Shown here: positions 1-64,000 of the stretch, piece by piece
Numbering within the stretch: position 1 is the stretch's first letter
Layout of the letters: every line of letters begins with the position of its first letter
Source: Metabacillus sediminilitoris
GTDB lineage: Bacteria > Bacillota > Bacilli > Bacillales > Bacillaceae
Assembly: GCF_009720625.1 (NCBI RefSeq)
Contig: NZ_CP046266.1
Location: 4,879,501-4,943,500 of the forward strand
Length of the DNA stretch: 64,000 bases
Direction of reading: 5' to 3'
Made by a program: the position numbers and the translations under genes
Notes under the pieces: model-generated
Seen by the model: only the letters and a program-made list of their open reading frames with translations
The model's database searches: none
What the model was told of the DNA's origin: nothing

Positions 1-316
1 CAATTCCGATATCAATACGCCCCTCAAAGAGTGTAGCAAGCAAATTATGTGTTTCAGCAACCTTGTACGGTTTATAGTTTGGCAGCAGCACTGCTCCTGA
101 ACCGATTCGAATTGTATTAGTTCTTGCTCCTATGTACCCTAACATGACTTCTGGAGCAGAGCATGCAAGTCCTGATATATCATGATGTTCAGCAATCCAA
201 TACCGTGTGTACCCATATTGCTCACCGAATTGCGCTAATTTAACAGATGCTTCTAATGCATCTTCTGCTGTTTTACCTGAAGAAATCGGTGATTGATCTA
301 GGATACTTATCTTCAT
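1..316 (-). CDS. LLM-class flavin-dependent oxidoreductase, N-terminal part
   Basis: The gene runs off the left edge, so only its first 105 codons are visible. The translation opens MKISILDQSPIS and contains the pattern of bacterial luciferase-like monooxygenases: a first beta strand with an SPI motif, YRYWIAEHH-like sequence (here YTRYWIAEHHD), the segment around IRIGSGAVLLPNY, and ETHNLLATLFEGRID. Members of this family use FMNH2 supplied by a reductase to oxidise small organic substrates in the cytosol. The ATG at 314-316 follows a GGTGGAAATT-type ribosome binding site. The substrate cannot be told from this part. The family call is firm; the specific role is unknown. Confidence 0.85.
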   Translation of the reverse strand, partial: MKISILDQSPISSGKTAEDALEASVKLAQFGEQYGYTRYWIAEHHDISGLACSAPEVMLGYIGARTNTIRIGSGAVLLPNYKPYKVAETHNLLATLFEGRIDIGI

Positions 317-403
317 AATTTCCACCTTCCATCCTCTTGCCATTATATCAGGTAATTACCTTACTCCCTGCTAATATGCTCTTCATTTCGGACAGTGCAA
401 ATC

Positions 404-439
404 AAAAAAGCGTGTTTAGATTTAAATACACGCTTTTTC
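404..439 (-). terminator. Intrinsic terminator after selO
   Basis: Inverted repeat with arms AAAAAAGCGTGT and ACACGCTTTTT around a short AT-rich loop. It has T-runs on both sides, so it could work in both directions; it sits just downstream of the leftward gene selO. Confidence 0.8.
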
Positions 440-490
440 TATATTGCTTGGTGAAGTTTATATCCTAGTATGGAAGAAAGCAGGCTTTTA

Positions 491-1960
491 TCACGTACCG
501 CAAAACGTCTGGTAAGGACGATTTGACGGTTCAGGAAGTGTGCAGTATTCCGCCTTTTCTGGTGTGTGTGCGTATGGTTGTGCAAGAACATCAAGAAGCT
601 GTTCCATTACACTGAAGTCTTCTTGCTTCACTGCTGCATCTAGCGCCTCTTCCACCCGATGATTCCGAGGGATGACAGCAGGATTGGAGTTTCGCATTAA
701 TTCCTGTGAGGATTCTTTGGAAATCTCCTGTCTAACAAGTCTCTCCTGCCACAGCTTATACCACTGATCAAATTCTTCCGTGCCAGACAAAACTGTATTC
801 CTATGTTGATCAAATGTTAATGCACGGAAGGTATTTGTATAATCCGCACCATTCTTCTGCATCATATCTAGGAGATCTTTTATGAGAGCTTCATCCTGTT
901 CCTCTTCGTTAACGATTCCTAGTTTCGCTCTCATTCCTGTCAGCCAGTTATGGTGATATAACTCAGTAAAAATTGAAATTTCCTCTTGGGCAAGTTCGAC
1001 AGCCTTTTCCTCATTTTCATGCAACAGCGGCAGTAAGGCTTCAGCAAATCGTGCAAGATTCCATCCACCAATATATGGCTGATTTCCATATGCATAGCGG
1101 CCCTGAGTGTCAATCGAACTGAATACTGTTGCAGGATCATACGTATCCATAAAAGCACATGGTCCATAATCAATCGTTTCACCACTAATGGTCATGTTGT
1201 CGGTGTTCATAACTCCATGTATAAAGCCAACGAGTTGCCATTTTGCAATCAAATCAGCCTGACGTTTGATCACTTCCTTCAGCAAGGAAAGATAGCGATT
1301 TTCATCATTGTCTATGTCAGGATAATGTCTTTGCAATGTATAATCAGCAAGGGCTCTCAGTTCTTCAACTGTGCACCATTGTGCTGCAAATTGAAAGGTA
1401 CCGACGCGAATATGACTGGCAGCCACTCTGGTCAAAATCGCACCAGGCAGTACGGTTTCACGAAGGATGTTCTCACCTGTTGTTACCACTGCAAGACTGC
1501 GGGTAGTCGGAATACCAAGCGCATGCATCGCTTCACTGATTATATATTCACGCAGCATTGGCCCAAGTGCTGCACGGCCATCACCACCGCGGGAATATGG
1601 TGTTCGACCAGGACCCTTTAGTTGAATATCAAAGCGCTCTCCTTTTGGCGTGATTTGTTCGCCAAGGAGAATAGCCCGTCCATCCCCTAACATATTAAAA
1701 TGTCCGAATTGATGCCCTGCGTAAGCTTGAGCAAGCGGTGAAGCATTTTCGGGAATGACATTTCCGGCAAACACCGCTACGCCATCCTTTCCTCGCAACT
1801 CTTCTTCATTTAACCCAAGCGACGCTGCCAAAGGTGCATTAAAAATAATCAACTCTGGTGAGTTTTTAGGGGTCGGATTATGGCTGGTGAAAAACTTCTT
1901 TGGCAGGCGTGTATAACTGTTGTCAAAGTTCCATCCCGGACTTATTGTTTCTTTTGTCAT
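491..1960 (-). CDS. selO: Protein adenylyltransferase SelO (YdiU family)
   Basis: The product has 489 residues, the usual length for this family. SelO is a pseudokinase-fold enzyme that transfers AMP from ATP to Ser, Thr or Tyr of target proteins and has been linked to redox stress. Visible family marks are GDGRA near residues 92-96, [12 protein letters not shown] near residue 123, and the catalytic-loop segment HGVMNTDNM near residue 248 followed by DYGP near residue 264, which carries the metal-binding Asp. The start was placed at the ATG 1958-1960 because AGAGGAG lies seven bases before it; an upstream in-frame ATG has no ribosome binding site. A terminator follows. The gene stands alone with array 1 upstream. 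The bacterial enzyme often lacks selenocysteine; here the C-terminus ends TFCGT with an ordinary Cys. Confidence 0.95.
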
Positions 1961-2159
1961 TGTATCTCCTCTTCTTTTTATGACATTTATCTTCAAATTT
2001 TTAAATTTAGCCTTATACATATTTTAGGTACCTAATTTTTTATATCAACACAATTATCCCATTTTAGTGTCTGCTTCTGCTAATTTATTATACCCTTTCA
2101 CCACAATGATGACGCCTTTAAAACATAAGAACAGCTTGAATTCGAGTTTTTCGGTTATT

Positions 2160-2700
2160 ACCCGCCGGGCAAATAAAGGACCAAACTCTTCTTAAAAATA
2201 CGTAAAGCGGCCTTCATACGGGCTATGAAGGACTTTTCTCTTCTTTAAATTACTAAAAGTAGCCTTCATACGGGCTATGAAGGACTTTTCTCTTCTTTAA
2301 ATTACAAAAAGTGGTCTTCATACGGGCTATGAAGGACTTTTCTCTTCTTAAAATTACATAAAGCGGCCTTCATACAGGCTATGAAGGACTTTTCTCTTCT
2401 TAAGATTACATAAAGCGGCCTTCATACGGGCTATGAAGGACTTTTCTCTTCTTTAAATTACATAAAGCGGTCTTCATAAGGGCTATGAAGGACTTTTCTC
2501 TTCTTTAAATTACATAAAGCGGCCTTCATACGGGCTATGAAGGACTTTTCTCTTCTTAAAATTACAAAAAGTGGTCTTCATCTAACCTTTGAAGGACATA
2601 ACTCTTCTTAAAATGTAAAAAATGGCCTTCATCTAACATATGAAGGACAAAATTCTCTTTAATCATTGCGAAAAGTGGCTTTTACCAGGGCAATAAAGAA
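2160..2700 (+). repeat. 52-bp tandem hairpin array 1 (about 9-11 units)
   Basis: Core motifs CTTCAT begin at 2212, 2264, 2316, 2368, 2420, 2472, 2524, 2576 and 2627, so the spacing is 52 bp (once 51). Degenerate units occur near 2160 and 2679. Each unit reads CCTTCATACGGGCTATGAAGG (an 8-bp-stem hairpin) followed by a C/T-rich stretch and an AT-rich linker, like an intrinsic terminator read on the + strand. Both neighbouring genes lie on the minus strand. The rest of the gap from 1961 to 2812 shows no gene. Confidence 0.95.
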
Positions 2701-2812
2701 CAAACTTTCTAAGAAGCCGGGATAGTGTTCATCATTAAGTACATTTGAATCTCAAAAAACCGCATTTATAATTAGATTATACAGCCTATTCTATTTCAGG
2801 TATGAGCCTGGG

Positions 2813-2953
2813 CTAATGTTCAACAAAATTCACCGTTAATCTCAACAAGGTCGATAAATCAAGGGTGAAAACTCTCATGAGTACAACCCCTGCCAAAATT
2901 AACACAAATAATGGAAGAATGATATGCAACAAGATTTGAAAAAATATTTCCAT
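2813..2953 (-). pseudogene. Truncated AEC-family (auxin efflux carrier type) transporter
   Basis: The start MEIFFQILLHIILPLFVLIL followed by AGVVLMRVFTLD matches the first transmembrane helix and following loop of AEC-family permeases, which are normally about 300 residues with ten helices. Here the reading frame stops after 46 residues, and the following 100 bp have no further open frame before array 1 begins. A ribosome binding site (GAAGGG) is still present before the ATG at 2951-2953. This looks like a 5' relic whose 3' part was lost, possibly when the adjacent array formed. The family assignment rests on a short segment only. Confidence 0.5.
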
Positions 2954-3038
2954 ATGATTTACCCTTCTTTCAGAAAAAGAAAGAAGGTAAACATACATAG
3001 ATATGCATATTTACCTTCTTATCCCATATTACTTTTTA

Positions 3039-4565
3039 TTATTCTTCTTCATTAACGATCACATCTCGGCCTTTCCATTTCAAAATTAATGGAACTAAGA
3101 TCCATAAAACGGCAATAATTAAAAAGAGGAGAGAAACTGGACTAGTAATAAATACGGAAAAATCGCCTTTTGATGCTGTTAACGCCCGTCGCATATTATT
3201 CTCAATCATAGGACCGAGTACGAGTGCAAGTACTAGAGGTGCTACTGGATAGTCGTACTTAGTTAAAAAATAGCCGGCCACACCACAGGCAAGAAGCAAT
3301 AGTAAATCAAATGTATTTGCTTGTACGGCATACACTCCGAAAATGGAAATCGCGATAATAATAGGTAATAGATAGTGGGACGGTGTTTCGATTACTTTTG
3401 CAAACACTTTTACTAAAGGCATATTAAGAATGAGTAGCATGACATTTCCTATAAACATACTAGCAATAAGTCCCCAGGCAACCTCTGGATGGTCATCAAA
3501 TAATAATGGACCTGGCTGAACATTGTACATAATTAAGGCACCCATTAAAATAGCCGTTGTTCCTGACCCTGGTATCCCCATTGTCAGCAATGGGATCATC
3601 GCTCCCCCTGATGCAGCATTATTCGCTGACTCTGGAGCCGCTACTCCTTCAATAGCACCATTCCCAAACTTATTAGGATTTTTACTTAATTTTTTTTCTG
3701 TAATATAAGAAAAGAACGAAGCAAGTGTAGCACCGGCACCTGGAAGAACTCCAATAAAGAAACCAAGAAGTGAGCCGCGTACGATCGGTTTTGTGCTATC
3801 CTTGAAATCTTGTTTTGATGGAAGAATTCGACCTACCTTAGCAATTTTTCCGCCATCTTTATCCTTTTCTAATATCGTCTTGAACACTTCGCCAAGTGCA
3901 AATAAACCAACAGCTACCGTTAGAAACTCAAGCCCTGAATATAAATAGGCAAAATTATAAGTAAAACGTGAAACACCTGATACATTATCAATGCCTATGG
4001 TAGCTAGCAGCAATCCTAGCACTGTCATGATTAACGCCTTTGTGATTGATTTTCCCGCTAGTCCACTGACAGCACAAAGACCTAGTAACATTAAGGAGAA
4101 GTATTCTGATGGACCAAATGATAGTGCCATTTCAGATAATGGATCAGCTAACAAAGTTAATCCAAGTAAGGCAATAATACCGGCAATGAATGATCCTATC
4201 GCAGATATCGATAAAGCTGCACCTGCCCTTCCCTGCTTCGCCATTTGATAGCCATCCAAAGCCGTCACCACTGAAGATGATTCACCAGGTGTATTTAATA
4301 AAATAGATGTTGTTGAGCCACCATACATGGCACCATAATAAACGCCAGCTAGTAAAATAAGCGAACTAGCAGCAGCACTTTCAGGGTCTAGTCCCCCGGT
4401 AAGTGTACTTGTGATTGGAATCAATAACGCTACACCACTCATCGGACCGATGCCAGGTAGTACTCCAACCGCCGTACCAATTAATACTCCAAAAAAGGCA
4501 AATAACAAGTTGTGCCATTGCATAGCAACACTAAATCCATCTAATAAAAATTGCAAAGTTTCCAT
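3039..4565 (-). CDS. tctA: Tripartite tricarboxylate transporter large permease TctA
   Basis: This 508-residue protein is the large membrane subunit of a TTT-family transporter, which moves citrate-like or other carboxylates with energy from an ion gradient and needs an extracytoplasmic binding protein. About 11-12 hydrophobic segments are visible. The family signatures are GTAVGVLPGIGPMSG near residues 30-44, the glycine-rich YYGAMYGGSTTSILLNTPGE segment near residues 76-95, and a second internal copy of the PG-rich motif (GVLPGAGATLASF). It starts 20 bp after the small subunit tctB and is transcribed with it, divergently from tctC. An AGGAGGTG site precedes the start. Confidence 0.95.
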   Translation of the reverse strand: METLQFLLDGFSVAMQWHNLLFAFFGVLIGTAVGVLPGIGPMSGVALLIPITSTLTGGLDPESAAASSLILLAGVYYGAMYGGSTTSILLNTPGESSSVVTALDGYQMAKQGRAGAALSISAIGSFIAGIIALLGLTLLADPLSEMALSFGPSEYFSLMLLGLCAVSGLAGKSITKALIMTVLGLLLATIGIDNVSGVSRFTYNFAYLYSGLEFLTVAVGLFALGEVFKTILEKDKDGGKIAKVGRILPSKQDFKDSTKPIVRGSLLGFFIGVLPGAGATLASFFSYITEKKLSKNPNKFGNGAIEGVAAPESANNAASGGAMIPLLTMGIPGSGTTAILMGALIMYNVQPGPLLFDDHPEVAWGLIASMFIGNVMLLILNMPLVKVFAKVIETPSHYLLPIIIAISIFGVYAVQANTFDLLLLLACGVAGYFLTKYDYPVAPLVLALVLGPMIENNMRRALTASKGDFSVFITSPVSLLFLIIAVLWILVPLILKWKGRDVIVNEEE

Positions 4566-4584
4566 TCATACACCTCCTATGATT

Positions 4585-5031
4585 TTATAATGGGAATCCT
4601 GGTAACGATCCTTGTAGTACTTCTACAAACACATAATATACTCCGAATGAAAAAGCCGCAGCGATTAAGATCATTTTGATCCATCCTCCTGTTTTCATCA
4701 CTCGAAATGAAAAAAGTAAAAATAAAAATGTCGTAATAACATAACCAATTGTGTCTAAAAGTAGGACGTATAGGATTGCAGCACCTAAAATAAGTAAAAA
4801 ACGTTTGTAATCGGGTTTACTATTTTTTTCTGCTTCACCAACGTACTTCGTTGTTTCAAATAATAGTCGTATACTTAGTAAGATTAATAGAATACCAAGG
4901 CCAATCGGAAAAATATCCGGACCAACGTTACTGCCATAGGAACTCGAAGATATTTTTCTGCTTTCGAAAATAAAGGCGGCTCCTATTAATAAAAAGATAA
5001 CCCCTGCATACCGATCAAAAATTTTTTCCAA
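4585..5031 (-). CDS. tctB: Tripartite tricarboxylate transporter small subunit TctB
   Basis: The product is about 148 residues with four predicted membrane helices (for example AGVIFLLIGAAFIFESRKI and FSFGVYYVFVEVLQGSLPG), as expected for the small TctB/DUF1468 subunit that partners TctA. I chose the TTG at 5029-5031 because GGGGG lies eight bases upstream; a TTG five codons earlier (5044-5046) lacks a ribosome binding site. No ATG start is available in frame. The gene leads the tctBA operon, and a cre-like site lies about 35 bp before the start. Confidence 0.85.
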   Translation of the reverse strand: MEKIFDRYAGVIFLLIGAAFIFESRKISSSSYGSNVGPDIFPIGLGILLILLSIRLLFETTKYVGEAEKNSKPDYKRFLLILGAAILYVLLLDTIGYVITTFLFLLFSFRVMKTGGWIKMILIAAAFSFGVYYVFVEVLQGSLPGFPL

Positions 5032-5062
5032 CCCATCTACCCCCAATTTTATGTAGCAATTA

Positions 5063-5076
5063 TGTAACCGCTTTCC
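5063..5076 (-). promoter_or_regulatory. cre-like site upstream of tctBA
   Basis: TGTAACCGCTTTCC matches the cre consensus TGWAANCGNTNWCA at 13 of 14 positions. Its position suggests carbon catabolite control of tctBA by CcpA. Confidence 0.5.
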
Positions 5077-5275
5077 AAAATTATCTTTGAAAGTAGTATT
5101 TATTAGAAGATTAAAAGAATAAGTTCAATTGCTTTTATTTTTTCTACTTTTTTTCATATTTTTCACAATTAGAGGATGCTATCCATGAAAAATATGAAAA
5201 AAAGATCACTTATACGTTTTATTAAATGAATGATCATAAACTGTTCACACTTTTTGGACAATGATACGATTCATT

Positions 5276-5289
5276 TGAAAGCGTTATCA
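5276..5289 (+). promoter_or_regulatory. cre site upstream of tctC
   Basis: TGAAAGCGTTATCA matches the cre consensus TGWAANCGNTNWCA at all 14 positions. It lies 19 bp before the tctC start codon, a position where CcpA bound here would block transcription. Confidence 0.75.
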
Positions 5290-5308
5290 TAAATAAGGGG
5301 GAAGAAAA

Positions 5309-6355
5309 ATGTTTTCTACATTAAAATGGAAAAAATGGGGGAGTATCTTTGCCAGCGGAGCATTAGTTCTAAGTCTGGCAGCCTGTGGAGGATCGGGTTC
5401 CACAACAGAAGTAAACGGCGAAAGCAACAAACAAGAAGTTTCTTATCCTGAAAAACCATTTTTGATTAATGCACCATCTGGCGCTGGTGGAGGCCTTGAT
5501 ACGACAGCCCGTGCATTAACAAAAGCTTTAGCTGATACAGGTCTAGTCGAACAATCAATGACAGTTGAAAACAAACCAGGTGGTGGTCAAGCTGTTGGTA
5601 TTGCCGATTTTATTAGCCAGGATCAGAAAGACCCTTATCGCCTGATTCTTCCTTCTGTTCCATTACTTATTAATAATTTGAAAAAAGAAGGAAACAGCCC
5701 ACACTCTTATAAAGATTTAACACCATTGGCACAGCTAACAAAGGATTATGGAGCAATTGTCGTACGTGCTGATTCTAAATACACGGATTTGAAATCATTA
5801 TTTGACGATTTAAAGAAAGATCCTAGCAGCCTTACACTGGCTGGCGGCTCTGCACCAGGTTCACAAGATCACCTCGTCGCAATGCTGCCTGCCGTTAAAG
5901 CAGGTGTAGATGCAACGAAGATAAAGTATATTTCTTACGATGGTGGCGGAGAAGCTATGACAGCTTTAATTGGCGGGAATGCCGATATTCTTGCTACTGA
6001 TATTTCCGGTACAGGTGAATATTTAAAGGCTGGAAAAGTACGAGTACTTGGAGTATCATCTCCTGAAAGACTTCAAGGCACTTATGCAGATATCCCAACC
6101 TATAAAGAAGCAGGAATTGATGCAGAATTTACGATCTGGCGCGGATTGTTCGGACCAAAAGAAATGCCTGACTATGCTGTTGATTATTGGAATAAAACAT
6201 TAACTGAGTTGACGCAAACGCCAGAATGGCAAAAAGTCTTAGAAACAAATGGGTGGGAAAACGGATATAAAAACTCTGAAGAATTTGTCAAATTTTTAGA
6301 AGAGCAAGAAGTTTTGGTACAAGAAATCTTAGAATCTTTAAATATGCAAAAATAA
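5309..6355 (+). CDS. tctC: Tripartite tricarboxylate transporter substrate-binding lipoprotein TctC
   Basis: This 348-residue protein has a lipoprotein signal peptide: basic residues KWKKWG, a hydrophobic core, and the lipobox LAAC with Cys26. After a short linker it has the Bug/TctC fold, with marks such as PSGAGGGLDTTARAL near residue 55, ENKPGGGQAVG near residue 89, and GGSAPGSQDHL near residue 179. It would capture a carboxylate outside the membrane and hand it to TctA/TctB. It is divergent from tctBA, whereas these genes are often in one operon. GGGGGAAGAAAAATG provides the start. The ligand is unknown. Confidence 0.93.
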   Translation: MFSTLKWKKWGSIFASGALVLSLAACGGSGSTTEVNGESNKQEVSYPEKPFLINAPSGAGGGLDTTARALTKALADTGLVEQSMTVENKPGGGQAVGIADFISQDQKDPYRLILPSVPLLINNLKKEGNSPHSYKDLTPLAQLTKDYGAIVVRADSKYTDLKSLFDDLKKDPSSLTLAGGSAPGSQDHLVAMLPAVKAGVDATKIKYISYDGGGEAMTALIGGNADILATDISGTGEYLKAGKVRVLGVSSPERLQGTYADIPTYKEAGIDAEFTIWRGLFGPKEMPDYAVDYWNKTLTELTQTPEWQKVLETNGWENGYKNSEEFVKFLEEQEVLVQEILESLNMQK

Positions 6356-6389
6356 GTATTATTTTACAATCAATCAGAATACATCATAG

Positions 6390-6414
6390 GAGAAGAGGTA
6401 TCTCTTCTCTTTTT
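6390..6414 (+). terminator. Intrinsic terminator after tctC
   Basis: GAGAAGAG/CTCTTCTC stem with a four-base loop followed by TTTTT. Confidence 0.75.
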
Positions 6415-6438
6415 ATCTATCAAAAGGAGAAATGAAAA

Positions 6439-7221
6439 ATGAATGAGAAATCAGAAGCAATCAAGCAGAAGGTTCAGCAGCAATTTGGTCAACATGCACA
6501 AAAATATGTGACAAGCACTACACATGCTAAGGGTTCAGATTTAGTCCTATTAAAGGATTGGTTAAATGTAGATTCATCCTCGATCGTACTTGATATTGCA
6601 ACAGGCGGCGGGCATGTAGTCAAATCATTAGCTCCGCACGCAGGACAGATTTTTGCAACAGACTTGACTTATGAAATGCTTGAGACGGCTAAAGGCCACT
6701 TGGATTCTGGAGCCTCAAACATATTTTATGTGATCGCAGATGCAGAGTCGCTTCCGTTTTTAGAAAATACGTTTGATGCGGTTACCTGCCGAATTGCTCC
6801 ACACCATTTTCCGAATCCAGATATTTTTGTTAAAGAGGTTTCCCGTGTTCTAAAACCCGGCGGTAAATTTCTCCTTATCGACAATATTGCTCCAGAAGAT
6901 GAGGAATTAGATGATTTCGTCAATCGGTTGGAAAAATTGCGAGATGACAGCCATGTCCGCAGCTATTCCGAAAAAGAATGGAAAACATGGTTTGAGCAAG
7001 CTAACCTATCATTCGTAAAAGCAGAACACCGCAAAAAGAAATTCAACTACCCCGATTGGGTTAAAAGAACAACTACATCTGAAGAACAAGTCAAAATAGT
7101 GGATTCCCATCTCCTTTCAGCTAGTAAAATCATTCAAAACTATTTTTCAATTGAATCAACGAACGATCGTATCCAATCTGTCACGATTGATGAATGGATG
7201 GCGCTTGTGGAAAAACATTAA
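6439..7221 (+). CDS. Class I SAM-dependent methyltransferase
   Basis: This 260-residue protein has a Rossmann methyltransferase core. Motif I is VLDIATGGGHV near residues 50-60, the acidic end of strand 2 is FATDLTYEML near residue 73, IADAESLPF is the motif II region, and RVLKPGGKFLLID is the post-motif strand 5 region. This matches UbiE/YcgJ-like small-molecule methyltransferases. The substrate is not recognisable. It lies between tctC and the two-component genes, with its own AAAGGAG site seven bases before ATG and a terminator between it and tctC, so it is probably a separate unit. Confidence 0.88.
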   Translation: MNEKSEAIKQKVQQQFGQHAQKYVTSTTHAKGSDLVLLKDWLNVDSSSIVLDIATGGGHVVKSLAPHAGQIFATDLTYEMLETAKGHLDSGASNIFYVIADAESLPFLENTFDAVTCRIAPHHFPNPDIFVKEVSRVLKPGGKFLLIDNIAPEDEELDDFVNRLEKLRDDSHVRSYSEKEWKTWFEQANLSFVKAEHRKKKFNYPDWVKRTTTSEEQVKIVDSHLLSASKIIQNYFSIESTNDRIQSVTIDEWMALVEKH

Positions 7222-7371
7222 GAAAAGCGCAAGCGACCGTTCAGCGACGTATGAACTGGAGCACTCCGTATGAGATAAAGGAAACACGAAGAGCGAAAGC
7301 GATACGATGTTGACTTATCGTAAGGAGGAGGGGGAAGTTCACTAGTCGCTGGGCGCTGGAGCTAGACACCG
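7222..7371. repeat. Dispersed GC-rich intergenic repeat, copy 1
   Basis: A roughly 150-bp element begins AAAAGCGCAAGCGACC and ends GTCGCTGGGCGCTGGAGC. Its ends can pair through CAGCGAC/GTCGCTG. Related fragments recur near 36684 and, inverted, near 61043. It has no coding frame and is more GC-rich than its surroundings. Confidence 0.6.
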
Positions 7372-7410
7372 AAACTAAGTTCAAAAATTTAAACTTTCTT
7401 ATCTATTAAT

Positions 7411-7459
7411 AAAAGCCGGATGTGTGCTGACCTTTTGAGTCGCTAACATCCGGCTTTTT
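7411..7459. terminator. Bidirectional terminator between convergent genes
   Basis: Arms AAAAGCCGGATGT and ACATCCGGCTTTTT surround a 24-base loop. It separates the rightward methyltransferase from the leftward response regulator. Confidence 0.85.
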
Positions 7460-7463
7460 CTCT

Positions 7464-8165
7464 TTACTTTTTAAGATACCTTCGCTCTGGCCTGCCAATG
7501 GTCCCGTATAAAATTTCTACTTCCATCTCATCATTTGCTACTAAATATTCAAGGTAACGTCTTACTGTGGAGTGACTGGCTCCCAGAATTTTTGCAAATT
7601 CCTCTGCATTTATACTATCTTTCATTTCCTTCATACTTTGTCTAACCTTCTTTAATGTATGTTTATCAATTCCTTTTGGTAATCCCCCTGCTTTTTCCAT
7701 GTCTACAACATGTTCTTCGCGACTGTTCATTCTAAAAAAGCTATTAACATCTTCTTGCTCAACGGTTGTTAAATTTAATAATGCTAATCTAGTTTCTTTA
7801 TATTTTTCAAGAGTATCCAAAAACTTATCAATCATAATAGGTTTCATAAGGTAACTGAAAGCCCCGCCTCTTATAGCTTCACTAACTGTATCAACATCAT
7901 TGGCTGCGGTTATTAAGATTACATCTACACTTCGTAGTTGTTTTCTAATTTCCCATAAAAGATCGGTGCCTTTTATATCTGGGAGAAATACGTCTAGTAA
8001 AATCAAATCCGGAGTAAAAACATTTATTAATTCTAATGCCTGTTTCCCAGTACTCGTAGTTGCTACAACTTGAAATCCATCAATCTTATGAGTAAATTTT
8101 TCATAAATCTTGATAGCGGTTTCATCATCTTCTATGATCATGACTTTGATTGGACTTTTTAACAT
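7464..8165 (-). CDS. CitB/DctR-type response regulator
   Basis: The 233-residue protein has an N-terminal receiver domain with acidic pocket EDD near residues 12-14, phospho-acceptor Asp58 in LILLDVFLPD, and the conserved Lys108 in LMKP. The C-terminal part (about residues 165-233) contains a helix-turn-helix, EFAKILGASHSTVRRYLEYL, typical of the CitB/DcuR/DctR family that controls di- and tricarboxylate transport. It follows the kinase gene by 12 bp. Together with the nearby tct genes it most likely senses external carboxylate and activates tctBA and tctC; that link is inferred from position. Confidence 0.93.
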   Translation of the reverse strand: MLKSPIKVMIIEDDETAIKIYEKFTHKIDGFQVVATTSTGKQALELINVFTPDLILLDVFLPDIKGTDLLWEIRKQLRSVDVILITAANDVDTVSEAIRGGAFSYLMKPIMIDKFLDTLEKYKETRLALLNLTTVEQEDVNSFFRMNSREEHVVDMEKAGGLPKGIDKHTLKKVRQSMKEMKDSINAEEFAKILGASHSTVRRYLEYLVANDEMEVEILYGTIGRPERRYLKK

Positions 8166-8177
8166 ATACTCTCCCCC

Positions 8178-9770
8178 TTACACCTTTTTTTTCGGAATAG
8201 CTATTGTAAATCGAGCTCCACCAGAATCACTAGTAGATAAATAGATTTGTCCTTGCATTAATTCGATTGTATTTTTAACAATAGATAGGCCAAGTCCATG
8301 ATTTTCTCCGACCTTTGTCGTAAAACCCTCTTCAAATATTTTTACATGATACTCTTCTGGAACACCCTTTCCATTATCTTCGATGTCAAAGATAATCTCA
8401 CTCCCAAAGTCAGTAAAAGAAACTTTGACATACCCAAGTTCTCCTTTAGCTTTACTTGCAGCTTCCATAGCATTATCAATGATATTTCCAAGAACGGTAA
8501 CAAACATTTTCGTGTTAAATGATCCAGGGATTTGTGCTAAATTGCTCTCTTCATCAATTTCTAGTTGTATTTTCATTTCCTTTGAACGATTAATTTTTCC
8601 TAGAAGGCAAGCAGCTATAAACGGGTCTTTAACGGAAGATGTTAAAAAAACAACAATATCCTGACGTTCTTTCACTTCATCGGATATCAGTTCCCTAGCT
8701 TCATCATATTGTTCTAGCGTAATCAACCCATATATCGTATTTAATTTATTTAAATATTCATGGTTTTGAGCGCGAATATTATCAGAAATACTCTTAATCT
8801 GTGAGACTTCATTTGTCAATTGTTCAATTTCTGAAATCGGCCTGATCGTTAATACAGCTCCACTTGTTTCTAGTTTTTGTATAATCGGCGCAGCATCGAC
8901 CATATATAGCTGGTGACCAAACAGAAACTTTTGATTTATTAAACTTTGTTTTGTTTGAATAACATAGTCTATAATTTTTATTAGACGAGTATCAACTACC
9001 TTTCCACCTATCTCATCTTGATCACCTTTTAGTAATTCCCTAGCTCTTTTATTTATGGAAGTGATGACATAATTTTTATTAAAAGCAACGGTAGCATCCC
9101 TTATCGACTCAATCGTAGCTTCTTTTTCTTTAAACAAAAATGATATTTCTTCTGGTTCTAAATTAAAAATTAGTTTCTTTACTCTTCTTGCTAAAAGAAT
9201 GGCTCCGATCATTCCAATAAAAATAATAATGATCGTAAACTGGAATAATTTTATACGGTACTCTTTCACTCTTTCTTCCGCTTCAACTGTTAAAAAACCA
9301 ACAGATGAAACACCAATAATAACTCCATTTTTATAAATAGGCGTTTTAGCTTTTATAGCTGGCCCAGAAATCCCAATACCTTCATATATAATCGATGCAC
9401 CCTCTTCAAGTACTTTACGACTGCTTGTCCCCATCTTTGTCCCGATATTTTCCGGTTTATGATGAGAATAACGAATACCTTCTTTATTACCAATAACGAC
9501 ATAACCAGCCCCAGTAAATTTACGAATTTCTTCAGAAATTGGTTGTATCGTTAAAGATGGATCAGGATCATCAAGGGCCTCGATAATTTTCTCCTTTTGA
9601 GCAGTCATTTTTGCCACCGTCATCGCTTGATTACCTAGTGACTTTTTTGTCATGTCATCAATCATCGAGGAAAAGATAACGCTTACAGAAAGAACTGTCA
9701 TCAAAACAATGATTGAAATAAATCCGATTAATTGGACAAGTAATGTAGGTTGTTTAAATATATTCCTCAA
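8178..9770 (-). CDS. CitA/DcuS-type sensor histidine kinase
   Basis: The 530-residue membrane kinase has a first helix at about residues 12-34, an extracytoplasmic single-Cache sensor domain up to about residue 175 (with GAGYVVIGNKEGIRYSHH and VGVSSVGFL-like signatures of carboxylate sensors), a second helix at about 176-194, and a cytoplasmic PAS domain at about 215-310. The dimerisation segment contains the probable phospho-acceptor His337 in AQNHEYLNKL. The ATPase domain shows the N box NIIDNAMEA and G boxes DNGKGVPEEYH and GLGLSIVKN. This is the layout of citrate, malate and fumarate sensors. It is upstream of, and cotranscribed with, the response regulator. Confidence 0.93.
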   Translation of the reverse strand: MRNIFKQPTLLVQLIGFISIIVLMTVLSVSVIFSSMIDDMTKKSLGNQAMTVAKMTAQKEKIIEALDDPDPSLTIQPISEEIRKFTGAGYVVIGNKEGIRYSHHKPENIGTKMGTSSRKVLEEGASIIYEGIGISGPAIKAKTPIYKNGVIIGVSSVGFLTVEAEERVKEYRIKLFQFTIIIIFIGMIGAILLARRVKKLIFNLEPEEISFLFKEKEATIESIRDATVAFNKNYVITSINKRARELLKGDQDEIGGKVVDTRLIKIIDYVIQTKQSLINQKFLFGHQLYMVDAAPIIQKLETSGAVLTIRPISEIEQLTNEVSQIKSISDNIRAQNHEYLNKLNTIYGLITLEQYDEARELISDEVKERQDIVVFLTSSVKDPFIAACLLGKINRSKEMKIQLEIDEESNLAQIPGSFNTKMFVTVLGNIIDNAMEAASKAKGELGYVKVSFTDFGSEIIFDIEDNGKGVPEEYHVKIFEEGFTTKVGENHGLGLSIVKNTIELMQGQIYLSTSDSGGARFTIAIPKKKV

Positions 9771-9991
9771 AAATCTGCCCCACTTTCAAAAAGCAGTTTG
9801 ATTTAGCCTTATATGTAACAATTTTTACACTTATATTAATTAACTGTTATTTTCCTGTCTATTGTCAATAGGTTTTAAAAAATATAAAGCAGGTTTCATC
9901 AAAGGACTAACCACGGAAATAGTTTTAAATGAAGAGAGATCTTTAATATAATAGTCATGATGTTTCGAAAATTTAAAAAAGGATGTGGACT

Positions 9992-10897
9992 ATGCCATAT
10001 AAATCTCGTAATGAATCTATAGAATTACTTATCCTGAAGACCTTAAACTCTCGAATCAGTTTATCTGACAAAGACAAACAGTACTATTTCAATCTTAAAA
10101 AGGGAAATGAAGGCGAGATATTGTTTGATACATTGACAGATAAGCTTCAGTGTGAATGTTTGATACTGAATGATTTGCTACTCAAACTAAATAACACCAT
10201 GTTCCAAATTGATGCCCTAGTGATTCTTTCTGATACCATTTATTTATTCGAAGTGAAAAATTATGAAGGGGACTATTATTACGAATCAGATCGATTATAT
10301 AAGAAGCCCAAATCGGAAATTACTAATCCTCTAAACCAGTTGAGTAGAAGTGAATCATTGCTGCGTCAGTTACTTCAAAACCTCGGATTTAATATACCCA
10401 TTCATGCTTCTGTCGTTTTCATCAACCCCGGATTCACCTTATACCAAGCACCTCTCAACAAACCTTTCATTTTCCCAGCTCAGGTTAATAGTTATATAAA
10501 AAAACTAAATATGATTACTAGAAAGTTAGATAAAAAACATAGGTTGCTAGCTGATAAATTAATTTCACTTCATATTAAAGACTCACCTTTTAAACTATTA
10601 ACAGCTTATGATTATGACCAACTTCGTAAGGGAATCACTTGTATTAAGTGCACCTCGTTTTCAATTTCTGTGCAGGGGAAAAAATGTGTTTGTGAAGAAT
10701 GCGGGCACGAAGAAGAGGTTACAGCTGCAGTCATGCGAAACGTAACAGAATTTAAACTTCTTTTTCCTGATCAAAGAATTACGACAAATGTCATTCATGA
10801 TTGGTGTAAGGTGGTAGAATCCAAAAGAAGGATTCGAAAGATTTTAGAAAGAAATTTTAAAAAAGTAGGAGTTCATCAATGGACCTTCTACGAATAA
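9992..10897 (+). CDS. NERD-domain nuclease-related protein with zinc ribbon
   Basis: The product has about 301 residues. Residues roughly 35-150 form a NERD domain, with KGNEGE, then QIDALVILSDTIYLFEVKN, where the E-x-K motif and preceding Asp resemble restriction-like nuclease active sites. A zinc-ribbon-like segment follows near residue 215 (CIKC and CVCEEC). The ATG at 9992 was preferred over one at 9983 because AAAGGA sits eight bases before it. The gene is alone, followed immediately by array 2. NERD proteins are widespread in Gram-positive bacteria, but their function is poorly defined; DNA processing is plausible, not shown. Confidence 0.85.
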   Translation: MPYKSRNESIELLILKTLNSRISLSDKDKQYYFNLKKGNEGEILFDTLTDKLQCECLILNDLLLKLNNTMFQIDALVILSDTIYLFEVKNYEGDYYYESDRLYKKPKSEITNPLNQLSRSESLLRQLLQNLGFNIPIHASVVFINPGFTLYQAPLNKPFIFPAQVNSYIKKLNMITRKLDKKHRLLADKLISLHIKDSPFKLLTAYDYDQLRKGITCIKCTSFSISVQGKKCVCEECGHEEEVTAAVMRNVTEFKLLFPDQRITTNVIHDWCKVVESKRRIRKILERNFKKVGVHQWTFYE

Positions 10898-10959
10898 AAA
10901 ATTTATTAATCTGGCTAAATTCTTGTTTCTTTTAAACTATGAAGGAGTCTCTCCTTCCT

Positions 10960-12216
10960 TGGTCTTCATCAAGAACTTTACTCTATCTCACTCGTCGGTT
11001 TTAGGCCTTCTTCTCTCGTATGAAAGACCTTTACTCTAACTACTCACCGGATTTGGGCCTTCATCTTTCGTATGAAGACCTTTTTTCTTGCTCACTCGAC
11101 GAATTTGGGCCTTCATCTCTCGTATGAAGACCTTTTTTCTTGCTCACTCGACGGTTTTGGGCCTTCTTCTCTCGTATGAAGACCTTTTTTCTTGCTTACT
11201 CGACGGTTTTGGGTCTTCATCTCTCGTATGAAGACCTTTTTTCTTGCTTACTCGACGGATTTGGGCCTTCATCTTTCGTATGAAGACCTTTTTTCTAGCT
11301 CATTCGACGGTTTTGGGCCTTCATCTCCCGTATGAAGACCTTTTTTCTTGCTCACTCGACGCATTTGGGCCTTCTTCTCTCGTATGAAGACCTTTTTTCT
11401 TGCTTACTCGACGGATTTGGGCCTTCATCTTTCGTATGAAGACCTTTTTTCTTGCTTACTCGACGGTTTTGGGTCTTCATCTCTCGTATGAAGACCTTTT
11501 TTCTAGCTTACTCGACGGATTTGGGCCTTCATCTTTCGTATGAAGACCTTTTTTCTTGCTCACTCGACGCATTTGGGCCTTCTTCTCTCTTATGAAGACC
11601 TTTTTTCTTGCTCACTCGACGGATTTGGGCCTTCATCTCTCGTATGAAGACCTTTTTTCTTGCTCACTCGACGGATTTGGGCCTTCATCTCTCTTATGAA
11701 GACCTTTTTTCTTGCTCACTCGACGCATTTGGGCCTTCATCTCTCTTATGAAGACCTTTTTTCTTGCTCACTCGACGCATTTGGGCCTTCATCTCTCTTA
11801 TGAAGACCTTTTTTCTTGCTCACTCGACGCATTTGGGCCTTCATCTCTCTTATGAAGACCTTTTTTCTTGCTTACTCGACGGATTTGGGCCTTCATCTCT
11901 CTTATGAAGACCTTTTTTCTTGCTTACTCGACGGTTTTGGGCCTTCATCTCTCGTATGAAGACCTTTTTTCTAGCTTACTCGACGGATTTGGGCCTTCAT
12001 TTTTCGTATGAAGACCTTTTTTCTAGCTCATTCGACGGTTTTGGGCCTTCATCTCCCGTATGAAGACCTTTTTTCTTGCTCACTCGACGCATTTGGGCCT
12101 TCATCTCTCTTATGAAGACCTTTTTTCTTGCTCACTCGACGGATTTGGGCCTTCATCTTTCGTATGAAGACCTTTTTTCTTGCTCACTAGCCAAATTTGT
12201 GTCTTCACCTCACCAA
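10960..12216 (+). repeat. 52-bp tandem hairpin array 2 (23 full units plus degraded ends)
   Basis: Cores begin at 11007, 11059, 11111, 11163, 11215 and so on to 12151: 23 consecutive units with exactly 52 bp spacing and no insertion or deletion. Degenerate units lie at 10964 and 12203. A typical unit is GGGTCTTCATCTCTCGTATG followed by AAGACC, TTTTTT, and a CTTGCTCACTCGACG linker. Units differ by base substitutions only (GGTC or GGCC; CTCTC, CTTTC or CTCCC; CGTATG or CTTATG). Read on the + strand each unit looks like an intrinsic terminator. No open frame of note exists in this stretch. Confidence 0.97.
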
Positions 12217-12240
12217 TAAAGGATAAATAGTTACATTAAT

Positions 12241-12258
12241 AGTGAGTAATTACTCACT
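12241..12258. promoter_or_regulatory. Palindromic operator O1 (probable TetR site)
   Basis: AGTGAGTAATTACTCACT is a perfect 18-bp palindrome that abuts the -35 box of the ABC exporter promoter. Confidence 0.8.
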
Positions 12259-12286
12259 TTACGAATAAACTAAAAGATTGTAACAT
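12258..12286 (+). promoter_or_regulatory. Promoter of the ABC exporter operon
   Basis: TTTACG at 12258-12263 and TAACAT at 12281-12286 with a 17-bp spacer. The promoter lies between two copies of the same palindrome. Confidence 0.6.
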
Positions 12287-12289
12287 AAG

Positions 12290-12307
12290 AGTGAGTAATC
12301 ACTCACT
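12290..12307. promoter_or_regulatory. Palindromic operator O2 (probable TetR site)
   Basis: AGTGAGTAATCACTCACT repeats the O1 palindrome with one change and covers the expected transcription start. O1 and O2 are 49 bp apart, start to start. Confidence 0.8.
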
Positions 12308-12329
12308 TAATCGAAAGAGGTGGAGAAAC

Positions 12330-13061
12330 TTGAATCATACAGATGCAATTGTCTCTATTCAACAAATCTCAAAAGCCTTTGGAAAACAGCAAGTCTTAGA
12401 AGATATTAATCTAGAAATTAATGAAGGCGAAATTTTTGGTCTTCTAGGACCATCAGGTGCAGGCAAAACGACGCTTGTTAAGCAGTTGATTGGTTTGGAG
12501 CTTCCAACATCAGGTGATACGTATTTATTTCAGGAAAAAATGCCTTCGTTAAACCTGATTGAAAGAGTTGGCTATATGGCTCAGTCTGATGCTCTTTATG
12601 GCGAGCTATCTGCAAAAGAAAATCTTCAATTTTTCGCCTCGCTATATGGCTTAAAAGGAAAAGCACAACAACAAAGAATCAATGAAGTGATGGAGATCGT
12701 TCAGCTTACAGACCATCTTTCGAAACTTGTTTCGAATTATTCTGGAGGAATGAAGCGAAGATTATCGTTAGCCATCTCCCTTTTGCATGAACCAGAGCTA
12801 TTAATTCTCGATGAACCTACTGTAGGAATTGATCCTGTTTTACGGAAAAGCATTTGGGAAGCCTTTTATGAACTTAAGAAAAATGGCAAGACGATTATTG
12901 TCACCACACATGTAATGGATGAAGCAGATAAGTGTGATCGTTTAGGATTAATGCGGGATGGCCGTCTTATTGCAATCGGGACACCTGAGGAACTGAAAGA
13001 AAAAACAAATTCAGCCACTATTGAAGAGGCATTTCTTGTTTATGGAGGTGCTAAATCATGA
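12330..13061 (+). CDS. ABC transporter ATP-binding protein
   Basis: This cytosolic ATPase of about 243 residues has Walker A GPSGAGKTT, signature YSGGMKRRLS, Walker B LLILDEPTVGID and the switch His in TTHVMDEAD. This is the pattern of ABC-2-type drug or lipid exporters. The start is the TTG at 12330 with AGAGGTGGAG before it; a GTG at 12291 is in frame but lies inside operator O2 and has no ribosome binding site. The stop overlaps the permease start (ATGA), which implies translational coupling. A TetR gene follows, and the twin palindromes upstream suggest repression by it. Confidence 0.92.
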   Translation: MNHTDAIVSIQQISKAFGKQQVLEDINLEINEGEIFGLLGPSGAGKTTLVKQLIGLELPTSGDTYLFQEKMPSLNLIERVGYMAQSDALYGELSAKENLQFFASLYGLKGKAQQQRINEVMEIVQLTDHLSKLVSNYSGGMKRRLSLAISLLHEPELLILDEPTVGIDPVLRKSIWEAFYELKKNGKTIIVTTHVMDEADKCDRLGLMRDGRLIAIGTPEELKEKTNSATIEEAFLVYGGAKS

Positions 13062-14089
13062 GAATAAAAGCACTCGTCATTCGAATATTACGGCAAATTA
13101 TTCGTGATAAGAGAACAATGGGATTACTAATCTTTGCACCGATCCTTGTTCTAACAATGTTGAATCTCGTTTTTAATGGGGAAGATTATCAACCTAAAGT
13201 AGGGTTTGTCGATGTTCCGCAGGCCATGATAGAAAAAATGAACCTGGAAGATGCGACAGTCACTAAATATGAAAGTGAAAAAACAGCGAAAGAAGATTTA
13301 TCAAATAAAGAGATTGATGGCTATCTATATGTTGAAGGCCAAACTCCATTCATTTTTCTCGAGGGCAGTGACCCTTCTGTAAATGGAGCAACTGTTAAAT
13401 GGATTCAAACTGCTTTATCGTCTCTGCAAGGAAATGGTGAAACGGCTAGTGAAATAGATGTACATTATTTACACGGCTCCAATGAAATGGGACAGTTTGA
13501 TTATTTTGGTCCAGTTCTACTCGGCTTTTTTGTGTTTTTCTTTGTCTTTCTGATTGCAGGTGTATCATTTTTACGAGAACGTACAACTGGTACACTTGAA
13601 CGATTGCTTTCAAGCCCTTTGCGAAAATGGGAAATCGTTATCGGCTATGTAATCGGCTTCGGGATTTTTACCATGTTACAGGCAACGATTATTGCTGCTT
13701 ATGCCATTTATGTTTTAGGTATGCTGATGGAAGGTGCATTCGGATTTGTGTTGTTAATTACTTTACTCCTTTCCTTAACAGCTCTAACACTTGGTATTTT
13801 ACTTTCAGCTTTTGCGAATAATGAGCTGCAAATGATTCAGTTTATTCCGATTATCGTTGTACCGCAAATTTTCTTTTCAGGGTTATTTAACTTGGAAACA
13901 ATTTCAGGCTGGCTTAGCTGGATTGGACCATTAACGCCGCTTTACTATGCTGCTGAAGCATTACGGGATGTGATGGTAAGAGGGTACGGCTGGAACGAAA
14001 TTTACATGAATCTTCTTATATTGGCTGGATTTTCTCTTGTTTTTATCATCTTAAATGTTTTTGCGCTTAGAAAGTATCGAAAAATTTAA
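13058..14089 (+). CDS. ABC-2 type transporter permease
   Basis: The 343-residue membrane partner of the preceding ATPase has one N-terminal helix (about residues 20-38), an external domain of about 120 residues, and five C-terminal helices beginning at FGPVLLGFFVFFFVFLIAG. The ERTTGTLERLLSSPLRKWE loop and the IPIIVVPQIFFSGLFNLE segment are typical of ABC-2 exporters. The pair probably expels a toxic or amphipathic compound. The substrate is unknown; the TetR gene downstream probably senses it. Confidence 0.92.
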   Translation: MRIKALVIRILRQIIRDKRTMGLLIFAPILVLTMLNLVFNGEDYQPKVGFVDVPQAMIEKMNLEDATVTKYESEKTAKEDLSNKEIDGYLYVEGQTPFIFLEGSDPSVNGATVKWIQTALSSLQGNGETASEIDVHYLHGSNEMGQFDYFGPVLLGFFVFFFVFLIAGVSFLRERTTGTLERLLSSPLRKWEIVIGYVIGFGIFTMLQATIIAAYAIYVLGMLMEGAFGFVLLITLLLSLTALTLGILLSAFANNELQMIQFIPIIVVPQIFFSGLFNLETISGWLSWIGPLTPLYYAAEALRDVMVRGYGWNEIYMNLLILAGFSLVFIILNVFALRKYRKI

Positions 14090-14209
14090 AGGTATTCAAA
14101 GCATTTTAACTTCTTTATAAAATCGGTTAAGATTAAGAAAAGCAGAAGTAAACCGATAATGAGTACAAAAATTTCGATATTTTTGTTATCAGATACAAAG
14201 GAGCAAAAA

Positions 14210-14866
14210 ATGTCTGAACAAGATAAAATGATAGATGAATTGTTTAACCATGAAGAAGAGCTGACAGAAAAGCAGAAGAAAATTTTAGCTGCTGCGATTG
14301 AAGCTTTTGCTGAGAAAGGATTTGCTGCAACTTCCACGAGTGAAATTGCAAAAAAAGCAGGTGTTGCTGAAGGCACCATTTTTCGCCATTATAAAACGAA
14401 GAAGGACTTACTCCTCTCGATTGTCGCGCCAATGATGGCGAAGCTAATTGCCCCCTTTGTCATTAAAGATTTTGATAAAGTATTAAAAGCTGATTTTGAA
14501 ACCTTTGAAGAATTCTTAAGAGCCATTATTGAGAATCGAGCAAAGTTTATCATCCATAACATGCAGCTTTTTCGCATTTTAATTCAAGAGATACCTTTTC
14601 AACCAGAATTAAAAGAACAATTTAAAGAGCATATTGCCAAAAAAATATTTACGCGATTTGAGAGGGTTATTGAATATTACCAAGCAAAAGGTCAAATTAT
14701 TGAAATGCCGACATATAGTGCCATAAGATTGACCATTTCCACGATTTTTGGTTATGTCATCGCAAGATATTTGCTCTTACCTGAAGCAGATTGGGATGAT
14801 CCCGAAGAAATTGAAAGAACGATACAATTTATTATGCACGGATTATCTCCTAAAAGTGAAATTTAA
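14210..14866 (+). CDS. TetR/AcrR-family transcriptional regulator
   Basis: The 218-residue repressor has its N-terminal helix-turn-helix at about residues 22-68: [20 protein letters not shown] then [20 protein letters not shown], the canonical TetR DNA-binding region. The remainder is the variable ligand-binding domain. I chose the ATG at 14210 because AAGGAG lies six bases before it. It is the last gene of the ABC exporter cluster, 120 bp after the permease, and most likely binds the AGTGAGTAATTACTCACT palindromes at 12241 and 12290. Confidence 0.92.
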
Positions 14867-14870
14867 AGAT

Positions 14871-14914
14871 GAAGGGTAGAAGAATTGTTATCGTATTCTT
14901 CTACCCTTCTTATG
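14871..14914 (+). terminator. Intrinsic terminator after tetR gene
   Basis: GAAGGGTAGAAGAAT pairs with ATTCTTCTACCCTTC around a short loop; T-rich DNA follows. Confidence 0.85.
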
Positions 14915-14932
14915 TCTTCATACGCTTTGTCT

Positions 14933-15088
14933 TCAAGAGCGAACCTGCTTTTTCATTGGTTTTTGTTTCACCCAATTATTTTCTAATTCATCCTGAACCT
15001 TATTCACTAAACATTTAAGATATGTATTTAAATCAAAACGATCATGCTCTACAAAATCAGCTAAAGATACTTTACTTTCTCTTAACAT
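14933..15088 (-). CDS. Small hypothetical protein, 51 residues
   Basis: A short frame opening MLRESKVSLADFVEHDRF, with AAGGAGGAAATAAAT directly before the ATG at 15086-15088, an excellent ribosome binding site. The protein is charged and soluble, with no membrane helix and a basic C-terminus (KQKPMKKQVRS). I do not recognise a family. It is divergent from the J-domain protein gene and ends near the tetR terminator. The coding call rests on the ribosome binding site and the protein-like composition. Confidence 0.6.
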   Translation of the reverse strand: MLRESKVSLADFVEHDRFDLNTYLKCLVNKVQDELENNWVKQKPMKKQVRS

Positions 15089-15244
15089 ATTTATTTCCTC
15101 CTTTTTTATCTTCTTATCTTTATCATTCCCAAACTATCATTCTTTTATACATAAAAAATATAACTTTTTATAAAAAATGGGTCATTTTTGATAGGAAGTG
15201 CAAAAAAAGAGGTATTCATCCTTATATATATAGTAGAAGAAATA

Positions 15245-15868
15245 ATGTCTTACGAGGGGCAGGGGTATTTTTTGAACACTGATCAAGCATTTGAAATGTT
15301 GAAGGAAGCAGGGGTAACAGATAATATTGAGACGTTTCGAAACTGGCTGCGTGAAGGGAAGATTAGAGCAACCGGATTTACAATCGATGAAGATGCCTTA
15401 AATCAATTTATAAATGAGCAGACCATTCCAAATAAAGATGAGTTGATTCGTCAATTAACATTAAAACTTAAAGTACAAGATGCACATATAAAAGGATTAG
15501 AAGAACTTCTTGAGAATACAACAAAGCAATTAACAAAGCAAAAAGATCAGTTAAATCATGAAATGATGTTATTAATACATAAGAAAAACAAATTAAAACA
15601 AGAATCAATTGATTTATTAAGAGAAAATATTGAATTACGTGATGAAATTATCTCATTAAAAGAAAGACTTGGAAACAATCATGTTGAGCAGGCTGCACTC
15701 CCAAACGAATATCGTCAAAAACTCGGACTATCTAAACGGGCTAGTGATAAAGACGTGTTAGCTGGTTTTAAAGAGTTATTAAAACTAGCTCATCCAGATC
15801 GAGGCGGCAACGCAAAAATATTTCAATATATAAAAACGGATTATGATGAGTTGAGAAATAAAGTTTAA
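15245..15868 (+). CDS. HTH / coiled-coil / J-domain protein
   Basis: The product has about 207 residues. The N-terminal 50 residues (TDQAFEMLKEAGVTDN, then FRNWLREGKIRATGF) resemble a MerR/excisionase-type helix-turn-helix. A long Lys/Glu/Leu-rich coiled coil covers about residues 65-145. The last 45 residues resemble a J domain with the HPD signature in LAHPDRGGNAKIFQYI. J domains stimulate Hsp70 (DnaK) ATPase. The start is uncertain: ATG 15245 has a weak ribosome binding site, while a TTG at 15272 has AGGGG upstream. A DnaK-recruiting role tied to DNA or a client is inference. Confidence 0.75.
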   Translation: MSYEGQGYFLNTDQAFEMLKEAGVTDNIETFRNWLREGKIRATGFTIDEDALNQFINEQTIPNKDELIRQLTLKLKVQDAHIKGLEELLENTTKQLTKQKDQLNHEMMLLIHKKNKLKQESIDLLRENIELRDEIISLKERLGNNHVEQAALPNEYRQKLGLSKRASDKDVLAGFKELLKLAHPDRGGNAKIFQYIKTDYDELRNKV

Positions 15869-15884
15869 GGGTAAAAAGACCGGT

Positions 15885-15937
15885 CGATTATTTTTATAAC
15901 TCAGATGATGAATGAATCTGAGTTATAAAAATAATCG
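15885..15937. terminator. Bidirectional terminator, 22-bp perfect stem
   Basis: Arms at 15885-15906 and 15916-15937 are perfectly complementary over 22 bp with a nine-base loop. It lies between convergent genes and directly abuts the stop codon of the leftward gene. Confidence 0.9.
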
Positions 15938-16321
15938 TTATGTGAAGAAATGATACGTTGAATAAATAACCCATATTAGAATCAGACTCCAAAATAAGAG
16001 GATGAAAGACCCAACTATCCAATTTTTAGGTTTACCTTTTTTCATTAACTCATTTGCCTTTTCTTCACAATCCTTTATAGCAAGCTCCGGTATCATTTTT
16101 AAAGCAAGCATGACACCTAATGGTACGATAATAAGATCGTCTATAAACCCTAGAATCGGTATGAAATCAGGAATTAAGTCAATTGGACTGAACGCATATG
16201 CAACCACACAAATAGCAAATAGCTTTGCATACAAGGGTACTCTATCATCTTTATAAGCAAAATAGAGAATAAAAACCTGCTTCTTCAAATTCTTTGACCA
16301 AGCTTTCATTTTTTTTAACAA
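15938..16321 (-). CDS. DUF1232 (YkvA-like) membrane protein
   Basis: This small membrane protein of 127 residues contains the DUF1232 signature DDRVPLYAKLFAICVVAYAF followed by SPIDLIPDFIPILGFIDDLI, then a C-terminal membrane helix (about 102-122). The family is widespread and its function is unsettled. The start is TTG 16319-16321 because AGGAGA lies seven bases upstream; in-frame upstream codons have no such site. Its stop touches the shared terminator. Confidence 0.85.
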   Translation of the reverse strand: MLKKMKAWSKNLKKQVFILYFAYKDDRVPLYAKLFAICVVAYAFSPIDLIPDFIPILGFIDDLIIVPLGVMLALKMIPELAIKDCEEKANELMKKGKPKNWIVGSFILLFWSLILIWVIYSTYHFFT

Positions 16322-16423
16322 TTTAATTCTCCTAATCTCATTTATTTTATTAAAGTATAGCAAAAGTATTTAATAAGTTCCTTAATCTTAAGGCATTTAG
16401 TCATCTAATTAATGAAATAAAAA

Positions 16424-16453
16424 ATGAGAGCCTATCCAATTAGGATAGACTCT
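16424..16453 (-). terminator. Intrinsic terminator after MFS gene
   Basis: AGAGCCTATCC pairs with GGATAGACTCT; read leftward it is followed by a T-run. Confidence 0.8.
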
Positions 16454-16478
16454 AAATCGCTTATTCTTTTAAAATTTC

Positions 16479-18008
16479 TTACTCAGGCTGCAGTTCCTGT
16501 TCTGGTTTTGATGACATTTCGAGTCGATCATTTGTTAACATGAAAGTAAAAATAATCACTAGAATCGCAGGAGCTAAAGCCCACATAAATGTTTGCGCGA
16601 TTGAACTAGAAAGTGCATCTGTGATTTTTTCCAGGATAGGTTCTGGTATAGCTGCGCGTGCTTCAGGTGATAAAAGTGCTCGCGGATCGTTTGATGCATT
16701 CCCCTGAAATGGTTGACCCGTCCCTTCAAATGAGCTATTCATTTTATCAGAAAATAAATTTCTCTGAATAATACCGTAAATCGTAATCCCGATCGTCATT
16801 CCAAGCTGTCTTACAAATGAAATGGTTGAATTTGCTGATCCTCTCTGTCTTGTATCCATGTGATGAATTGCTGCCATACTTAAAACAGAGAAAGAAGCAC
16901 CAGTACCAAGACCAACAATAATCATATACAAGGTTAAATAAAACTTTGGTGTATCAACCGTCAGCGTACCTAGCAGGAAAATTCCAACGATGAAAATAGA
17001 TGCAAAAACGAGCATCACATTCCGATAACCGATTCTTGATGCAAACATCGCCCCAAGTTGACTGGACACGACGACACCAAGCATCATCGGTAAAAGAATG
17101 AGACCAGAATTTGTTGCAGTTCCCCCAGTCACACCCTGAACATATATTGGTATATAGATTGATGCGACAATGAAGGCTATTCCATAAAACAAGCCAACTA
17201 GCGTACTAGATCTGAATAATCTGTCCTGAAACATGGTAAATGAAATAACTGGATCTGATGCTTTTTTTTCGGCAATTAAAAACGAAATAAACAAGATGAC
17301 AAACCCAACAAATAAACCAATAATCGTAACAGAATTCCAGTCATATTCATTACCGCCAAGTTCAAGAGCAAACATTAGACAAACAACTGCACCTACAAGT
17401 GTGAAAGCACCAAGCCAATCAATCTTTTGTTTTGCATGCTCTAGTGATTCTTTATAATATTTCAAAATGAAAAAGAATGAAAGCAGCCCAAGTGGAAGAT
17501 TAATATAAAAAATCCAATGCCAGCTGATGTAGTCTGTGATATACGCACCAAGCAATGGACCAAAAACACTAGAAAGACCAAATACTGCACCAAACAACCC
17601 AGTCATTTTTCCGCGTTTCTCCGGTGGGAAAATATCAAAAAGAATAGTAAAGGTGATTGGAATTAAAGCCCCTCCACCTATTCCTTGAATGGCCCGATAA
17701 ATACTAAGCTGTTCAATGCTTTGGGCGGTACCGCAAAGAATGGAGCCGATTAAAAAGAGCACAATTCCAAAAATAAAAAACCGTTTACGTCCGTACATAT
17801 CGGATAGTTTCCCAAAGATCGGCATGCCAGCCATCTCAGCTACCATATAGGCAGAAGTAACCCAAATAAATTTATCAAGCCCGCCTAAATCTGATACAAT
17901 CGTTCCCATCGCTGTAGCAACAATGGTATTGTCCATTGAGGACATTAAGATTGCCAAAAGCAAACCTGCCACAACAAATCCTATATTTTTATTATCTTCT
18001 GCTTTCAA
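16479..18008 (-). CDS. MFS drug transporter, DHA2 (14-helix) family
   Basis: The 509-residue protein has 14 predicted helices. It shows the motif A loop GKLSDMYGRKRFF near residues 65-77 and the antiporter motif C region near GLSSVFGPLLGAYI. It begins MKAEDNKNIGFVVAGLLLAIL with DNTIVATAM after the first helix, typical of proton-coupled multidrug exporters. Start is TTG at 18006-18008 with AAGGAG nine bases upstream. It lies just downstream of the DUF2089/SHOCT operon on the same strand, with a gap of 48 bp, so cotranscription is possible. Confidence 0.92.
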   Translation of the reverse strand: MKAEDNKNIGFVVAGLLLAILMSSMDNTIVATAMGTIVSDLGGLDKFIWVTSAYMVAEMAGMPIFGKLSDMYGRKRFFIFGIVLFLIGSILCGTAQSIEQLSIYRAIQGIGGGALIPITFTILFDIFPPEKRGKMTGLFGAVFGLSSVFGPLLGAYITDYISWHWIFYINLPLGLLSFFFILKYYKESLEHAKQKIDWLGAFTLVGAVVCLMFALELGGNEYDWNSVTIIGLFVGFVILFISFLIAEKKASDPVISFTMFQDRLFRSSTLVGLFYGIAFIVASIYIPIYVQGVTGGTATNSGLILLPMMLGVVVSSQLGAMFASRIGYRNVMLVFASIFIVGIFLLGTLTVDTPKFYLTLYMIIVGLGTGASFSVLSMAAIHHMDTRQRGSANSTISFVRQLGMTIGITIYGIIQRNLFSDKMNSSFEGTGQPFQGNASNDPRALLSPEARAAIPEPILEKITDALSSSIAQTFMWALAPAILVIIFTFMLTNDRLEMSSKPEQELQPE

Positions 18009-18056
18009 CTTGTATTCTCCTTATAAATAAAATGATCTTCTTTAACCTCTTCTTGC

Positions 18057-18335
18057 TCATAATATGACTTTCACCTTCATGTTATCTTTCAAGTCTACAT
18101 CTACGATCGTTACTCCTTTATGAGCTTTCAAGGATGCTACTAACACACTAAGTGTATTTTTATCCAATGTTTCCGGAATCCATACACTTGCTTTGGGATG
18201 ATGGTTTGTCATCCTTTTCACTCCATTCCAGAAAACACGTGAACAGATAAGCGATATGCAGCCATTAATAATAAAATAGGGAACTGGTACCGAAAAGTGA
18301 AGGCCCTTCTTCGTTTTAATTTTTACGATCATCAT
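18057..18335 (-). CDS. Hypothetical protein, third gene of DUF2089/SHOCT operon
   Basis: A basic protein of about 93 residues beginning MMIVKIKTKKGLHFSVPVP. It has one weakly hydrophobic stretch (YFIINGCISLICSRVF) and a C-terminal half rich in charged and hydrophobic residues (SVLVASLKAHKGVTIVDVDL). The start at 18335 lies five bases after the stop of the upstream gene and has a weak AGAAGA site. I do not recognise the family. Tight spacing implies that it works with the two genes before it. Confidence 0.65.
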   Translation of the reverse strand: MMIVKIKTKKGLHFSVPVPYFIINGCISLICSRVFWNGVKRMTNHHPKASVWIPETLDKNTLSVLVASLKAHKGVTIVDVDLKDNMKVKVIL

Positions 18336-18339
18336 TCTT

Positions 18340-18723
18340 CTACTCAATAACGACGGAAACCTTGTCACCGTTCGCAGATGTCACATCAACGATTTTTCCG
18401 TCTATTTCATTGTCAATTGCTTGAAGCAGAAGATCAATATCAATATCCTTTACATACATTTCTGCCTGTGGAACTTTTGAAGCGATTCCTACTCCTGCTT
18501 TCAAAACAGCTTTCACTAAATTAATTGGCACATTCACATAAATATTATCTCTTTCAGTAGAGACAACTTGAACTTTAAGCATTTTACGATAATAATCGGA
18601 GCTTTTTTCTGACTGATTTTGTGTGTCATCTCCCCTCATTACCTGCAAGAGCTCAGTCGCTTTTTCAACATCTATTTTTCCCTCTTGAACCATCGTCATG
18701 ACCTTTGCGATTTCTTCTTTCAT
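18340..18723 (-). CDS. SHOCT-like domain protein
   Basis: The 127-residue protein starts MKEEIAKVMTMVQEGKIDVE, then KATELLQVM, a SHOCT-like short helical segment found at the N-terminus of YvlB-type and related proteins. The remainder is beta-rich (VNVPINLVKAVLKAGVGIAS). Its start overlaps the stop of the upstream DUF2089 gene by one base. Such pairs are common in Bacillaceae, and the function is not established. Confidence 0.75.
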   Translation of the reverse strand: MKEEIAKVMTMVQEGKIDVEKATELLQVMRGDDTQNQSEKSSDYYRKMLKVQVVSTERDNIYVNVPINLVKAVLKAGVGIASKVPQAEMYVKDIDIDLLLQAIDNEIDGKIVDVTSANGDKVSVVIE

Positions 18724-19100
18724 TATGAATCCTCCCCATCTTCTTTTAACATTTTAATCGCTTCATCAACTGTGATTTCTCCTGAATCGAGCATTGTAAG
18801 AACCTTTTGCTTATCCAGTTTATTTTTAGACTGTGTCTTGTATCCGAGTGCTTCAATGATTTCCGTTAATTTTCCACGGACTGTTGGATATGATATAGAT
18901 AGTTCCTTTTCGACTTCCTTAATGTTTCCCCTGCATTTTATAAAAACCTCGATGAAATCAAGCTGCTCTGTAGCGAGACTTGCAAATTTAGACATCTCAA
19001 ATTCATTTTCAATCGTTGTATGGCAATGTGTGCAGTGCAACTTTTTTACTTTTAATTTTTTACTGCATACTGGACAATCTGTTATTAGCGGATAAGCCAT
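18723..19100 (-). CDS. DUF2089 family protein (zinc finger plus HTH)
   Basis: The 125-residue protein has two CxxC pairs near the N-terminus (CPVCSKKL and CTHCHT) that suggest zinc binding. A helix-turn-helix follows: LSISYPTVRGKLTEIIEALG at about residues 66-85. The C-terminal segment GEITVDEAIKMLKEDGE resembles the SHOCT-like helix of the next protein. This suits a small transcriptional regulator. It heads a three-gene operon, and a palindrome overlaps the likely promoter, consistent with autoregulation (inference). Confidence 0.8.
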   Translation of the reverse strand: MAYPLITDCPVCSKKLKVKKLHCTHCHTTIENEFEMSKFASLATEQLDFIEVFIKCRGNIKEVEKELSISYPTVRGKLTEIIEALGYKTQSKNKLDKQKVLTMLDSGEITVDEAIKMLKEDGEDS

Positions 19101-19121
19101 GATTCTCTCCCTTCCATATAT

Positions 19122-19159
19122 ATCTAATTAGATTCTACAATATAACTTAATTATTTCAA
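19122..19159 (-). promoter_or_regulatory. Promoter and palindrome of DUF2089 operon
   Basis: TTGAAA (-35, complement of 19154-19159) and TAGAAT (-10, complement of 19132-19137) are 16 bp apart. The 12-bp palindrome ATCTAATTAGAT at 19122-19133 overlaps the -10 box. The remaining gap up to 19438 is AT-rich and shows no gene. Confidence 0.45.
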
Positions 19160-19438
19160 GTATTGTTTTAACTATTTTAATTTATTTTTATAAAATGTTT
19201 TAAATATTTGTTTTTTGTATTAATTATTTTATATCATGCAGAATTTCAAATTTTGAAAACAGTTGCTACTCTGGTCAACTCTAAAGAATTTAGAGCTTAT
19301 GAAGGACTGGCAAGATCCTTTCCCCTTTATAGAAAGTGAGTAGCAATCACAGGAATGCCACTCGATTTCACATATAAAGGATTGTCTCTATCAAGAAATT
19401 TTATGTGAATAAGAAATCAGAACGATGGTTTAGGACAA

Positions 19439-19473
19439 AAAGAAAGGACGTTTCTCTAAAAGAGAAACGTCCT
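19439..19473. terminator. Intrinsic terminator after MFS gene
   Basis: AAGGACGTTTCTC pairs with GAGAAACGTCCTT; T-rich on the leftward side. Confidence 0.85.
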
Positions 19474-19478
19474 TATAT

Positions 19479-20690
19479 TTATACCTTCTCAGGTTTTACT
19501 CTCATATTATTTTGTTGTAATACCCGTTTTTGCCAGACGAAAGCAATCGCTAATGTAATGACTAACAGGATAAGACCTAAAATAAATGGAGAACTAATTT
19601 GAATATCATATAACAGCCCGGCAAGTGTCGGTCCTAATACATTTCCGATACTCATATATGCATTGTTCATCCCCATCGCAAAACCTTGCTCATTCCCAGC
19701 CATTTTTGAAATAAGTGTATTTAGAACAGGACGCAGGATGGATGTTGATAGGAAAATCAATAGTGAGATTCCAAAGAAAAATGCATAGCTTGTTGCAAAT
19801 AAGGATAGAAGGAAACCAAGTGCTGCTACTCCTAAAAAGATATTTAATACAGTTCCTTCACCATAGCGATTGACAAGGCGGTCAACAACAAATAATTGAA
19901 CAATAACACTAACAATTCCTGTTGAAGTGAACATAAGAGCAATTTCTTGTGGTGTTGCCCCATATAGATCGTCAACGAAAAGACCGACAACTGATTCATA
20001 AGCCATTAAACCAAAGCTCATGACAAGCGTAATAATAAGCGGGATGAAAAATGGCATTTTGACAGAACGAACCATTTTTTTCACCATTGATTCGTTATCA
20101 ATGTGGATTGCCTTTTCTGCAGATCCTTGCTTTGTCTCACTTTCCTTCAAAACAAGAACAGAGAATAAAACAGCCAAAAGTGATACAAGGGCAGAGACCA
20201 AGAATGGAACCTTCAAGCCAAAATCAGCTAAAAATCCGCCAATTCCAGGTCCTATAACAATTCCCAGTGACATCGCCGCTGAAACTAAACTATTGCCTTT
20301 AGCACGTTGTTCGAATGACGTAATATCAGCTACATAAGCAAAAATCGCTGGAATAAGGAAAGCTGCTCCAACTCCTCCTATGACACGTGAAGCATATAGC
20401 CACCAAATATTATCAAAAGCATAAAAAACAAACATTGACAATGTTAAGCCTGATAAGCCATAAATGATCATGATTCTGCGGCCATATTGATCTGTCCATT
20501 TTCCGGCAATTGGTGAAAAGATGAGTTGGGCACCTGCAAAGATAGCGATCATTAACCCTGCAGCTGTTCCCCCTTGATTAATTGATTTTAAATATGCCGG
20601 TAAAATCGGGATGATAATTCCGAAGCTTCCGATGGCAATAAACATATTGATCATTAAAATGATCATTTTTTTCCTTTGTTCTGTTGTCAT
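19479..20690 (-). CDS. MFS multidrug efflux transporter, DHA1 (12-helix, Bmr/NorA-like)
   Basis: The 403-residue protein has 12 predicted helices. Motif A is GKWTDQYGRRIMI near residues 63-75, and motif C-like GIVIGPGIGGFLADFG lies near residue 147, marking a drug/proton antiporter of the Bmr/Blt/NorA type. GAGAGGC precedes the ATG. A roughly 300-nt leader with an intrinsic terminator, short upstream frames and repeated complementary segments precedes it, suggesting induction by transcription attenuation. The drug range is unknown. Confidence 0.93.
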   Translation of the reverse strand: MTTEQRKKMIILMINMFIAIGSFGIIIPILPAYLKSINQGGTAAGLMIAIFAGAQLIFSPIAGKWTDQYGRRIMIIYGLSGLTLSMFVFYAFDNIWWLYASRVIGGVGAAFLIPAIFAYVADITSFEQRAKGNSLVSAAMSLGIVIGPGIGGFLADFGLKVPFLVSALVSLLAVLFSVLVLKESETKQGSAEKAIHIDNESMVKKMVRSVKMPFFIPLIITLVMSFGLMAYESVVGLFVDDLYGATPQEIALMFTSTGIVSVIVQLFVVDRLVNRYGEGTVLNIFLGVAALGFLLSLFATSYAFFFGISLLIFLSTSILRPVLNTLISKMAGNEQGFAMGMNNAYMSIGNVLGPTLAGLLYDIQISSPFILGLILLVITLAIAFVWQKRVLQQNNMRVKPEKV

Positions 20691-21006
20691 GTATGATAGC
20701 CTCTCTTTTCTATTGGATTTCTTTTCATTTGCTTGTTTTTGTTTATAAAAACCAAAAACCTCCTATTCGTCTCTGAATAGGAGGCAAGGTTATATAGCAA
20801 AAGGCAAACAAAGCATGACCTTTTATCTATATATGCACATGACTAATCCTATCCAGAAAAGATATCGTTAAAATAGATTAAATTTCTGAATAGGAAAAGA
20901 GCACATAATTCCGTATTAAGGGTATAGCAGCCTTAAAAGTACAGACTTATCCTATCCAGGAAACCATTGCGTAATTAACGAATGTTTTTCTTGAAAAAGG
21001 ATTATA
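20691..21006 (-). promoter_or_regulatory. Attenuator-like leader of the MFS gene
   Basis: A TATAAT -10 box (complement of 21001-21006) starts a leader of about 300 nt. In the RNA sense the leader holds GGATAGG twice, CCTATTC twice and GAATAGGAGG once; these can pair in alternative ways. A short frame MCIYR (20823..20840) has an AGGA site six bases upstream, and a second, MLCLPFAI (20790..20816), lies just before the terminator hairpin. No clear -35 box is seen. The gap from 21007 to 21229 shows nothing else. Confidence 0.5.
20753..20784 (-). terminator. Leader terminator upstream of MFS gene
   Basis: CCTCCTATTC pairs with GAATAGGAGG (six-base loop); in the leftward RNA it is followed by TTTTTGGTTTTT. 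It lies between the promoter and the start codon, so it would stop transcription before the gene unless an alternative fold forms. Confidence 0.75.
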
Positions 21007-21229
21007 AAATCATGTACTTACTACACCCTTCCATTTTTTGATATCTCTATCCTAAACAATTTACCAAGTATACGTCAAGCCTAAATTTATTCTAAAATAT
21101 TATTTTAATGTATGACGAAGCATCAAACGTGAGGAATACAAGGAAACGAAGATGGACTACACGTAAATAATAATCGAAGAACAGTACATACTACCATGTG
21201 AAACGAACACAATCTAGCCTCTAAATCTC

Positions 21230-22360
21230 TTATTTGTACGACTCTTCAATCATATCTTCCAAAACAGCTTTGGCAGCATTCGGGTGATACATCTTCTTAA
21301 TATTATTCCTCATCACTTCTAATGTCTTTTTATCTTCAAGAAGATTCAACACAACTTCTTTCATTTCCTTGTAATCGTTGACGATGACAGCTGATTTTTT
21401 CTTCTCAAAAAATAAAGCATTTTCTCTTTCTTGTCCTGGTACTGGTTTATATAAAATGACCGGGACACCTAGTGCTGTTGCTTCCGATAACGTGATCCCG
21501 CCAGGTTTCGTAATCATGCAGGAAGAAATTCGAAATAATTCATCAACATTTTCAACATAGCCTAATGGAATAATCGTCTTTGGATACAGTTTAGCGATCG
21601 GATCGAGCTTCTTCTTAAGGGTTTCATTCTTCCCGCATACGATGACAATCTGCAGGTTATTCTCTTTCGATAATGATTCACATAATTTATCAACATTTTT
21701 TAAAACCCCATGCGCACCAGCCATAATTAAGACGATCTCTCTAGTAGGATCTAGATTGTATTTCGTATATACCCTTGCGTTATTGATTTTTTCACCTTTA
21801 GAGTGTTCAAATTGTTCCCTGATTGGGATACCGGTAATTCGTACTTGATTTGGTTTAACCCCTAGTTCCAGAATTTTCTTTTTAACCTGTTCACTTGCGA
21901 CATAGTATTTATCAATATTTTTATGCACCCATATTTTGTGAAGACAAAAGTCTGTTACCACATTGAATGTAGGAATAATTTCCCCTGTCTTATCGCGATA
22001 TTCCGGTACAACCATCATCGGAAATGTATTGATAATCATGTCAGGCTTCTCCGTTTGAATCAATTCAGAAAGCCGTTTATAGCCCAATGCATAATATAAA
22101 TTCATAAAACGTTTGTTATACATTTTATCAACACCATAATAGAATAGTTTATAAAATCGTTTTCCATATGAAAAACTTTTAATATATAAATGTTTTGTTA
22201 ATTGAGATATGAGAGGGTGGGACTCTTTATATAGTTCAGTTATGATAACCTGCCCAAACCCCATTTTTTCACATTCTTTTTGCAGAGTTTTAGCAACTTG
22301 AACATGCCCATTTCCATATTTCTCAGTTAATATTAATACCTTTGATTTACTTACCAACAC
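21230..22360 (-). CDS. ugtP: Diacylglycerol glucosyltransferase UgtP
   Basis: The 376-residue protein closely follows Bacillus subtilis UgtP (YpfP): VLILTEKYGNGHVQVAKTL at the N-terminus, INTFPMMVVPEYR near residue 110, FNVVTDFCLHKIWVH near residue 131, and the UDP-sugar-binding C-terminal region CMITKPGGITLSEATALGVP. It is a GT28 enzyme that adds glucose from UDP-glucose to diacylglycerol, making glycolipids that anchor lipoteichoic acid; in B. subtilis it also reports nutrient status to FtsZ. Start is GTG 22358-22360 with AGGAG eight bases upstream. Confidence 0.95.
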   Translation of the reverse strand: MLVSKSKVLILTEKYGNGHVQVAKTLQKECEKMGFGQVIITELYKESHPLISQLTKHLYIKSFSYGKRFYKLFYYGVDKMYNKRFMNLYYALGYKRLSELIQTEKPDMIINTFPMMVVPEYRDKTGEIIPTFNVVTDFCLHKIWVHKNIDKYYVASEQVKKKILELGVKPNQVRITGIPIREQFEHSKGEKINNARVYTKYNLDPTREIVLIMAGAHGVLKNVDKLCESLSKENNLQIVIVCGKNETLKKKLDPIAKLYPKTIIPLGYVENVDELFRISSCMITKPGGITLSEATALGVPVILYKPVPGQERENALFFEKKKSAVIVNDYKEMKEVVLNLLEDKKTLEVMRNNIKKMYHPNAAKAVLEDMIEESYK

Positions 22361-22476
22361 GTTTGTATCTCCTAACTGTTGAATCTATCTATTCATATCG
22401 ATCTCAATTGTTAACATAGTGATTATAGCGTGTTTTTCAAAAATTGAAAATATGGAAAAAAATAGTTTTATTCCAA

Positions 22477-23100
22477 TTAACTCGCAATTGTCTTTGAAAG
22501 TTTTAGATAAATAGTATCTACGGTTAATAATTTCCTTGTTTTCAATGTATCCTCAATGGGCTCTTGCTCTGTAGTTTTCCTTTGTTGTAATAAATAGGTC
22601 TGTAGTTTTCCTTCATAAACAAAACGAACATTTTCAGATTCTATTAAATCATTCGGTTTAACAAGGCATGCTGGTTTATTCTTACATGAAATTCCTCCCC
22701 TATTTAAGATCGTTGCCACAAATTCTGAGCAAAAATAAGCATTCTCCCTATTGATTCTTTTATTAAACAGAACACCGAATAGGCCGATGAAATTATATTT
22801 ATAGTTCTGTTGTTGCCTTTCCATTTCTTGAACAACCTCAAGCATTTGCGTATAGGCAGATTCTGAGATTGAACAGCTATAGATGGCACAAGTTGCTTGT
22901 TCAAATAACTTTCCGTTCATATTTTCCTTTACGAATCCTCCGATGAAAGGGTTATAATGACTTTTCCTTCCGAAGCTATACGTATCTTCTAAATAATTTG
23001 AAAAAGAAATTGAAGCATGGTTTAATGAATGCTTCGTAAACATTTTTAGCAATCTTGTAAAGATCGTACCTGTATCTGTAAGAATGATATACACTTCCAT
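22477..23100 (-). CDS. YiiX/YebB-like permuted NlpC/P60 cysteine hydrolase
   Basis: The 207-residue protein begins MEVYIILTDTGTIFTRLLK. It contains His28 in SLNHASISF and Cys124 in AYFCSEFVATIL, the order expected for circularly permuted NlpC/P60-like (papain-fold) enzymes, where His precedes Cys. Such proteins act on peptide or amide bonds, in some cases in the cell wall or on lipids. No signal peptide is seen. The start at 23100 has GGGGGA before it; an in-frame ATG at 23181 has no ribosome binding site. It lies upstream of ugtP on the same strand. Confidence 0.75.
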   Translation of the reverse strand: MEVYIILTDTGTIFTRLLKMFTKHSLNHASISFSNYLEDTYSFGRKSHYNPFIGGFVKENMNGKLFEQATCAIYSCSISESAYTQMLEVVQEMERQQQNYKYNFIGLFGVLFNKRINRENAYFCSEFVATILNRGGISCKNKPACLVKPNDLIESENVRFVYEGKLQTYLLQQRKTTEQEPIEDTLKTRKLLTVDTIYLKLSKTIAS

Positions 23101-23328
23101 TAAGATTCCCCCGTTATATAAATGGTAGTAACTAAACCGAATCTCTATATAAAGGATGAAATAATAAAAGGAAATTTTCACTTCATATCGGTCTCATTAC
23201 TTCTCATACTATCGTCCTATAAATCCTTAAATTGATGAACAATCTCAGGTTTTATTTTCATGTAGGGCTTGAGATGTATTGTTTTGAAATAGATCTTCGA
23301 ATGGGGTTATATTTTGGGGTGACAAGAA

Positions 23329-23360
23329 AAAGCGCCTCCTCGTTCATGAAGAAGCGCTTT
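23329..23360 (-). terminator. Intrinsic terminator after methyltransferase gene
   Basis: AAAGCGCTTCTTC pairs, with two G-U pairs, with GAGGAGGCGCTTT in the leftward RNA, followed by TTTTCTTG. The rest of 23101-23473 shows no gene. Confidence 0.7.
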
Positions 23361-23473
23361 AAGTTAGTTCAATTAGAAGTGGTTCAGTAAGAGATAGTAT
23401 CTGATATATCGTATTAGAATAGATAACTAGCCGCTTAATTATCATTTGTATTGGCGGTTAGTTACTTAGAATC

Positions 23474-24388
23474 TTATTCTTTTACAGCGTGGACATAATG
23501 AATCGTTTCAAAAGCAGACAAATAATCTTTCCGATCACTAAAGAAAAAGTCATTTATCCTAGCTGGCGATAAATGCTCATAAATTAGTAAACCTGAATTT
23601 TGTAACATTTTCTCGATCTCATAATAAGTGAAACACGATTTCATTGGTTCTCCACTTGCTGAAGCCATTTTTACCATATTTTTAACTCTATTAGACATTC
23701 CTTTTTCTTCAAAGAGTTTTTCGTCTGCGTAATCAAAAACTATAGAACTTCCTGATGGGACTTTGGCAAATAAATTATTTATCAAGCTTGAATTTTCCTC
23801 TTTGGTTAAATAATAAGAAACACCCAAAAAGCTAAAAAAGGTTTTTTTGTTATCAAAACCTTCATCTATTAGATCTTGAAAAGAAAACATATGGGTAAAG
23901 TCCATAGAAACAAAATGTAGATTACTCGGGATTTTAAAATTGGCATGATCCAGTCTTTTCTTTTTAAATTCCTGTGTAGCTGGATAATCAATTTCAAATA
24001 TTTCTAATCTGTTTTTCAATTCTGGATGTCGGAAACAGAAAGTATCTAAACCGGCTCCAAGTATGACATACTGTTTTAACCCTAACATAATTTCATTTAA
24101 CAATACTTTTTCGCAATATGCAGCACGAGCTAGGGGTGTTGGAGAAAGCTGGACTTGTGTAATCCATTTTAAAATTTCTTCCGGTTGATTTTGAAACGCT
24201 TTAGCAATATCTTCGTTGAAAAACTGGATTCCTTTTATCATATTCTCACTAATGTCTGAAAACTCTTTTTTGGAAATTAGATCTATTGCAACAAAATCAT
24301 CAAAAATTTTTGGTGTGTCATATTTACTGTGATATGCTCGCCCAAAAGCTGATATGAAGGAAGTTAAACTGGACTCATTAGGGTTCAT
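23474..24388 (-). CDS. PPM1/LCMT-type class I SAM methyltransferase
   Basis: The 304-residue protein has the family pattern: SPTPLARAAYCEKVL near residue 81, motif I YVILGAGLDTFCFRHPE near residues 106-122, the strand-2 acidic motif EIDYPATQEFKKKRL, and GVSYYLTKEE near residue 189. These belong to the leucine-carboxyl-methyltransferase fold family found in secondary metabolism and in many uncharacterised bacterial loci. AGGAGG lies eight bases before the ATG. A strong promoter and a hairpin containing a T-run precede it, so expression may be controlled in the leader. The substrate is unknown. Confidence 0.88.
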   Translation of the reverse strand: MNPNESSLTSFISAFGRAYHSKYDTPKIFDDFVAIDLISKKEFSDISENMIKGIQFFNEDIAKAFQNQPEEILKWITQVQLSPTPLARAAYCEKVLLNEIMLGLKQYVILGAGLDTFCFRHPELKNRLEIFEIDYPATQEFKKKRLDHANFKIPSNLHFVSMDFTHMFSFQDLIDEGFDNKKTFFSFLGVSYYLTKEENSSLINNLFAKVPSGSSIVFDYADEKLFEEKGMSNRVKNMVKMASASGEPMKSCFTYYEIEKMLQNSGLLIYEHLSPARINDFFFSDRKDYLSAFETIHYVHAVKE

Positions 24389-24400
24389 TATAATTGCCTC

Positions 24401-24451
24401 CTGTGTAAAAAAATAAGATTCCCCCGGCCAGGAGAATCTTATTATACACAG
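24401..24451 (-). promoter_or_regulatory. Leader hairpin before the PPM1-type methyltransferase
   Basis: In the leftward RNA an inner stem AATAAGATTC/GAATCTTATT is followed by a T-run. An outer stem CTGTGTA/TACACAG closes it and ends directly at the AGGAGG ribosome binding site. It could act as an attenuator or translation gate. Confidence 0.55.
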
Positions 24452-24468
24452 AAGTTTTTTAATTGTAA

Positions 24469-24497
24469 ATTATATCATAAATGTATTTTTTTGTCAA
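24469..24497 (-). promoter_or_regulatory. Strong SigA-type promoter
   Basis: TTGACA (complement of 24492-24497) and TATAAT (complement of 24469-24474) are exactly 17 bp apart. This is a consensus promoter for the methyltransferase gene. The rest of 24498-24769 is AT-rich with no gene seen. Confidence 0.85.
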
Positions 24498-24769
24498 ATT
24501 CAATTATTTGTGTTAACTCGCCTTAGTTAAAGAGGATACTACAAAAACAACTCATAATGGGTTTTTTTCTCGTTTTATGAATTATTTGAATAATGATACC
24601 TAAAGTTTTCTCACCTAAAACGGTATCCGTGAATTTGATAGTTAATCTTTTCTACGTTTCAACCTACATAGAATTTATAATATGTTTTCATTTGTTTTCT
24701 TCCATAATTTCTCCTTTGAATTATACTGGCATAAATCCTCTTACATTCTTCACAACTACATTCGATTCA

Positions 24770-25294
24770 TCAATGTCTTTTAATAAATTCAATCACTTTG
24801 CTAAATGCTTCCTGTGCTGACTTTACATGATAGTTTGGAGAATACTGGTCACTAAACCCGTGTAACCCATTAAATTTATGTACCTCGACCATCTTTTTCT
24901 CTTCAAAGCAGGAAATTAACTCATCAACATGAAATGATCGTTCTTTTTGCGGGAAAACCAGCATTGTAGGACAATGCGGGTCTATTTCTAAATAATTTCT
25001 AATACGTGAACCATAGTATCCAACAATGCCATCGAGACTCTCTTCTTTACTGCACAACCAAGCAACAGTTGCCCCAACACTAAATCCAATCAAATATACT
25101 TTTTTATATTTATCTTTCATATCTAATAATAGACGTTTTATTATATCTGATGCCTTCTTAAACCCTATGTTATCCATAAAGTGAAGATAAGCTGCTTTCT
25201 CATGAGAATAATCAAAAGATGTATCTTTGTTTAATAAATTTGGACAAATGACATCAAAACCTTTATTAGATAACAAATGACAAATATTCTTCAT
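24770..25294 (-). CDS. Dienelactone-hydrolase-type alpha/beta hydrolase
   Basis: From the first ATG there are 174 residues with the nucleophile elbow GFSVGA near residue 70 and a catalytic His in GLHGFSD near residue 144. The conserved N-terminal strand of the family (VIIVIHEIYGINEH) is encoded immediately upstream in the same frame, up to an in-frame stop at 25367-25369, but that stretch has no ATG, GTG or TTG. GGGAGG lies at the expected distance from ATA codons at 25361-25366. So either a non-standard start is used or the 5' end is damaged. The Ser nucleophile replaces the Cys of classical dienelactone hydrolases. Confidence 0.7.
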   Translation of the reverse strand: MKNICHLLSNKGFDVICPNLLNKDTSFDYSHEKAAYLHFMDNIGFKKASDIIKRLLLDMKDKYKKVYLIGFSVGATVAWLCSKEESLDGIVGYYGSRIRNYLEIDPHCPTMLVFPQKERSFHVDELISCFEEKKMVEVHKFNGLHGFSDQYSPNYHVKSAQEAFSKVIEFIKRH

Positions 25295-25542
25295 ATGCTC
25301 GTTTATTCCATAAATTTCATGTATGACGATAATGACAGTTTGTGAATCATTATTTATGATTATTATTTACACCTCCCATTGACCTTCTACTCCTATTCTA
25401 CAAATAATACCAAAATAAAATGGTTTATTATTAGTAAAAATCAAACCATCTACTGTTGAAGTTTCACCTTGTTCTTTTCAATTTTCATTTTCAAAATTAT
25501 GTAAATATGGTAAATTCATTTATATTCATTAGGGGGAGACAT

Positions 25543-25953
25543 ATGGAAAATATCATTAAGATCACTTATAAAAAAGACGCAATCATTAAAGCAGAGGAAC
25601 TATCGATCCTATTCAAATCGTCAGGTATTAAAAGACCTGTTAATGATTTAGACAGATTACAACGAATGATAGAAAATGCTGACGTTCTCATCACAGCTTG
25701 GGACAATGGCAAACTCGTTGGGATTGCCAGAGCGATTACAGATTATAGTTATTGTTGTTATTTATCAGATTTAGCTGTAAATAAAGAGTATCAAAGTAAA
25801 GGTATAGGCAAAGAACTTGTACGATTAGTTCAAGAACATATCGGTGAAGAAGCTTCGTTAATTCTTTTAGCTTCACCTATTGCAATGGAATACTATCCTA
25901 AAATTGGCTTTGAAGCAATAGACAATGGTTTTATCATTTCTAGAAAGAGGTAG
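25543..25953 (+). CDS. GNAT-family N-acetyltransferase
   Basis: The 136-residue protein has the acetyl-CoA-binding motif A: YLSDLAVNKEYQSKGIGKEL near residue 70, where the Q/R-x-x-G-x-G/A pattern is QSKGIG. Motif B (AMEYYPKIGFEAID) follows. It would transfer acetyl groups from acetyl-CoA to an amine of an unknown substrate. The ATG at 25543 follows GGGGGAG by five bases, preferred over an upstream in-frame start without such a site. It stands alone and is followed by a terminator. Confidence 0.88.
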   Translation: MENIIKITYKKDAIIKAEELSILFKSSGIKRPVNDLDRLQRMIENADVLITAWDNGKLVGIARAITDYSYCCYLSDLAVNKEYQSKGIGKELVRLVQEHIGEEASLILLASPIAMEYYPKIGFEAIDNGFIISRKR

Positions 25954-26021
25954 TAGCTTGTTTTGTTACGGTTGCATTTATTCAATAACAGTATTTATCA
26001 AAATTTTTCACTATATATGAA

Positions 26022-26057
26022 TAAACCGTGAAGTATATATTCATACTTCACGGTTTA
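26022..26057 (+). terminator. Intrinsic terminator after GNAT gene
   Basis: AAACCGTGAAGTAT pairs with ATACTTCACGGTTT around a six-base loop. Confidence 0.85.
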
Positions 26058-26162
26058 TAATATCATTTGAGTAGTATTCTTTCATTCAAGTAACGAGTAT
26101 TATCCTATGAAACTTGCGACCCAGTCAAAGAAATAACCACTATAATTCTGGAATTAAATAAA

Positions 26163-26207
26163 AAAAGGCTAAGAAAAGCATTTAAAGTCCGTGCCATTCT
26201 TAGCCTT
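26163..26207 (-). terminator. Intrinsic terminator after uppP
   Basis: AAGGCTAAGAA pairs with TTCTTAGCCTT; leftward it is followed by TTTTTT. Confidence 0.85.
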
Positions 26208-26214
26208 CTATTAT

Positions 26215-27048
26215 TTAAAAATAAACAATGTAGATAACAACCACTAATAAAATACGGTAAATCGCAAATGGTACGAGCTTTATTTTATTAATCAGCTTCA
26301 AGAAAAAGCGGATTGATAATAATGCAAATACAAACGCGCTAATAAAACCGGCGATGAAAAATGGCATCGCATCAAGTGTGAAGTACTCCCAGTTTTTCAA
26401 TAAGGAGATAAAACTGGCACCTGCCATAATAGGAACTGCCATAATAAACGTAAAATCCGATGCAGTACGGTGACTCATCCCTACTAAAACACCACCGGAA
26501 ATCGTTGATCCTGATCTTGAAAATCCAGGCCATAATGATAGACATTGGATAAGTCCAACTGTAAATGCTTGTTTATACGTAATTTGGTCAACGGTTTCTG
26601 TCTTAGGTTGTTTAGGACCAAAAACATCTGCAATAATCATCAAAATGGCACCAACCACTAATCCAATCAATACAGTCTCAATAGAAAATAAATGTTCATC
26701 AATATAATCTTCGAAAAGCACGCCAAGTATACCGGCAGGAATTAATCCAACGATTACTTGTGATAACTTAAGGCGATTATTAGTAGCAGAAACTGATTTT
26801 TTGTTCAGTCTGCCTAAGCCTAGTAAATCGATAAATCGATTCCTAAAAACAACGACAACAGCTAAAATGGAACCAAGCTGGATGACAATTTTAAATGTGT
26901 TTGCTACATATTTGCCCAAAAACTCTTCTGATTGCAGCCACACATCATCAACAATAATCATGTGACCTGTTGATGATACTGGTGCGAATTCTGTTAATCC
27001 TTCTACCAGTCCTAAAATAATTGCTTTTATAAGCATTAGAAAATCCAT
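26215..27048 (-). CDS. uppP: Undecaprenyl-diphosphatase UppP (BacA)
   Basis: The 277-residue membrane enzyme has the two BacA signatures: EGLTEFAPVSSTGHM near residues 17-30 with catalytic Glu and Ser/His, and PGFSRSGSTISGG near residue 174 with the active-site Arg. It removes phosphate from undecaprenyl pyrophosphate so that the lipid carrier can be reused for cell-wall synthesis, and extra dosage gives bacitracin resistance. It follows a dedA-family gene by two bases and lies downstream of a BceAB-like transporter, forming an envelope-protection cluster. Confidence 0.95.
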   Translation of the reverse strand: MDFLMLIKAIILGLVEGLTEFAPVSSTGHMIIVDDVWLQSEEFLGKYVANTFKIVIQLGSILAVVVVFRNRFIDLLGLGRLNKKSVSATNNRLKLSQVIVGLIPAGILGVLFEDYIDEHLFSIETVLIGLVVGAILMIIADVFGPKQPKTETVDQITYKQAFTVGLIQCLSLWPGFSRSGSTISGGVLVGMSHRTASDFTFIMAVPIMAGASFISLLKNWEYFTLDAMPFFIAGFISAFVFALLSIRFFLKLINKIKLVPFAIYRILLVVVIYIVYF

Positions 27049-27050
27049 TT

Positions 27051-27668
27051 TTATTCTCCCTTATTCATCATTCTTTTTTTAATAAAAAATACGACGGCTG
27101 CAACACCTACTAATGCAATCACCGCATAGATGATATTTGAATAAATATCCATGAATTGTACAATTTCTTCCCATGATTCACCGAATTTCGCCCCCACCGA
27201 AACAAGGATGATATTCCATACTAATGTACCAATTGTTGTAAACAGAAGAAACAGCCAAAAGTTCAAACGTGACATCCCTGCCGGAATGGAGATAAGACTT
27301 CTGATCAATGGAATGATTCTACAAACAAGGACTGTCCAGTAACCATATTTATCGAACCAATGATCTGCTCGATGAATATCTTTTTTCTTCACACGAAGGA
27401 TATGCCCCCAGCGATCAACTATTTTCTCAAGTCTTTCTACATCAAGAAGATTACCAATCTTATATAAGATCACCGCTCCTACTAGTGAACCAGCGGTAGC
27501 TGACAGGATGACACCAGGGATGGTTAACTCTGTAAAATTCGTTGACATTCCCCCGAATGTAAGTATAACTTCTGATGGGATCGGTGGGAATACATTTTCC
27601 AAGGCAATTAGTAAAAATACCCCCCAATATCCAAATTGTTCAATACTATTTGTAATCCAGTTTTCCAT
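27051..27668 (-). CDS. DedA-family membrane protein
   Basis: The 205-residue protein has about five helices. It shows ENVFPPIPSEVILTFGG near residues 24-40 and RIIPLIRSLISIPAGMSR near residues 117-134, the conserved acidic and arginine motifs of the family. Some members (UptA) return undecaprenyl phosphate across the membrane. Its position next to uppP and the BceAB-like genes fits such a lipid-carrier role, which is inferred. It begins 22 bp after the permease gene, so cotranscription is likely. Confidence 0.9.
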   Translation of the reverse strand: MENWITNSIEQFGYWGVFLLIALENVFPPIPSEVILTFGGMSTNFTELTIPGVILSATAGSLVGAVILYKIGNLLDVERLEKIVDRWGHILRVKKKDIHRADHWFDKYGYWTVLVCRIIPLIRSLISIPAGMSRLNFWLFLLFTTIGTLVWNIILVSVGAKFGESWEEIVQFMDIYSNIIYAVIALVGVAAVVFFIKKRMMNKGE

Positions 27669-27690
27669 ATTAACCTCCCATAGAAATTGA

Positions 27691-29601
27691 TTAAATCAAT
27701 GACTTCCTTAATTTTCTTAGATACATTTTTCTAATAAAGTAAAAATAGAGCAGTTGTGCAAGAAAGAAACATATGAGAACTCCTATTGTTTTACCTGCAA
27801 TTGATACAGTAAAATAACTTTGCAAAGCAATAAACGCAAAAATGCTGTGGACAATCGCCACAATAATTGGTACAAAAAATAGCAGCAGAAGTTGCTGTGT
27901 AACAATTTTCGTTAACTCTTGATCTGTTAACCCTACCCTCATGATCGTTAAATATTGGCGGACATCATACTCTAAATCCGCATAAAGTCTAAAATATAAG
28001 AAGCTTCCAGCCGCAATGAAAAAAACTGCCCCAATTAATAAAGCAATAAATAACATCATACTGAACAAGCTCATTTGATAATTCAGAAGTGTTCCACTAA
28101 CAGTCATTGCATATGCTTGATCATCTGTATACATCACTCTGCCTTCATTTACGAGTTTCTCAAACATACCTGCTGTTTTCTTATAATCATTCATAAAAAA
28201 ACCAGTAAACTGCTCTTTCTTTTCATTTATTGCAAGCTTTTCAAAAAGCTCATCATTTACGACAATCCCTTCATCTTCAACAAGCTCTCTTGGAATCGCC
28301 ACATGCTTTGTGTAATCATTTCTAGTAACCTCTATTCTGCTTTGTCCCAATGTATAGTTTACCAGATTATCGTCATTTTCAAATCGATGTGTTGTCATTC
28401 CCAAAACTTCATCATATGAAGGCATCTTTTCATCAAACTCAAAACCTGCCGACATAGCGGTTTTTTTATAGTCTGAAAAAGAAATAACAGGAAGCTTGGC
28501 AGGTAAATACCATTCATTTGTTGAAGCCACATCTATATAAAGGATCGGAAACTGATAAGTTGTATACTCAATCCTATTTTTCTTTAGTTCTTTCTTAATT
28601 TGCTGCAGATGTTGTTCGTGAATCGATTGTTCATTTTTTGCAACATAACTAATCGCTGCAGGATAATCGACTTCAAATTGTTTGTTAATCACATTCATCG
28701 ATGCAAGGGTCCCGACAGCACAAAAAGCAACAGTTGATACGATTGTTACCATAAAAAACATTCTAGCATTGTCTCTAAGTCGATAAGCTAAATTTGAAAT
28801 GGTCAACATATTTGTTTTTTTCCGGAATAGCTGTTTATTTTTCTGTAATAATTTGATGATAAAAACGGATAATTGTGTGTAGAAAAAGTACGTTCCGATA
28901 ATTGTCATTGCAATAACAGGCAGCATTCGAAATAATAAATTTTGCATTGTCGTCGTAGCTGATAAATAATAACTTGTGAGCAGTAAGACAGCTGCGATTC
29001 CTGATAAAACTGGAGATGCTTTCGGTTCTTTTTTTGGCTTTTGTCCTGCCTGAAATAAATCAATTAATTTATTGGTACGAACGAGAAAAGTTGTAAATAA
29101 AGAAATAAAAAGAAAGAGCAGCAAGAATGCACCAACCGTTAAACTTAATGCTTGAAAAGAAAAATGGAATGGTAGGGTCTCTATTTTCAAAATGGCTGAA
29201 CCAAGCATTAAAAATAATTTCCCTGTTATCACTCCTGAACAGATGCCTACTAGAATTGCCCCTATCCCAATAAGCATATTCTCTAAAAAAACGAGTAAAT
29301 TCAGCTGTCTCTTTGTCATACCGTGCATCATTAATATCCCAAATTCACGCTTTCGTGACTTCAAGAATGTCCCAACTGAGTAGATCACAAAAAAGAAGGA
29401 AAAAAAGTACATAATGATTTCAGCCGCGATCATTAACTGAACGGCAGCCGAATTTGTAACTCCCTTTTGGATTCCTGGATGAAAAATAAAAAGAGCATAA
29501 ACAAAAAAGATCATCACAGAAAATGCACTACTTAAAAAATAAGCGGCATAAGTACGTTTGTTTCTCATTACATTTCTATAAGCGAATTGTCGAAAGGTCA
29601 T
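27691..29601 (-). CDS. BceB-type FtsX-like ABC permease
   Basis: The 636-residue permease starts MTFRQFAYRNVMRNKRTYAA, the standard BceB opening. It has about ten helices with a large extracellular domain (roughly residues 280-490) between helices 7 and 8 that in BceB-type proteins recognises peptide-lipid complexes. I placed the start at ATG 29599-29601 with GGGAGGAG upstream; it overlaps the ATPase gene by 26 bp. The complex frees undecaprenyl pyrophosphate or lipid II from antimicrobial peptides and signals to the BceS-like kinase. Confidence 0.92.
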   Translation of the reverse strand: MTFRQFAYRNVMRNKRTYAAYFLSSAFSVMIFFVYALFIFHPGIQKGVTNSAAVQLMIAAEIIMYFFSFFFVIYSVGTFLKSRKREFGILMMHGMTKRQLNLLVFLENMLIGIGAILVGICSGVITGKLFLMLGSAILKIETLPFHFSFQALSLTVGAFLLLFLFISLFTTFLVRTNKLIDLFQAGQKPKKEPKASPVLSGIAAVLLLTSYYLSATTTMQNLLFRMLPVIAMTIIGTYFFYTQLSVFIIKLLQKNKQLFRKKTNMLTISNLAYRLRDNARMFFMVTIVSTVAFCAVGTLASMNVINKQFEVDYPAAISYVAKNEQSIHEQHLQQIKKELKKNRIEYTTYQFPILYIDVASTNEWYLPAKLPVISFSDYKKTAMSAGFEFDEKMPSYDEVLGMTTHRFENDDNLVNYTLGQSRIEVTRNDYTKHVAIPRELVEDEGIVVNDELFEKLAINEKKEQFTGFFMNDYKKTAGMFEKLVNEGRVMYTDDQAYAMTVSGTLLNYQMSLFSMMLFIALLIGAVFFIAAGSFLYFRLYADLEYDVRQYLTIMRVGLTDQELTKIVTQQLLLLFFVPIIVAIVHSIFAFIALQSYFTVSIAGKTIGVLICFFLAQLLYFYFIRKMYLRKLRKSLI

Positions 29602-30346
29602 GACTGTCTCCTCCCAACAATGAAAGCATATCGATAATTTTTTGGAAGAAAGTCTGTCGATTATCTCCACAAAAAATTTCATTGTAAAGCTTTCCGTCTT
29701 TTATAAAAATGACGCGATCACTGTAGCTCGCAGCGAGGGGATCATGTGTGACCATTAAAGTTGTTGCATGTTCTTCCTTATTAATAGCTGCCAGTGTTTT
29801 CATCACTTCTTTAGATGATTTCGAATCTAGATTACCAGTTGGTTCATCAGCTAGAATAAGGGATGGATTGTGAATAATTGCTCGAGCGATCGCAGTCCGC
29901 TGCATTTGTCCGCCCGAAATTTCATACGTTCTCTTTCCAAGAATTTGCTCAATCCCTAATTTTCCCGTTAGATGCTTAACCTTTCTGTTCATCTCTTCCA
30001 TTCTTACTCCATCTAACGTAAGCGGCAAGACAATATTTTCTTCAACAGTTAGTGTATCTAGTAAATTAAAATGTTGAAAGACAAAGCCTAGCTCCCGCCT
30101 TCGAAATAAAGCTGTTTCTCTTCGTTTTAAATGATGAGGATTTTTACCATTTATCAAAATATCACCAGATGTTGGTCTATCAATCGTTGCTATCATATTT
30201 AGCAAGGTCGTTTTCCCGCTCCCGGATGGGCCCATAATGCCAACAAACTCTCCTTTGGCGATTGAAAAATGAATATTATCTAAAGCTTTTTGAGCAATCC
30301 TTCCTTCATATACCTTCGTTAGATGATTGACATGTAATACCGACAT
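29576..30346 (-). CDS. BceA-type ABC transporter ATP-binding protein
   Basis: This 256-residue ATPase of the MacB/LolD/BceA group has Walker A GPSGSGKTTLL near residue 39, Q-loop FQHFNLLDTLTVEENI, signature ISGGQMQR, Walker B LILADEPTGNLDS and the His switch VTHDP. The start is ATG 30344-30346 with AAGGAG eight bases upstream; a GTG three codons earlier lies inside that site. A Bce-type operator precedes it, indicating control by the neighbouring response regulator. Confidence 0.92.
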   Translation of the reverse strand: MSVLHVNHLTKVYEGRIAQKALDNIHFSIAKGEFVGIMGPSGSGKTTLLNMIATIDRPTSGDILINGKNPHHLKRRETALFRRRELGFVFQHFNLLDTLTVEENIVLPLTLDGVRMEEMNRKVKHLTGKLGIEQILGKRTYEISGGQMQRTAIARAIIHNPSLILADEPTGNLDSKSSKEVMKTLAAINKEEHATTLMVTHDPLAASYSDRVIFIKDGKLYNEIFCGDNRQTFFQKIIDMLSLLGGDSHDLSTIRL

Positions 30347-30375
30347 TTCTTTCACTCCTTGTTCATTCTAATACA

Positions 30376-30381
30376 ATCATA
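30376..30381 (-). promoter_or_regulatory. Probable -10 box for the BceAB-like operon
   Basis: TATGAT in leftward sense. No good -35 box is seen at 16-18 bp, as expected for a promoter that needs an activator. Confidence 0.35.
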
Positions 30382-30422
30382 ACTAGAATGAAATAACTCT
30401 TCCATGTCGTTAAATTACAGTT

Positions 30423-30442
30423 AGCTTACATTTTTGTAAGCT
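30423..30442. promoter_or_regulatory. Bce-type response-regulator operator
   Basis: A 20-bp perfect palindrome with arms AGCTTACA and TGTAAGCT around TTTT. It contains TTACA-N4-TGTAA, the pattern bound by BceR-like regulators (TnACA-N4-TGTAA). It lies about 80 bp before the ATPase start. A further half-site GTGTAAGC occurs at 30451. Confidence 0.65.
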
Positions 30443-30546
30443 ACGAAAAGTGTAAGCGCCTTGATTTTCCTATGGCAAGTAAGAGCATGAAAAGGAAAGT
30501 CTGCTTTACCTTTCATACATGTGCTGCGTCCCATCGCTTTATCATG

Positions 30547-31521
30547 TTAAAAACTAATTCTTACCACCGTACCGGACTTACTATCAGATTCAATGTCGAC
30601 GTGATGACCAAGCTTTTCACAGATTTGCTTTACTAAATAAAGCCCCATTCCTGTTGATTCCTGAAATGCTCTTCCATTTTCTCCTGTAAAATATGGATCG
30701 AAAACACGTGGTAAATCACTTTTAGGGATTCCAATGCCTTCATCAATAACTTCTAAAACCGTTTTTGTTTCATCTTTTCTTCCACGAAAAACAATTTTCC
30801 GCCCTTTTTCAACTGTATACCTTACTGCATTCGTTATAAGCTGTGAAATCACAAACGAAAGCCATTTTTCATCTGATGTAATGGTTATCGAAGGATCTAT
30901 TGAAAGTTCAGGATAGACGCGATTACGGATAAAAAGGCGCTTTTGATTAGATGTTAATTCTCTTATTAAGCTATTTAAGTTAATCGTTTCCACATGAAAA
31001 TCTCTTTCAAAATGATCTAATCTTGAACTGAATAAAACCATTTCAAGTCCTTTTTTAAGTCGATCAAGCTCTACATCAATCGATTCAAAAAGGTCATCAT
31101 CTTCTATATCTTGAATACTTAAATGAATAACAGAGATCGGTGTTTTCATTTGATGGACCCATTGATTAATAAATTGAATGTGGTGGTCAAGTTTATGTTT
31201 GTATTTATGTAGTTCTTGTTGATAGTTTTGAATTTGTTGTCTTTGAAAGTGATGTAAACTCTCAGGCAGTGGTGCTGATTGAAGTTCAATCGATAAATCA
31301 TTCAGAGAAGAGATCGGGGTAGACAATCTTTTATAAAACGATTTGTTTGTCACGAATCGATAAAAAAGATACCCCGCAAAAATACATGTACTAAGAAAAC
31401 AAGCGTAAAGGATCGTTGTCTGATTTTTATAGCCATCGAGCCAGAAAATAAGAATCATAACGCCAAGTTGGACAAAATAAAAGAATGTTAAAGAGATATG
31501 ATCACGAATAAATAATTTCAA
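30547..31521 (-). CDS. BceS-type intramembrane-sensing histidine kinase
   Basis: The 324-residue kinase has two closely spaced N-terminal helices (about 10-28 and 36-55) and almost no external loop, the mark of intramembrane-sensing kinases that read their ABC transporter. The phospho-acceptor His lies in QWVHQMKTPISVIHL near residue 123. ATP-binding boxes DEGIGIPKSDLPRVFDPYF and GMGLYLVKQICEKLGH follow. It starts at TTG 31519-31521, overlapping the regulator stop codon. It works with the regulator and the BceAB-like transporter. Confidence 0.93.
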   Translation of the reverse strand: MKLFIRDHISLTFFYFVQLGVMILIFWLDGYKNQTTILYACFLSTCIFAGYLFYRFVTNKSFYKRLSTPISSLNDLSIELQSAPLPESLHHFQRQQIQNYQQELHKYKHKLDHHIQFINQWVHQMKTPISVIHLSIQDIEDDDLFESIDVELDRLKKGLEMVLFSSRLDHFERDFHVETINLNSLIRELTSNQKRLFIRNRVYPELSIDPSITITSDEKWLSFVISQLITNAVRYTVEKGRKIVFRGRKDETKTVLEVIDEGIGIPKSDLPRVFDPYFTGENGRAFQESTGMGLYLVKQICEKLGHHVDIESDSKSGTVVRISF

Positions 31522-32219
31522 TCTTCATTTCCCCAATTCGTTTTAAGTTGATACCCTTTTCCCCGCACAGTTTGCAGGGCATCTTGAATGTGGTGTTGTG
31601 CTAACTTCTTTCGCACTCTTGTAATGTAAACATTTAACGTATTATCATCGACAAATACTTGATCATCCCAAATTTTCTCTAGCAGCCGTTCCCGACTGAC
31701 GACCCGATCTGCTTTTTTCATCAATTCTTCAAGAATTCTTGCTTCCGTATGACTCAATTCAACTTTCCTATTCCCTTGGCGCAATTCTAATCTTTCAACA
31801 TCAAGAACTAAATCATTTACCTTCAAAGTCCATCCATTTTGATTGGCTGCATATGAACCATATGCTCTCCGTAGTTGGCTCTTTATTTTCGCTAGCACAA
31901 TTTCATATTCAAAAGGCTTTGTTATGTAATCATCCGCACCGTTCTCAAGTGCCATAACTTGATCCATTTTCGCATCACGAGCTGAAACAAATAAGATCGG
32001 ACATGTTGATTTTTTTCTAATTTGCCTGCACCAGTAGTAGCCATCATATTTAGGAAGATTAACATCCAATAGGACAATATGTGGTTCAAACTGTTCAAAT
32101 TGTTCTAATACCGTACTAAAATCAGTTACCGCATTTATCTCATATTCGTATTTTGAAAGAAAGTCCTTTAATAGAGAAACAAGTTTTGCATCATCTTCTA
32201 CAATGAAAATTTTGAACAT
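31518..32219 (-). CDS. BceR-type OmpR-family response regulator
   Basis: The 233-residue regulator has a receiver domain with Asp52 in IVLLDVNLPKYDG, acidic VEDD near residue 8 and the Lys in YITKPFEYE. It ends in an OmpR winged helix (about 130-228, ELSHTEARILEELMK and VDDNTLNVYITRVRKKL). It would bind the palindrome at 30423-30442 and switch on the transporter genes when antimicrobial peptides attack lipid II cycle intermediates. AGGAG lies nine bases before the ATG. Confidence 0.93.
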   Translation of the reverse strand: MFKIFIVEDDAKLVSLLKDFLSKYEYEINAVTDFSTVLEQFEQFEPHIVLLDVNLPKYDGYYWCRQIRKKSTCPILFVSARDAKMDQVMALENGADDYITKPFEYEIVLAKIKSQLRRAYGSYAANQNGWTLKVNDLVLDVERLELRQGNRKVELSHTEARILEELMKKADRVVSRERLLEKIWDDQVFVDDNTLNVYITRVRKKLAQHHIQDALQTVRGKGYQLKTNWGNED

Positions 32220-32369
32220 GATAGGTATCTCCTCTTATATTTGTTTATTAGTATGTATTTTATTACCAACTGTAAGTATAACGTTCTAAGAAAAATAAAT
32301 CATTGGTAAAAACGATTTAGACGGCCTATCATATAAAAAGAATTTATCATTTTAGGTTAATATTATAAG

Positions 32370-32822
32370 TGAAAGTCCTTCATCATGCCGATGAAGGACT
32401 TTTTTTCTTTCATATTCTACCTTTTGGTCCTTCATCAAGCCGATGAAGGACTTTTCTTCTTTCATATTCTACCTTTTGGTCCTTCATCATGCTTATGAAG
32501 GACCTATTTTCTTTCATATTCTACCTTTTAGTCCTTCATCAAGCCGATGAAGGACTTTTCTTCTTTCATATTCTACCTTTTGGTCCTTCATCATGCTTAT
32601 GAAGGACTTTTTCTCTTTCATATTCTACCTTTTGGTCCTTCATCAAGCCGATGAAGGACTTTTCTTCTTTCATAATTCTACCTTTTGGTCCTTCATCATG
32701 CTTATGAAGGACTTTTCTTCTTTCATATTCTACCTTTTGGTCCTTCATCATGCTTATGAAGGACCTTTTTTCTTTCATTTTCTACCTTTTGGTCCTTCAT
32801 CATGCTTATGAAGGACTTTTAA
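32370..32822 (+). repeat. 52-bp tandem hairpin array 3 (nine units)
   Basis: CTTCAT cores begin at 32378, 32430, 32482, 32534, 32586, 32638, 32691, 32743 and 32795: 52 bp apart except one 53. A typical unit is GTCCTTCAT, a short loop CATGCTT or CAAGCCG, ATGAAGGAC, a T-run, then a CATATTCTACCTTTTG linker. Each is a nine-bp hairpin plus T-run on the + strand. The array ends where an IS3-type transposase remnant begins. The stretch 32220-32369 shows no gene. Confidence 0.96.
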
Positions 32823-32823
32823 G

Positions 32824-32981
32824 TTTAGAACACTTCAAGCAGGAACTAGCTAAATATATCGACTACTACAATCACAAACGAATTAAGGAAAAATTAAAAG
32901 GCATGAGCCCGGTACAATACCGGGTTCATGCCCAACAGGTTGCCTAATGAAATAACCGTGTCTAACTTTTAGAGGTCACTT
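32824..32981 (+). mobile_element. IS3-family (IS150-like) remnant, right end
   Basis: The last 41 codons of an IS3-family orfB transposase remain: FKQELAKYIDYYNHKRIKEK, then LKGMSPVQYRVHAQQVA, stop at 32945-32947. This is the C-terminal part of the rve domain that follows the catalytic Glu. After it comes TGTCTAACTTTTAGAGGTCA, a typical end of such elements. Everything upstream, about 1.2 kb, is missing; array 3 abuts the break. Confidence 0.85.
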
Positions 32982-33016
32982 CATGAAGGCGAGTTTTTCT
33001 TTTAAGAAATATATGA

Positions 33017-34198
33017 TTAGTACGCTAAGCTGAATAAACCGTTAATATGTGTTAAGTAACGAATATTACTTGCTTCTTTCATTAATGATGCTGGAAGTCC
33101 TTTAAGTGGAGTTTCATTTCCACCTACGATTGCAACACCATCTTTACGTCCTAAGCTTGCAAGTGTACCTGAGTTAATTGGTGAGAACTCTTCCATTGAT
33201 TTCTCATTAAAGAATGCAAATAGATTGTAACCAACAAGTTCACCCATTTGCCAAGCATTTTGCGCTGTAGGCGCATATGGACGTCCGCCGCCTGGAGGGA
33301 AGACAACTGCACTGTCACCAACGATAAATACATCATTATGTGAAGAAGATTGCAGATAACTATTAACAGTCGCACGGTTACGATCTACTGCAAGACCTGA
33401 TTCTCCAACCATTGGAAGGCCTTGTACTCCACCAGTCCAAACGAATGTATTTGCAACAATTTTACGGCCATCTTTTAATTCGATTTCATTACCTGCTACA
33501 TTTGTTACAGGCATACCTGTAATAAATTCAACGCCGCGTTTTTCAAGGCTTGTTGTTGCACGCTCAATTAAATGATCAGGTAAAACCGGAAGAATTTTTG
33601 GACCTGCCTCAACAAGCATGATTTTCAATTCTTTCGGATCTACGCCGTAACCTTTCGCTACTTTAGGCATATGATCAACAATTTCCCCAACTAATTCAAC
33701 GCCAGTTAAACCGCCGCCGCCGATAAGAATTGTTGCATCCGCTTCATTTTTCGTTTCTGCATATGCGCGAATACGATCTTCAATATGATTGTAAATCTTA
33801 TTTGCTTCCGCAACTGATTTTAATGTCATACTATTTTCTTCTAGTCCTGGGATACCAAAGTAAGCAGTCGTACTTCCTAAGCCAACAACAAGTGCATCAT
33901 ATGTTAAAGTTGACCCATCAGAAAGTTTTACTTCTTTGTTATCAACAGAGAAGGATGTCACTTCAGAAATTTTAAGATCAATATCTTTTCCTTTGAAAAG
34001 CTTTTCTAATGGCATAGAAATCGCTTTTTCACCAATAGTACCACCCGCAAGACGGTGTAATTCAGTAATAATTTGGTGTGTTGGGTATTTGTTTACCACA
34101 GTGATTTTTGCATCAGCTCTATTTAAATATTTACGAGCAGTAACAGCAGTTAAAAGTCCGCCATAACCTGCACCTAAAATGACGATATGTTTAGACAT
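33017..34198 (-). CDS. ndh: Type II NADH dehydrogenase Ndh
   Basis: The 393-residue flavoprotein has FAD-binding GAGYGGLLTA near residue 8, the NADH-binding GGGGLTGVELVGEI near residue 159 and the second FAD motif DVFIVGDSAV near residue 297. It is very close to B. subtilis Ndh (YjlD), including the C-terminus SNIRYLTHINGLFSLAY. It passes electrons from NADH to menaquinone without pumping protons. It follows yjlC by 38 bp, and a Rex-like operator lies upstream of the pair, so redox control by NADH is likely. Confidence 0.96.
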   Translation of the reverse strand: MSKHIVILGAGYGGLLTAVTARKYLNRADAKITVVNKYPTHQIITELHRLAGGTIGEKAISMPLEKLFKGKDIDLKISEVTSFSVDNKEVKLSDGSTLTYDALVVGLGSTTAYFGIPGLEENSMTLKSVAEANKIYNHIEDRIRAYAETKNEADATILIGGGGLTGVELVGEIVDHMPKVAKGYGVDPKELKIMLVEAGPKILPVLPDHLIERATTSLEKRGVEFITGMPVTNVAGNEIELKDGRKIVANTFVWTGGVQGLPMVGESGLAVDRNRATVNSYLQSSSHNDVFIVGDSAVVFPPGGGRPYAPTAQNAWQMGELVGYNLFAFFNEKSMEEFSPINSGTLASLGRKDGVAIVGGNETPLKGLPASLMKEASNIRYLTHINGLFSLAY

Positions 34199-34236
34199 TG
34201 ATTATCCTCCGTTCTTACTATTCAAATTGTTAAGTA

Positions 34237-34668
34237 TTATTTTGTACCACGTTCGTTAGAAATTTGTAAATAAGCATTTACAAAACGGAATAGCTTTTGT
34301 GCTTGTGGATCTTTTAACATTTTTAATAAACCGAATAAACCGATCACTTCGTTGCTTTCCTCTGCACGATCCTTCGCTTCAATAGCAGTAGCTGCTACAT
34401 TTTTAACAGAGTGTGTTACAGGCTCTAGAAGCTCTGTAATCGCTCCAACTGTATCATTTTTTAATACTTCATCTGTTGAAACAGATTGAACGAAATCATA
34501 AGACTTTGTTAAAACATTAACAAGTTCAGTCAATTTTGGAAGCTGTTCAACTAATGTAGTTAAAGACTCCTGAACCTCAGGTTTTAATAACTGATCAAGG
34601 AGTTCTTGATTAGCTGACAAGCTTTGTGAAACTTGTTCAGGTTTTGTTTGTGTATTTGTTTCTGACAT
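34237..34668 (-). CDS. yjlC: DUF1641 protein YjlC
   Basis: The 143-residue acidic helical protein contains the DUF1641 pattern (TELVNVLTKSYDFVQSVSTD, then IGLFGLLKMLKDPQAQKLFRF). It matches YjlC, the standard upstream partner of ndh in Bacillus. The ATG at 34666-34668 follows AAAGGAG by nine bases. A TTG two codons earlier is too close to that site. Its role is unknown; association with Ndh is inferred from the conserved operon. Confidence 0.9.
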   Translation of the reverse strand: MSETNTQTKPEQVSQSLSANQELLDQLLKPEVQESLTTLVEQLPKLTELVNVLTKSYDFVQSVSTDEVLKNDTVGAITELLEPVTHSVKNVAATAIEAKDRAEESNEVIGLFGLLKMLKDPQAQKLFRFVNAYLQISNERGTK

Positions 34669-34830
34669 ATCCAATTCTCCTTTACATATGTAATACTGAA
34701 TGATTAGTGGGATATAAAAAGCCGCTTTTTCTATTATAACTCAATTTGTTATCCTGGACTATTCGAATTTTTTTAAAATATTATCGGTTTATCTAAGAAA
34801 TCCTTTAAAATGCTTTAAAAATCACCATCT

Positions 34831-34848
34831 TTGTGATTAAGTACACAA
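34831..34848. promoter_or_regulatory. Rex-like operator upstream of yjlC-ndh
   Basis: TTGTGATTAAGTACACAA matches the Rex site TTGTGA-N6-TCACAA with one mismatch. In B. subtilis Rex represses yjlC-ndh when NADH is low. A TATAAT in GAGTTATAAT (complement near 34733-34742) may be the promoter. Nothing else is seen in 34669-35024. Confidence 0.65.
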
Positions 34849-35024
34849 TTTAAAGTATCATTAGAATAATTTCTTATGTTTAGTTTTTACTGAAAAAATA
34901 CAAATTATGATGATAGGTTTAAAATATTTATTCTACAACCTATTAGTAGAATTTTAATAAAATAACTTGCCTTAATATTATGATATCTTAGAAATGAATT
35001 ACCTTTTCAAAGGAGTGCATGGAT

Positions 35025-35486
35025 ATGAGTCAAAAAGAATTTATGCAAATGGCCATCGAGTTAGCTTATGACAATACGAAAAACAAAAAGGGTAAACCAT
35101 TTGGGGCACTCATTGTTAAAGATGGAAGGATTGTTGCAAAGGGGGTAAACGATGTCCTCGAAACACATGATCCTACAGCACATGCTGAACTTCAAGCTAT
35201 CCGTGAAGCTTGTCGTATCCTTACTAAAACTGACCTTTCAGACTGTGAGCTTTACGCAAGCGGTGAGCCTTGTCCGATGTGTTTAAGTGCCATTTACTGG
35301 GCAAATATTCAACATGTTTATTATGCATTTACTGCTGAAGACGAGGAAGCGGCCGGGTTAGGAACGAAATATGTTTATCAGCAAGTAAGTCTTCCAAAAG
35401 AAGAACGAGATATTAAATTAATTAAGCTGAACAACCTTATACCAGAGAAAGACCCATTTGTTCTTTGGAAAGAAAGGAACGATTAA
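35025..35486 (+). CDS. guaD: Guanine deaminase / nucleoside deaminase
   Basis: The 153-residue cytidine-deaminase-fold enzyme has the zinc site H-A-E in DPTAHAELQAI near residue 51 and P-C-x-x-C in EPCPMCLSAIYWA near residue 81. Overall it resembles B. subtilis GuaD, which converts guanine to xanthine. Start at the ATG 35025, nine bases after AGGAG; the ATG at 35019 is too close. The ankyrin lipoprotein gene begins one base after its stop codon. Confidence 0.85.
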   Translation: MSQKEFMQMAIELAYDNTKNKKGKPFGALIVKDGRIVAKGVNDVLETHDPTAHAELQAIREACRILTKTDLSDCELYASGEPCPMCLSAIYWANIQHVYYAFTAEDEEAAGLGTKYVYQQVSLPKEERDIKLIKLNNLIPEKDPFVLWKERND

Positions 35487-35487
35487 G

Positions 35488-36246
35488 TTGCATATTCCTT
35501 TCTTGTCACATCTCATGCAGAAGAAGATGCTAGTTATACCGGAATGGCTGATCGTATTTATTGGCTGCAGCCTTTTGCTTCAGGGATGTGTTTCAAATGA
35601 GAGTGGAGAGGCCAACAAGCAGGCAAAGGAGCGAGAAATCGTGAGTGAAGAAATAAATGAACAGCTACTTCAAGCAGCAGAACATGGAGAAACTGATAGG
35701 ATAAAAACCCTCATTAAGAAAGGCGCAAATATAAATATCCAGGACTCACAAGGACGTACTGCGGCCATGATTGCGACATATAACAATGATAGAAAGACGG
35801 CCAATGTCCTTATTGAGGCTGGGGCTGACGTAAACATCCAGGATGACATGAAAAACAACCCCTTCCTATATGCTGGTGCAGAAGGATTTATCGAGATTCT
35901 GAAGCTGACAATTGCTGCCGGTGCTGATCCCGCCATTACAAACCGATATGGAGGCACTGCTTTGATCCCAGCGTCAGAGCATGGCTATGTAGATGTTGTG
36001 AAAGAGCTTCTTACCAATACTGAGATTGATGTAAATCATGTGAATAACCTAGGTTGGACTGCTCTAATGGAAGCCATTATATTAAATAATGGCAACGAAA
36101 CACAGCAGCAAACGGTGCAATTGCTGATCGAACATGGAGCAGATGTGAACATTCCAGACAAAGAAAATGTGACTCCTTTACAGCATGCACGTGAAAAGGG
36201 CTTTAAAGAAATAGAAGAAATATTGTTAAAAGCAGGAGCAAAATAA
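35488..36246 (+). CDS. Ankyrin-repeat lipoprotein
   Basis: The product has 252 residues. A signal peptide with lipobox LLQGC (Cys near residue 33) is followed by a charged linker and about five ankyrin repeats, for example GANINIQDSQGRTAAMIATY, then GADVNIQDDMKNNPFLYAGA and WTALMEAIILNNGNETQQQT. The protein should be tethered outside the membrane and bind another protein. Start is TTG 35488 with GAAAGGAA upstream, so it is translationally coupled to guaD. Why a purine deaminase is coupled to an exported ankyrin protein is not clear. Confidence 0.85.
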   Translation: MHIPFLSHLMQKKMLVIPEWLIVFIGCSLLLQGCVSNESGEANKQAKEREIVSEEINEQLLQAAEHGETDRIKTLIKKGANINIQDSQGRTAAMIATYNNDRKTANVLIEAGADVNIQDDMKNNPFLYAGAEGFIEILKLTIAAGADPAITNRYGGTALIPASEHGYVDVVKELLTNTEIDVNHVNNLGWTALMEAIILNNGNETQQQTVQLLIEHGADVNIPDKENVTPLQHAREKGFKEIEEILLKAGAK

Positions 36247-36317
36247 AAAAATTGTGGGAGTTAAGGTTGCAACTAATAAACAGTTTCAGTTAGATAGTGT
36301 GAATGCTTGTACACAGA

Positions 36318-36344
36318 AAACCAGCTTTCTTTCAAAGCTGGTTT
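36318..36344. terminator. Bidirectional terminator
   Basis: AAACCAGCTTT pairs with AAAGCTGGTTT around a five-base loop, between convergent genes. Confidence 0.85.
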
Positions 36345-36643
36345 AAAATCTGTAATGAACGGATCTCTTGTTTTGTCTCAAAGGTTCCTAGCTGATAAAT
36401 TTTTTCATATAGATTTTTAATCAAATGATGCTGTTCTTCACGTGTTTTTATCCCGTTTTCTTCATTTAACGATGTAATAATCGGTTTTGGATCATATTCT
36501 GTTCGTTTGATCTCACGCAGGATATTCGCTATTACCTGTATTTGCTCCTTTGTAGCTTCGATTTCATAATAGTGCAGATGGTCATCCAATTTGGATTCTT
36601 GGATATCCTCGGCTTCAACAGAAACATAATATGTCTTAGTCAT
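36332..36643 (-). CDS. Hypothetical protein, 103 residues
   Basis: A soluble, highly charged protein starting MTKTYYVSVEAEDIQESKLD. It has no membrane helix or Cys cluster; alpha/beta content is likely, with helix-rich KEQIQVIANILREIKRTEYD. GGGAGG lies seven bases before the ATG at 36641-36643. I do not recognise the family with certainty. Its 3' end overlaps one arm of the shared terminator. Confidence 0.75.
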   Translation of the reverse strand: MTKTYYVSVEAEDIQESKLDDHLHYYEIEATKEQIQVIANILREIKRTEYDPKPIITSLNEENGIKTREEQHHLIKNLYEKIYQLGTFETKQEIRSLQILNQL

Positions 36644-36683
36644 TTTAAATGCCTCCCAACTTTGACAGCTTATTTTAGACCAC

Positions 36684-36720
36684 AAAAGCGCAAGCGACTT
36701 GAACAGTATAAGACAATAAG
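36684..36720 (+). repeat. Dispersed intergenic repeat, fragment
   Basis: AAAAGCGCAAGCGACTTGAA resembles the left end of the element at 7222 and the inverted copy at 61043. Confidence 0.45.
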
Positions 36721-36788
36721 AGATCCAAATCGCTTATTCCCGACTTATGCAGGATCAGGTAATTACTTATATAAAGGAATCCCAATCC

Positions 36789-37091
36789 TTAGTTTGTTTC
36801 TGGATTTTTATTTTCGTCATCTACACTGTCCTTTTCTTCACCATCGCTAGGACCATTGTCTTGATCGACCCCATCACCTACACCGCTTTCTTCCAACTCT
36901 TTCTGTGCATCATTGACATCATTTTCTAATCCTTCTTTCACCTCTTCATTTTCGTCTACTTCATCCTTTTGTTCCCCATCACTCACACCATTGTCTTGGT
37001 CCACACCATCACCACAGCCTGCTAATACACTGAATGATAAAGCAGCAGCCATTCCACCGACCATAAATTTTTTCTTCCAATTACTATCCAT
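36789..37091 (-). CDS. Small acidic lipoprotein with internal duplication
   Basis: The 100-residue protein has a signal peptide, KKKFMVGGMAAALSFSVLAG, with lipobox LAGC (Cys26). The mature part is almost entirely Asp, Glu, Gly and Asn and contains a duplicated block: GDGVDQDNGVSDGEQKDEVD and, about 45 residues later, GDGVDQDNGPSDGEEKDSVD. The Asp/Asn/Gly spacing suggests a cation-binding surface. No family recognised. GGGGGAAT precedes the ATG. Confidence 0.8.
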   Translation of the reverse strand: MDSNWKKKFMVGGMAAALSFSVLAGCGDGVDQDNGVSDGEQKDEVDENEEVKEGLENDVNDAQKELEESGVGDGVDQDNGPSDGEEKDSVDDENKNPETN

Positions 37092-37265
37092 TGTTAATTC
37101 CCCCTTCTCAGGTTATGTTATGTAGGTTTTACCCCGCAAGAATCGACTTTAAACAAACATGTAATTGTCCTAAACATAAAAAGGCGGATTCTAATAACTC
37201 GTTTTATAAATGATAAGGCGGGTATGTACTAAATGTGAGTGATTCATAATAAAGGAGGAGTTTCA

Positions 37266-37691
37266 ATGAAAGTTGCTGAAGTTATGACAACAAATGTTGA
37301 TAGTTGTACACCTGAAAATTCGTGTAAAGAAGTTGCCGAAAAAATGAAAGAACTAGAAGTAGGAGCTATTCCAATTTGTGAAGACGGAAAATTAGTAGGA
37401 TTGATCACCGATCGTGATTTAGTCATAAATGGAATAGCCAATAACCTTTCAAGTGAATCGACCGTTTCTAAATTAATGACAAATGATGTCGTCAAAGGAA
37501 CGAAGGATATGTCTGTTGAGGAAGCGGCAACGATCATGTCACAGCAACAAATTCGTCGACTTCCAATTGTGGAAGGGGATAAATTAATTGGAATCGTCTC
37601 TCTTGGTGATTTAGCAGTTAATAATCAGTCAAATGATAAAGCAGGAGATGCCCTTCAAGATATTTCAGAGCCAGCTGAACCTAATAAATGA
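37266..37691 (+). CDS. CBS-domain pair protein (YhcV-like)
   Basis: The 141-residue protein consists of two CBS domains: VAEVMTTNVDSCTPENSCKE with LVGLITDRDLVING, then VSKLMTNDVVKGTKDMSVEE with LIGIVSLGDLAVN. Such pairs bind adenine nucleotides and act as energy sensors. It resembles B. subtilis YhcV in order and length. AAAGGAGGAG lies six bases before the ATG at 37266. It stands alone. The regulated partner is unknown. Confidence 0.88.
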   Translation: MKVAEVMTTNVDSCTPENSCKEVAEKMKELEVGAIPICEDGKLVGLITDRDLVINGIANNLSSESTVSKLMTNDVVKGTKDMSVEEAATIMSQQQIRRLPIVEGDKLIGIVSLGDLAVNNQSNDKAGDALQDISEPAEPNK

Positions 37692-37889
37692 GTTTTTTAA
37701 GTATTAACTGACACGGATTTTTTGTGTAATAATATGTGTTTGTTTTAAATCTTCATTTCTTCATTCTAAGATAATAGAAAAGGGAACTTCTTGGTGACGG
37801 GTCGTTCTCTTTCTTTATTTGTTTACCTACTTGTTCTCCTCCACGAAAGACTGCAGATACTACTATTTACTTTCAGTTGGGCCAATAAG

Positions 37890-37915
37890 AAAAAGCGATT
37901 CTTGAGAATCGCTAC
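37890..37915 (-). terminator. Intrinsic terminator
   Basis: AGCGATTCT pairs with AGAATCGCT; leftward it is followed by TTTTTC. It serves the small gene at 37950. Confidence 0.75.
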
Positions 37916-37949
37916 CCTATCATACGAAGCTGCTTATTAAAACATTTTT

Positions 37950-38177
37950 TTAGATTCTCTTTTTTACATCTTCCCTTATTAATTCAATCGTATGATCAGA
38001 TAAATTCGCAGGAAGTGACGTACCCTCCTTAAATATCCAGGCATTAACGATTTCAAGGTCTGCTTTTTTAAACGTAATGCTATACTCTTCATTTTGGTGA
38101 GTAAAGTCTGCTGTCACAAATTCCTCACCATCAAATTCATCATCAATAATCATGTTATTTATTTTATATGGCTCCAC
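37950..38177 (-). CDS. Hypothetical protein, 75 residues
   Basis: An acidic soluble protein starting MEPYKINNMIIDDEFDGEEF, predicted mostly beta followed by one helix (SDHTIELIREDVKKRI). Start is GTG 38175-38177 with GAGGAG eight bases upstream, and a terminator follows, both supporting a real gene. No family recognised. Confidence 0.7.
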   Translation of the reverse strand: MEPYKINNMIIDDEFDGEEFVTADFTHQNEEYSITFKKADLEIVNAWIFKEGTSLPANLSDHTIELIREDVKKRI

Positions 38178-38427
38178 AATAAATCTCCTCGTTTATCATT
38201 CTTATCTTTATAGTTGACTTTAAATTTATGTTTATTCACTTTTTTCAACCAGCATGTCCTAAAAATACTTGCTGACTTCCCCAAGTGTCATTCTCCTTTA
38301 GCATTTTTTTACGTTCTTTAACAAGGAATATGGCGATAGAGTCTATGCTAAAGCAGGAATTTCAAGATGTTTTCATGAATATTACGTTAGTTATTATATA
38401 AGCAGGTATAATGAAAGGATGATTTTG

Positions 38428-39252
38428 ATGGAGACGCTAAAAGTGATTCGGGTACCGATTCCTTCGCCAACGTTAAAGCCATATACGACAACGAATTGCT
38501 ACTTAATCGGAAATAAGCAGGAATGCATCTTAGTTGATGCCGGATATGATCAAAAAGAAACGAAAATAGAATTAGTAAGAGCCATTAAGGAAAACGAACT
38601 TGCAACACCAGCTTCCATCATTCTTACACACTCACACCAAGACCATGCACCAGGTGTACGGCAATTAAAGGAGTGGAACCCTGTTGTTTTTTGTCATTCT
38701 TTTGAAAGACAAGAAGTCCTTGCTTCTATTTCACCTTTACGAGAAATAAAGTTTTTAAATGATACCGAAATCATCAAGGTCGCAGGCGAGGAAGTGATAA
38801 TTTTGCATGCTCCAGGTCATACTTCTGGACAATTAAACCTCTATCTTCCATCACAACAAGTTCTTATTGCTGGAGATAATATCGTAGCCCAAGGAACATC
38901 ATGGATCGGTCCGCCAGATGGAGATATGTCTGACTACCTTCAAACATTGCAACGCTTAAAACAATTGACATTAAAAAAAATAGGACCAGGTCATGGTGAT
39001 TGGGTTTTAAAGCCATATGAACATATTGAATTTGTTATAAATCGCCGGTTAGATCGTGAAAATCAAATTAAATCACTTCTAAAGGAACATAAGGATTTAA
39101 CGTCTGATCAATTGAGTGAAATGATTTATAAAGAGAACGTTCACCCTAAGGTATACAATGTTGCAAAAAGAACGACAGAGGCACATCTCATCAAGCTGAT
39201 GAGAGAAGGTGCTGTCAGATTACAGAATTCTGCTTATTCTTTACGCTCTTAA
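38428..39252 (+). CDS. Metallo-beta-lactamase-fold hydrolase
   Basis: The 274-residue protein has the zinc motif THSHQDHAPG near residue 67, a further His in HAPGHTSGQLNLYL near residue 134, and Asp in IAGDN near residue 154, as in LACTB2/glyoxalase-II-like enzymes. A C-terminal winged-helix-like region (about 205-270) follows, also seen in LACTB2-type proteins. One change is that the second Asp/His pair reads SHQDH. Start ATG 38428 follows AAAGGATG by nine bases. The substrate is unknown: a thioester or RNA-type role is possible. Confidence 0.87.
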   Translation: METLKVIRVPIPSPTLKPYTTTNCYLIGNKQECILVDAGYDQKETKIELVRAIKENELATPASIILTHSHQDHAPGVRQLKEWNPVVFCHSFERQEVLASISPLREIKFLNDTEIIKVAGEEVIILHAPGHTSGQLNLYLPSQQVLIAGDNIVAQGTSWIGPPDGDMSDYLQTLQRLKQLTLKKIGPGHGDWVLKPYEHIEFVINRRLDRENQIKSLLKEHKDLTSDQLSEMIYKENVHPKVYNVAKRTTEAHLIKLMREGAVRLQNSAYSLRS

Positions 39253-39267
39253 AAAGTTGACTGTTTT

Positions 39268-39921
39268 TCACCTTTGGATCTCAGGCATCATTAATAAGCT
39301 GCCGTTTACATAGTTCTTAATCGTTTTGAGGGCAAGAACTGTGGGAGCAGCCAATGAAATCTTTCCACTCTGAAAAGCTGATAATGCTTCATCTGGATAA
39401 AACCAGAAAGCTTTCTCAATTTCATATAAATCCGGTTTTGGGGATTGATCTTTCGGCAGCTGAGCAAGAAAAAAACGTGTATCGAAGCGAATAGGACTCT
39501 TTTTGGGTGATGTGAGGTGCCCAAAGTAGGTTAAAGCATTAATATTTAAATAAAGACCCTCTTTTTTTAACATTGATACAAATGATATTTCTCTATTTAT
39601 CAGCTGTCGACGGTAGGTTATTTCTGTTTCTTCATTCATTCGTACAGCAGATCCCTCGTTATTGACACAAAGTAAAATACCTACTTCTTCAAACAATTCC
39701 CTTGCAGCTGCTACATAAAATGCATGATCAAATGAGACATCCCGTTTTTCATTCAGGCTAAACTCACATTCTTGTATATAGTCATCTTTGTCTACTGTAC
39801 CACCTGGAAATACATAATAGCCGCTTAAAAATTTCATCGTTACTGGCCTTTTCGTTAAATAAATTCTGGACATATCATCCATTAACACTACTGTTGCAGC
39901 TGGTTTAGGATTAACTGTCAT
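39268..39921 (-). CDS. NUDIX hydrolase (NUDT19/CoA-type)
   Basis: The 217-residue protein has a NUDIX box with a long insertion: VFPGGTVDKDDY near residue 38, then AAARELFEEVGILL near residue 72. This split arrangement is typical of larger NUDIX proteins that cleave nucleotide derivatives such as coenzyme A or nucleotide sugars. Start ATG 39919-39921 follows AAGGAGGG. It is convergent with the MBL-fold gene, with only 15 bp between them and no obvious terminator. Confidence 0.87.
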   Translation of the reverse strand: MTVNPKPAATVVLMDDMSRIYLTKRPVTMKFLSGYYVFPGGTVDKDDYIQECEFSLNEKRDVSFDHAFYVAAARELFEEVGILLCVNNEGSAVRMNEETEITYRRQLINREISFVSMLKKEGLYLNINALTYFGHLTSPKKSPIRFDTRFFLAQLPKDQSPKPDLYEIEKAFWFYPDEALSAFQSGKISLAAPTVLALKTIKNYVNGSLLMMPEIQR

Positions 39922-40078
39922 CTTTTCCCTCCTTATTCTACCTGCGCTATTCATTGAATAAAAATATTTCTATCCATTTACATATTTTCTTATCTATATA
40001 TATTCATTGTTTAATTGAATTTTCCTTTCTTCTACTAAAAAAGTACTTTCGCCTATAATTGTTAGTAAATTTGTTCAA

Positions 40079-40114
40079 AAAAAAAAAGAGAGTATGATTA
40101 TGTATAACTCTCTT
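40079..40114 (-). terminator. Intrinsic terminator after monooxygenase gene
   Basis: AAGAGAGT pairs with ACTCTCTT; leftward a run of nine T follows. The gap 39922-40217 holds nothing else. Confidence 0.7.
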
Positions 40115-40217
40115 AACAAATACGTATTTAAATTTTCTTCACATAGCTTTAGTAGATTTACAAGAAATCCTTCTATTAGGTAAGACATTTAATAAACATT
40201 TGTTTTCAGTTTACCTA

Positions 40218-41396
40218 TTAAAGATTAGATGGTTGAAAAAAAGCTTCATATGCTTTACGCGGATCCGCAAACCAATTTGCGACCTCATCGGCAATCATTT
40301 GGTTTTCTGCACCCCCTAACAGCATTTGAATAACATGCTGTGGAAGGTCCTTAGTCATTGCATTTGTCCATTCTGTCACTTCTTTTACATATGCTTTTGT
40401 TTGATCCCAATATGCCTCACCCACTCGGATATCCCAGTTTGAATCTTTATATTGTATCAACGTTTCGTACAATTTTTCAGCACAATATGATGAAAGATTA
40501 CACCCTTGGCCAGTAATGGGATCATTAAGAAAAACACTATCTCCACATCCAACTACTAGTTTATTTTTAAAGGTTACGTAAGGTTTCCTAATGACAGGTT
40601 TAATGGCAACCTGAAGGAAGGCATTATCATCAGCAAGAGCAAACATATCTTGTTCGATCCGTTCGTGGATGTCTTGGAAATATTCCCTTGTTACATTTTT
40701 CATTTGATGTGTAAATGCGTTTTTGTTATTCATCTTTTTAAATACATCTAACTCTCTGTCTGGAATTGCCATAAGAAACAATATCGTAACAGATCCATGT
40801 TCTGTTAGTGCAGGAATTTCAAACATCTCCCCTATTCCAGGCAGGACGGTTACGCTAACACCTAGTGGTTGATTTGGCTTGACTCCGAAAAAATAACCTA
40901 CGATACATTTTCTTTGCGGCACTTGGAAAGGGGAAAGCTCACTTTCTATAGGAAATGGAAAAAGAGGACCCGATTTCCCTGTACAATCAATCAGTAAATC
41001 AAACTCAGCTACGAAACTTTCAATTTGTTCTTTATGTACTCTTAGATGACGAAATGAGACTCCCTTTGTTTCAAGATCCTTCATACCTTGTGAAAAGTAG
41101 AGACGCTGGTCAACAGATAATGCCGGCTCTTTTAGCTTTCCAACAAATAGTTTTTGATTCCCAATCGTCATATGGATACTGTTAAGAAGCGTCGTATCTT
41201 CCCATTTTGGCATGTTAAAGCGATTTTCTCGATTTCTTGTAGAGCCGAAGTGTACTTGGGTTGACAGTATTCGGCCATTTTGGATCTTATCAGAAGAGTT
41301 TGCGTGAACAACCGTCACATCAAATTCTTCTTTTAAAGAATAAGCTAGCTGTAAGCCTGCTGTGCCACTGCCTATAATACATATTTTCCTTTTCAA
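40218..41396 (-). CDS. StyA-like FAD-dependent monooxygenase
   Basis: The 392-residue flavoprotein has N-terminal dinucleotide-binding GSGTAGLQLAYSL near residue 9, a DCTGKSG motif near residue 136 and the second FAD contact GCGDSVFLNDPITGQGCNLS near residue 286. The pattern matches styrene monooxygenase-type, group E flavoproteins, which need a separate reductase to supply FADH2. No reductase is adjacent. The substrate is unknown. Start TTG 41394-41396 follows GGGGAGAGG. Confidence 0.82.
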   Translation of the reverse strand: MKRKICIIGSGTAGLQLAYSLKEEFDVTVVHANSSDKIQNGRILSTQVHFGSTRNRENRFNMPKWEDTTLLNSIHMTIGNQKLFVGKLKEPALSVDQRLYFSQGMKDLETKGVSFRHLRVHKEQIESFVAEFDLLIDCTGKSGPLFPFPIESELSPFQVPQRKCIVGYFFGVKPNQPLGVSVTVLPGIGEMFEIPALTEHGSVTILFLMAIPDRELDVFKKMNNKNAFTHQMKNVTREYFQDIHERIEQDMFALADDNAFLQVAIKPVIRKPYVTFKNKLVVGCGDSVFLNDPITGQGCNLSSYCAEKLYETLIQYKDSNWDIRVGEAYWDQTKAYVKEVTEWTNAMTKDLPQHVIQMLLGGAENQMIADEVANWFADPRKAYEAFFQPSNL

Positions 41397-41547
41397 GAGC
41401 CTCTCCCCTTTAAATGAAATTGGTATTTTCTGACTTATATAGTCTAAAAGAAAATAACTTATGTAGTAAATGAGACGATTTATTTAATTTCGTTGTATTG
41501 CTGTCTAAGTCAAAAGATCCCTTTATTGAATGCTATAGGTCATGATT

Positions 41548-41577
41548 AAAAAGACCAATCCGTTTATGAATTGGCCT
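41548..41577 (-). terminator. Intrinsic terminator after yihY-type gene
   Basis: GGCCAATTC pairs (with G-U) with GGATTGGTC in the leftward RNA, followed by TTTTT. Confidence 0.65.
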
Positions 41578-41600
41578 GCTTACTCGTATGCATTTTTTAG

Positions 41601-42452
41601 TTAAGAGGAAACAGCCTTTTGCGTAATCAGTTTTTGGCTTTTTTCCCGATGATAAACAGCGTTAATTTCTCCACCTAACACAAAGGTGAGTCCTGTCAGG
41701 AAAAGCCATAGCATGAGGACAATGACTCCGCCTAAGCTTCCGTAAGTAGCGGTATAATTCCCGAAATTACTGACATAAAATGAGAAGGCAATTGAACCGA
41801 CCAGCCATAATAAAGCAGCAAAAACAGCTCCAGGTATCACATGCTTCCACGGAAACCGTTTATTTGGTGCAACAAGGTATAAAGTCATTAAAAATCCGAT
41901 GATGACAATGCCAGCAATTCCCCAGCGTAAAATCGTAATGATCACCTCAAATTGCTCAGAGACTGGAATAAAGGATTGAACAAAATCAAAGATCACTTGT
42001 CCAAAAATTGGAAAAACAAGGGCAACAACAATGGATAAAATCAATCCAAGCGTCAAGAAGATTGAAATTAATCTAATTTTAATAAATGATCTTGTCTCCT
42101 CAACATCATAGGCAATATTCATTGCCCTGATAAAAGCATCCATCCCGCTTGATGCAGACCAAATCGTTCCGATAATACCAAATGTTAGTAATCCCCCACT
42201 TTCATTACTAATAATAGTGAGAATATTATCCTTGATCAGCTGAGCCGTTTCTGGTGCTAAGACATTATCCATGAAAGCTAATGCTTTATTAGGATCAATA
42301 TTCAAGTATGGAACAATCGAAACTAATAAAATTAACATTGGGATCAGAGAGAGAAAATAATAATAAGCTTGCTGGGCAGCTAAGCCTGTCACCCTGTCCT
42401 CTTTAAATTCTTTTATCATTTTCTTGCCGTAAAGAAGAATTGTATCCTTCAA
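41601..42452 (-). CDS. YihY/BrkB-family membrane protein
   Basis: This inner-membrane protein of about 283 residues has six helices. Family marks are GLAAQQAYYYFLSLIPMLIL near residue 22, a TFGIIGTIWSASSGMDAFIR segment near residue 95, and the C-terminal YGSLGGVIVLMLWLFLTGL. The family was once called ribonuclease BN by mistake; its true role is not settled. Start TTG 42452 is preferred because GAGGTG lies six bases before; a GTG three codons earlier lies in that site. Confidence 0.88.
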   Translation of the reverse strand: MKDTILLYGKKMIKEFKEDRVTGLAAQQAYYYFLSLIPMLILLVSIVPYLNIDPNKALAFMDNVLAPETAQLIKDNILTIISNESGGLLTFGIIGTIWSASSGMDAFIRAMNIAYDVEETRSFIKIRLISIFLTLGLILSIVVALVFPIFGQVIFDFVQSFIPVSEQFEVIITILRWGIAGIVIIGFLMTLYLVAPNKRFPWKHVIPGAVFAALLWLVGSIAFSFYVSNFGNYTATYGSLGGVIVLMLWLFLTGLTFVLGGEINAVYHREKSQKLITQKAVSS

Positions 42453-42623
42453 AGCAATCACCTCATTTATTCATCATTGTATGTTTTTCTGTTCCCTTAT
42501 TTGAGGCAGATTAATCTCTGTTTGAAAAATTTATTAATTACTTCCATGCACTTATAAGACTTACCTCTGACCTCAAGTTACTTTTCTAAGAGATTATAGC
42601 TTGTAAAACGAAAACTAATTAAG

Positions 42624-42749
42624 GTTGATGGGAGCAGATTGCGAGACTCCTGCGGGAGCAGCGGGACAGGTGAGACCCCGCAGGCGTTTACGCTGAGGAG
42701 GCTCACCGCCCGCCCCGCGGAAAGCGAGCATCTGGAGCGTAAATCAACC
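42624..42749. repeat. GC-rich foldback element (MITE-like, about 126 bp)
   Basis: The element is bounded by GGTTGAT and ATCAACC and contains GAGACTCCTGCGGGAG, CAGGTGAGACCCCGCAGG and GAGGCTCACCGCCCGCCCCG, which fold into strong hairpins. It is far more GC-rich than its surroundings and has no frame. Similar intergenic elements are familiar from other Bacillaceae genomes. Confidence 0.7.
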
Positions 42750-42813
42750 ACACCGAACTACTTAGTAAATAGCAACAAAGTTTGCGAAAACAGCCTTGTA
42801 TAAAAACAATCGC

Positions 42814-42871
42814 TTGACATACAACTAATTTAGGAATATATTATTCATTACTTAATGATTAACTTAGTTAA
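42814..42871 (+). promoter_or_regulatory. Promoter and likely MarR operator
   Basis: TTGACA (42814-42819) and TATATT (42837-42842) have a 17-bp spacer. The near-palindrome TTAACTTAGTTAA at 42859-42871 lies just after the expected start, where a MarR repressor could bind. Confidence 0.6.
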
Positions 42872-42913
42872 CTATTAATTTACTAAAAGAAAGTTGAGAG
42901 AGAGGAATGATCT

Positions 42914-43333
42914 GTGGCTAATAGTGAAGAATTGTTCGAGGTCTCCACAAAGTTCAGCATGTTTATTAAAGGAATATCCCATGAGTGGAATAAAAGAGGT
43001 TATAAACTGAATATCACACAGTTTAAATTACTCTATAAATTGGAGAAGGATGGTCCACAGAAGGTTTCTGAGCTTGCTCAAGCAATATACATTACTCCAG
43101 CTGCCGTAACAGGTGTAACAGACCAACTACTAGCAGAGGAATATGTGAAAAAAGAGCGTTCAAGTATAGATCGCCGAGTCGTAGACATCACCATCACTTC
43201 GAAAGGAAAAGCAGCGATTGAAGAAATTCTGAAGGATCAAGAAAAATTGATGCATATGCACTTTAGAAAGCTTTCAGAGGAAGATATCCAACATTTAAAA
43301 AGAATTTTTACAATCTTAAATTCAAACATTTAA
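42914..43333 (+). CDS. MarR-family transcriptional regulator
   Basis: The 139-residue winged-helix repressor has its recognition region at about residues 50-85 (KVSELAQAIYITPAAVTGVT) and the wing DRRVVDITITSKGKAAIEEI near residue 91. It is immediately upstream of a 14-helix drug exporter, a common pairing in which the regulator represses both genes and releases DNA when the drug binds. Start is GTG 42914 with AGAGAGGAA upstream. Confidence 0.93.
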   Translation: MANSEELFEVSTKFSMFIKGISHEWNKRGYKLNITQFKLLYKLEKDGPQKVSELAQAIYITPAAVTGVTDQLLAEEYVKKERSSIDRRVVDITITSKGKAAIEEILKDQEKLMHMHFRKLSEEDIQHLKRIFTILNSNI

Positions 43334-43364
43334 TCAAAATTTCATTATGGAGAAGAGCGAGAAA

Positions 43365-44984
43365 ATGGAACATTTATCAGCGAAAAGAAAAGTATCGATC
43401 ATGATTGCGATTATGGCTGCCATGTTTTTTGCGGCAATCAATCAAACGATCACTAGTACGGCAATGCCTCGTATTATTGCCATTCTAGATGGTATGGATT
43501 ATTATACATGGACGATAAATATATATTTATTAACATCAACAATAGCCACAGTGCTTGTTGGAAAGCTTTCTGATATGTACGGACGAAAACCCTTTTTATT
43601 AATCGGGATTTTGTTATTTATGTTAGGTGCTTTCTTAACAGGGACTTCATCTGACGTTTATCAGTTTATTTTATATCGAGGGATCCAAGGGATTGGTGCA
43701 GGGATTATCCAATCATCTGCATTTACAGCTGTAGGAGACTTATTTCCACCACGTGAACGTGGCAAATGGATGGGATTATTAACAGCTGTATTTGGATTCT
43801 CTAGTGTACTTGGGCCATTATTAGGCGGCTATTTAGTCGATCATTTAGATTGGCATTGGTTATTCTGGATTTTCCTTCCGGTTGGTATTGTAGCATTTGT
43901 TATGATTATGATGCTCTTTCCAAAAGTTCAGCAAAAGAATGTTCAAAGTATCGATTACTTAGGTTCCCTATTTATGACAACAACCATTGTCCCTTTATTG
44001 CTTGCTTTCTCTTGGGCTGGTACCGAATACGAATGGGCATCCTTTCAAATTATCGGACTTTTAATTGCTTCACTTCTTTCAGCATGTATCTTTGTTTTTG
44101 TAGAATCAAAAGCAAAAAATCCAATCTTGCCACTTCACTTGTTTAAAAACAATGTCGTGACAATCTCAAACTTAATTGGTTTTATTATGAACTTCGGTAT
44201 GATGGGTGCAATGATTTATCTCTCATTCTTTGTTCAAGGGGTATTAGGAATTTCACCTACTTATGCTGGATATGTAACAATGCCAATGTCGATTGTGATG
44301 GTTTTTGCAAGTGCAATGACTGGTCAAATGATGGCGAAAACTGGCAAATATAAACGCTTTGCAATGATTGGCGTTCCAATCATGATTGCAGGTATGGCGA
44401 TCATGATCTTTATGGATAATGTCGCAATGGCTGTAACAAGCATGATTGTATTTGGGATAGGACTCGGATTAGGTATGCCAGTGTTCTCACTTGCCACTCA
44501 AAATGCTGTATCACATGAAGAATTAGGGGTTGCTACTGCATCTTCTCAATTATTCCGTAATCTTGGTGGGACAATTGGTGTTGCTGTAATGGGGACAGTT
44601 ATGTCTAATAATTTGGCTACTAATCTTAAAGAGTCCATGCAATCATCTTCGGCAGCAACTCTTACTTCCTTAGATCCAAAAGTCACAGAACAAATGGTTG
44701 CATTTGCAAATCCTCAAGCATTAATGAACAAACCATTGCTTGAAAAAACACAAGAAAGCTTACCAGCAGACGTCCAACAGATTTTCATTCAAATGATTGA
44801 TAGTATTAGAGATGCTTTAGGTCAAACATTATCAACTGTTTTCTTAACAGGTACTCTTGTTCTTGTTGCAGCCTTTATTCTTGTTTTCTTTTTAAAGGAA
44901 ATCCCTTTGAGAACAAGTAATGAAGTGACGGAAAGTACAGTGCGTAATGATGATGAGAAGAAATCCCTGCAGTTTGGTAATTAG
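43365..44984 (+). CDS. MFS drug transporter, DHA2 (14-helix) family
   Basis: The product has about 539 residues and 14 helices, with NQTITSTAMPRIIAILDGMD after helix 1, motif A GKLSDMYGRKPFLL and motif C GFSSVLGPLLGGYL. It is an EmrB/QacA-type proton-driven multidrug exporter. The start is ATG 43365 (MEHLSAKRK), because the ATG at 43347 lacks a ribosome binding site. The gene is 31 bp after the MarR gene and probably cotranscribed with it. Confidence 0.92.
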   Translation: MEHLSAKRKVSIMIAIMAAMFFAAINQTITSTAMPRIIAILDGMDYYTWTINIYLLTSTIATVLVGKLSDMYGRKPFLLIGILLFMLGAFLTGTSSDVYQFILYRGIQGIGAGIIQSSAFTAVGDLFPPRERGKWMGLLTAVFGFSSVLGPLLGGYLVDHLDWHWLFWIFLPVGIVAFVMIMMLFPKVQQKNVQSIDYLGSLFMTTTIVPLLLAFSWAGTEYEWASFQIIGLLIASLLSACIFVFVESKAKNPILPLHLFKNNVVTISNLIGFIMNFGMMGAMIYLSFFVQGVLGISPTYAGYVTMPMSIVMVFASAMTGQMMAKTGKYKRFAMIGVPIMIAGMAIMIFMDNVAMAVTSMIVFGIGLGLGMPVFSLATQNAVSHEELGVATASSQLFRNLGGTIGVAVMGTVMSNNLATNLKESMQSSSAATLTSLDPKVTEQMVAFANPQALMNKPLLEKTQESLPADVQQIFIQMIDSIRDALGQTLSTVFLTGTLVLVAAFILVFFLKEIPLRTSNEVTESTVRNDDEKKSLQFGN

Positions 44985-45168
44985 GAGTTCTCGTTGTTAC
45001 GATAATCGGTAACCTTAAAAAGGATTTCAGACATGTCACTCGTAAAGTTTCAACCTGAAAAAGACGATTCTTTCTGATAAGTAAAGGGTTCCGTTTTGAG
45101 GTGCTTTTCCGAAAAATCGTGCCGAAATGACACTAGTTTTGACATTGATAATGGTTTATAAAAAAAGC

Positions 45169-45196
45169 AAAACTCGCCACAGTATTGGCGAGTTTT
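45169..45196 (+). terminator. Intrinsic terminator
   Basis: AAAACTCGCCA pairs with TGGCGAGTTTT, followed by CTTTATT. It closes the marR-MFS unit and lies before the IS110 element. Confidence 0.85.
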
Positions 45197-45244
45197 CTTT
45201 ATTAAAAATACCGGATCCTTATTGAACTAAAGCTACCCTTTAGC

Positions 45245-45480
45245 CGCCCATGCAGCGCAAAAATCAGCGCTGCACCACAGAGAATGAAAATGGTCTAGAA
45301 CCGTCAATACTGATTTTACGGCTGGGAGAGGAAGGTCGATAAACTATGGTGCGTTAGAGCCCACCCTTTAGTCTGACTCCTTCGACCACGGTGCACCACT
45401 GACTGTTGCTCCCTTGCGGAAGCACTCATAGTAGATTAATCCCTGTTCTGGTTGTTGCACCAGCCTCCACTAATAATATG
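45245..45480 (+). ncRNA. Candidate IS110 bridge RNA region
   Basis: The noncoding stretch upstream of the transposase contains a perfect 8-bp hairpin TGCAGCGC/GCGCTGCA at 45251-45274 and further GC-rich segments with no reading frame. IS110-group elements are known to express a bridge RNA from this location that pairs with target and donor DNA. The exact ends and the guide loops are not determined here. Confidence 0.35.
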
Positions 45481-45500
45481 TCGTAGAGAGGAAAATTAAA

Positions 45501-46724
45501 ATGGATGTAATCATTGAACGAGCATGTGGGATGGACGTTCATAAAGACTCTATCACCGCATGTATTCTTACACCAGAAGGAAAGGAGATTCAAACTTTTT
45601 CAACGAAAACCGTGTTTTTGTTAAAACTACTAGACTGGATTAAGGAACACAATTGTTCTCATGTTGCCATGGAAAGCACCAGCGTATACTGGAAGCCAAT
45701 TGTGAATTTACTAGAAAGTGAGGGAATTGAATTTTTAGTAGTCAATGCACAACACATTAAAGCTGTTCCTGGACGGAAAACTGATGTAAATGATGCTGAG
45801 TGGATTGCGAAGCTTCTTCGTCATGGATTAATAAAAGCTAGCTATATTCCCAATCGAGATCAAAGAGAATTACGAGAATTAGTTCGATACCGTAGAAGTA
45901 TCATTCAAGAACGGGCGAGACAACAAAATCGAATCCAAAAAGTGTTAGAAGGTGCTAACATTAAACTGGGTTCAGTTGTGTCACAAATTAAGGGTGTTTC
46001 CGCTATGGAGATGCTTCGTGCGATTGCTGATGGAGAAGATGATCCCGTAAAGCTCGCAAGCTTCGCTCGCAGAACATTGAAAAAGAAAAAAGAGGAACTA
46101 GAGTTAGCATTACGAGGCTACATTAGCCCTCATCAGCGAATGATGCTTAAAACAATTATCACTCACATTGATTTTCTTACAGATCAAATCGAGAAGGTTG
46201 ATAATGAAATTGCAGAAAGAATGAGTTCTTATCAAGATGACGTTGAACGTTTAGATTCAATTCCAGGTGTCGCTACCCGTATGGCAGAACAGATTCTAGC
46301 TGAGATTGGAACTGATGTTAAAAATCAATTTCCAAGCGCTGCTCATATGTGTTCTTGGGCAGGGTTAGTTCCAGGACAAAACGAAAGTGCTGGTAAAAGA
46401 AAATCTTCCAAAACTAAGAAAGGGAATAAATATTTAAAATCAGCCTTACAAGAAGCAGCTCACTCAGTAAGAGGATCTAAAAACTACCTTGGGGCATTGT
46501 ATCGACGTACAGCTGCCCGCAAGGGTACAAAACGCGCTGCTATTGTTGTCTCTCATGCCATATTGCGAATATGTTACTATCTTTTAACACGAAAAGAAAT
46601 GTATGTAGACTTAGGTGAAGACTACTTTGATAAACAAAGAGCACAATCAATTGTACGTCATTCGCTTCGTCGTCTTGAAAGCTTAGGCTACACCGTTTCG
46701 CTGACAGAAACAGAAGCATCCTGA
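45501..46724 (+). CDS. IS110-family transposase
   Basis: The 407-residue recombinase has an N-terminal RuvC-like DEDD domain: Asp11 in CGMDVHKDSI, Glu near residue 58 in VAMESTSVYW, and two Asp near residues 96-99 in GRKTDVNDAEWIA. A coiled middle follows, then the C-terminal Tnp20 domain with SIPGVATRMAEQILAEIG and SWAGLVPGQNESAGKRKSSK, which carries the catalytic Ser. The reading frame is intact, so the element may still be active. AGAGAGGAAAATTAAA precedes the ATG. Confidence 0.95.
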   Translation: MDVIIERACGMDVHKDSITACILTPEGKEIQTFSTKTVFLLKLLDWIKEHNCSHVAMESTSVYWKPIVNLLESEGIEFLVVNAQHIKAVPGRKTDVNDAEWIAKLLRHGLIKASYIPNRDQRELRELVRYRRSIIQERARQQNRIQKVLEGANIKLGSVVSQIKGVSAMEMLRAIADGEDDPVKLASFARRTLKKKKEELELALRGYISPHQRMMLKTIITHIDFLTDQIEKVDNEIAERMSSYQDDVERLDSIPGVATRMAEQILAEIGTDVKNQFPSAAHMCSWAGLVPGQNESAGKRKSSKTKKGNKYLKSALQEAAHSVRGSKNYLGALYRRTAARKGTKRAAIVVSHAILRICYYLLTRKEMYVDLGEDYFDKQRAQSIVRHSLRRLESLGYTVSLTETEAS

Positions 46725-46835
46725 TCCAGTCTAAAGATTAGCTTTTTAATAGCCTATGAATCAGGCGCTCTCCTTTTTTAAAAATGAATGAGCTGCGTCT
46801 TCTTTAGTATTGCCTTCTTTTCTTCCTTACATAAT

Positions 46836-46967
46836 TTAATTTTCATAGTAGCTTAATAATTTAGGTATCTGCCAATTTTTCTTTCCACCATTTGTATAAG
46901 CTTCTTTAGGACTACTTGTAACATATATTACGGGTGTATAGATATAACTAGTAGGCTTTTCATTTCT
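46836..46967 (-). pseudogene. Possible gene fragment, unidentified
   Basis: A 43-codon open stretch without a start reads like protein (NEKPTSYIYTPVIYVTSSPK, later NWQIPKLLSYYEN) and ends at a TAA. It may be the 3' remnant of a gene cut by the IS110 insertion or decay. No family recognised. The remainder of 46725-47080 shows no other gene. Confidence 0.25.
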
Positions 46968-47080
46968 TCATTTATGTTGTCCAGCTAATCTCTTAAAAAC
47001 AAAAACTGTGATTTGGGTTGGGAGTTAGTAAGAACTTGTAACCAGTATATTTGGAAAAATATATAAAAGGAGAACAAAAA

Positions 47081-47194
47081 ATGGTAACTTTTAACTTTAG
47101 AGGTTTTCCCTTTAATATCAATGCATTTCAACCACCTACTTTTGGAGGTTTTGCTGATGCCTTTGTCAAACAATTGTTCAGAAACCATAAGTGA
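47081..47194 (+). CDS. Small Phe-rich protein overlapping the HYR gene
   Basis: A 37-codon frame begins MVTFNFRGFPFNINAFQPPT with AAAAGGAG eight bases before the ATG at 47081. It ends inside the next gene, overlapping it by 38 bp in another frame. The ribosome binding site for the HYR gene (GGAGG) lies within this frame, so translation of the two is probably coupled. The product is rich in Phe, Asn and Pro. No family recognised. Confidence 0.55.
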   Translation: MVTFNFRGFPFNINAFQPPTFGGFADAFVKQLFRNHK

Positions 47195-47978
47195 CACACA
47201 ATCTGCTCTATGTGGAGCAATAACTAATACTCTAACCGCCCCTCAGATAATTTGTTCTAATGAAACATTTGTTATTAACCTTATCACCTTGATTAATGTT
47301 GCTTGTGGACCAGGTTTTGCTGGTGGTTTTACAATAGATCAAATATTTGCACAAATTTTAACTGGAAATGCGACTTTTACAGGGAATGTAGTTCCTGGTG
47401 AAATCCCACCTTCTGACGTTTTTCTAGCAGATCCACCCAATATTATACAGATTTCTTATGATGATGCGATTTTTGAAGTAGGACCGGGCGAATCAATAGT
47501 TAGAACGTTTGATCCTTTTGTCGGGATTGAAGTAGTTGCATCAGCAACCATTATCGAAGAACCGATCATTATTGAATTAAGTGTGACTGGACAATCATTT
47601 CTTGATACCGGTTGCACTTGTGGCCCTAACTTTGATGGCTATATTATTAATCACTCGTTGGAGCTTTTATTAGTTCCCTCCACTCATCCATGTTGTACAC
47701 CGACCATCACTTGTCCTGACGATATCACTGTTTTCAATGATTCAGGTACAAGTGGAGCATTTGTCAACTTTCAAGAACCTATAGTAAGCGATAACTCTCC
47801 TGGTGTTACGGCTGTGTGTACACCAGAATCTGGATCCTTCTTTCCCCCTGGTACAACAACAGTCACTTGTACCGCAACAGATGCATCTGGAAACATCAGT
47901 ACTTGTTCGTTCAACGTAAGGGTGATTGTAGACCCTTGCCGATTTTTTAGTGGTAGATGTAGACGAAGAAGAGGATAA
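47157..47978 (+). CDS. HYR-domain protein
   Basis: The product has about 273 residues with no signal peptide. The N-terminal 190 residues are beta-rich, hydrophobic and contain several Cys (ETISDTQSALCGAITNTL, TGCTCGPNFDGY). The C-terminal 80 residues match a HYR (hyalin) repeat: CCTPTITCPDDITVFND, then PPGTTTVTCTATDASGNIST. It ends in a basic tail, SGRCRRRRG. The start is ATG 47157 with GGAGG eight bases upstream. Proteins of this kind in Bacillus may be surface or spore-layer components; that is inference. Confidence 0.75.
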   Translation: MPLSNNCSETISDTQSALCGAITNTLTAPQIICSNETFVINLITLINVACGPGFAGGFTIDQIFAQILTGNATFTGNVVPGEIPPSDVFLADPPNIIQISYDDAIFEVGPGESIVRTFDPFVGIEVVASATIIEEPIIIELSVTGQSFLDTGCTCGPNFDGYIINHSLELLLVPSTHPCCTPTITCPDDITVFNDSGTSGAFVNFQEPIVSDNSPGVTAVCTPESGSFFPPGTTTVTCTATDASGNISTCSFNVRVIVDPCRFFSGRCRRRRG

Positions 47979-48073
47979 TGATTAAACAATTTTTCCTTTA
48001 CATTGCTAAACATAAATACAATCTAAAAATCTGTATACACGGTTGACAAATATAAACCATATCGAATTTACAA

Positions 48074-48110
48074 AAACGCCAACCCTTTCACTACTAAGTG
48101 CTTGGCGTTT
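48074..48110 (+). terminator. Intrinsic terminator after HYR gene
   Basis: AACGCCAA pairs with TTGGCGTT around a 19-base loop, followed by a short T-stretch. Confidence 0.65.
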
Positions 48111-48411
48111 CTCACTTCTTATTTTTTGTATTGATGAATCTATTTATTTGCTTCTGAAGAAACCAAAGGGAGACTTAAAAACATTCGATATTAATGCCCA
48201 TGTTAAATAAAAATCAAATACCGCTCTTAGGCTAAACTGCTCCGTTAGTTAAAGAAGGGGGGCAGAATACCGGTAAAGTAAACGACACTGAAATTGACAG
48301 TAGTTTTGACCTTATTTTTTAATTGTACAATACTTATTGTCCGTCATAAAAATAGATGTCAATTGCTATGTCAATAATCATTAAAAACTCCCAAATTCCT
48401 TGTTAAATAAA

Positions 48412-48445
48412 GGAAATGACGTATGCCAATTCATACGTCATTTCC
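48412..48445. repeat. 14-bp perfect inverted repeat
   Basis: GGAAATGACGTATG pairs with CATACGTCATTTCC around six bases. It may be a terminator or a protein-binding site. No gene is visible between 47979 and 48701; the stretch is AT-rich apart from this and the terminator at 48074. Confidence 0.6.
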
Positions 48446-48701
48446 TATGTCTTTTATTAAGAAAGCACCTGAAAACGAAACCCTTTAATTCTGATATGGG
48501 AATCGTCTTTTTTCTTTGTTTGTTAAATAAGAAAACACTTTTATAAACTTCACGTTAAAAAAGACACTGGTTTAGTTCATTATTTCTTTATCTTTTGCAA
48601 TAACAACGCGAATCAATTTAATGTAAAAATTACCAATTAATTGAAGGGGAAATAGTATAAACGCGGAATTATTTACTATACATCCAATAGGAGGTAATTT
48701 T

Positions 48702-49079
48702 ATGAAAAATATATTCTGGGGCTTTTTATTATGGCTTTCAGCCACATTACTTTTCCGTTTTTTTGGACAATTATTTCTAATTCCTGGCAATGAACCTTTA
48801 TTGCTAACTGTTTTTATTCTGACAATCCCTTTAATTACAGCCGCAACATATCCTTACTATTACTTTAGGAAGATACCGCAATCAAAACGTATACGATCCT
48901 CAATCCAAATTGCTCTTCCAGGAATGATTTTAGATATATTTAGTATTCTTTATTTTGAAAAAGTGTTTCCAAATTTACATAGTGATTCACTACCATTATT
49001 CGCTTCTTGGTTAATGTGGGGATATAGCTTGATATTAATTTCAGGATTTCCTTTAAAAAATAAGACAACAAATAACTAG
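48702..49079 (+). CDS. DUF5367-type four-helix membrane protein
   Basis: The 125-residue protein has four predicted helices (FWGFLLWLSATLLFRFFGQL, LLLTVFILTIPLITAATYPY, ALPGMILDIFSILYFEKVF and FASWLMWGYSLILISGFPL). It fits the DUF5367 group of small Bacillus membrane proteins of unknown function. TAGGAGG lies eight bases before the ATG. It stands alone. Confidence 0.75.
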   Translation: MKNIFWGFLLWLSATLLFRFFGQLFLIPGNEPLLLTVFILTIPLITAATYPYYYFRKIPQSKRIRSSIQIALPGMILDIFSILYFEKVFPNLHSDSLPLFASWLMWGYSLILISGFPLKNKTTNN

Positions 49080-49203
49080 TTTCACTATGAATTCTCCTTC
49101 TATGTCAAACACGCAAAAAAGCTCTCCACAGTGAAGGAAAGCGCCAAATTATTGGAACAAGCTAAAAGAATACAGGAGGCGCAAAATCCTAACAAAATAA
49201 TCC

Positions 49204-49479
49204 CTATTGAGTTGTTCCAAACCTTTTAGCAGATCTAGCACGAGCACGCTCAGCTTCAACCTCTCGATTGCGAGGCTCGGCATTGGTTTCCAGGGTGTTA
49301 AACAGGTTTCTAGAGATCATGGCAATCTCATTGACTGCATGATTGAATGCCTCTTCATTCAGCTTTGACGGCTTGTTATAGCCCGTTATTTTTCTGACAT
49401 ACTGTAGAGAGGCTGCATGTATCTCTTCATCGGTAGCTGGCGGATCAAAATTAAATAATGTTCGAATGTTTCGGCACAT
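49204..49479 (-). CDS. DUF2277 family protein
   Basis: The 91-residue protein reads MCRNIRTLFNFDPPATDEEI, then AASLQYVRKITGYNKPSKLN, the standard DUF2277 sequence. It is a small soluble helical protein of unknown function found across many bacteria, with Cys2 conserved. The basic tail is ARARSAKRFGTTQ. AAGGAGAA lies before the ATG. The family assignment is firm, the role unknown. Confidence 0.9.
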   Translation of the reverse strand: MCRNIRTLFNFDPPATDEEIHAASLQYVRKITGYNKPSKLNEEAFNHAVNEIAMISRNLFNTLETNAEPRNREVEAERARARSAKRFGTTQ

Positions 49480-49588
49480 AAGATTCTCCTTTTATTGGCT
49501 GTTTTCGAATAAAATAATGTCGTATAGAGAGGTGTTCGCCACTTTCAGGAACAAATGCCTCGCTTCTAGTTTCATAGTAACATAAGAA

Positions 49589-49620
49589 AAGACGCTTTTC
49601 CTATTCCAGAAAAGCGTCTA
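49589..49620 (-). terminator. Intrinsic terminator after azoR
   Basis: AGACGCTTTTC pairs with GAAAAGCGTCT around an eight-base loop. Confidence 0.8.
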
Positions 49621-49655
49621 AATGTATTGTAAACTAAGTCATTGCTAACAATCCA

Positions 49656-50291
49656 TTAAAAAGTATGAGCTAAGTCCTTTGCACGTGCAATTCCATTTTC
49701 TTTGATTTCTTGTGCTTTATCAGGCATAGCATTATGTCCTTCAATAAATAAACCATCAAAAGAAGGCACTCCAAAGAAATTCATAATGATACTTAAGTAG
49801 CGATGCCCCATTTCTACTTCAGCAGCAGGCCCTTCTGAATAAACACCTCCACGCGCTTGGATATGAAGTGCTTTTTTATCTGTTAATAGACCAACTGGTC
49901 CTTGTTCTGTGTACTTAAATGTTTTACCTGCAACTGCAACAGAATCTATATATGCCTTCATTACTGGAGGGAATGAGAAGTTCCATAAAGGTGTGACAAA
50001 AACATATTTATCTCCTGACATAAACTGTTCGCTTAGTTCATTAAGACGTCCCACTTTTGCTTTTTCTTCCGCTGAAAGTTCTTCAAATCCACTACCAGAC
50101 CGAAGCTTTCCCCACCCGCTGAAAACATCCGTATCAAGTTCAGGAATATTCTCTTTGTATAAATCAATATGAACGACTTCATCATTCGGATTTACTTCTT
50201 TGTAGGTCTCAATAAACGCAGTACCTGCTGCCATACTAAAAGATTGTGTTTCATCATGTGGATGAGCTGTAATGTATAGTAATTTTGCCAT
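49656..50291 (-). CDS. azoR: FMN-dependent NADH-azoreductase
   Basis: The 211-residue flavodoxin-fold enzyme has an N-terminal FMN-binding segment [39 protein letters not shown] near residue 100 and the [11 protein letters not shown] loop near residue 145, all typical of AzoR/AcpD. It reduces azo dyes and quinones with NADH and may protect against thiol-reactive quinones. AAGGAG precedes the ATG, and a terminator follows. A small gene lies upstream on the same strand. Confidence 0.93.
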
Positions 50292-50356
50292 TTGTTTTCT
50301 CCTTCTGTTTTAAAATTTCCATCTGTATCATTTACATTTTTATGTAAGTCCTGTAC

Positions 50357-50515
50357 CTATGGATTTGTCAGTTCATTCACTTCGAAAAAGTAAGGATTAC
50401 CGCTTATATTCTGTCGCATTTCATCCGTCATTTGTTGCGATTCATTAGTTGTCTCATTATTTACAGTAAAGTCAAATAAAGCACTTCCATCATAATGATT
50501 TGGTTTTTTCTCCAT
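50357..50515 (-). CDS. Small hypothetical protein, 52 residues
   Basis: A short frame beginning MEKKPNHYDGSALFDFTVNN, with TTGGAGGTGAAAAG directly before the ATG at 50513-50515. It is hydrophilic, rich in Asn, Glu and Thr, with no membrane helix. It lies upstream of azoR on the same strand, about 65 bp from its start. No family recognised; the strong ribosome binding site is the main evidence. Confidence 0.6.
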   Translation of the reverse strand: MEKKPNHYDGSALFDFTVNNETTNESQQMTDEMRQNISGNPYFFEVNELTNP

Positions 50516-50669
50516 CTTTTCACCTCCAATCATTTTAGTATTTATCTCCTCCTATATTTCATACTGGTTAATTTAAGATGTAATTTTATTAGAAATCCCA
50601 CAAGATTCTATGTCCAATCAGGGAACGTCAGGAAAAAATGAAATTCATTGTCAAGATGAAACAAATATA

Positions 50670-50711
50670 AAAAGCCTAATGACTCAGAGATAAACTGAGA
50701 AATTAGGCTTT
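50670..50711. terminator. Bidirectional terminator
   Basis: AAAGCCTAAT and CTCAG pair with CTGAG and ATTAGGCTTT, with T-runs on both sides. Confidence 0.8.
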
Positions 50712-50873
50712 CAATAAAAGAGACTGATTGTTGACTTGTATAAAGGTACACCCATGTATGAATATATGTTTTATGGTTAAATTACTCCATATTGTAAATT
50801 TCTAAAAAGAACAAATAACTTTATCTTTTTTTAAATGATTACCTTATCTCCACTATTTTCACCATCACTTTCA

Positions 50874-51398
50874 TTAATCCCTTAACGAGAAAAGGTAATA
50901 AATACAGGCTATCGTATATATATCAGTAACCGGTGATAAAATTTTAATCGTTATTGTCTTAGGCGGAATAGGCTTATCATATGTAATTTCGCAAATTGTT
51001 TTTCCACTACTGTCTTTAATCCTCGTCACCTTGTTGTAAATATCCTTTTCTACCTTGTAATGATGATTATGAATCGTATAGGCAAGCCTTGCATTCGTTT
51101 TAATTTTAGTATGATCCACTAGTTGAAACTCACCATATTCCTTATCGTTCACATCCCATTTTGATTTTAGAAAATTTTTTATAAATGGACCTTCCTGTGC
51201 ATTCACTTTTAGATCTCCATTTTTATCAAAAACTCTAACATGGATAGATAATTCATCAAATATTTGATCAACGATGTATTCAAATTTGTTTCTAAAATAT
51301 CGTTGAATGCTACCGATTATTTGGTCTTCAGAATCTATAATGTCTATATTTTTTGTAGACTTTTTTAAGATGGGTTTTTTAAATGTATAGATTTCCAA
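50874..51398 (-). CDS. Tubby-C-terminal-like (LURP/scramblase-fold) protein
   Basis: The 174-residue soluble protein is beta-rich: IDIIDSEDQIIGSIQRYFRN, VRVFDKNGDLKVNAQEG, YGEFQLVDHTKIKTNARLAY, then a hydrophobic C-terminal helix (ITIKILSPVTDIYTIACIYY). The pattern of repeated strands and one terminal helix fits the tubby-like/LOR superfamily seen in Bacillus proteins such as YxjI. Start TTG 51396-51398 follows GGTGGTGA. Function unknown. The 225 bp beyond it are AT-rich with nothing visible. Confidence 0.6.
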   Translation of the reverse strand: MEIYTFKKPILKKSTKNIDIIDSEDQIIGSIQRYFRNKFEYIVDQIFDELSIHVRVFDKNGDLKVNAQEGPFIKNFLKSKWDVNDKEYGEFQLVDHTKIKTNARLAYTIHNHHYKVEKDIYNKVTRIKDSSGKTICEITYDKPIPPKTITIKILSPVTDIYTIACIYYLFSLRD

Positions 51399-51623
51399 GA
51401 CTTCACCACCAAGAATATAATTATTGTTTTAAATACTCTATAAATATACTTAAAAGAAATTATTCTCTACAATTGTACAAAGGTCCCAAAAATTACTAAA
51501 AAAACACAAACAGTATAGACACCTTAAATAACTAAAACTACTTTTTAGAGGTCTATCCCATTCTTTTATCATCTTTTCATTTCTTTATTCCTATTTTAAA
51601 TTATTCATGTATAATTACTATAA

Positions 51624-52028
51624 CACAGAACAAACGTTCCTTTTAAAGGTTGGAAATTTAGGGCAGGAATTATTGATGGTGAAGGCTCTATCACATTAAC
51701 TAGATTGCATGCAAACGAACACTGACGACCATGTATTACAATTTCTTCAACTGACAAAGAACTATTAATTTATATCTTTTCCTTAACCGGAGGAACAATT
51801 AATAATAAAAAGAATTATAATCCTGATCGACATAAAGATTCCTTTACATTAATAATAAAGAAAAAAGAGAATGTATTGCTTACTTTAAAACATGTATCAC
51901 GATATTTAAGAGTCGAGAAAAAAAGAAACCGTGCCATATGGATTTTAAAACACTATGAAAGGGTAACACTTAGAATCGGAAAATATAGTCCAACGCTTTT
52001 AAAAAAGAAGTTATTATTTGAGGAGTAA
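51624..52028 (+). pseudogene. LAGLIDADG homing endonuclease, interrupted by a nonsense codon
   Basis: The frame reads WKFRAGIIDGEGSITLTRLH, which contains the LAGLIDADG motif as RAGIIDGEG with its catalytic acidic residue. After codon 33 there is one in-frame TGA (51723-51725), then ITISSTDKELLIYIFSLTGG and VSRYLRVEKKRNRAIWIL, ending at a TAA. The 135-codon length and motif spacing fit single-motif endonucleases that spread group I introns. No good start codon is seen. A change from CGA to TGA would explain the stop. It lies 76 bp beyond the 3' end of ssrA on the opposite strand, outside the intron in that gene. Confidence 0.85.
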
Positions 52029-52087
52029 TTTTTTCGAATATAATGCTTCTTTCTACTTGATATGGGGTAAAAAAAACAAAATAAAAA

Positions 52088-52110
52088 CCACCAAATTATG
52101 TATTTGGTGG
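52088..52110 (-). terminator. ssrA terminator
   Basis: CCACCAAAT pairs with ATTTGGTGG; leftward it is followed by TTTTTATTTTG. One arm includes the encoded CCA end of tmRNA. Confidence 0.8.
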
Positions 52111-52121
52111 AGACGGTGGGA

Positions 52122-52401
52122 CGTGCTATTCCATACTTTCGATATGGCACTGACTATATCTTGAACCTGAAGACCAGGCCCCTCGGCGTATTATACGAAA
52201 CGTAGATTTATCTGAACATGTTCAGATGAAATTTCGTATCCTAGTACTACCCATGCAATGGCAGCCTATGAGTCGATACACGGCTGTTGGATTACTCCAC
52301 ATACCGCTCGGTATTGCCCTATCACTAATTAGGTGACTTAGGTTTCACCGATAAAGCCGAATTTTCACTTATGTGTTACCACATAAGGCGACTAATTACT
52401 A
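52122..52401 (-). other. Group I intron in the ssrA T-loop (280 nt)
   Basis: The intron starts TAGTAATTAGTCG after an exonic U and ends AGCACG with the terminal G expected of group I introns. The 3' part has GGTTCAAGATATAGTC, the conserved R/S core segment. A GUCG in the intron can pair with exon CGAU to form P1 with the U-G pair at the splice site. No frame is inside it. Removing it restores a normal T-loop. Confidence 0.88.
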
Positions 52402-52621
52402 ATCGAACCCACGTCCAGAAACATCGCCACTTAAGCGTCTACGAGCGTAGTCGATATATTCGCAGTTTCGCTAACTCCTATGCCTATCGACAGGCGTCAG
52501 AGCAGCTAGTCTGATTAATCTCTTCCATCATCCCCAGACGGAGGAATTAGGTGTAGTCCACTAAGAGTGAGTCCCTTACCCTACCACATGGACGATGGAG
52601 GGAGGAACAGCTACGCAGTTA

Positions 52622-52657
52622 TTAAGCTGCGAAAGCTAAGTTATTGTTAGTTTTGCC
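52622..52657 (-). other. tmRNA tag-peptide frame
   Basis: Eleven codons GKTNNNLAFAA then TAATAA. With the alanine carried by tmRNA itself the tag is AGKTNNNLAFAA, ending in the AA degradation signal. It is shorter than the 15-residue tag of B. subtilis. Confidence 0.9.
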
Positions 52658-52850
52658 AGTTATTATTGGCGTGACGTTTTAACGAAGACGATCCCTTCGG
52701 CCCGCAACCTAAGCTCGAACTACCCCTGTCGAATCCGTAACGCCCCCATGATAAGCCGTATATACCAGCTAGGGAATACGGGAGATATGAAGATAGAATA
52801 AGCTTAATTGCTTATGAAATTGTTGTGTAAGTGACTGTCTTACAAAACCT

Positions 52851-52878
52851 ATTATATCAAACTCATACAAAATTGCAA
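52851..52878 (-). promoter_or_regulatory. ssrA promoter
   Basis: TTGCAA (complement of 52873-52878) and TATAAT (complement of 52851-52856) with a 16-bp spacer. A leader of about 95 nt would be removed by RNase P. Confidence 0.7.
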
Positions 52879-52892
52879 TTGTAAGGTTTTTC

Positions 52893-53363
52893 CTAATAAT
52901 CTTTTTGGCGATCGCGGAAGGCACGTTCGATATCGCGTTTTGCTTCTTTTTTCTTTAAGTCTTCACGCTTATCATATTTCTTTTTACCCTTACCAAGACC
53001 GATTAAAACTTTAGCATAGCCATTTTTTAAGTACATTTTCAGCGGGACGAGTGCATATCCTTCTTCTTTCGTCGCACCGATTAATTTAACAATTTCACGT
53101 TTATGGAGCAAAAGCTTTCTTGTACGCAGTGGTTCGTGATTATATCGATTTCCCTGCTCATATGGACTCACATGCATATTGTGTAAAAAGACTTCCCCGC
53201 CTTCAACACGTGCGTACGAATCCTTTAAGTTCGCACGGCCATTTCGAATCGATTTAATTTCTGTACCTTGAAGGACAATGCCGGCTTCATATGTTTCTTC
53301 GATAGAAAAATCATGATTCGCCTTTTTGTTTTGTGCAACGACTTTTCCCATTCCTTTAGGCAT
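52893..53363 (-). CDS. smpB: SsrA-binding protein SmpB
   Basis: The 156-residue protein has the SmpB signature [20 protein letters not shown] then [10 protein letters not shown], the mid region [20 protein letters not shown], and the basic C-terminal tail [19 protein letters not shown] that enters the mRNA channel. It binds the tRNA-like part of tmRNA and places it in stalled ribosomes. Start ATG 53361-53363 follows GGGGAGGGG; a longer frame upstream has no ribosome binding site. ssrA follows by 145 bp. Confidence 0.96.
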
Positions 53364-53480
53364 TGTTTCCCCTCCCCTCAAAACTTGCGGATTTAGCGAT
53401 AGACTATTATTTTAGCAAATAATGGACGTAATCTCAATGATTACGCAGTTACTTTTAAATTGATTCCATCAAACGGAAAG

Positions 53481-53513
53481 GCAAGCTGACACGAAAGGTT
53501 CGTGTCAGCTTGC
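53481..53513. terminator. Hairpin between rnr and smpB
   Basis: GCAAGCTGACACGAA pairs perfectly with TTCGTGTCAGCTTGC around three bases. Leftward only TTT follows, so it may be a partial terminator or an RNA-stability element. Confidence 0.6.
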
Positions 53514-53519
53514 AATAAT

Positions 53520-55874
53520 TTAACGTTTTTTCTTTTTTCTTTTTGCTTTTGGTGCATTTTCATAATGCTTCTTTTTCTTTTTGCGAGGTGGTCTTGTTGA
53601 CCACTCGCCATCATCCTTTTGTTTTGCCTGGCCATCTTTTTGTTTAGCATCATTTCGGCCTTTTCCAACTGAAATGACCTTTGGTTTTTCTTTTTCGGGA
53701 CGTCTTCTTGTCCCTTTCATACCGACAATTTCAAAATCGATTGAACGCTCGTCTTTATTTACATTCACAACTCGTACCGTTATTTCATCACCGATTCGAT
53801 AGACATTTCCAGTACGCTCACCGATCATTGCATAATGACGTTCATCATAACGGTAATAGTCGTCAGTCATATAACTGACATGGACAAGACCCTCGATTGT
53901 ATTCGGCAGTTCAACGAACATTCCAAAGTTTGTGACAGAGCTAATCATGCCATCATATTCTTCACCAATTTTATCTAGCATGTATTCAGCTTTTTTCAAC
54001 TCGTCTGTTTCACGCTCAGCTTCAACCGCTCTTCTCTCCATATTTGATGCTTGTTCTGCGATAACAGGCAGACTTTCCGCCCAGCTAGAGCGCGTTCCTT
54101 CATCAACTTTTCCTTCAATCAAATACGTACGGATTAAACGGTGGACAATTAAGTCAGGGTAACGTCTGATTGGTGACGTAAAGTGTGTATAAAATTCCGT
54201 TGATAAACTGAAATGCCCGACACTTTCTGGATCATATCTTGCTTGCTTCATGGAACGGAGCATAACCGTAGAAATAACCGTTTCTTCAGGTGTACCTGTT
54301 ACTTCTTCTAAAATATTTTGCAATGCCCGCGGATGAATATCATTAGCCGAACCTTTCACAGCATAGCCGAAATTAGTAATAAACTCTAAAAATCGCTGCA
54401 GCTTTTCTGTGTTAGGTTCTTCATGAATACGATAAATAAACGGCACGTTCATCCAATGAAAATGTTCAGCTACCGTTTCATTGGCGAGGAGCATAAACTC
54501 TTCAATTAAGCGTTCAGCTACAGAACGTTCACGAATGACAACATCTGTTGGATTTCCCTCATCATTCACAAGAACCTTTGCTTCTTTAAAATCGAAGTCC
54601 ATAGCTCCTCTGTTCATCCGTTTTGTACGAAGGACCTGTGCAAGCTCACCCATTTGTTCAAACATCGGGACAAGTGCTTCATATTTTTGAATAAGCTCCT
54701 CATCACGGTCTTCAAGAATTTTGTTTACATCAGAATATGTCATTCTTTCTGTTGTTTTAATAACACTTTGGAAAATATCGTGCTTCACAACCGTTCCTTC
54801 TTCATCAATTTCCATGACACATGATAATGTTAGTCTGTCTACCTTAGGATTTAACGAACATATTCCGTTTGAAAGACGGTGTGGAATCATTGGAATGACT
54901 CGGTCAACAAGATACACACTTGTACCGCGCTCTAATGCTTCCCGATCAATTGGCGATTGTTCTGTAACATAATGGCTTACATCAGCAATGTGAACGCCAA
55001 GCTTATAATGTCCGTTATCTAATTTTTGAACAGTAACGGCATCATCTAAATCCTTCGCATCAGCACCATCGATTGTCACAATCACTTCATCACGCAAATC
55101 ACGACGATCCTTCAAATCGTCTTCACTAATTGAGTCTGGAACATCATTTGCCTGCTGGAGCGCTTCTTCAGGAAACGGGCCTGGCAGTCCATGCTTATGA
55201 ATGATTGATAAGATATCAACACCTGGGTCATTTTTATGACCTAATATCTCAATGACTTCCCCTTCTGCACTCATCCGGCCTTCTGGATAGGTTGTTAGTT
55301 TCACAACAACCTTATGACCCTCGACTGCACCATTTGATGCATTTTTAGGGATAAAAATATCATTGGCAATCTTTTTATCATCAGGGATCACAAAGCCAAA
55401 GTTTTTACTTTCCGTATATGTTCCAACAATTTCTTGTACACCGCGTTCTAAAATGCGAATGATGGTACCTTCTTGTCTTGTTCTTGTTCCTGTTTCTGAA
55501 GCTTTAGGACTTACTCTGACTAAGACGGTATCACCATGCATCGCCGTTTTTAGCTCTGTTGGCGGAATGAACACATCATCTAAGCTAGTATCTTCCGGAT
55601 CAACAAACGCAAAGCCTTTTGCATGTCCAATTAACTTTCCTTTTAATAGATTCATTTTTTCCGGTAAGCCGTAGCGGTTGCTCCGTGTTCTGACAACAAG
55701 TCCTTGATCTTCCATTGCCACCAAGGCTTTGACAAAATCTTTAAATTCCGCTGAATCCTCAATTCCAAACGCTTCTTCAAGCTCTTGAACAGTGAGCGGC
55801 TTATAAGCTTCTTCTTTCATAAAAGCCAGTAGTTTATCAATATGTACTTGAATTTCTTGATTTTCTTGACTCAT
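53520..55874 (-). CDS. rnr: Ribonuclease R
   Basis: The 784-residue 3'-to-5' exoribonuclease shows, in order, an N-terminal helix-turn-helix region, cold-shock domains (about 65-230), the RNB catalytic domain with [14 protein letters not shown] near residue 271 (the Asp cluster that binds Mg), [21 protein letters not shown] sequence (here [16 protein letters not shown]), an S1 domain (about 635-715), and a long basic Lys/Arg tail. It degrades structured RNA and acts with SmpB-tmRNA on defective messages. It is the gene before smpB, the conserved Bacillus order. Confidence 0.96.
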
Positions 55875-55889
55875 CTCGTATCCTCCTTT

Positions 55890-56630
55890 TTACCAATCGA
55901 GGCTTTCTAAAAATTGGTATACATCCTCATGCAATTTATCGCGTTCCTTGTCGAGGGTTATAACATGACCTGACTCTTCATACCAAATTAATTGTTTTTG
56001 ATCATTTTCTACTTCTTTATAAATAATATTCGCACTATCCGTATTAATCATGTTATCGTGTCTAGCTTGGACCACAAATGTAGGGGAATAAATCATATCA
56101 ACATTATTGCGAACTTCTGCAATAAGCTCCTGCAAGGCTTTAAGTGTATTCATCGGAGTTTTCGCAAACTCTACCATTTCTTCTTCAATAACTTCAGGTG
56201 ATTTCCCTTCAAACTTTTTATAGTTTCTAGCATAGTCAAGAATTCCCTGATACATAACTTCTTCACTTTTTATATACATTGGTGCACACATTGGAACAAT
56301 ACCCTTTACAGGTACAGTGTAACCTAGTTTAAGGGAAAACACTCCTCCCAGTGATAAACCAGCAACAGCGATATCTTTAAACCCCATATTTTTCAAGTGA
56401 TTGTATCCTTGCTCGACATCCTGCCACCAATCCTCTGGACCTGTATGAACTAGCTCTTCTGGAGGTACGCCATGGCCTTTGTATTGTGGAGCATGGCATG
56501 TATACCCTTTTTCACTTAGGAAACGTGCAAGCATACGGACATCTGCCGTATTGCCTGTAAATCCATGCAATAATAAAACCGCTTTTTCTCCACCCTCAAA
56601 TGTAAATGGCTTTGGTAATACTCTCTTCAT
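55890..56630 (-). CDS. est: Carboxylesterase (YvaK/Est30 type)
   Basis: The 246-residue alpha/beta hydrolase has oxyanion-hole sequence [16 protein letters not shown] near residue 19, nucleophile elbow GLSLGG with Ser near residue 94, Asp in [14 protein letters not shown] near residue 193, and His in ESGHVITLD near residue 223. It is close to Geobacillus Est30 and B. subtilis YvaK, which cleave short carboxylic esters. It lies between secG and rnr, the usual place. Confidence 0.94.
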
Positions 56631-56769
56631 TCTAATAACTCCTTCAACATCAAGATCTTTTATTAGTTTATCCTATATTTACTAGCATTACTTATGTATT
56701 CTGCTTATTTCTATTTAAACAAAAGTATGATTAATGACCAATTAGTTTGCTCGGAGGTCTTAACATAAT

Positions 56770-56797
56770 AAAAAAAGAGCCTGATGCCCCAGACCCT
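56770..56797 (-). terminator. Probable terminator after secG
   Basis: GGGTCTG pairs (with G-U) with CAGGCTC in the leftward RNA, followed by TTTTTTT. Confidence 0.6.
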
Positions 56798-56809
56798 TTG
56801 CTTCACAAA

Positions 56810-57043
56810 TTATTGAACAATATATGCGACTAAGATTGTTAAAATAAAAAATAGTACCGATAAGACAATTGTTGCGCGGTGTAAAATAAGATCAAGTCCA
56901 CGAGCTTTTTGCTTCCCAAAAAGCTGTTCGGCACCACCAGAGATTGCCCCTGATAAGCCAGTGCTTTTACTTGATTGTAATAATACAACCGTGATTAGAG
57001 CAATAGATACTAACACAAGTAGGATAATTAATGCTGTATGCAT
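56810..57043 (-). CDS. secG: Protein-export membrane protein SecG
   Basis: The 77-residue protein has two helices: [20 protein letters not shown] and [20 protein letters not shown]. Between them is the conserved [20 protein letters not shown], then [11 protein letters not shown]. SecG is the small subunit of the SecYEG channel. Start ATG 57041-57043 follows AGGAGGTGG. The gene begins the secG-est-rnr-smpB-ssrA series. A 21-bp-phased repeat lies just upstream. Confidence 0.95.
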
Positions 57044-57149
57044 GAAACGCCACCTCCTGATATACGCACATCTAGATAGTTTAAATGTACCATACTTAGG
57101 GTTCTTACACAATATTGAGTTATTTCTTGGCGAAGTGATTCTTTTTCGA

Positions 57150-57250
57150 ATAATCTTGCAACTTTATAAGATTATCTTGCAACTTAATCAAGGAATCTTG
57201 CAACTTTCGAATGTAATTTTGCAACTTATGCTAACAATCTTGCAAATGAC
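57150..57250. repeat. Five-copy 21-bp-period repeat upstream of secG
   Basis: The motif ATCTTGCAACTT recurs with CTTGCA beginning at 57155, 57176, 57197, 57218 (as TTTGCA) and 57239, exactly 21 bp apart, with variable bases in between. It sits between the eno terminator and secG. Confidence 0.85.
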
Positions 57251-57269
57251 AAATTTCGACGGAACACAA

Positions 57270-57303
57270 TAAAAAGGAGCTGCTCTAGAGCAGCTCCTTC
57301 TTT
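57270..57303 (-). terminator. eno terminator
   Basis: AAGGAGCTGCTC pairs with GAGCAGCTCCTT; leftward it is followed by TTTTTATTG. It closes the glycolytic operon. Confidence 0.9.
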
Positions 57304-57312
57304 ATCACATTA

Positions 57313-58605
<1,293 letters not shown>

Positions 58606-58619
58606 TTAATTTCTCTCCT

Positions 58620-60972
<2,353 letters not shown>

Positions 60973-61042
60973 CTATAGTTCAACGAGCAAGTCTATATTC
61001 GTTTTTGATTTCTTTAAGATTTGATTCTCGTACTAGTGATAA

Positions 61043-61085
61043 AGCTCCAGCTCCACGCCTAGCTGTTCAAGGCGCTTACGCTTTT
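61043..61085 (-). repeat. Dispersed intergenic repeat, inverted copy
   Basis: In the leftward sense AAAAGCGTAAGCGCCTTGAA and AGGCGTGGAGCTGGAGC, similar to the ends of the element at 7222. It lies between pgk and tpiA, inside the glycolytic operon. Confidence 0.5.
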
Positions 61086-61090
61086 GTTTA

Positions 61091-62275
61091 TTACTTATCG
61101 TTTAATGCTACAACACCTGGAAGTTCTTTACCTTCCATAAATTCAAGAGAAGCTCCACCGCCTGTAGAAATATGGCTCATTTTATCTGCCAAGCCAAACT
61201 TTTCGACAGCCGCTGCTGAATCTCCTCCTCCAATGACTGAATATGTATCTTTTGCTTCAGCAAGTGCTTCACCAACAGCCTTAGTTCCACCAGCAAATGC
61301 ATCTAATTCGAATACGCCCATTGGTCCATTCCAAATAACCAATTTGGATTTTTTAATAACATCTGCATAAATTTCACGTGATTTTGGACCTGCGTCAAGA
61401 CCTTCCCAATCGCTAGGAATACTGTCAATTGATACAATTTGAGTATTTGCATCATTTGAGAAATCATCTGCTACAACGATATCGACAGGCATGTAGAAAT
61501 TAACGCCTTTTTCCTTTGCTTGATCAAGGAAAGATTTTGCTAAATCTACTTTATCTTCTTCTAATAGTGATTTACCAACATCATGGCCTAAAGCTTTGAT
61601 AAATGTGTAAGCTAATCCGCCACCGATGATCAGGTTATCAACTTTGTTAAGCAGGTTTTCAATAACACCGATTTTATCTTTTACTTTTGCTCCGCCAATG
61701 ATTGCAGTAAATGGACGTTCAGGATTTGATAAAGCTTTTCCTAATACTTCAAGTTCTTTTTCCATTAAGAAACCTGCAACAGCTGGAATATGCTTAGCAA
61801 TTCCTTCAGTTGAAGCATGTGCACGATGTGCTGCACCAAATGCATCATTTACATAAACATCAGCTAAATCAGCAAATGCTTTCGCTAATTCCGGATCATT
61901 CTTTTCTTCACCAGGATAGAAACGAACGTTTTCTAATAATAGAATGCCGCCCTCTTCTAATTTTGCAATTTCAGCTTTCACTGCTTCGCCATAAGCTTCG
62001 TCTGTTTTTACAACATTTTTACCTATAAGCTCTTGTAGTTTTTCAGCAACTGCATTTAAACGAAGCTCTTCCACTACTTGACCTTTTGGACGACCTAAAT
62101 GGCTAGCTAAAACGACTTTAGCACCTTGTTCACTAAGGTATTGAATCGTAGGTAATGCTGCACGGATACGTGTTTCATCTGTAACTTGTCCATCTTTCAT
62201 CGGTACGTTAAAATCAACGCGACAAAAGACGACTTTCCCTTTGACATCAATGTCTTTTACTGACTTCTTGTTCAT
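61091..62275 (-). CDS. pgk: Phosphoglycerate kinase
   Basis: The 394-residue two-domain enzyme begins [20 protein letters not shown]. It has [19 protein letters not shown] near residue 19, SHLGRPKG near residue 60, [20 protein letters not shown] near residue 112, and the nucleotide site [13 protein letters not shown] near residue 370. It makes ATP from 1,3-bisphosphoglycerate. Start ATG 62273-62275 follows GGAGGG. A structured leader and the gapA terminator lie upstream. Confidence 0.98.
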
Positions 62276-62329
62276 GAAAAGCCCTCCATTTAATTGAAAT
62301 GCGGAAGCGTCTTTCAACCCCGTTACAAG

Positions 62330-62390
62330 CAAAAAACAAGCCTCCCAGAACGTTTTACCATTCGGGTGGATTCACTTATGACCACGAGGC
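62330..62390 (-). promoter_or_regulatory. Structured leader upstream of pgk
   Basis: In the leftward RNA, GCCTC and GAGGC close a region that holds GTGG/CCAC and CCC/GGG helices and is followed by TTGTTTTTTG. It could act as a terminator or attenuator between gapA and pgk. No known riboswitch is recognised. The remaining parts of 62276-62510 show no convincing gene. Confidence 0.35.
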
Positions 62391-62510
62391 AGCGACACTG
62401 CAGCTAAACACCAAAACCAGGTATGATCCAAAGTACACCCAGCTATTTTTGAAAGGCTTTATCTCCCTTTCAGTCCTCCATAGATAATAATAACGAATAA
62501 TACCGAAAAA

Positions 62511-62535
62511 GGGAAAGGGGATTATCCCCTTTCCC
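62511..62535 (-). terminator. Terminator after gapA
   Basis: GGGAAAGGGGAT pairs with ATCCCCTTTCCC; T-runs on both sides. In B. subtilis a terminator also separates cggR-gapA from the later genes. Confidence 0.9.
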
Positions 62536-62600
62536 CATTTTTTTCTTGCAATATCCCTTATTATGAAACTCTCCCATGAAGAGTTTGTATGTTTTAAGGA

Positions 62601-63608
62601 TTAAAGACCTTGTTGAGCAATGTAATCAGCAAGATCTACTACACGGTTAGAGTAACCAGTTTCGTTATCATACCAAGAGATAACTTTAACCATTTTACCT
62701 TCCATAACCATTGTAGAAAGTGCATCGATTGTAGAAGAGTTTTGGTTACCATTGTAGTCACCAGAAACTAGTGGCTCTTCGCTGTAACCAAGGATACCTT
62801 TAAGATCTCCTTCAGCTGCTTCTTTAAGAGCTGCATTGATTTCGTCAACAGTTACTTCTGCATCTAACTCAGCAACTAAGTCAACTAAAGAAACGTTTGG
62901 AGTTGGAACACGAACTGCTCCACCGTTTAATTTACCTTTTAATTCAGGTAATACTAATGCTACTGCTTTAGCTGCACCAGTTGTTGTTGGGATCATGTTT
63001 TCAGCTGCTGCACGAGCACGACGGTAGTCTTTATGTGGTAAGTCTAAGATTTGTTGGTCATTTGTGTATGAGTGAATTGTTGTCATCATACCACGGTTGA
63101 TACCAAATTTATCATTTAATACTTTAGCAAATGGAGCTAAACAGTTAGTTGTACAAGAAGCGTTAGAGATTACATCGTGGCTAGCTGCATCGTATTTATC
63201 TTGGTTAACACCCATAACGATTGTAATATCTTCATCACTTGCTGGAGCAGAAATGATAACTTTTTTAGCGCCTGCTTCTAAGTGTTTTGCAGCGTCAGCA
63301 CGTTTTGTGAAGAAACCAGTAGATTCAACAACGATTTCAACACCTTGCTCACCCCAAGATAATTTAGATGGGTCACGCTCAGCAGAAACTTGAATTGTTG
63401 TTCCGTCAACAACAAGGTTGTTACCGTCAACAGTTACTTCTGCATCTAATTTTCCGTGAACTGAATCATATTTTAAAAGATGAGCTAACATGTTAGCATC
63501 TGTTAAGTCGTTTACTGCAACAACATCAACGTTAGGATTTTTTAAAGCTGCACGGAATACATTACGACCAATACGACCAAAACCATTAATACCGATTTTT
63601 ACTGCCAT
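62601..63608 (-). CDS. gapA: Glyceraldehyde-3-phosphate dehydrogenase (glycolytic, GapA)
   Basis: The 335-residue enzyme has the NAD-binding start [16 protein letters not shown] and the catalytic Cys in [17 protein letters not shown] near residue 152, with His near residue 179 in [29 protein letters not shown] is typical of NAD-dependent glycolytic GapA. It oxidises glyceraldehyde-3-phosphate to 1,3-bisphosphoglycerate. It follows cggR, whose product represses the operon until fructose-1,6-bisphosphate accumulates. Confidence 0.98.
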
Positions 63609-63630
63609 GATAAATTTCCTCCTTTAATAT

Positions 63631-63655
63631 GTTCAAGGTATAAGTACCTTTGAAC
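63631..63655 (-). promoter_or_regulatory. cggR-gapA intergenic stem-loop
   Basis: GTTCAAGGTA pairs with TACCTTTGAAC around a short loop, about 25 bases before gapA. In B. subtilis the cggR-gapA message is cut near here and a stem-loop stabilises the gapA part. Confidence 0.6.
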
Positions 63656-63722
63656 GCTACATTAATTAATGTGTTCACCTCTTACTAATTTGAAAGAAAT
63701 GAACGTATATAATCAGGGATGA

Positions 63723-64000
63723 TTAATCCCTTATTAACTCATTTGCAGCACCTTCATCTGTTATTAAGACAGAATCTAATGCTTGTTTCATATAGGCTCT
63801 AATTGCCTTTGCTTTTGAAGCACCACCTGCTACTGCAATAACATTTGGTACCTCGCCAATGTCACTTAGCTGAATCCCTACTGTTTGAACCTTATGTACA
63901 ATTTCACCCTCATGGTCAAAATAATAACCAAAAGCTTCTCCTACGGCATTTCCTTTTTTGATTTTAAGAAAATCTGCCTCCGGAGTTCTCCGGCGCTCCG
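63723..64000 (-). CDS. cggR: Central glycolytic genes regulator CggR, C-terminal part
   Basis: The last 91 codons are visible; the rest lies beyond the right edge. They include the sugar-phosphate-binding domain segments NAVGEAFGYYFDHEGEIVHK, VIAVAGGASKAKAIRAYMKQ and SVLITDEGAANELIRD. This is the DeoR/SorC-family repressor of the gapA operon, released by fructose-1,6-bisphosphate. The gene order and the sequence match B. subtilis CggR. Confidence 0.95.
   Translation of the reverse strand, partial: ERRRTPEADFLKIKKGNAVGEAFGYYFDHEGEIVHKVQTVGIQLSDIGEVPNVIAVAGGASKAKAIRAYMKQALDSVLITDEGAANELIRD

Follow-up and report, generated by a model that had tools for sequence, protein, structure and literature searches.

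A group I intron in the T-loop of a Metabacillus tmRNA gene and its likely homing partner, a LAGLIDADG endonuclease gene outside the intron

Within the 64,000 nt of Metabacillus sediminilitoris DNA analysed here (from here: the window), the tmRNA (ssrA) gene is interrupted in its T-loop by a block that is supported as a group I intron, and a decayed gene for a LAGLIDADG homing endonuclease lies just outside. In related Bacillota this gene is mostly open, stands antisense beside the tmRNA gene and is found together with the intron. Judging from these sequence comparisons, intron and gene likely constitute a two-part mobile unit that spreads by collaborative homing, in which the nuclease would cut intronless T-loops and the intron would shield its carrier.

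Background

Intron-form tmRNAs are by now well documented. In 2025, 883 unique sequences were reported, all of them with the intron in the T-loop and predominantly from Bacillota; most of these introns occupy one T-loop subsite, and the main subsite spans 21 phyla (PMC11915505). The initial annotation of the window, by which such introns were known in a few bacteria, has been overtaken in this respect, and the novelty it saw in the compact size does not hold either, the published mean length being 293 bp as against 280 nt here (PMC11915505). Endonuclease genes were counted inside 36 of the 883 tmRNA introns (4.1%), compared with 54% of archaeal rRNA group I introns (PMC11915505). That count covers genes inside introns only; the words "downstream" and "free-standing" are absent from the main text of that report, and no mention of a neighbouring gene was seen in it. 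A literature search over titles and the starts of abstracts returned nothing on an endonuclease gene adjoining an intron-bearing tmRNA gene; an older mention may exist.

Results

The tmRNA gene and its intron

The intron-form tmRNA gene occupies positions 52105..52747 on the minus strand of the window. It consists of a 5′ exon (52402..52747, assigned by RF00023 and sequence), which ends with ...GUGGGUUCGAU at the sixth T-loop base, and the 3′ exon UCCCACCGUCUCCACCA (52105..52121, assigned by sequence and by covariation of the T-stem with the 5′ exon), separated by a block of 280 nt at 52122..52401, exactly as initially annotated. The RF00023 match reached 152.4 bits (E 5e-60), its alignment dropping the 3′ side of the T-arm and the acceptor at the intron split. 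The acceptor sequence GGGGGCG lies at 52747-52741 and the CCA of the 3′ exon ends at 52105; a tag, (A)GKTNNNLAFAA, was read by eye from the sequence in an open reading frame. A probable terminator hairpin that uses the CCA end and is followed by a T run was likewise read by eye (52083..52110, minus strand), and smpB, the partner gene of tmRNA, is located upstream at 52893..53366 on the same strand (Pfam SmpB, E 5.7e-64). ARAGORN, as run on the window, reported no gene.

Across the 5.6-Mb single-contig genome RF00023 gave a single match above the cut-off, the other 36 matches scoring at most 31.5 bits, and the intron occurs in one copy. A second intact ssrA, which together with purely unspliced RNA had been named as a point against the intron claim, was searched for genome-wide and not found. 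The best reading of the sequence is that splicing has to remove the 280-nt block before the cell's sole tmRNA has a complete T-arm; because no second intact ssrA was found in the genome, it is fair to infer that tmRNA activity depends on splicing.

The 5′ exon ends with ...GGGUUCGAU and the 3′ exon starts with UCCCACC, so that the joined exons form a five-pair stem, GUGGG/CCCAC, around the seven-base loop UUCGAUU, the restoration that had been predicted. In an alignment of 58 introns (that of the window and 57 relatives, short exon flanks included) this T-stem, one half of which comes from each exon, pairs in 58 of 58 sequences. Three of its five pairs never vary, and the second is U-A in 48 sequences, C-G in 6, G-C in 3 and A-U in 1. 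The percentage paired, the number of cells changed on both sides and the covariation score each exceeded all 500 shuffles, while the number of pairs changed was reached by 54 and the number of pair types by 108 of the 500. We read this pattern as selection on the joined helix.

The insertion point follows the sixth T-loop base. A U (52402) stands directly before the intron, its terminal base is a G (52122) and it contains AAGATATAGTC, all features on which the initial annotation had relied. The group I model RF00028 matched positions 52131-52411 on the minus strand with 37.7 bits (E 6.8e-8 in 901 bases). The covariance-model check that had been proposed thus returned a significant match, though one that stays below the gathering score of 50, which is a detection threshold and not a defining trait of group I introns. 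A default Rfam scan, which applies the gathering score, does not list the intron, and E-value mode is needed to see the match. Folding of the block with three flanking bases gave a z-score of -2.95.

The elements P1, P2, P3, P4, P5, P6, P7, P7.1, P7.2, P8, P9.0 and P9 were named on the window sequence, in which every named pair is standard. Across the 58-intron alignment 97.9% of 4114 cells are paired, compared with 92.1% after shuffling, a soft control as the aligned introns are related, and with 30-42% after sliding by 1-3 columns, a control that favours the structure as it was drawn on one of the aligned sequences. Changes on both sides were seen in 38 of 71 pairs (15.7 in shuffles, 6-11 when slid), and none of 500 shuffles reached the observed value on any of five measures. 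The splice-site U.G pair of P1 is present in 58 of 58 introns; P7 is invariant across them and hence uninformative for covariation, and a P10 pairing, looked for by eye, is weak. The group I core of P3, P4, P6, P7 and P8 is accordingly complete and accompanied by P1 with its splice-site U.G pair. Owing to the covariance-model match, the covariation of the structure and the restoration of the T-stem, the assignment of the block as a group I intron in the tmRNA T-loop is supported at the level of sequence comparison. The six-frame list of open reading frames contains no endonuclease reading frame inside the intron.

Elsewhere in the window we noted genes for an IS110-family transposase (45501-46724, plus strand), a HYR-domain protein with an Arg-rich C-terminus (47121-47978, plus strand) and a protein with a Tubby C-terminal-like domain (50874-51398, minus strand; Pfam E 1.3e-39).

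The endonuclease gene

The neighbouring endonuclease relic of the initial annotation is real. It is a decayed LAGLIDADG homing endonuclease gene at 51657..52040 on the plus strand, outside the tmRNA gene and convergent with it, with 67% identity to the intact gene of another Metabacillus genome (G014). Two in-frame stops, one TGA and one TAA, mean that it is no longer an open gene, and Pfam at E 1 recognised neither of its two pieces. Against Pfam LAGLIDADG_1 the intact G014 protein scores 29.3 bits (cut-off 23.1), and the best PDB matches of an AlphaFold2 model of the endonuclease (pLDDT 91.6) are I-MsoI and I-CreI (Foldseek TM about 0.7). The intact relatives therefore combine a domain above the curated cut-off with the fold of LAGLIDADG homing endonucleases, and the enzyme is probably a homodimer of the I-CreI/I-MsoI type. 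In all, 339 proteins match the G014 protein, and among the 120 matches listed the length is mostly 135 aa.

Scanning the GTDB species genomes gave 170 confirmed loci, the best 80 of which were analysed. A tmRNA HMM match on the opposite strand lies beside the gene in 67 of these best 80 (66 full-length, L140 partial), and the intron is present in all 66 loci in which the exon end was read, none being intronless. With cmscan, which added L139 and confirmed L140, both of which match the intron HMM, the count rises to 68 of the best 80 loci. The gene lies outside the tmRNA gene and antisense to it, as a rule with a gap of about 45 nt to the 3′ end (the stop codon lies a median of 45 nt past the 17-nt 3′ exon, range 27-602, in 59 loci). 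It is open over the match in 62 of the 68 loci and the median dN/dS is 0.21 (0.07-0.44; 109 pairs with dS 0.05-1.5), which together indicate purifying selection. According to record titles, the hosts include Metabacillus, Neobacillus, Peribacillus, Cytobacillus, Mesobacillus, Rossellomorea, Fictibacillus, Virgibacillus, Halalkalibacter, Clostridium and Lutispora.

For 12 of the best 80 loci the sequence around the gene gave no tmRNA match. In M. crassostreae (L068) the gene lies about 30 kb from the tmRNA gene; at L108, L119 and L141 just 0.2-0.8 kb of contig remains on the side concerned; a further five are L100, L103, L125, L128 and L131. At three Clostridium loci (L145, L146, L147), where no tmRNA was found, a degenerate tmRNA-like 3′ end can be read before the endonuclease gene. 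As a separate observation, the tmRNA 3′ exon seems to be without a full encoded CCA end in L075, L076, L078, L081, L085, L096, L120 and L137.

Intron and gene within Metabacillus

The genus sample comprised 21 genomes including that of the window, and a tmRNA was matched in 20 of them and in one not. Twelve of the 20 carry the intron in the gene, the window among them, six are without it and two (G011 and G013) have a displaced intron; with 12 of 21 genomes bearing the intron, the host is not the novelty that had been claimed. The search for the endonuclease gene covered 6-7 kb downstream of each tmRNA gene. There G014 has an intact gene, whereas in G006, G015 and G016 the part of the gene that was matched contains one stop each; the gene is decayed in the window genome and fragmentary in G011 and G013. 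The remaining 13 genomes, all six intronless ones included, gave no match in this region. Seven of the 12 intron-bearing genomes are thus without the gene downstream of tmRNA, and one of these seven, G002, has a copy about 30 kb away. On a tree of the upstream region, in which some nodes are weakly supported, intron and gene are scattered across the genus.

In G011 and G013 (L056, L058; also L014, L015) the T-arm of the tmRNA gene is intact and has another stem. Just downstream the intron persists from P5 onward, together with the former 3′ exon and scraps of the endonuclease gene. The tmRNA 3′ end now in place has a GAGGG stem, as in three intronless relatives. These two genomes suggest one route of intron loss, in which the 3′ end of the tmRNA gene was replaced and a remnant of the intron left outside; the expelled intron may be a scar of island integration or recombination.

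Two further genomes, G003 (L065:6949-8060) and G016 (L066:8209-9307), carry an additional tmRNA of standard form, closely grouped with tRNAs and the large SRP RNA, in G016 also with 6S RNA. The group resembles an RNA cluster of mobile or phage origin, although a search of phage records found none that covers 80% of it.

Viral relatives

The eight closest relatives on viral contigs (L268-L275) were compared; the same eight came out on top of a second viral scan with a broader alignment. By cmscan, a tmRNA is located beside the gene or overlapping it in five of the eight, the matches in L269 and L270 being barely above the cut-off. L271 has, in this order, an intact intronless tmRNA, the gene and a perfect 19-bp copy of the tmRNA end that starts in the T-loop; none of 2000 mononucleotide shuffles gave a repeat of 15 bp or more. 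This single case looks, from its sequence, as if an insertion into the T-loop with a carried 3′ end had left it. In L272 the gene lies just past an intronless tmRNA, without a copy of the tmRNA end. The gene appears antisense inside an intron in L269 and L270, between the two strands of P7 as read in L269, and the Bacillota intron HMM found no match in either contig. A split T-loop was recognized by reading in L273, and in L275 the gene is placed within the gap of a permuted tmRNA. A tRNA abuts the gene in L268, and neither tmRNA nor tRNA lies beside it in L274. Among named phages, Lacusarx has a relative beside a permuted tmRNA gene and WilliamBoone one between tRNA genes; direct repeats flanking the relatives were not found in these two records. 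Among the 20 viral relatives that rank next (L276-L295) no tmRNA was detected, and one of them has tRNAs.

Two further searches led to rejected candidates. Insertions of the L271 type were sought in 65 Bacillota loci, where no second copy of exon 2 beyond the gene was convincing (at best 4-5 mismatches in 17). The intron DNA pattern occurred in at least 120 stretches of viral contigs, most of which were judged chance on a rough estimate.

Association of gene and intron

Since the count over 80 loci starts from the gene, 299 genomes of the order were sampled as an unbiased test. RF00023 detected a tmRNA at E 1e-25 in 293 of them. The intron was called by a 20-base pattern covering T-loop, P1 and P2 in 74 genomes (backward control pattern: 0), and the gene at E 1e-3, decayed copies counted, in 44. 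Gene and intron were both present in 40 genomes, the gene alone in 4, the intron alone in 34 and neither in 221 (p 1e-24), corresponding to an intron in 40 of 44 genomes with the gene versus 34 of the 255 that lack it. Gene and intron are neighbours in 34 of the 40 double-positive genomes, at a spacing from the intron pattern of 284-434 nt in 33 and 1418 nt in one. The other six are not adjacent (29, 30, 41 or 454 kb away, or on another contig). In G252, G341, G208 and M. crassostreae a distance of 29-41 kb separates the gene from the intron-bearing tmRNA within one contig, perhaps as a result of islands inserted between them. Counted by genus, from lists copied by hand, 24 of 26 genera with the gene have the intron (p 4e-13).

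The four genomes with the gene alone differ. In G336 a divergent (33%) open relative lies antisense about 0.7 kb beyond an intronless tmRNA, in G158 a relic of 26 residues about 2 kb beyond an intronless tmRNA, and in G100 and G192 gene and tmRNA are on separate contigs. In a phylum sample, endonuclease matches occurred in 12 of 398 genomes. Nine of these loci were scanned (L478, which is the window, L483, L485 and L486 lay outside the scan); a tmRNA was found in five, three of them with the intron (L475-L477). Standard-length tmRNAs without an intron-HMM match lie beside a decayed gene in L479 and L480, and in L481 an intron HMM match is located about 1.4 kb from a gene fragment.

A different explanation has to be weighed against these data, namely that the intron is an ordinary, endonuclease-free and mostly vertically inherited one, and the gene an unrelated free-standing element that homes downstream of tmRNA. 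The region downstream of tmRNA genes is a hot spot for mobile DNA. The 34 of 74 intron genomes without a detectable gene, which count against homing, fit such an element, as do the divergent relative in G336 and the viral relatives beside intronless tmRNAs in L271 and L272. However, the association persists within the 21 mixed genera, where (again from the hand-copied lists) the gene was found in 29 of 53 intron genomes versus 2 of 44 intronless ones (p 4e-8), and the gene was antisense in all 34 adjacent pairs. Moreover, intron and gene distances are correlated with each other once those of exon 1 and SmpB are allowed for (Mantel r 0.44, reached in 0 of 999 permutations), a test that controls host relatedness in part and leaves some shared ancestry, and relatives sit, by reading, inside T-loop introns. 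We consider an unrelated element unlikely.

Less probable still, to the point of being doubtful, is a role of the LAGLIDADG protein as a trans-acting maturase of the intron instead of a mobility enzyme. Maturases do occur among the LAGLIDADG proteins of group I introns, and purifying selection on the gene would suit such a function, but 34 of the 74 intron genomes manage with no detectable gene, the window intron has kept all its named pairs although its gene is dead, and the gene has relatives at intronless tmRNAs (L271, L272). A loss of splicing that would leave this strain with a dead tmRNA gene, as the RF00028 score of the intron under the gathering cut-off might hint, is highly improbable given the standard pairing of all named elements, the helices conserved with compensatory changes in relatives, the complementary T-stem, the tag frame open by eye and the presence of smpB.

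Discussion

We favour the two-part mobile unit as the explanation for the outlying gene and its intron. Counting against it are, besides the 34 of 74 intron genomes with no detectable gene, the seven of 12 intron-bearing Metabacillus genomes that have none downstream of tmRNA, the six double-positive genomes in which the two are not adjacent, the 12 of the best 80 loci that gave no tmRNA match, the divergent relative in G336 and the lack of a convincing exon-2 copy in 65 Bacillota loci. The corresponding layout, an intron without a reading frame and an adjacent free-standing endonuclease gene, is found in the relatives, and in the window with a dead gene. In such a unit, the endonuclease would cut intronless tmRNA genes within their T-loop DNA. 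With an intron-bearing copy as the repair template the intron would be acquired, and co-conversion reaching across a few hundred bp would carry the endonuclease gene along. The intron would split the target site and so protect its carrier, while splicing would keep the tmRNA working. T-arm DNA is close to an inverted repeat, a kind of target for which a homodimeric enzyme would be well suited. The endonuclease gene would be expected to decay when no targets are left, as it has in the window. The intron would stay after the decay of the gene, because precise intron loss is presumably rare, and in the window it would be a spliced passenger.

A wider reading, for and against which we see the balance as even, is that of a LAGLIDADG family specialised on the T-arm of tmRNA and tRNA genes in bacteria and phages. 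The tmRNA introns would then be shields that let the nuclease persist, and many introns regarded as endonuclease-free would have, or have had, an adjacent partner. Within such a family the gene could live on its own together with a copied 3′ end of the tmRNA gene (L271), within T-loop introns (by reading, L269, L270 and L273), in or beside permuted tmRNAs (L275, Lacusarx), beside tRNA genes (L268, WilliamBoone) or antisense outside an intron-bearing tmRNA, as in Bacillota.

If true, a conserved motif of tRNA and tmRNA genes would be the DNA address of a nuclease family. The two-part unit would also offer an answer to the published contrast between widespread T-loop introns and the 4.1% of them with an endonuclease gene (PMC11915505). 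Collaborative homing, described for phage genes (PMC6083498, PMC3984707), would then be a common chromosomal strategy in Bacillota.

Comparison with known systems

The window intron itself is of a known kind. Like the published intron-form tmRNAs, it is a group I intron in the T-loop with a U at position -1, a terminal G and a similar length, and its subsite is that of most published cases as we read the numbering of that report (PMC11915505). The outlying endonuclease relic is the interesting part.

In fold and size the endonuclease resembles the single-motif LAGLIDADG enzymes I-CreI and I-MsoI, the latter also being the best sequence match, whereas identity in fold alignments is 18-22%. I-CreI and I-MsoI are encoded inside organelle rRNA introns.

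The closest parallel in layout is the cyanophage psbA intron with F-CphI, likewise a group I intron without a reading frame, whose host gene has a free-standing endonuclease gene as its neighbour, the intron being located at the presumed cut site (PMC6083498, PMC3984707). F-CphI has an Endo VII motif, belongs to a phage system and has had its cleavage shown (PMC6083498, PMC3984707), whereas the system described here is of the LAGLIDADG family and mostly chromosomal, with an antisense gene, tmRNA as the host gene and cleavage as a proposal.

SegB of T-even phages is also free-standing and is located among tRNA genes; its reported motif is RAWTSGAAC (PMC13096335), by our reading the complement of a T-loop sequence. 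It differs in belonging to the GIY-YIG family and in having no intron partner (PMC13096335). As a free-standing nuclease directed at tRNA genes, SegB is a precedent (PMC13096335).
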